Positions 1-21,645 of a DNA stretch of 21,645 bases are shown piece after piece; position 1 is the stretch's first letter, and the number at the start of each line of letters is the position of its first letter. The translations under genes and the position numbers were made by a program. The stretch covers positions 1 through 21,645 of the IMG/VR virus record IMGVR_UViG_3300020055_000181. The stretch is one strand, 5' to 3'. This stretch comes from a virus. The notes under the pieces were generated by a model. It was not told the DNA's origin. It worked only from the letters and a program-made list of their open reading frames with translations, and did no database searches.

Positions 1-492
1 GCAGATGCTTACTTATCATCAAATACAGCACACCTAAGTGGAACACAAACATTTAGTGGAGCTAAAACATTCTCAGCAGCAGTTAATATTTCTGACTCAA
101 CCGCTTCAACAACTAAAACAACAGGAGCTCTTATAGTAACTGGTGGTGTTGGTATTAGTGGGGCATTGAATGTAGGTGGTGATGTTGTAGCATACGCATC
201 ATCAGATGAAAGATTAAAAGATAATATAGAACTTATCTCTAACCCAATAGAAAAAGTTCAATCTCTAAAAGGTGTAACTTGGAATTGGAACGAAAATGCA
301 GATGAATTACAACAATCTTTACCAAATGTAGGGGTTATTGCACAAGATGTTGAGAAAGTTCTTCCACAATTAGTAACTGATAGAGATAATGGTTTTAAAG
401 GTGTAGATTATGCCAAACTTACCGGTCTCTTGATAGAAGCTATTAAGGAACAACAAAAACAAATTGACGAATTAAAGTCAAAAATACAATAA
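1..492 (+). CDS. Tail fibre protein, C-terminal part with S74 intramolecular chaperone (partial, 5' end outside window)
   Basis: The reading frame is open from base 1, so this is the last 163 residues of a longer fibre or spike. The first ~65 residues are low-complexity Ser/Thr/Gly-rich fibre sequence with a TGALIVTGGVGISGALNVGG segment typical of phage fibre shafts. From residue 68 comes a peptidase S74 (endosialidase-type) chaperone domain: the SDERLKDNI motif supplies the Ser68-Lys73 dyad that in known S74 proteins performs autocleavage just before the Ser. It is followed by the GVIAQDVEKVLPQ and VDYAKLTGLLIEAIKEQ motifs and a terminal coiled coil. By family knowledge the domain trimerises the fibre and is then released, so the mature protein should end near residue 67 of this fragment. 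A hairpin terminator follows. The domain is confident; the identity of the upstream fibre is unknown. Confidence 0.93.
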   Translation, partial: ADAYLSSNTAHLSGTQTFSGAKTFSAAVNISDSTASTTKTTGALIVTGGVGISGALNVGGDVVAYASSDERLKDNIELISNPIEKVQSLKGVTWNWNENADELQQSLPNVGVIAQDVEKVLPQLVTDRDNGFKGVDYAKLTGLLIEAIKEQQKQIDELKSKIQ

Positions 493-502
493 GAAAGTTA
501 AT

Positions 503-531
503 TCCCTTATATAAGGGATTTTCTTATTTTT
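503..531 (+). terminator. Rho-independent terminator after the S74 fibre gene
   Basis: Perfect palindrome TCCCTTAT/ATAAGGGA (503-518), which folds as a six-base-pair stem with an ATAT loop, followed by a T-rich run to 531. It starts 10 nt after the fibre stop codon and separates that gene from the next fibre operon. Confidence 0.75.
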
Positions 532-567
532 AATAATTATATAATTTGAAAACGGTAAGTCATACAT

Positions 568-2061
568 ATGGCACAAGTAGTAAAACTAAAAAGAACAGCA
601 GTATCTGGTAAAGTTCCTTCTACGAGTAATTTAGAACTCGGAGAATTAGCTATTAATACCTATGATGGTCGAATATTCTTCGAAAAGGATTCCGGTACAC
701 CTTCCATAGAACAAGTTGTTACTACAAATTCCCAAACCACAGGTTCAATAAATGTTAATGGTAATGTAACTGCATCATATTTCTTTGGTGATGGTAGTGG
801 ATTAACAAACATTAGTACAGATATCGGAGAAGTTGCAACTGTAACATCTTCTTTTGATAATTCATCTACAATAAATGTTGGACACAACTTCAATTCTAAA
901 AATGTAATTGTATCTGTATATGATAACAATGATAACCAAATTATACCACAAACTGTATCTTTAACAGACCAAGATACCGTACAAGTAGTTTTATCATCTG
1001 CTCAAAGTGGATTTGTTGTGGTTGCAAAAGGTGGTCATGTTGTTAGTGGTTCTGCGGATGATGCCTCAAACTTAAATGGACAACCTGCTTCATATTATTT
1101 AGATTATGATAATTTTACAAACATTCCAAGTGGAATACTTTCATCATCAAACGAAACATTTACTGAATTTTCTCAATCTGTTGCTTCTGATTTTGCTGGA
1201 CTATCTACTGATTATAATGACCTACAAAACATTCCAAGTGGAATTATAAGTAGTTCATTACAATTAGCAAATACATCAGTATCAAATGAATCATTAAATA
1301 CATTCACTGCTTCTGCAGTAACTGTAAGTGGTAGTGGTACAAGTGGAAGTTTATCTGTATTTAGTGACACACATACAATTGTAAATTCACCCATCACATC
1401 TGTTACATCAGAAACAGTAATTACTCATAATAATAACGGAAATACTGTATTTACAGTATCAGGTTCAAATGGTGAATTACTATCAGTAGATGACGATAAT
1501 ACTGGTAATGTATTTACTGTTAACGATATATCTGGTGTACCAATATTTCAAGTTAACAATGCTATTACTGCATCAACTCACCTTGTTCCATCACAAAATG
1601 TAACCTATGATTTAGGTTCATCTACATTTAGATGGAGGGATTTATATTTAAGTGGTTCTACTATTGATTTAGGTGGAACATTATTACAGAGAGATACCGA
1701 TGGAAATGTAGAATTTAAAGATTCCCAAACCGATGCACTTAAAACACTTAAAATTAAAGAACTTGAAATAGGAGAAGGTGATAATAAAGTAAAACTAAAA
1801 CTTGATGATAATAATAAAGTAAAGTTTGAAGATTCAACATCAGGTGATGCAAAATCAGAATCAACTTTTTATAAAGAAACAGTTTCATCTGCATCAAAAC
1901 ACATAATTACTCATAGTTTGAACGAAGAGTACCCAATAGTTCAGGTATATAACTCAAGTAAAGAGCAGGTAATACCAGAAAACATAACTTCGGTAAATTC
2001 AAATGTTGTTGAATTAGAATTTACATCTAATTTTTCTGGTGTTATCGTTATAAAGGTATAG
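568..2061 (+). CDS. Tail fibre / adhesin-like structural protein
   Basis: 497-aa fibre protein. Residues 1-52 (MAQVVKLKRT, then LELGELAINTYDGRIFFEKD) are the N-terminal virion-attachment type found in many phage fibres and tropism determinants. Residues ~305-330 (LLSVDDDNTGNVFTVNDISG) and ~344-370 (YDLGSSTFRWRDLYLSG) are recurrent shaft modules of marine T4-like fibres. NIPSGI occurs twice (184-190, 221-226). A ~50-aa module occurs twice, at about 106-155 and 449-497, each running H-x-x-N...V-x-VY...Q-x-IP...SGxxVxx. It is rich in Ser/Thr/Asn with no signal peptide, as expected for a virion protein. It starts the four-gene operon 568-5197. The start is supported by fibre N-terminal similarity, while the ribosome-binding site is weak. 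The role is host recognition or fibre structure; the exact ligand is unknown. Confidence 0.85.
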   Translation: MAQVVKLKRTAVSGKVPSTSNLELGELAINTYDGRIFFEKDSGTPSIEQVVTTNSQTTGSINVNGNVTASYFFGDGSGLTNISTDIGEVATVTSSFDNSSTINVGHNFNSKNVIVSVYDNNDNQIIPQTVSLTDQDTVQVVLSSAQSGFVVVAKGGHVVSGSADDASNLNGQPASYYLDYDNFTNIPSGILSSSNETFTEFSQSVASDFAGLSTDYNDLQNIPSGIISSSLQLANTSVSNESLNTFTASAVTVSGSGTSGSLSVFSDTHTIVNSPITSVTSETVITHNNNGNTVFTVSGSNGELLSVDDDNTGNVFTVNDISGVPIFQVNNAITASTHLVPSQNVTYDLGSSTFRWRDLYLSGSTIDLGGTLLQRDTDGNVEFKDSQTDALKTLKIKELEIGEGDNKVKLKLDDNNKVKFEDSTSGDAKSESTFYKETVSSASKHIITHSLNEEYPIVQVYNSSKEQVIPENITSVNSNVVELEFTSNFSGVIVIKV

Positions 2062-2063
2062 AA

Positions 2064-2837
2064 ATGTCAGTAACAGTAAAAGGTAGTACAATACACCATA
2101 GTACAAAAATAAATCCATCAATCACACTTGATTCTTTACAATTATATTATGATGTTGGTAATCGAAATTCATATGTAAGTGGTACAACACTTACTAATAT
2201 GGCTCCAAGTATTTCATCTAATGGAGTTAATGGTACTTTGGATAACTCATCAATGGTACAAACACCAGCAAATAAACATCCATATATTCAAATTGAAACA
2301 GATGATGGTGCAAATCTTAAAAGAATAGCATTAAGTTCTACAATTTCATTAGATACAGATAGTAACAACAGTACAATGTCAGTTTGGTTTTGGTCAGATT
2401 ACGATTCAACTGGTCAATATTCATCATCTCATGCACTTTTTGGTGGAAAATACACAAACTATTGGGCAGTAAAAAACAATTCAGCTACTTCTTACATTAC
2501 TGAAGCAGAAACTAATGGTGGAGTTGATGGAAACCATGATTACTTTGCAAATGGTGAAAGTTTAATATTTGGTGGTTGGAACAATTGGACTGTTGTATGG
2601 AGTGGTGGTAATGCACAAAATTATATAAATGGTTCAAATGTAGGTTCATCTTATGCAATGGCAACTAATTCAGTATTCTCATATAATACGATAGGTTCTA
2701 CTTCAACAGGTAGTGGTGGTGGAGATAGAGGTGGAACTTGGAGATTTGGTGGTTTATTACTTTATAACAAAGCACTATCAACTGCAGAATTAGACCAAAA
2801 TCATAAAGTATTTCAATTAAAATTTAATAGAGGTTAA
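2064..2837 (+). CDS. LamG / concanavalin A-like lectin-fold structural protein
   Basis: 257-aa protein starting 2 nt after the upstream stop. It opens with a short N-terminal strand region, then DSLQLYYDVGNRNSY, the usual entry of LamG-type jelly-roll modules on phage and bacterial adhesins. The body is rich in Trp, Asn, Ser and Gly (MSVWFWSDYD, GGWNNWTVVWSGGNAQNYING) and it closes with LLLYNKALSTAELDQNH, the characteristic LamG_3 end motif. By family knowledge such domains bind glycans; here it is probably a virion-displayed adhesin or fibre tip. It lies between a fibre gene and a glycosyltransferase, and its stop overlaps the next start (TAATG). No catalytic residues are recognised. The fold is fairly sure; the binding target is unknown. 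Confidence 0.8.
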   Translation: MSVTVKGSTIHHSTKINPSITLDSLQLYYDVGNRNSYVSGTTLTNMAPSISSNGVNGTLDNSSMVQTPANKHPYIQIETDDGANLKRIALSSTISLDTDSNNSTMSVWFWSDYDSTGQYSSSHALFGGKYTNYWAVKNNSATSYITEAETNGGVDGNHDYFANGESLIFGGWNNWTVVWSGGNAQNYINGSNVGSSYAMATNSVFSYNTIGSTSTGSGGGDRGGTWRFGGLLLYNKALSTAELDQNHKVFQLKFNRG

Positions 2838-3841
2838 TGTACGATGTTTATTACACAACTGGTGGAGGCCCATGGGTAAACGCCGGAACTGATACTTGGG
2901 TAAATCTATGGATGGAATTGGTTGCACCTAAATTAGATGTAAAACCAATTCTTTTAATTCATAGAAACAAACCCAAAGGTCATGAAGATTATCAATTTCC
3001 AATTGAAACATATTGGCATGGTGAAAATATAGAAAAGTTTGAAGAACTATGTAGGGGTGCAAGACGAATTAATATATTACATGGACATTATACTCCAATG
3101 AGATGTATAGAAGATAATAAAGATAAAATTCATTCAAATGTATTACATAATTCGGTAGACCATGTTTTAAAATCACAAACATTTACAGATGCTTCATTAG
3201 GTTGGCATCCTTTTATTGATTCAAGTTGGGAACAACAAGTATCAGATTGGGCCAAAACAAATATATGGATTGGATTATATAAAATACCATATGATAATAT
3301 AAACATTAAAAATTTCTATGAGTTTAAACACAACAAACTTTTAAGTAAATCAACTAAATTGGGATTTGCTTCAAGATGCGAAGGTAGAAAAAATCCACAT
3401 TATTTAGACAGAAAAGAATCTTTTATTTTTACAAATTCATCTGAATTTAAAATTATTTGGAAAAATGGAGTAAAGGTAGATGTTAGTAAATCAAAAATAT
3501 ATCATTATGATTCTGAATTTAAAGATATATTTTATAATATGGATTGGGGAATATCTCATTCATGTTTTTCGGTAGAACCTTTTGGATATGGTATATTTGA
3601 AGCAGTTGATAGGGGTAAATTACCTATTATTCATAAAGAATGGTGTAGAGAATTGAAGTATCCTTATAGAGCTTCGACTAAAAAAGAATTTGATGATATT
3701 TATATTAAGATAGTAAACTCTTCTTATGAAGAAAAAAATAAATGGTTTTTACACATAAAAGAATATATGATTGATGAATTTTCTGATAAAGATTATTGGA
3801 TTGATTCATTATTACATATTTATAATAGTTTAGGAGAATAA
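2837..3841 (+). CDS. GT-B fold glycosyltransferase (family 1/4-like) in the fibre operon
   Basis: 334-aa protein. Its N-terminus has a Gly-rich loop with a nearby polar stretch (TTGGGPWVNAGTDTWVNLW), as in GT-B enzymes. ASRCEGRKN (~178-186) resembles the Arg/Lys donor-phosphate-binding region. The clearest signature is EPFGYGIFE (247-255), the E-x7-E motif of retaining GT-B glycosyltransferases, followed by GKLPII. The expected reaction is transfer of a sugar from a nucleotide-sugar donor; the acceptor is not visible. It overlaps the lectin gene by one base (TAATG) and abuts the Hint gene, so it is translated with virion adhesins. That suggests, by inference, glycosylation of fibre proteins rather than DNA. 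The sequence is more AT-rich and Lys/Ile-rich than the flanking fibre genes, which is compatible with separate acquisition. It could alternatively modify host surface glycans. Confidence 0.78.
   Translation: MYDVYYTTGGGPWVNAGTDTWVNLWMELVAPKLDVKPILLIHRNKPKGHEDYQFPIETYWHGENIEKFEELCRGARRINILHGHYTPMRCIEDNKDKIHSNVLHNSVDHVLKSQTFTDASLGWHPFIDSSWEQQVSDWAKTNIWIGLYKIPYDNINIKNFYEFKHNKLLSKSTKLGFASRCEGRKNPHYLDRKESFIFTNSSEFKIIWKNGVKVDVSKSKIYHYDSEFKDIFYNMDWGISHSCFSVEPFGYGIFEAVDRGKLPIIHKEWCRELKYPYRASTKKEFDDIYIKIVNSSYEEKNKWFLHIKEYMIDEFSDKDYWIDSLLHIYNSLGE
3815..3836 (+). promoter_or_regulatory. Possible late promoter plus ribosome-binding site for the Hint gene
   Basis: CATATTTATA (3815-3824) differs by one base from the TATATTTATA motif repeated upstream of tail genes and, like the copy at 8055, is followed by ATAGT. 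It lies 19 nt upstream of the Hint gene start, inside the last codons of the glycosyltransferase. AGGAG (3832-3836) is a good ribosome-binding site six bases before ATG. The promoter role is speculative. Confidence 0.35.
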
Positions 3842-3842
3842 T

Positions 3843-4550
3843 ATGCCAACACTTACATCTGGAGATACACTTAGTTTAAATAATTTAGCAGGAGCAACTG
3901 GAAATACTCAAGGAGCTAATGTATCATTGGGAACAATTAAAGGTTCACCATCTGCTGGTGATGATATTGGATTATCAACATTCGCAGTAGATTCAGTAGA
4001 TTCAGTAACTGGATATACCTATTTAGTAGAATCTACTTCAGATACATATGATATGACTTTTACAAGTCCTGGAACAAACTTTGGAATAATATCCGGCTCT
4101 TCGGGTAATTTTACATGGGGAGTAACTGGTGGTAGTTACATTTCTGTAAGTGGAACACCTACATTTAGAGCTACATTATCAGCAGGAGCTATGAACCCAC
4201 AATCTCCAAGTTCTCAAACATCATTATTATCTGCACAATCACATACCATATCTGCTACTTTTGCTGATGGATATAACGACCATATTGGAAGTGGTAATGG
4301 ATATAATGTTCCAAGAACAAAGGCAGTATATTCAATTGATACATATGATGGAAACACTGCATTATGTTTAACTTCAGATTCACCAATATTAAAAGCAGAT
4401 GGAACAATTGTAGAGGCGGGTGAATTAGAAGAAGGAGATATTTTAGATGGATATGCATTAGCAGGATTATCATCTGATTCCGATGGAGATTTCTTAGAAT
4501 GGAATGCTGAAACGCAGGATTATCATCTGATTCTGATGGAGATTTCTTAG
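3843..4550 (+). CDS. Hint/FN3 virion protein, 5' part of a frame-broken gene
   Basis: As it stands this frame encodes 235 aa. Residues 1-~170 are Ser/Thr/Gly-rich beta-type fibre sequence without a recognised family. At Cys175 a Hint (hedgehog/intein) domain begins: CLTSDSPILKADGT followed by AGELEEGD, the N-terminal splicing block. The frame then enters a 53-bp tandem duplication (4461-4566), loses register and stops at 4550 after the aberrant tail QDYHLILMEIS. Removing one copy restores a 433-aa protein ending at 5197, with the rest of the Hint domain and a fibronectin-III domain. AGGAG lies 6 nt before the ATG. The gene starts 1 nt after the glycosyltransferase stop. The duplication may be an assembly artefact, so the true gene is probably intact. 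Confidence 0.82.
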   Translation: MPTLTSGDTLSLNNLAGATGNTQGANVSLGTIKGSPSAGDDIGLSTFAVDSVDSVTGYTYLVESTSDTYDMTFTSPGTNFGIISGSSGNFTWGVTGGSYISVSGTPTFRATLSAGAMNPQSPSSQTSLLSAQSHTISATFADGYNDHIGSGNGYNVPRTKAVYSIDTYDGNTALCLTSDSPILKADGTIVEAGELEEGDILDGYALAGLSSDSDGDFLEWNAETQDYHLILMEIS

Positions 4551-4566
4551 AATGGAATGCTGAAAC
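4461..4566 (+). repeat. 53-bp direct tandem duplication (two copies)
   Basis: Copy 1 spans 4461-4513 and copy 2 spans 4514-4566. They start GCAGGATTAT and end GGAATGCTGAAAC. They are identical except at the 21st base (C at 4481, T at 4534), a synonymous change within Ser-Asp-Ser-Asp-Gly codons. Since 53 is not a multiple of three, the second copy shifts the frame of the Hint gene. Confidence 0.97.
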
Positions 4567-5197
4567 GCTTGATGCAACACCAAAAGAAGTTACAGTAGTT
4601 AGTGTTATTTATTCTTTTGCTCAAAGATACTATAATATTAATGATGGTGAAATCACTGCAACTGGTGAACATCCATTTTTAGTAAAAGATGTTATAAGTG
4701 GTGATTATAAATTTAAAGAAATTATTACAATAGAAGAAGGTGATAAACTTATTAAACAAGGAACAAGTGGTATCGAAGAAGTAGAGGTAATATCTAAAGT
4801 TGCTGTAAATGAAACAACAGAGATTGTATCAATTGATGTTGAAGAACAAGATACTTATTTAGTTAATGGATATATTTCACATAATAAAGGTACAAGTGGT
4901 TCTCATACTGATTTAGGAGCATCATCAGCACCTACTGGATTATCATATTCATCACCATCTGTATCATGGACAGCTCCATCATCAACAGGTGATACTGGTA
5001 TTACAGGTTATGATTTCCAAATTGATAACGATTCTAACTTTGGTTCACTTATTGCAGATGTTTCAGAGTGGAGTTCAACTTCGGTTGAAGTATTAGTTGG
5101 ATATTCATTATCACCAGGTACTACATATTATTTTAGAGTAAGAGCGATTGACCATGGATTAAAATCTTCATGGGCATCATTCTCATTTACGGCATAA
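4511..5197 (+). pseudogene. Hint/FN3 virion protein, 3' part (rest of Hint domain plus fibronectin-III), out of frame
   Basis: This frame is open from 4511 to the TAA at 5195-5197 (228 codons) and has no recognisable start of its own, so it is the continuation of the gene beginning at 3843. It carries TGEHPF (codons 4661-4675), matching the intein block B T-x-x-H, and the C-terminal block DTYLVNGYISHN (ending at Asn codon 4883-4885). In the restored 433-aa protein these are His259 and Asn330. The residue after Asn is Lys, not Cys/Ser/Thr, so classical intein splicing is not expected. A-type bacterial intein-like domains, which tolerate other residues, or simple autocleavage fit better. From about 4912 a fibronectin type III domain follows (APTGLSY, VSWTAP, ITGYDFQI, TYYFRVRA). 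It is probably a surface-exposed adhesin or tail accessory protein. Confidence 0.85.
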
Positions 5198-5223
5198 TAT
5201 TTTTTATGTTTGAGAAAAAATCA

Positions 5224-5233
5224 TATATTTATA
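5224..5233 (+). promoter_or_regulatory. Putative late promoter (TATATTTATA) for the coiled-coil gene
   Basis: Exact TATATTTATA in the intergenic gap, 35 nt before the ATG at 5268. It is one of five identical motifs, each placed 25-43 nt upstream of a tail gene. No TTG is found at -33 spacing, which fits a phage-specific late promoter rather than a host promoter. Confidence 0.6.
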
Positions 5234-5267
5234 TATATAAACAAAACATTAAATAAAATATATCAAA

Positions 5268-5579
5268 ATGGCAAACACAATTCAGTTTACAGAAGAAGAA
5301 GTTTCACAGATTAATCAATTAAGACAAGATGTTTCAAATGTGTTTACACAATTAGGACAACTTCAAATTGAAAAAGAAAGAAGAATTAGTGAACTTGATG
5401 GGTTTAAAGAACAACTTCTAAACAAACACAAAGAGTTACAACAAACAGAAGAAGAATTATTCAAAGGATTGAATGAAAAATATGGTGATGGAAATTATGA
5501 CCCAGCAACAAATACATTCACTCCTACTGAAAAATCTGAAAAATCTGAAGAATCGGTAGAAGAATCGGTTACTAATTAA
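5268..5579 (+). CDS. Small coiled-coil protein upstream of the tail sheath (unknown function)
   Basis: 103-aa acidic protein. Residues ~8-72 form a heptad-rich helix (VSQINQLRQDVSNVFTQLGQ, ERRISELDGFKEQL, ELQQTEEELFKGL), followed by a short EKYGDGNYDPATNTFTP segment and an acidic Ser/Glu-rich tail with repeated EKSE and EESV units. The GNYDP-x-TNTFTP type of ending is reminiscent of small conserved proteins in T4-like marine phages, but I cannot name the family. It has its own upstream promoter-like motif and a downstream hairpin, so it may be expressed as a single-gene transcript. Its position before the sheath suggests a virion or tail-assembly role; that is inference from context only. Confidence 0.8.
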   Translation: MANTIQFTEEEVSQINQLRQDVSNVFTQLGQLQIEKERRISELDGFKEQLLNKHKELQQTEEELFKGLNEKYGDGNYDPATNTFTPTEKSEKSEESVEESVTN

Positions 5580-5586
5580 ATAAAAT

Positions 5587-5610
5587 AATACTTTAGAAAA
5601 AGTATTTTAT
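5587..5610 (+). terminator. AT-rich hairpin terminator after the coiled-coil gene
   Basis: Perfect 8-bp stem AATACTTT (5587-5594) / AAAGTATT (5599-5606) with an AGAA loop, followed by TTAT. It is AT-rich, so only moderately strong. Its tail runs directly into the next promoter motif. Confidence 0.55.
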
Positions 5611-5617
5611 ATTTATA
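5608..5617 (+). promoter_or_regulatory. Putative late promoter (TATATTTATA) for the tail sheath gene
   Basis: Exact TATATTTATA, 43 nt before the sheath ATG, immediately after a hairpin. No TTG at -33 spacing. A strong ribosome-binding site, AAGGAG (5645-5650), lies nine bases before the start codon, suiting an abundant structural protein. Confidence 0.6.
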
Positions 5618-5659
5618 TGTGTACATTTACACAAGATAATTAACAAGGAGTAATATAAA

Positions 5660-8032
5660 ATGGCAGAAAAAATTGTATCACCTGGTGTATTTACGAGAGA
5701 AAATGACCTTTCTTTCTTAGCACAAGGGATTGGAGAAATCGGAGCAGCCGTAATTGGACCTTTCCATAAAGGACCTGCATTCGTACCAACCGTTGTCAAT
5801 ACACAATCAGAATTTGAAGAAATATTCGGTACACCTGATGGAACTTACTATACAGGATATACCGTACAAAATTATTTAAGAGAAGCAGGAACTGTTACTA
5901 TCGTAAGAGTTGGTAATACTGGTGGATATACTGAAGTTGGACCGGCAGCAATTGTTGTTAGTGGTTCTAATGGAGGAGAGAAGTTAGTAGGAGTTTTAAA
6001 TACCACTCACTTATGGGATAGTGCAACCGGTGTAACAGCATCTATTGATTCACAAATATCTCAATCAGCTTTTTCAATTGAACTAAGTGGTTCAGATTCA
6101 GCTTACAATACATCAGTATCAGCATCTGTACTTCCAACTGCAGGAAATGATTTATCAGATGTATTTGGAGAATCTCCAAGAGGTTCTAAAGGTGCATATG
6201 CATACAAGTACTTTGAAAATGCAGCAACTAACGAATCTGGTAACATCACTTCAAGTGGTTCACAAGTAGTATTAGTGGATTTAGGAAACCAAGTTTTCAC
6301 AAACGATATTCAACACGCATCAACTCCTTGGATTAAATCTCAGTTGATTTCAGGTGAAAGACATGATTTATTTAGATTCCATACTTTAGGTGATGGTTCA
6401 AACTATAATAAAGAATATAAAATTTCATTATTTAATGTAAAGGCGGCAGGTTCAAATAATTCTACTGATTACTCAACTTTCTCAATCGCAGTTAGAGGAT
6501 ACTCTGATACAGATAAGAGACCAGTAATCTTAGAAACATTCAATAACTTGAACTTAGACCCTGCATCTCCAAACTACATTAAAAAAGTAATCGGTGATAG
6601 AAATCTTGTTATCGATGCAAATGGAAAACAAACAGAAAATGGTGATTATACAAATCGTTCTAAACACATTAGAGTAGAATGTAAACCAGAAGGTTCGTTC
6701 CCAATCGTGGCAGGACCATTTGGACATGCTAAGTATCTATCACCAATCTCAGGTTCAGATTCAATAACTCCATCGGTTGTATTCTCAACTGGTTCTGCTG
6801 ATAACACTTCATCAAGTGGTGTTAAGTATAGTGGTATTGATTTAGAATCAACATTAGTAAAAGTTGATAATGGACATTTCTTATCACCAATACCTGTATC
6901 TGCAGGATATGGTTCAAATGATGTGTTTGCATTTGATGGAACAGTATCTATCAATAATGGAACATACTCATTCGGATTTGAATTAACAGGTTCAAATGCA
7001 ACTGATGTTAATAAAAGACAATTCGTAGTTGGATTCCAAGAAGGATTTGATGGTGAATCACCAACTACTGAAAAGGCACTTGCTGGTTCATCTGCTAACT
7101 TTGGTAGTGGTAACTCACAAGGATTTGATTTATCAACTTCAACAGCAGTTGGTTCAGTTGCTTATGTAAGAGCAATCAACGCAGTATCTAACCCAGATGA
7201 TTTCGATATCAACTTAGTAACTGCACCTGGTATTGTTCGTAGACACCACTCTTATGTATTTGATAAGATTGTTGATATGGTAGAGGCTAGAGAAGATGCT
7301 TTCTTCATCGGTGATGTAGTTGGTGTAACTTACAACTCTGCAAATGGACAAGTTTCAACAGATACTATTTCACAGGCTGTTGAACAGGCTGGTAACTTAG
7401 ATTCTAACTATGTTGGAACTTACTACCCATGGGTTAAAACAATCGATTCAAGAACTAACAGATTAACTGCAGTTCCACCATCAGTATTGATGCCTGGAAT
7501 ATATGCTGCTAACGATGCTGTTGCTGCTGAATGGTTCGCACCCGCTGGTTTAAATAGAGGTGGTATCGTAGGTGCGGTATCTGTATTAAACAGATTAACA
7601 CATGCTGAAAGAGATACACTATATGAAGGAAAAGTTAACCCAATCGCTTCGTTCCCTGGAGAAGGTATCGTTGCTTTTGGACAAAAAACTTTACAAGATA
7701 AGGCATCCGCACTTGATAGAATCAATGTTAGAAGATTAATGATTAAAGTTAAGAAGTATATTGCTTCAACTTCAAGATACTTAGTATTCGAACAAAATAC
7801 TTCTCAAACAAGAAGTAGATTCTTGAATACTGTTAACCCTTATTTAGAAGGAATACAACAAAGACAAGGACTTTATGCTTTTAGAGTAGTAATGGATGAA
7901 ACTAATAACACACCTGATGTAATCGATAGAAACATCTTGGCTGGACAGATTTTCTTACAACCAACGAAAACTGCTGAATTCATCGTGTTAGATTTCAACA
8001 TTCTACCAACAGGAGCTTCGTTCTCGGCATAA
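5660..8032 (+). CDS. Contractile tail sheath protein (T4 gp18-like)
   Basis: 790-aa sheath subunit. The N-terminus SPGVFTRENDLSF then VIGPFHKGPAFVP and FEEIFGTPDGTYYTGYTVQNYL is diagnostic of the phage tail sheath family. The C-terminal ~200 residues (PAGLNRGGIVGAV, VNPIASFPGEGIVAFGQKTL, DRINVRRLMIKVKKYI, FEQNTSQTRSRF, TVNPYLEGIQQRQGLYAF, AEFIVLDFNI) match the conserved domain that forms the inner sheath lattice and contracts around the tube. It is longer than T4 gp18 (659 aa). The extra length lies in the Ser/Gly-rich middle (~90-540), probably an exposed domain. It is preceded by AAGGAG and its own promoter motif, and followed directly by the tube gene, as in T4. Very confident. Confidence 0.97.
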   Translation: MAEKIVSPGVFTRENDLSFLAQGIGEIGAAVIGPFHKGPAFVPTVVNTQSEFEEIFGTPDGTYYTGYTVQNYLREAGTVTIVRVGNTGGYTEVGPAAIVVSGSNGGEKLVGVLNTTHLWDSATGVTASIDSQISQSAFSIELSGSDSAYNTSVSASVLPTAGNDLSDVFGESPRGSKGAYAYKYFENAATNESGNITSSGSQVVLVDLGNQVFTNDIQHASTPWIKSQLISGERHDLFRFHTLGDGSNYNKEYKISLFNVKAAGSNNSTDYSTFSIAVRGYSDTDKRPVILETFNNLNLDPASPNYIKKVIGDRNLVIDANGKQTENGDYTNRSKHIRVECKPEGSFPIVAGPFGHAKYLSPISGSDSITPSVVFSTGSADNTSSSGVKYSGIDLESTLVKVDNGHFLSPIPVSAGYGSNDVFAFDGTVSINNGTYSFGFELTGSNATDVNKRQFVVGFQEGFDGESPTTEKALAGSSANFGSGNSQGFDLSTSTAVGSVAYVRAINAVSNPDDFDINLVTAPGIVRRHHSYVFDKIVDMVEAREDAFFIGDVVGVTYNSANGQVSTDTISQAVEQAGNLDSNYVGTYYPWVKTIDSRTNRLTAVPPSVLMPGIYAANDAVAAEWFAPAGLNRGGIVGAVSVLNRLTHAERDTLYEGKVNPIASFPGEGIVAFGQKTLQDKASALDRINVRRLMIKVKKYIASTSRYLVFEQNTSQTRSRFLNTVNPYLEGIQQRQGLYAFRVVMDETNNTPDVIDRNILAGQIFLQPTKTAEFIVLDFNILPTGASFSA

Positions 8033-8054
8033 TTAAATAAAAATAAAAAAGAAC

Positions 8055-8064
8055 TATATTTATA
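8055..8064 (+). promoter_or_regulatory. Putative late promoter (TATATTTATA) for the tail tube gene
   Basis: Exact TATATTTATA, 27 nt before the tube ATG. AGGAG (8077-8081) provides the ribosome-binding site. No -33 TTG is present at the spacing used by the promoters at 20247 and 20904. Confidence 0.6.
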
Positions 8065-8090
8065 ATAGTACAAAATAGGAGAAATAAAAA

Positions 8091-8582
8091 ATGGCAGAAG
8101 TATTAGAATTTAACGATATGTTCTATACCAATTTCGAACCAAAGATGAAGAATAGATTCATCATGGAAATCGATGGTATTCCTTCATATCTTATTAAAAC
8201 AGCTAACAGACCTTCAATTCAGTTTGAAACTGTAACACTTGACCATATCAACGTTAAGAGAAAACTTAAAGGTAAGGGTGAATGGCAAGATGTTGAAATC
8301 AGTCTTTATGACCCAATCGTTCCAAGTGGTGCTCAAGCAGTGATGGAATGGGTTAGATTATCTCACGAATCTCTAACTGGTAGAGATGGATATGCAGATT
8401 TCTATAAAAAAGATATTCAATGTTATATGTTAGGACCTGTTGGTGATAAAATTGAACAATGGACTCTAAAAGGTGCTTTCATCAACAATGCAGTGTTCAA
8501 CGATTTAGATTGGGCTAATGCCACAGACCCAGCAGAAATCACTCTAACACTTTCTTATGATTACGCAATTTTAGAATTCTAA
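8091..8582 (+). CDS. Tail tube protein (T4 gp19-like)
   Basis: 163 aa, the same length as T4 gp19. Family features visible are EFNDMFYTNFEPKMKNRFIM at the N-terminus, the GIPSYLIKTANRPSI segment, the KRKLKGKGEWQDVEISLYDP strand pair, and the C-terminal ITLTLSYDYAILEF. The protein stacks as hexameric rings to form the inner tube around which the sheath assembles, with DNA passing through after contraction. Order sheath then tube is as in T4. It has its own promoter motif and ribosome-binding site and is followed by a strong terminator, so it can be produced at high level independently. Very confident. Confidence 0.97.
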   Translation: MAEVLEFNDMFYTNFEPKMKNRFIMEIDGIPSYLIKTANRPSIQFETVTLDHINVKRKLKGKGEWQDVEISLYDPIVPSGAQAVMEWVRLSHESLTGRDGYADFYKKDIQCYMLGPVGDKIEQWTLKGAFINNAVFNDLDWANATDPAEITLTLSYDYAILEF

Positions 8583-8608
8583 TACAACTCCACAATATTT
8601 TTATAAAG

Positions 8609-8638
8609 AAAAAAGTTCTCTTAGTGAGAACTTTTTTT
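8609..8638 (+). terminator. Strong Rho-independent terminator after the tail tube gene
   Basis: 12-bp perfect stem, AAAAAAGTTCTC (8609-8620) against GAGAACTTTTTT (8626-8637), loop TTAGT, with a run of seven T at 8632-8638. It lies 27 nt after the tube stop. Confidence 0.92.
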
Positions 8639-8667
8639 GTGTCTATATTCCAACTTTTTAAAAAGTA

Positions 8668-8677
8668 TATATTTATA
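8668..8677 (+). promoter_or_regulatory. Putative late promoter (TATATTTATA) for the gp26-like gene
   Basis: Exact TATATTTATA between the tube terminator and the gene start, 25 nt before ATG. There is no clear ribosome-binding site here (AAAGTTAT before ATG), unlike the sheath and tube genes, so lower expression is plausible. Confidence 0.6.
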
Positions 8678-8701
8678 TAAAACAATTTAAATTAAAGTTA
8701 T

Positions 8702-9472
8702 ATGGCAAAATTTGATTTTCCAACCGAAATCGTAGATTTACCATCAAAAGGTAAACTATATCCAGAAGGACACCCGTTATCAAAGGGTACGGTGGAGATT
8801 AAGTATATGACAGCTCGTGAAGAGGATATACTTGCTTCCCAAAATTTGATAAGAAAGGGGGTGGTGCTTGATAAGTTGTTCGAATCTGTTGTAGTAGAAG
8901 AAGGTTTAGATATTGGTGATATTTTCATCGGTGATAAAAACGCTATTTTACTTGCAACTCGTATCTTAGGATATGGAAAAGATTATCAAGTAGAAGTTAC
9001 CGACCCATTTACAGGAGAAACCCAAAAAGAAGTAATCGATTTATCACAAATTCAGATTAAAGAAGTAAATGAAAACTTATTATCATCTGATAATAGATAT
9101 TCAATTACTTTACCTGTATCTAAGAAAGAGGTGGTGTTAAAATTACTAACACACAAAGATGAACAAGATATTAATTCTGAAATTCAAGCACTACAAAGAT
9201 TACAGAAAAAAGGTCAAGATGCTGTTTCACAAGAAATGTCTACAAGATTAAGATATATCATTCAAGAAATAGATGGTAATACTGATAGAGGATTTATCAA
9301 CAATTATGTAAAAAATAACCTTTTAGCAAGAGAATCTAAGTTTATTAGAGATTATATCAGAGAAATCTCACCAGATTTAGATTTAAAATATCAGTTTACA
9401 TCTGATATTACGGGAGAAACGGAGGCTCTCGATATCCCCTTTGGGGTTGGGTTTTTTTACCCTTCCGAGTGA
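8702..9472 (+). CDS. T4_baseplate family protein (gp26-like), probable first half of a frameshift pair
   Basis: 256-aa protein with the T4_baseplate/gp26 family signature: VDLPSKGKLYPEGHPLSKG then VEIKYMTAREEDILAS, NLIRKGVVLDKL, then ILLATRILGYGKDYQVEVTDPFTGE. The C-terminal half is helical and basic. It ends GVGFFYPSE. T4 gp26 acts in baseplate hub assembly. Here the gene lies between the tube and tape measure, where long-tailed phages keep their G/GT tail-assembly chaperone pair. Its 3' end overlaps the next ORF by 32 nt in another frame across a run of seven T (9452-9458), making a +1 or -2 slip to a ~325-aa fusion plausible. Family assignment is good; the precise function (hub assembly or chaperone) is inferred. 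Confidence 0.88.
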   Translation: MAKFDFPTEIVDLPSKGKLYPEGHPLSKGTVEIKYMTAREEDILASQNLIRKGVVLDKLFESVVVEEGLDIGDIFIGDKNAILLATRILGYGKDYQVEVTDPFTGETQKEVIDLSQIQIKEVNENLLSSDNRYSITLPVSKKEVVLKLLTHKDEQDINSEIQALQRLQKKGQDAVSQEMSTRLRYIIQEIDGNTDRGFINNYVKNNLLARESKFIRDYIREISPDLDLKYQFTSDITGETEALDIPFGVGFFYPSE

Positions 9473-9680
9473 GTACTCAATCCAACTTCATAACCAAATT
9501 TGGGAAATGGTTAACTATGGTAATGGATTCACTTGGTCAGAAGTTTATTCCATGCCAATTCATTGGAGAAACTTCTATTTCAAAAAATTATTAGAGGCTA
9601 AGAAAAAAGAAGCTGAAGAATATAAAAAGGCAAACAAAAAAGGTTCACCAAAAGGACCATCAGTAAGAGTGAGGAAATAA
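9441..9680 (+). CDS. Overlapping ORF, probable frameshift extension / gp51-like or GT-like assembly protein
   Basis: 79-aa frame overlapping the gp26-like gene by 32 nt. It has no ATG before 9507, and the conserved-looking core (LHNQIWEMVNYGNGFTWSEV, then MPIHWRNFYFKKLL) begins upstream of that ATG. It is therefore either translated by ribosomal slippage from the upstream gene at the T7 run (9452-9458) or started at a TTG (9441 or 9447). The core, ending in a Lys-rich tail (EAKKKEAEEYKKANKKG), resembles small T4-like phage proteins that follow the gp26 homologue and look like hub-assembly or tail-assembly chaperone partners. The stop codon sits inside a strong terminator hairpin. Coding is well supported by composition and motif; the mode of initiation is not. 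Confidence 0.75.
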   Translation: MGLGFFTLPSEYSIQLHNQIWEMVNYGNGFTWSEVYSMPIHWRNFYFKKLLEAKKKEAEEYKKANKKGSPKGPSVRVRK

Positions 9681-9697
9681 TTCCTCACTTTTTTTTT
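9668..9697 (+). terminator. Strong terminator overlapping the stop codon of the preceding ORF
   Basis: Nine-bp perfect stem AGTGAGGAA (9668-9676) / TTCCTCACT (9681-9689), loop ATAA, then a T run to 9697. The TAA stop (9678-9680) forms part of the loop, so termination and translation end coincide. Confidence 0.93.
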
Positions 9698-9701
9698 ACC
9701 C

Positions 9702-9711
9702 TATATTTATA
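9702..9711 (+). promoter_or_regulatory. Putative late promoter (TATATTTATA) for the tape measure operon
   Basis: Exact TATATTTATA five bases after the terminator T tract and 30 nt before the ATG at 9741. AAGGAG (9728-9733) is the ribosome-binding site. It would drive the small basic gene, the tape measure and the baseplate genes to 18763, since no terminator is seen between them. Confidence 0.6.
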
Positions 9712-9740
9712 GTAGTATAAAAGTATAAAGGAGAAATCTA

Positions 9741-9950
9741 ATGTCAAAAGAAAAAATAAACGAAGGCCTATTTGGAGCTGCAAAAAAGTTTTCAAATTCA
9801 TTTTTCGATGGATTAAAAACAAATGCAACAAATAGAGCGTTACAGGCAGCAAAGAAAAACAAAAAAGTACCTGTTGCTATTGTTAATAAAATGACACAAA
9901 TTGAAAAGGCATCTAAAGAATTAGAAAAGATGTTAAAAGATTTAGAATAG
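9741..9950 (+). CDS. Small basic helical protein before the tape measure (unknown)
   Basis: 69 aa, Lys-rich. The first ~25 residues read INEGLFGAAKKFSNSFFDGL, an amphipathic helix, followed by KTNATNRALQAAKKNKKVP and a predicted C-terminal coiled coil (MTQIEKASKELEKMLKDL). I do not recognise a named family, although short proteins of this kind precede the tape measure in some T4-like phages. It has an AAGGAG ribosome-binding site and a promoter motif and lies 23 nt before the tape measure gene. A role as a tail-assembly factor or minor virion protein is inferred from position only. Confidence 0.75.
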   Translation: MSKEKINEGLFGAAKKFSNSFFDGLKTNATNRALQAAKKNKKVPVAIVNKMTQIEKASKELEKMLKDLE

Positions 9951-9973
9951 TATATTACTACGGAGTTGGCTAA

Positions 9974-12856
9974 ATGAATCAAAAAGAAATAAACGCTGCA
10001 CTTAAAGAGGCTAATGCTTTAAAAAAAGAAGCTCTTAATTTGCTTAATCAGCAAAATCTAAAGAGTGCGGAAGCGGTTGCCAGCTATAAAAAAACCAATA
10101 AAGAATATAAGGCTATTGTTGAAAAAATAAAAAATGTAAATTCAGAAATAAAAGAAGCCAAAGAACAAAATAAAGAATTAATAGATAATTACATTCAACA
10201 AGAAGCTAAATTAAAAGGATTAACGGGATTACAAGCAAGTTTAGTAGATAAAGATAGGGCAAGAATTCAGATAATGGCTAATGCCCAAAATCTTGATGCT
10301 GAAAAAAGAAAAACATTTGAATCTATAGCTTCTTTACAAAACGATTTATTAAATACATCATCAGAAGATGTAGTAACTCAAGCTGCAATAAATAAAAAGT
10401 TAGATGACCATTATGAGTCTTTAGGGCCTACTTTGGGAATTCATGGACAGATAGCAAAAAATTTAAGAGAACAAAGAGATAAAGCACAAGGTATTGCAAA
10501 TATGACAGAGAAACAACAAAAGTTTCTCAATAAACAACTTGCAGTATATGAAGGTATAAAAGATAGTATAGCTGGTGTTCTTGAAACGGCATCATTACTT
10601 ACATCTACTGTTGGTGGTATTGCGGGTTCTTTATTAATTGGAATAGGAGCTGTTGCTACTGAAGTTGGTAAAACTACAAGAGAATTTGGTGGATTTGTTG
10701 GAGGATTGACAGGAGCAACTGGTCAAACAACATTATTAAGTTTAGCATTCAAGGATGCATCTGCAGTTACTAAAGAATTAGCAAATCAATTTGGTGGAGT
10801 TGAAGGTAGTACTTTTAGAACTCGATTAAACACCAACTTGATGGCTGTTAATATGGGTATTAGTGGTGAATCAGCTGCGAAACTTGTTGGTACACTTGCA
10901 AGAACTGGTGGAATGACTGCTCAACAAGCAATGGATTTGGCCGAACAAACAAAACAATTTGCGAAACAACAAGGAGTAATACCATCTCAAGCGATGGAAG
11001 ATATTGCTCAAAACTCAGAATTATTCGCATCATATGGAGCATCAGCAACAGAAGAATTAGCTAAATCAGCAGTTCAAGCCGCAAAACTTGGTGTATCTAT
11101 GAGTACACTTGGTAAAGTAACCGATGGATTACTTGATTTTGAATCATCAATTACAAAAGAATTAGAATTATCCGCAATGTTAGGTAGAAACATTAATCTT
11201 AACAGAGCAAGAGGATTGGCGTTTGAAGGTAAGACTGGAGCAGCGGTTAAAGAAACCATAAAACAACTTGGTGGTGCAGCTGCATTTGAAAAGATGAATG
11301 TTATCCAAAGGAGACAAGCAGCTGAAGCATTAGGTTTATCAGTTGATGAGTTAGATAAGATGGCTAAGAACATGGATAAGTTAAATGATGATGGTTCAAT
11401 GCAACTTTCAACATTTGATACATGGAGTCAATCACTAACCGCATTTGCAAGTGGTCCAATGGGTAAAACACTTAAAGGATTGGGTAGTATTGCAGTTGCA
11501 GCTGGTCAAGCAACACCATTCTTAAAAGATATGGGAATAAATTTAGGAGGAGCTGTAAAATCAACAGGTCAAATTCTTAAAAACATGATGGGGTTGGTTA
11601 AAGAAGGTGCTGCGTTGGCCGCTAAAAAACTTTTTGGTTCTGGCACTATGAGTGCTGCTGGAGGTATGATGGGCAAAGCAGGTAAATGGATTAAAACCTC
11701 AAAAGTAGGACGAGGGGCTGGTAAACTTAAAGATAGATTGATGGCCGGTGTAGGTGGTGGAAATAAACCTTCCGCTTCATCAACAATAGACCCTAAAGCA
11801 GGAGATGGTGCATCTAAATTAAGTAAATCTATTGGTAAAATAAAAATGAATGATGTTTTAAAAGGGGCAGCTGCTTTAGTTATCATAGCTGGAGCAATGT
11901 ATGTTCTTGGTAAAGCATTAAAAGAATTTCAAGGAATAGGATTGGATACATTAGGTATTGCAGGTTTAGCTCTTTTAGGGTTAACTTTATCACTAGCGGC
12001 TGTTGGTGCGATTATGAATTTTGCAGGACCTTGGATTTTAGCAGGAGCAGGTGCTATGATTTTAATAGCAGGAGCTATGTACATTCTTGGTAAAGCATTA
12101 CAAGAAATTGCAAAAGTACCAGATTTTGATTTTGTTTCTCTTGGAAAACAACTATTGGCATTTGGAGCTTTAATTTCACCTTTAGGTTTATTATTCATAC
12201 CATTGAGTCTGGCAGCATTATCATTGGGTATATTAGGTGCTGGTATGGCAGTATTTGGTAAAGGTGTAAGTACATTTCCAACTGGTATTGATTTTGCACA
12301 ACTTGGGAAGGATATAGTGGGTTTTGCTATATCTCTTTCATCTCTTGGTAAATATATCTTCTCACTAACACTTGCCGGTATTGCTCTTGGAATAGCTGGA
12401 GCTGGGTTAGGAGTATTTGGGGCTGGTTTAAGTTTAATACCAGTCGATGTTTTAGATTCTTTAACTAACATGGTAACTAACTTAGTTCCATTAGTAGGTG
12501 GTATATTATCACTTGCAGGTGCTTTTACACTATTAGCTGGTTCACTTGGATTATTAAGTATTGCTGGAATAGCAGCACTACCAACATTAATTGCACTTAG
12601 TGCAGTAGGAATTGGTTTAGGTGCGATTGCTGGATTATTTGGTGGAGGTTCAAGTAAAGAATCCGAAGAGAAAGATGAAGAATCCATTTCAGAATATCAA
12701 ATGATGGTTTTAACAGGATTAACAGAAGTTAGAGATGCTATTAATAATAAAAATATGAATGTTTACTTAGATGGTCAACTTCTAACTGATTTTGTACGAG
12801 CAAATTCAGATGGAGGTGGTAATCAAGGTGCAACATTATTAACTGCGAAGAAATAA
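9974..12856 (+). CDS. Tail tape measure protein
   Basis: 960 aa. Residues 1-~200 are Lys/Glu-rich coiled coil. Residues ~210-510 contain the phage tape-measure core (TREFGGFVGGLTGATGQ, KELANQFGGV, AVNMGISGESAAKLVGTLAR, LARTGGMTAQQAMDLAEQTK, SAVQAAKLGVSMSTLGKVTD). Residues ~630-890 are strongly hydrophobic, with several potential membrane-spanning helices. These include a unit seen four times at 54-60-residue spacing: AGAMYVLGKAL (639), AGAMYILGKAL (699), GAGMAVFGKG (755) and GAGLGVFGAG (809). The C-terminus is polar. By family role it sets tail length and is ejected to aid DNA passage through the cell envelope. At about 1.5 Å per residue the tail would be near 140 nm, longer than T4. GGAG (9962-9965) precedes the ATG. 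Confidence 0.92.
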   Translation: MNQKEINAALKEANALKKEALNLLNQQNLKSAEAVASYKKTNKEYKAIVEKIKNVNSEIKEAKEQNKELIDNYIQQEAKLKGLTGLQASLVDKDRARIQIMANAQNLDAEKRKTFESIASLQNDLLNTSSEDVVTQAAINKKLDDHYESLGPTLGIHGQIAKNLREQRDKAQGIANMTEKQQKFLNKQLAVYEGIKDSIAGVLETASLLTSTVGGIAGSLLIGIGAVATEVGKTTREFGGFVGGLTGATGQTTLLSLAFKDASAVTKELANQFGGVEGSTFRTRLNTNLMAVNMGISGESAAKLVGTLARTGGMTAQQAMDLAEQTKQFAKQQGVIPSQAMEDIAQNSELFASYGASATEELAKSAVQAAKLGVSMSTLGKVTDGLLDFESSITKELELSAMLGRNINLNRARGLAFEGKTGAAVKETIKQLGGAAAFEKMNVIQRRQAAEALGLSVDELDKMAKNMDKLNDDGSMQLSTFDTWSQSLTAFASGPMGKTLKGLGSIAVAAGQATPFLKDMGINLGGAVKSTGQILKNMMGLVKEGAALAAKKLFGSGTMSAAGGMMGKAGKWIKTSKVGRGAGKLKDRLMAGVGGGNKPSASSTIDPKAGDGASKLSKSIGKIKMNDVLKGAAALVIIAGAMYVLGKALKEFQGIGLDTLGIAGLALLGLTLSLAAVGAIMNFAGPWILAGAGAMILIAGAMYILGKALQEIAKVPDFDFVSLGKQLLAFGALISPLGLLFIPLSLAALSLGILGAGMAVFGKGVSTFPTGIDFAQLGKDIVGFAISLSSLGKYIFSLTLAGIALGIAGAGLGVFGAGLSLIPVDVLDSLTNMVTNLVPLVGGILSLAGAFTLLAGSLGLLSIAGIAALPTLIALSAVGIGLGAIAGLFGGGSSKESEEKDEESISEYQMMVLTGLTEVRDAINNKNMNVYLDGQLLTDFVRANSDGGGNQGATLLTAKK

Positions 12857-12859
12857 TAT

Positions 12860-15661
12860 ATGCCAACATTAAAGGAAATATACGAAGGACAATCAAATTG
12901 GGTTTTTGGTACTAATTATACCTCAGTAAAGCCTGATAAGGATACTGTTATTGAACAAGAAGCAACAGGTATTAGAATTAAGTCTGCAGTAGAATTAAAT
13001 AATCCTTTAATATATGGTAATGAATCTGTAAGAATTGCTAATAGAAGTACATCATCAGTTGAGAAGATGAAACAGGCAACTGGTGGTTCTGCCGGTGATG
13101 GTGGGTTAATTGGACAAGGTTTAGGGAAAATCACAGAAGGTAAGTTTGGTAAATTTGTATTTGGTGGCAAAGTAACTTCTTTAAATCAAGCAAGAGATGG
13201 TATTAATTCTCGATTAGGTATTCCCAATGCAATGATTCCAACTTATGTTGATGGTCATGGAGGTTTACAGGCCGGAATTGAACCTGATACAATGATTACT
13301 CTTGGTAAAATAAGAAATGATGCTAATGGAACTGAATTTGGAAAATTCTTAAAACAAACTGGTGGTGGTAATTTTAGAACTATCGGTAGAAATATCTTAG
13401 GACAGGGTATTTCACTTGTTAAAGATAAGTTAAGAGATAAACTATTTGGTTCACCTGCTGGATTAGGAGAAAATGAACCAACAAATGGTTCGTATGAATA
13501 TTCTTCTGTAAATCCATATTCAACTACAATTAGAAATAATCAATATAATGAACCTGAGAACGATAAACTTCAACTTTTAGAATCTCAAGCAACAGATAAA
13601 ATTGATGAGTTAAAAAGTAAAACAAAAAATTTACTCAATAAAAATAAACAAGTAGGAAAAGTAACTCCTTCTATTGAATATACAGATACAGAAAAATATT
13701 CAACTGTTAATTTACCATTTACAGAAAATGATAGTAGAGAAACACAACTATCACTTCCTGATTCAGAAAAAGAGGTAGATTTAAAAAAGGATGTTGCTGA
13801 AAAATTAAATAAGAAAAAAACTCTTGGTGATAGTATAAGTTCAAATAATCAAAGAAATTATTCACCTAATTCTACATATACATCATATACAGATACTTAC
13901 ATTACAGAAGAGAGTGTAGATACAGATATACAAACTCCAACTGCAGAAACTGAAAATGAATTACAAAGAAAAACAGATTTATCACAAGAAAACAATAAAA
14001 AATTAGGAGAAGGTAAATCTACCAACACTAACTATTCAAATGAATTAAAATATTCTGATATTGTTAGAGAAGAAGCAACAGATGATGACCAAAGTGGTAA
14101 TTTCACAAGAATAGATTTAAGTGTATTACCACAAAATGCAAGTTCAAGAGAAAGTAAGTTTTTTAGATTAAAGGGGTATTCAAAAAATCCATATACTTCT
14201 GAAAATAAATATCCAAAGAATAGTGGTGAAAGTGGTACTTCTGAAAATATGGAATCCTTATATGGGATTACAAATGGTGGAGATAGGATAAACTCTGAAG
14301 GATTAACTGGTAATACTGAAGAATTAGAAAGATTAGATTTAATTCCGTTTTGGATACAACCAAAAGGAGGAAAATCTGTACATTTCAGAACAAGTGTAAC
14401 TGGTATAACAGAAACAGTTTCACCACAATGGAGTACATCTAAATTTTTTGGAAATCCTTTTAGTTTTTATACATACGATGGGGTAGAGCGTAACTTAGCA
14501 CTTACACTTCAAATGTTTTGTTACAATCCTACTGAGTTGGCTACTATGTGGCAAAAAATTGAATTTTTATCAAAACAAGCATATCCAAAAATATCAACTC
14601 ATAATGATATAAAATATGCAAATCCACCAATTATCGAATTTAGGTTAGGAGATATGTATAATAATAAAACATCATTTATAGAATCACTTTCATACACAGT
14701 TCCAGATAATAGTAATTGGGAAATTGATATAGATGGATTGCAATTACCAAAGTTAGTGGATGTTTCAATTACTTTTAAATTTATTGAACAAGTTGGAGAT
14801 GAACAAACTTTATATTCATATAAGAGAAGTGATGAGGCTATTAAACTTGTAAATGAAAAAAGAGGGGCTCAAGGAGGTTCATTTAGTGGAGATTCACAAA
14901 CAGGTGGAGGTACTTCTAATATAGGAGGTGGTTCATCTGCTAATTCTGATAGTTTCTCCAAATCACCACCTAAAGTAGATAATAGAGGAATTGTACAAGA
15001 TGAACAAAATTCTAAAGAAAATAACAATTCAGGTACTAATTCTACTCCTAAATCTTTAAATACTGGTAAAGAATCAACTGATACACCAAAGGATACAGGA
15101 AAAGAACAAACAAAAGAAACAACAGAATCTAAAGTTTTAAGTGATGCTGATAAAAAGGCAGAAGAATTGAAATCTCAAGGAGTTGAAGATTGGGCCATTG
15201 GAGAAATAAAATATAGAAATCCAAAAGATGTTAGAAAAGTAACAGATATAGATGGTAATGTTGGATATTATTATAAAAAAGTAAATGAAGTTAGAGGGAC
15301 TGAATATGAATATGTTTGTTATCAAACAGGATTATATAATGCAGCTACTGGTGAAATAATCGGAAATAAAAAATATCTTGATTGGGTAAAACAGAATATA
15401 GATGACCCAATTGGTACTCAACCTGATGCTTTACAATTAGCAAGAGATGCAGAAGATGCAAGATTAGAAAAAGAAGAAAACATTAGATTAGAAAAAGAAC
15501 GAAGAGCAAAAGAAAGAGAAGAAAAACTAAAAAAACAAAGAGAAGAAAACTTAAAGAAAAAAGAAGAAAGAGATAAAATAAAGGCACAAGAGCTCAAACA
15601 GAAAAGAGAAGAAAGAGAAGCTAATAGAAAGGCTAACGGTGGAGTATATAAAGTAGGATAA
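12860..15661 (+). CDS. Large baseplate / tail structural protein
   Basis: 933 aa, beginning 3 nt after the tape measure stop. Residues 1-~220 are Gly-rich and structured; ~225-480 are a low-complexity Asn/Ser/Thr/Lys/Glu stretch with many TDTY/TE elements. Residues ~488-645 form the recognisable domain: PFWIQPKGGKSVHFRTSVTG, then SPQWSTSKFFGNPFSFYTYDG, then RNLALTLQMFCYNP-ELATMW-KIEFL, ending LPKLVDVSITFKFIEQ. This pattern occurs in baseplate or tail-tube-initiator proteins of other myoviruses near LysM/gp53 proteins. A second linker (~660-750), a small domain (~760-850) and a highly charged coiled coil (~855-925, EKERRAKEREEKLKKQ) follow. The role is probably baseplate or tube-initiator. Exact T4 equivalent (gp48/gp54) is uncertain. 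Confidence 0.78.
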   Translation: MPTLKEIYEGQSNWVFGTNYTSVKPDKDTVIEQEATGIRIKSAVELNNPLIYGNESVRIANRSTSSVEKMKQATGGSAGDGGLIGQGLGKITEGKFGKFVFGGKVTSLNQARDGINSRLGIPNAMIPTYVDGHGGLQAGIEPDTMITLGKIRNDANGTEFGKFLKQTGGGNFRTIGRNILGQGISLVKDKLRDKLFGSPAGLGENEPTNGSYEYSSVNPYSTTIRNNQYNEPENDKLQLLESQATDKIDELKSKTKNLLNKNKQVGKVTPSIEYTDTEKYSTVNLPFTENDSRETQLSLPDSEKEVDLKKDVAEKLNKKKTLGDSISSNNQRNYSPNSTYTSYTDTYITEESVDTDIQTPTAETENELQRKTDLSQENNKKLGEGKSTNTNYSNELKYSDIVREEATDDDQSGNFTRIDLSVLPQNASSRESKFFRLKGYSKNPYTSENKYPKNSGESGTSENMESLYGITNGGDRINSEGLTGNTEELERLDLIPFWIQPKGGKSVHFRTSVTGITETVSPQWSTSKFFGNPFSFYTYDGVERNLALTLQMFCYNPTELATMWQKIEFLSKQAYPKISTHNDIKYANPPIIEFRLGDMYNNKTSFIESLSYTVPDNSNWEIDIDGLQLPKLVDVSITFKFIEQVGDEQTLYSYKRSDEAIKLVNEKRGAQGGSFSGDSQTGGGTSNIGGGSSANSDSFSKSPPKVDNRGIVQDEQNSKENNNSGTNSTPKSLNTGKESTDTPKDTGKEQTKETTESKVLSDADKKAEELKSQGVEDWAIGEIKYRNPKDVRKVTDIDGNVGYYYKKVNEVRGTEYEYVCYQTGLYNAATGEIIGNKKYLDWVKQNIDDPIGTQPDALQLARDAEDARLEKEENIRLEKERRAKEREEKLKKQREENLKKKEERDKIKAQELKQKREEREANRKANGGVYKVG

Positions 15662-15669
15662 TATAAATT

Positions 15670-15960
15670 ATGGCAAGTAGATATTCAAATAACAAAACTC
15701 AAAAACTCAAAGATGGTAGAGAGGTATATAAATCAAAGATATATCCAAATATTCCATTAAAGGATAATGATATCTATATCGTTACTCAAACAGGAGATAG
15801 ATTAGATACTCTTGCAAATCAGTTCTATGGAGATTCTTCATTACATTGGATTATATTAGCGGCAAACAATATACACGATGCTCCATTTGCATTTGAAGAT
15901 GGTACTATTCTTAGAATACCTAAAGACTATTTAGAAATTATAAATAATTTTAATAAATAA
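15670..15960 (+). CDS. LysM-like baseplate wedge protein (gp53-like)
   Basis: 96 aa. The LysM-type core spans ~34-86: YIVTQTGDRLDTLANQFYGD, then LHWIILAANNIHDA, ending DGTILRIPKDY. This spacing and the DRLDTLANQFYGD motif are characteristic of gp53-type baseplate wedge and tail protein X-like LysM proteins. T4 gp53 (196 aa) holds the same core, so this is a short version. LysM modules in this setting clip baseplate parts together rather than bind peptidoglycan. It is set 8 nt after the 933-aa protein and 2 nt before the hub-like gene, supporting the baseplate role. Confidence 0.85.
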   Translation: MASRYSNNKTQKLKDGREVYKSKIYPNIPLKDNDIYIVTQTGDRLDTLANQFYGDSSLHWIILAANNIHDAPFAFEDGTILRIPKDYLEIINNFNK

Positions 15961-15962
15961 TT

Positions 15963-18368
15963 ATGTTATTTCCAAACTTATCAAATTTCGAACCAGGTGT
16001 TACTAAACTATTAAACGACCGAAGCGGTAATAATAGAGAAGTAAGTGAATATATGCCGTGGTTAAGAATTGCATCTGCTTATAATAATGGATTGATACTT
16101 GAATCTATTAATTCATCAAATGCCTTTGTGGATACTTACGGTGATAGTGGTAAATCTGGTAGAGTTGGTGTAGATTTTGGAGGAAACAATGTTTATGCAT
16201 TTTCAGAATCAGTTACAACAACAAAGGCTGGTAAAAAAGAATCATATTCAGTTCAAAGAACACCTGAAACAGATAGAATATTTAGACCATCACCTACAAT
16301 TGATGCTTTAAGTTTAACATTTGGTGCAGGTGGATTATCAAGAAAAACTAATTTTTCTATCAAGGCCTTTACATTAAAACAAGCTGAAACACTTCAGAAA
16401 TACTTTGCAGAACCAGGATATACAGTATTAGTTGAATATGGTTGGAATCACCCAAAATCACTTCAACAAAAGGCATCTTTAACTCTTAGTAATGGTGCAT
16501 GTGAAATGGCAAAGTATAATAATTTTATTCATGTTAAAGAAAAGGAACAAAACTCAGATTACAAATATAGTGGATATCTTGGTTTTATAACCAAGAGTGG
16601 TTTAAAAAATTCAGAGGGTGAAACTTATATATTAGATGTTGAACTTACAACAATAGGAGAAATACCAGCATTTTTACAACAACATAAAGGTGGTGATGTT
16701 GATGCGGATAACAAACCAAAAGGAGGATTAAAATTTTCAAAATCAAAAATTAAAGCACAACAACGGTTTTATGCTAAAGGAATTGATTATTTTATTGGCC
16801 GTTCTCTTTTTATGCAAATGTTTAATAGATTACCTCAAGAAAAACAAACACAAAAAGTTAAAAATTTATTGACTGTGGGTAAAGATAGTAGGGGAAAGGG
16901 TTGGGCCCATAAAGGTAATTTTATTAATATGGATGAAAAAATCCGAGAAACTTTAACAGAAAAATTAGAAGGACAAAGTATAAATTCTAAAAAAAATGAT
17001 TATAATGCTAAAATTCCATCAGGTATCCAAATTTTTGATACTTCGAGTTTTATAAGATTAGAACTTGCTTTTGAAATTTTAAATTCTTATGCAGTAGATT
17101 TAACAGAGCGTACAGATAACGCACCACCTTGTTCTGGTGTAAAACCTATGAATTTTAAAATAGAAACCAATTACACATTGTGTAGAGGATTTAAACATAT
17201 GTTTTCTACTGATGTTTCTAAAGTATTTATACCAAATAGAAATACACCTGCATTTGATTTGATAAAGGCATTATCATCAACATCGGAGGTTGAAGGAAAT
17301 TCACCATTTCTTTCGATAAAAAATGGAGTACCTGAAGAAACTGCGGATTTAGACCAATTTGACATAGAGGATGATATGTGTTTTCCACAGGTCAAACCCT
17401 TAAATGAATATAAATGGCCAGATGGTACAATAACTCAAGATTTTGAAGCACATACTTACGGATATTTAAAAGACTTGTTTGTTAATTTTGAATTTTTCTG
17501 TGAAGTATTGGGAAGAAATAATGTTGTTATAAAAGATATATATTTAGAACTTTTAAATGGTATTGCATCCGCAGTTGATAATTATTGGTATTTTGAAATA
17601 GCTCAAACTCCTAATAAACAAGATGCAGATAATCAACTTGAAGTTTATGATAATACACTTTGTTCACCTGATAGAAGTTTATTTGATGAATGTCCTAAAT
17701 TTGTGTCAAGTGGAGTAGACACACCATTTTTAACTTCAAACTTTGATATGGATTTACCAGCTGCGATGAAAAATTCAATAATAGGTCAAAGAAATTCAAC
17801 GAGTGTTAATACGAATAGTGATGGTGCAACTAATGTAAAGTTATCAAATATTTTCAATGTAGAACAAGACCCTGTCTTATCAATTTTAAATTCATTTAAA
17901 CCTGAAAAAGAACCAGCTGATGAAACAGGTGATGAAGAAGAAACACCAGATGAGGATGAAATAAGAAAAGCTAATTTTGAATTATTTTTACAATATGGAA
18001 AAGTAATTACTGGAGTAAAAGATAGAAATGGTGATTATGATATTACCGAAGGAAGTACTTGGATAAATTTTAATACTGCGAATGCAGAAGCGGAATCCGT
18101 TTTACTGGTAGCTGGTTGGACTGATAGAGCTTTATTTAAATTATTATCAAAAGCAACAACTGAATCATCTACAAATGTACTTATTCCAATAAGTTTTGAA
18201 TTTGAAACATTTGGAATAACAGGAATTGTAACAGGTCAAATATTTAAGATAAAAGATTTACCTGCGAAATTTAAACAAAGTGCCTTTCAAGTGGTAGAAG
18301 TAGGACACGAACTTGGGGGTGGTTTATGGAAAACTAAAGTTAAAGGAAAGTTAAGAAATTTCTCATAA
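15963..18368 (+). CDS. Baseplate hub-like structural protein
   Basis: 801 aa. The N-terminal third contains YMPWLRIASAYN, then RPSPTIDALSLTFGAGGLSR, KAFTLKQAETLQKYFAEPG and VLVEYGWNHP, followed by SGYLGFITKSG and YILDVELTTIGEIPAFL. This succession looks like hub proteins (gp27-type) of T4-like phages, where it forms the platform between tube and spike. The C-terminal ~130 residues (VLIPISFEFETFGITGIVTG, DLPAKFKQSAFQVVEVGHEL, GLWKTKVKGKLRNF) match the usual end of hub proteins. In between, ~240-640, sits a less conserved region with an acidic linker (EPADETGDEEETPDEDE). It is larger than T4 gp27 (391 aa). The stop overlaps the next start (TAATG). Hub assignment is moderate. Confidence 0.8.
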   Translation: MLFPNLSNFEPGVTKLLNDRSGNNREVSEYMPWLRIASAYNNGLILESINSSNAFVDTYGDSGKSGRVGVDFGGNNVYAFSESVTTTKAGKKESYSVQRTPETDRIFRPSPTIDALSLTFGAGGLSRKTNFSIKAFTLKQAETLQKYFAEPGYTVLVEYGWNHPKSLQQKASLTLSNGACEMAKYNNFIHVKEKEQNSDYKYSGYLGFITKSGLKNSEGETYILDVELTTIGEIPAFLQQHKGGDVDADNKPKGGLKFSKSKIKAQQRFYAKGIDYFIGRSLFMQMFNRLPQEKQTQKVKNLLTVGKDSRGKGWAHKGNFINMDEKIRETLTEKLEGQSINSKKNDYNAKIPSGIQIFDTSSFIRLELAFEILNSYAVDLTERTDNAPPCSGVKPMNFKIETNYTLCRGFKHMFSTDVSKVFIPNRNTPAFDLIKALSSTSEVEGNSPFLSIKNGVPEETADLDQFDIEDDMCFPQVKPLNEYKWPDGTITQDFEAHTYGYLKDLFVNFEFFCEVLGRNNVVIKDIYLELLNGIASAVDNYWYFEIAQTPNKQDADNQLEVYDNTLCSPDRSLFDECPKFVSSGVDTPFLTSNFDMDLPAAMKNSIIGQRNSTSVNTNSDGATNVKLSNIFNVEQDPVLSILNSFKPEKEPADETGDEEETPDEDEIRKANFELFLQYGKVITGVKDRNGDYDITEGSTWINFNTANAEAESVLLVAGWTDRALFKLLSKATTESSTNVLIPISFEFETFGITGIVTGQIFKIKDLPAKFKQSAFQVVEVGHELGGGLWKTKVKGKLRNFS

Positions 18369-18763
18369 TGAAAAATATAGTAGATAAATATAATGAGTTG
18401 ACAAATCAAAAACACTCTTTTAATAGGATAAGAGTAAAAACTCATATACCTACTCCAAATGAAATTGATTATACAAGAGGATATATAACGCGGTTTTTTT
18501 GTCAAAAATCAAATGATAAAGGTTCTCCTATTTATGAGATAAATTCAATTCAATTTAGTAACTATCTAACAAATCCATTTTATAGAGTAGTAAGTTTAGA
18601 TTGGAGAATAAAAGGACCTAAAGAAACACAATATGATGATAAGGGAAATATTCTTGATAAATCAGTATCAGAATCAAATAGAATAGCAATACAACTTTTA
18701 TCAAAAGAAATTCCAAATTTAAAATTATACTTACCAAATTTATTACAATTTTACAAATCGTAA
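18368..18763 (+). CDS. Conserved small structural/baseplate-associated protein (unknown)
   Basis: 131 aa, translationally coupled to the hub gene by a TAATG overlap. Visible motifs are PTPNEIDYTRGYITRFFCQK, then NPFYRVVSLDWRIKGPKETQYDD. These resemble short proteins found beside baseplate genes in other T4-like phages, but I cannot attach a name. There is no signal peptide or membrane segment. Tight coupling to the hub suggests a baseplate or tail-completion subunit; this is inference from position. It is the last gene of the run that starts with the promoter motif at 9702. Confidence 0.78.
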   Translation: MKNIVDKYNELTNQKHSFNRIRVKTHIPTPNEIDYTRGYITRFFCQKSNDKGSPIYEINSIQFSNYLTNPFYRVVSLDWRIKGPKETQYDDKGNILDKSVSESNRIAIQLLSKEIPNLKLYLPNLLQFYKS

Positions 18764-18795
18764 TATATATAGATATAAACTAAAAATTAGGTTAC

Positions 18796-19548
18796 ATGGG
18801 TTATTTATCACACGAAGAAAAACAACAACTACTTTTTGATTGGAGATACAAAGGAGTATCTATTTTAAATCTATTAACAGAGGAAGAAGTAGATTTTTAT
18901 GCTGAGGAATTAGAACGAATCAGAGTCCAAAGACAAGAAAATGATACAGATGGACAGTGGGGAGAATATGACCCATATATGTATCCACATAAAGATTCAG
19001 ATAAACTTTCTGAATTAATGAAACATCCTAAAATTATAGAAGCTTGTGAATTTTTAATGCAAGGTAAAATATTTGCTGTACAAACATGGGCTTATTTTAA
19101 ACCACCAGGACAATTAGGTAGAGACCAACACCAAAATATATTTTATACCCAATGTAATAGAAATGAAATTGTAAATATTTCTCTTGCTTTTGATAACCAT
19201 GACCCTAACAATGGTTCTGTTTGGTATTTAGAAGGTTCTCACTTATTAGGAAGATTGCCTATTGAAATTGATGATGAAAGAACAAAATCAAATCCAAAGA
19301 ATTGGAAAAACGAAAGAGGAAAACCTTGTGTATTACCACCAGACCATGGTTTTAAAAAAATAGATGGGTATCTACGAAAAGGTCAAGTAGCATTATTGCA
19401 TTCTAATGTAGTGCATGGGTCTGAAGCTAACAATTCTACAAGATTTAGAAAAGCATTCTTAACAGGATATGTAAAAGAAGGTTCAGATTTCTCAACAGGT
19501 AATCATATGAAAAGAGAACCAATTGATGTTGGTTCAGCAAAAATATAA
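18796..19548 (+). CDS. PhyH-like Fe(II)/2-oxoglutarate dioxygenase homologue with altered metal motif
   Basis: 250 aa with the phytanoyl-CoA dioxygenase layout. The N-terminus has GVSILNLLTEEEVDFYAEEL (entry helix). The mid part has TWAYFKPPGQLGRDQHQN, then NISLAFDNHDPNNGSVWYLEGSH (the beta-barrel core with the PxNG-xxW-xxGSH element). The end has GQVALLHSNVVHGSEAN, then TRFRKAFL. The second metal His (His207) and the 2-oxoglutarate Arg (Arg216/218) are in place. The first metal motif reads His112-Gln-Asn114, whereas the family normally has H-x-D/E. Family members hydroxylate small molecules or modify sugars and antibiotics; the substrate is unknown here. The start codon of the SGNH gene overlaps its stop (TAATG). 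It is not a standard tail gene, so an accessory modification function is inferred. Confidence 0.85.
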   Translation: MGYLSHEEKQQLLFDWRYKGVSILNLLTEEEVDFYAEELERIRVQRQENDTDGQWGEYDPYMYPHKDSDKLSELMKHPKIIEACEFLMQGKIFAVQTWAYFKPPGQLGRDQHQNIFYTQCNRNEIVNISLAFDNHDPNNGSVWYLEGSHLLGRLPIEIDDERTKSNPKNWKNERGKPCVLPPDHGFKKIDGYLRKGQVALLHSNVVHGSEANNSTRFRKAFLTGYVKEGSDFSTGNHMKREPIDVGSAKI

Positions 19549-20234
19549 TGTACTCAAACATTTATATATTTGGATGTTCTCATTCATCTGGTACTTCTCA
19601 TAAAGGACAAAACATCCCATTTTCTCGCATAGTGGCCCATGAGTTGAATATATCTGAAATATTTGATTATTCAAGAAATAGTGCAGGAAATGAATTTTTA
19701 AGAAAATCTTTAATTACTGCTTTTTTAAATGAAGAAATACGAAAAAACTCATTAATACTATTCCAACTTACAGATTATCATAGAAAATCTTTTGAACTTT
19801 TAGATAAAAGAAGTGATTCTGAATTTTATTTAGAAGGTAATTGGGGTAAGGTTGATAATATTATACATATTCTACCTGGTATGTTTAATAGAGATGATGA
19901 TAATAGAGATGATGAGTTTACACAATTTTCGGATACATATGGAGCACGATTATCTGGTGAACACTATATAATGTTTGATGATATATTTTCAACTTATTCA
20001 ATTTTAAAACTTATTTCTTCATCGATTAAAAATGTTGATTTTCAAATGTTAGCATGGCCAGAAATTAAATCACCATTTGATAAGTACATACCAAATGAAC
20101 TATCAAATATTATGAATTGGTCTTTAGAAAACAAACTTACAGAAAATAATATTCACGATAATGGTGATTTTCATTTATCACAAGAAGGTCATGAAAAATT
20201 AGCTAAAAAAATATTTAATTTTTTGCAAAAATAA
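19548..20234 (+). CDS. SGNH/GDSL-like hydrolase
   Basis: 228 aa. The N-terminal IYIFGCSHSSG (Ser11) is block I of SGNH hydrolases, with GCS in place of GDS. NSAGNEFL (~44-51) looks like block II with the oxyanion Gly, and DFHLSQEGHEKLA (Asp207-Phe-His209) is block V with the catalytic Asp/His. Length and motif spacing fit the family. These enzymes remove acyl groups from polysaccharides or lipids; in phages they usually act on capsule or glycans. It is coupled to the dioxygenase by a TAATG overlap, so the two proteins probably act on the same target. Regions between ~115 and ~130 hold Asp-rich repeats (NRDDDNRDDE). The substrate is not visible. Confidence 0.85.
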   Translation: MYSNIYIFGCSHSSGTSHKGQNIPFSRIVAHELNISEIFDYSRNSAGNEFLRKSLITAFLNEEIRKNSLILFQLTDYHRKSFELLDKRSDSEFYLEGNWGKVDNIIHILPGMFNRDDDNRDDEFTQFSDTYGARLSGEHYIMFDDIFSTYSILKLISSSIKNVDFQMLAWPEIKSPFDKYIPNELSNIMNWSLENKLTENNIHDNGDFHLSQEGHEKLAKKIFNFLQK

Positions 20235-20243
20235 TTCACTTTT

Positions 20244-20287
20244 TGCTTGGTCATTTCAACTTTTTTTCGTATATTTACTATGTAAAT
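20244..20287 (+). promoter_or_regulatory. Early-type promoter with inverted repeat (first copy)
   Basis: TTG (20247-20249), spacer of 20, TATATTTA (20270-20277). This matches the Bacteroidota-type -33/-7 arrangement (TTG, ~19-21 nt, TAnnTTTG) except for the last base. The element shares TGCTTGG and a 25-base block (20263-20287) with a second promoter at 20901-20944, at identical spacing. The block includes an inverted repeat ATTTAC-TAT-GTAAAT (20273-20287) at the start site, a possible operator. Confidence 0.75.
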
Positions 20288-20312
20288 GAGTGATAATATA
20301 AACCTTAAAAGT

Positions 20313-20642
20313 ATGAATTATTTGATTGACCCCACAACCCTTCTTTTCAACTCTCATCGAGTTAATGGTTTCACCAAAATGATTGGTGATTTAAAAATCC
20401 ACCAATGGGATTTATTGGATATTGCAACTGAAGTTGCTACTGAATGGACAAACGATTGGGATGAGGACCAAGGATTTGGTTCTTCTGATGGAACATTTAT
20501 GATAAAAGATTTCATTGATAATGTAATCTGGCGATTCGCTAGTGGTAAGTTGATGACTAAGTTCAATCCTGTACTTTCGATAGTGGAGTATTCAGAGGCT
20601 GAACATCACAATAAGGTTCAACGAATGGAAAGTGGAATTTAA
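20313..20642 (+). CDS. Hypothetical early protein
   Basis: 109 aa from ATG 20313; an in-frame ATG at 20286 would add nine residues but lies almost at the predicted transcription start, so 20313 is preferred. The start is preceded by AAACCTTAAAAG, a leader also present before the next two genes. The protein is acidic, with IHQWDLLDIATEVATEWTND, DQGFGSSDGTFMIKDFIDN and VIWRFASGKLM; no family is recognised. It opens a module of small genes under host-like promoters, so early expression is plausible. Function is unknown. Confidence 0.72.
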   Translation: MNYLIDPTTLLFNSHRVNGFTKMIGDLKIHQWDLLDIATEVATEWTNDWDEDQGFGSSDGTFMIKDFIDNVIWRFASGKLMTKFNPVLSIVEYSEAEHHNKVQRMESGI

Positions 20643-20654
20643 ACCCTAAAAGAT

Positions 20655-20885
20655 ATGAGAAATAAAATTGATTTTAAAACCCTTGAAAAAATCAACAATG
20701 AAATTGGTGAGTTCGAAGTAGGTCAAACCTTTGGCGGTGGAAATCCAATCTATCTTCGATTTGGATATTGGAAACAAGTTGATGTTGATAAGTTAAACGA
20801 AATCCTAAATCCTTTAAATCAGGTTAAAGAAGATGAGTGGTATGATGATGATTGTGGATATCAATACAATTATCAATTTCTTTAA
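20655..20885 (+). CDS. Hypothetical small acidic protein
   Basis: 76 aa. The start is 12 nt after the previous stop with the leader AAACCCTAAAAGAT, matching the neighbours. It reads KIDFKTLEKINNEIGEFEVG, then GGNPIYLRFGYWKQVDVDKL and a highly acidic, Tyr-rich tail (EDEWYDDDCGYQY). No family recognised. It is likely co-transcribed with the preceding gene from the promoter at 20247-20277. Confidence 0.7.
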   Translation: MRNKIDFKTLEKINNEIGEFEVGQTFGGGNPIYLRFGYWKQVDVDKLNEILNPLNQVKEDEWYDDDCGYQYNYQFL

Positions 20886-20900
20886 AAAAAAGTAAAAAAA

Positions 20901-20944
20901 TGCTTGGATATATGAAATATTTTTCGTATATTTACTATGTAAAT
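20901..20944 (+). promoter_or_regulatory. Early-type promoter with inverted repeat (second copy)
   Basis: TTG (20904-20906), spacer of 20, TATATTTA (20927-20934). The 25-base block 20920-20944 is identical to 20263-20287 and contains ATTTAC-TAT-GTAAAT (20930-20944). The distance to the downstream start (38 nt) nearly equals that of the first copy (36 nt to 20313). Confidence 0.75.
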
Positions 20945-20971
20945 AAGTTAAACCATTAAAAGATAAAAGAT

Positions 20972-21244
20972 ATGAATTATTCAGAATTAAAAAACCTTTC
21001 CCTTGAAGAACTACGAGAGTTGAACTCTAAAGTAGTTGAAGTAATCAAAATTAAAAAATCCGAATTAGCTTGGGATATAAAGAATGAACTTTATATTGGA
21101 GCTAATGTAAATGTTAACCATCCTAAGTTGAATGGTAAACAATGTAGAGTTAAGAAAATTAACCGAACTAAGGCTGTAATCGAAGTTCTAAATGGATTTG
21201 GTTCTTATAATGTTCCTCTTTCAATGTTAACTTTAAATTCATAG
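20972..21244 (+). CDS. Hypothetical protein with N-terminal helix and possible KOW/SH3-like domain
   Basis: 90 aa. Residues 1-~38 are a Leu/Glu-rich helix (ELKNLSLEELRELNSKVVEV). From ~40, LYIGANVNVNHPKLNGKQCR, then KINRTKAVIEV and YNVPLSML form a short beta-rich segment resembling KOW/SH3-type folds seen in small phage proteins. A nucleic-acid or protein-binding role is a guess. Leader AAACCATTAAAAG and its own promoter support the start. Confidence 0.75.
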   Translation: MNYSELKNLSLEELRELNSKVVEVIKIKKSELAWDIKNELYIGANVNVNHPKLNGKQCRVKKINRTKAVIEVLNGFGSYNVPLSMLTLNS

Positions 21245-21246
21245 TT

Positions 21247-21573
21247 ATGAAAGTACTAATAAAACCTAAAGTAACAAAACCTTGGTCAAAAGAAATGTAT
21301 GATTACAATGACAAGGTTGCTGATATGATGAAAGAAAATATCATCGAATCAATAGTTAAATACCAAAACGATTTCAATAAACTCAATGAACTAATGGTTC
21401 TTTGTGGTGGTATTAAGTATGGTAGTGGGTATGATATCAATGACCTTTACCAAGATATACATGATGAAGTGGATAATGTTCAAAACTATTGGTTGAACGA
21501 AGAATATCCATATGCAGTTAAACAAGGATTGGTTAAACCAATTCCTTACAATTTTGTTGGTTATGACAAATAG
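21247..21573 (+). CDS. Hypothetical protein
   Basis: 108 aa, starting 2 nt after the previous stop. Helix-rich, with several Asp/Asn/Tyr residues: TKPWSKEMYDYNDKVADMMK, then NDFNKLNELMVLCGGIKYG and DVHDEV-like DIHDEVDNVQNYWLNEEYP. No family recognised. It belongs to the early-type operon and its 3' end overlaps the next ORF by 11 nt. Confidence 0.7.
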   Translation: MKVLIKPKVTKPWSKEMYDYNDKVADMMKENIIESIVKYQNDFNKLNELMVLCGGIKYGSGYDINDLYQDIHDEVDNVQNYWLNEEYPYAVKQGLVKPIPYNFVGYDK

Positions 21574-21645
21574 TTGGTATTATCGAGAAATGGGTTCTCG
21601 TAACAAAAAGACAGGTAAGTTATCTTACTATCGAGTAAGAGTAAC
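21563..21645 (+). CDS. Hypothetical small protein, 5' part (partial, runs off window)
   Basis: An ORF beginning ATG 21563 and open to the window end, encoding MTNSWYYREMGSRNKKTGKL followed by SYYRVRV. It overlaps the preceding stop by 11 nt, an arrangement common in phage operons. An in-frame ATG at 21590 is an alternative start. Basic and aromatic; function unknown. Confidence 0.55.
   Translation, partial: MTNSWYYREMGSRNKKTGKLSYYRVRV

Follow-up and report, generated by a model that had tools for sequence, protein, structure and literature searches.

A frame-breaking 53-bp tandem duplication in the Hint-FN3 gene of a T4-like phage contig is most likely an assembly error

Background

In metagenomes, duplicate sequence can be left where overlapping pieces of an assembly join, and co-occurring strains confuse de Bruijn assemblers (PMC7111523). 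False duplications which bear alleles, of the heterotype type, have been described in genome assemblies (PMC9516828). In natural elements such as Borgs, the tandem repeats which lie within genes typically are multiples of three (PMC9879509). A stretch which interrupts a coding sequence can also be skipped by ribosomes: the bypassing of T4 gene 60 concerns a gap of 50 nt, and up to 56 nt are tolerated (PMC11194080). We compare here with these systems a tandem duplication of 53 bp which interrupts a gene of a virus. The whole stretch of DNA that was analysed, hereafter the window, is a linear IMG/VR virus record of 21,645 bp.

Results

The duplication and the broken gene

By its gene content, the window comes from a myovirus of the T4-like kind and covers tail-module genes (Table 1). 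Further fibre-like proteins are encoded upstream of the tail genes, and the broken gene is situated two genes before the sheath, with an ORF of 103 aa in between. The remaining large ORFs of the window are intact. A gene resembling phytanoyl-CoA dioxygenases (PhyH, E = 1.5e-19) adjoins the baseplate genes at 18796-19548, and a similar PhyH-like ORF is present at the corresponding place of contig L129, which is described below. The tail module also includes an ORF of 334 aa (2837-3841) which resembles a glycosyltransferase by eye only and which has no match in Pfam or in PHROG.

Both TRF and a direct scan find a tandem repeat of period 53 at 4461-4566, the two copies of which are identical at 52 of 53 positions. 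When the 53-bp diagonal is followed, the match reaches 55 bp (4461-4515 against 4514-4568). Apart from this repeat, a scan of the 21.6-kb window for exact direct repeats of at least 20 bp with a spacing of 10-499 finds none; hence the 53-bp repeat is far beyond chance. The sole difference between the copies (C4481/T4534) changes TCC into TCT, which both code for Ser, so that it is silent in the coding frame.

In the two-copy gene, the frame which starts at ATG 3843 runs into a TAG within the second copy. A stop at 4508 precedes the C-terminal half in its own frame, which is open from 4511 to 5197; no ATG, GTG or TTG exists in it from 4510 to 5197. Re-initiation of the C-terminal half was considered and rejected, as this frame lacks a start codon. 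The first-pass annotation had reported two adjacent copies differing by one base, a synonymous difference and a Hint-FN3 gene put out of frame, all of which our scans and translations confirm. It had also stated that the removal of one copy gives a protein of 433 aa, and the corresponding gene does exist in two other contigs.

Table 1. Position of the tail genes, of the two copies and of the Hint-FN3 features in the window
Feature	Position	Strand	Remark
Protein with a C-terminal S74 peptidase chaperone domain	1-492		
Broken ORF, 235 aa	3843..4550	+	N-terminal domain and first part of the Hint domain; TAG at 4548-4550
Cys1 of Hint	4365..4367	+	Cys175 in the intact protein of the sisters; invariant across 14 aligned relatives
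Copy 1	4461..4513	+	Extra copy, C at 4481; missing from both sister contigs
Copy 2	4514..4566	+	T at 4534, as in both sister contigs
2-bp GC homology at the join	4514..4515	+	Part of the 55-bp match
C-terminal half, other frame	4514..5197	+	Remainder of Hint and FN3; without its own start codon
His259	4670-4672	+	TxxH motif
His329-Asn330	4880-4885	+	
Fibronectin type III domain	4943..5164	+	PF00041, E = 1.8e-7
Tail sheath	5660-8032		
Tail tube	8091-8582		
T4-type baseplate protein	8702-9472		
gp53	15670-15960		Weak match

Near-identical contigs and other relatives

Two contigs of IMG/VR, from metagenomes other than that of the window, match the entire 21.6-kb window at more than 99.9%: IMGVR_UViG_3300022939_000017 (71,415 bp) and 3300023110_000072 (41,359 bp). 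We call them the sister contigs. Over 21.6 kb the window differs from the former by 7 substitutions and from the latter by 10, and no indel apart from the 53 bp separates the three contigs. Both sister contigs have a single copy, with the T allele, and an intact ORF of 433 aa. The junction of the duplication, GAAACGCAGGATT, is in no other IMG/VR contig searched; the C allele is likewise in no other IMG/VR contig, only T being found elsewhere. The first-pass annotation had called for a comparison with close relatives, and the result goes beyond the single-copy sisters: in a protein search, the frame is unbroken through the region in 32/32 relatives, and neither a second copy nor a vestigial repeat is present at the site in the 14 relatives which were aligned (alignment A1).

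Outside the repeat, only two substitutions are private to the window in 21.6 kb, at 3361 and 5507. They flank the repeat on both sides, and a switch of haplotype at the join, as between two strains, is not seen. The differences between the three near-identical contigs are gathered in tight clusters of 2-4 bases (330-351, 2915-2920, 3065-3070 and 5707-5710), mostly silent where we checked them, and they resemble exchange between strains in short patches more than they resemble single mutations. Another near-identical contig, 3300017957_000725, which comes from another sample, begins at position 4610 of the window, 42 bp past the repeat. This may be a weak sign of a site which assembles poorly.

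The intact protein

The product of the intact gene very likely consists of an N-terminal domain, a Hint domain (intein/hedgehog-type autoprocessing) and an FN3 domain. Besides Cys175, the residues Thr256, His259, His329, Asn330, Lys331 and Gly332 are invariant in 14/14 relatives. Among Hint profiles, TIGR01445 matches 12 of these 14 relatives at E <= 0.01 and PF14890 matches 8 of them. Overall, many relatives are matched by the Intein_splicing, PT-HINT and intein_Nterm profiles, mostly at modest scores. For the intact sister protein, an AlphaFold model (mean pLDDT 71) resembles the structures of BIL2 and of hedgehog Hint domains, with TM values by target of 0.68-0.72. The Cys1, the TxxH motif, the C-terminal His-Asn and the fold which define a Hint domain are all found. 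A splicing intein would have Cys, Ser or Thr after His-Asn; here 14/14 relatives have His-Asn-Lys. As Lys follows His-Asn, classical splicing is not expected. From these residues, self-cleavage of the protein can be predicted as plausible. The invariant catalytic residues, together with the lack of a splicing nucleophile, suggest a predicted self-cleaving tail protein.

In the protein, the repeat corresponds to a loop of low conservation (residues ~207-224). That the protein is a surface protein, as the first-pass annotation called it, may be inferred from its surroundings: the gene belongs to a T4-like tail module, and its C-terminal half matches a virion structural PHROG. At the DNA level the Hint-FN3 gene has no match in isolate phages, and at the protein level isolate phages give only remote matches in the Hint region, to large phages.

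A second contig with duplications

Near-perfect tandem repeats of period 24-299 were sought by a scan of all the fetched IMG/VR loci (0.93 million distinct 31-mers). One other contig, IMGVR_UViG_3300021185_003104 (L129), has an out-of-frame duplication of 47 bp (9559-9652), with an overlap of 2 bp as in the window, and a second, in-frame duplication of 93 bp (10097-10282) about 0.5 kb beyond the first. Every other near-perfect tandem repeat of the scan has a period divisible by 3 and leaves the frame open. A sister of L129, contig L124, has neither duplication and is otherwise 99.6-100% identical to it. Over 11.5 kb, 4 of the 5 substitutions between them are within the duplication-bearing stretch (simulated P ~1e-4, for a region which was picked after seeing the data). 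This clustering, associated with duplications, is the pattern expected when pieces from variant strains are joined with their overlaps left in, and the duplications of L129 look like the same kind of assembly error. The gene which is broken by the 47-bp duplication is an apparent relative of the window gene at 15963-18368.

Discussion

We think it highly probable, from the comparison of the contigs, that the duplication is a local assembly error. The virus itself most likely lacks it, and the viral gene very likely encodes the intact protein of 433 aa. Two assembled pieces would have overlapped by about 55 bp, one of them ending with the C variant and the other beginning with the T variant. 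The C variant would have been supplied by a minor strain or by a read error at a contig end. The mismatch would have blocked the overlap, and the pieces, rather than merging, would have been placed end to end across 2 bp. The same stretch would thus have been written twice, which makes the gene appear frameshifted. A mismatch between the pieces would also account for the failure of the assembler to recognise their overlap. It also bears on the age of the repeat. For a duplication which occurred after the split from the sister contigs, the expected base change between the copies is 0.005 when one copy is counted and 0.01 when both are, while pieces from strains of the population (0.03-0.3% apart) are expected to differ within 53 bp at 2-16%. 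A mismatch is improbable in so young a duplication and natural for abutted pieces which carry a variant or an error, and this favours the artefact. The first-pass annotation had thought of concatenated strain variants: the artefact itself is supported by the single-copy sisters, by the mismatch and by the precedent of L129, but no second strain carrying C came to light among the other contigs. One of the k-mer sizes of metaSPAdes is 55. Its coincidence with the length of the 55-bp match is suggestive only: the position of the variant does not fit a simple bubble at k=55.

The duplication could instead be real and very recent, and knock out the Hint-FN3 gene in the strain of the window, an explanation which we find rather unlikely. 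It would have arisen by a template switch across the 2-bp GC homology, with the C change made in one copy later or coupled to this event, and the resulting loss-of-function allele would be an ordinary one, readily reverting by slippage between the 53-bp repeats. The repeat is cleanly tandem and has a microhomology of 2 bp at its join, as real small duplications often do, the other large ORFs of the window are intact and its sequence is otherwise good; moreover, the sisters are from other samples, and a mutant could be confined to the sample of the window. However, this explanation has to account for the absence of the duplication from both near-identical contigs, for a gene which is unbroken in its relatives with invariant catalytic residues, and for a base change which is improbable inside so young a repeat. 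It also has to face the fact that tandem repeats in the ORFs of natural elements typically are multiples of 3, in our scan as in the literature (PMC9879509).

It would be very surprising if the two-copy allele were both real and functional, either because ribosomes bypass the extra 53 nt or because the allele is maintained as an off state from which a self-processing tail protein can be restored. Each of these two versions, taken separately, seems hardly credible to us. The first-pass annotation had put forward, as its alternative, a reversible slipped-strand switch, in which one copy (on) and two copies (off) toggle the surface protein. Direct repeats of 53 bp would presumably collapse by slippage and restore the frame, and the on state is present in the sisters, but this state has only the 2-bp GC repeat: reversion is easy and the forward step is not favoured. 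With only 2 bp of homology in the single-copy state, switching off is no likelier there than at countless other places. As no off state or vestigial repeat is present at the site in any relative (32 relatives, 14 of them aligned) and as the sisters are single-copy, the switch is disfavoured. The other version supposes that the repeat is a coding gap skipped by ribosomes, or a -1 frameshift site, and that the full protein is still made. The 53 nt are within the length tolerated for bypassing of the T4 type, and the codons of copy 1 which are unaffected by the C/T difference have an identical landing codon 53 nt further on in copy 2. Against this, copy 1 has no in-frame stop after any take-off codon, the RNA has a weaker predicted fold than its shuffles have on average (z = +1.36), no slippery heptamer of the form X XXY YYZ is found from 4401 to 4551, and the sisters show that the gene normally lacks the gap.

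The duplication, taken as an assembly error, has little biological importance and is useful as a caution. When the frame in a contig of an uncultivated virus is broken by a tandem copy which carries one mismatch, a comparison with near-identical contigs is a quick check. Counts of pseudogenes, of phase-variable genes or of frameshifts in IMG/VR contigs should be preceded by a screen for such duplications.

Finally, we return to the described systems. As in T4 gene 60, the phage is T4-like, the gap has a similar size (53 against 50 nt) and matching take-off and landing codons are possible; unlike it, the window has no stop after the take-off and no stem-loop signal, and its gap consists of duplicated coding sequence. 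The intact sister protein shares Cys1, TxxH and the C-terminal His-Asn with BIL domains (6y75, BIL2, TM 0.70-0.72 by target) and hedgehog domains (1at0, TM 0.71), but differs by the Lys, in place of Cys, Ser or Thr, which follows His-Asn and by its place within a phage tail-region protein with FN3. The window resembles small real microhomology duplications, being perfectly tandem with a breakpoint homology of 2 bp, and departs from them in that its copies differ although they would have to be younger than the split from sisters which lack the duplication. The described false duplications (PMC7111523, PMC9516828) have Ns between their copies, or are much longer and diploid, whereas the copies of the window abut without Ns. 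With these false duplications the window has in common an extra copy which is missing from independent assemblies of the same population, a consecutive repeat, a variant between the copies and a frame which is broken at the join.
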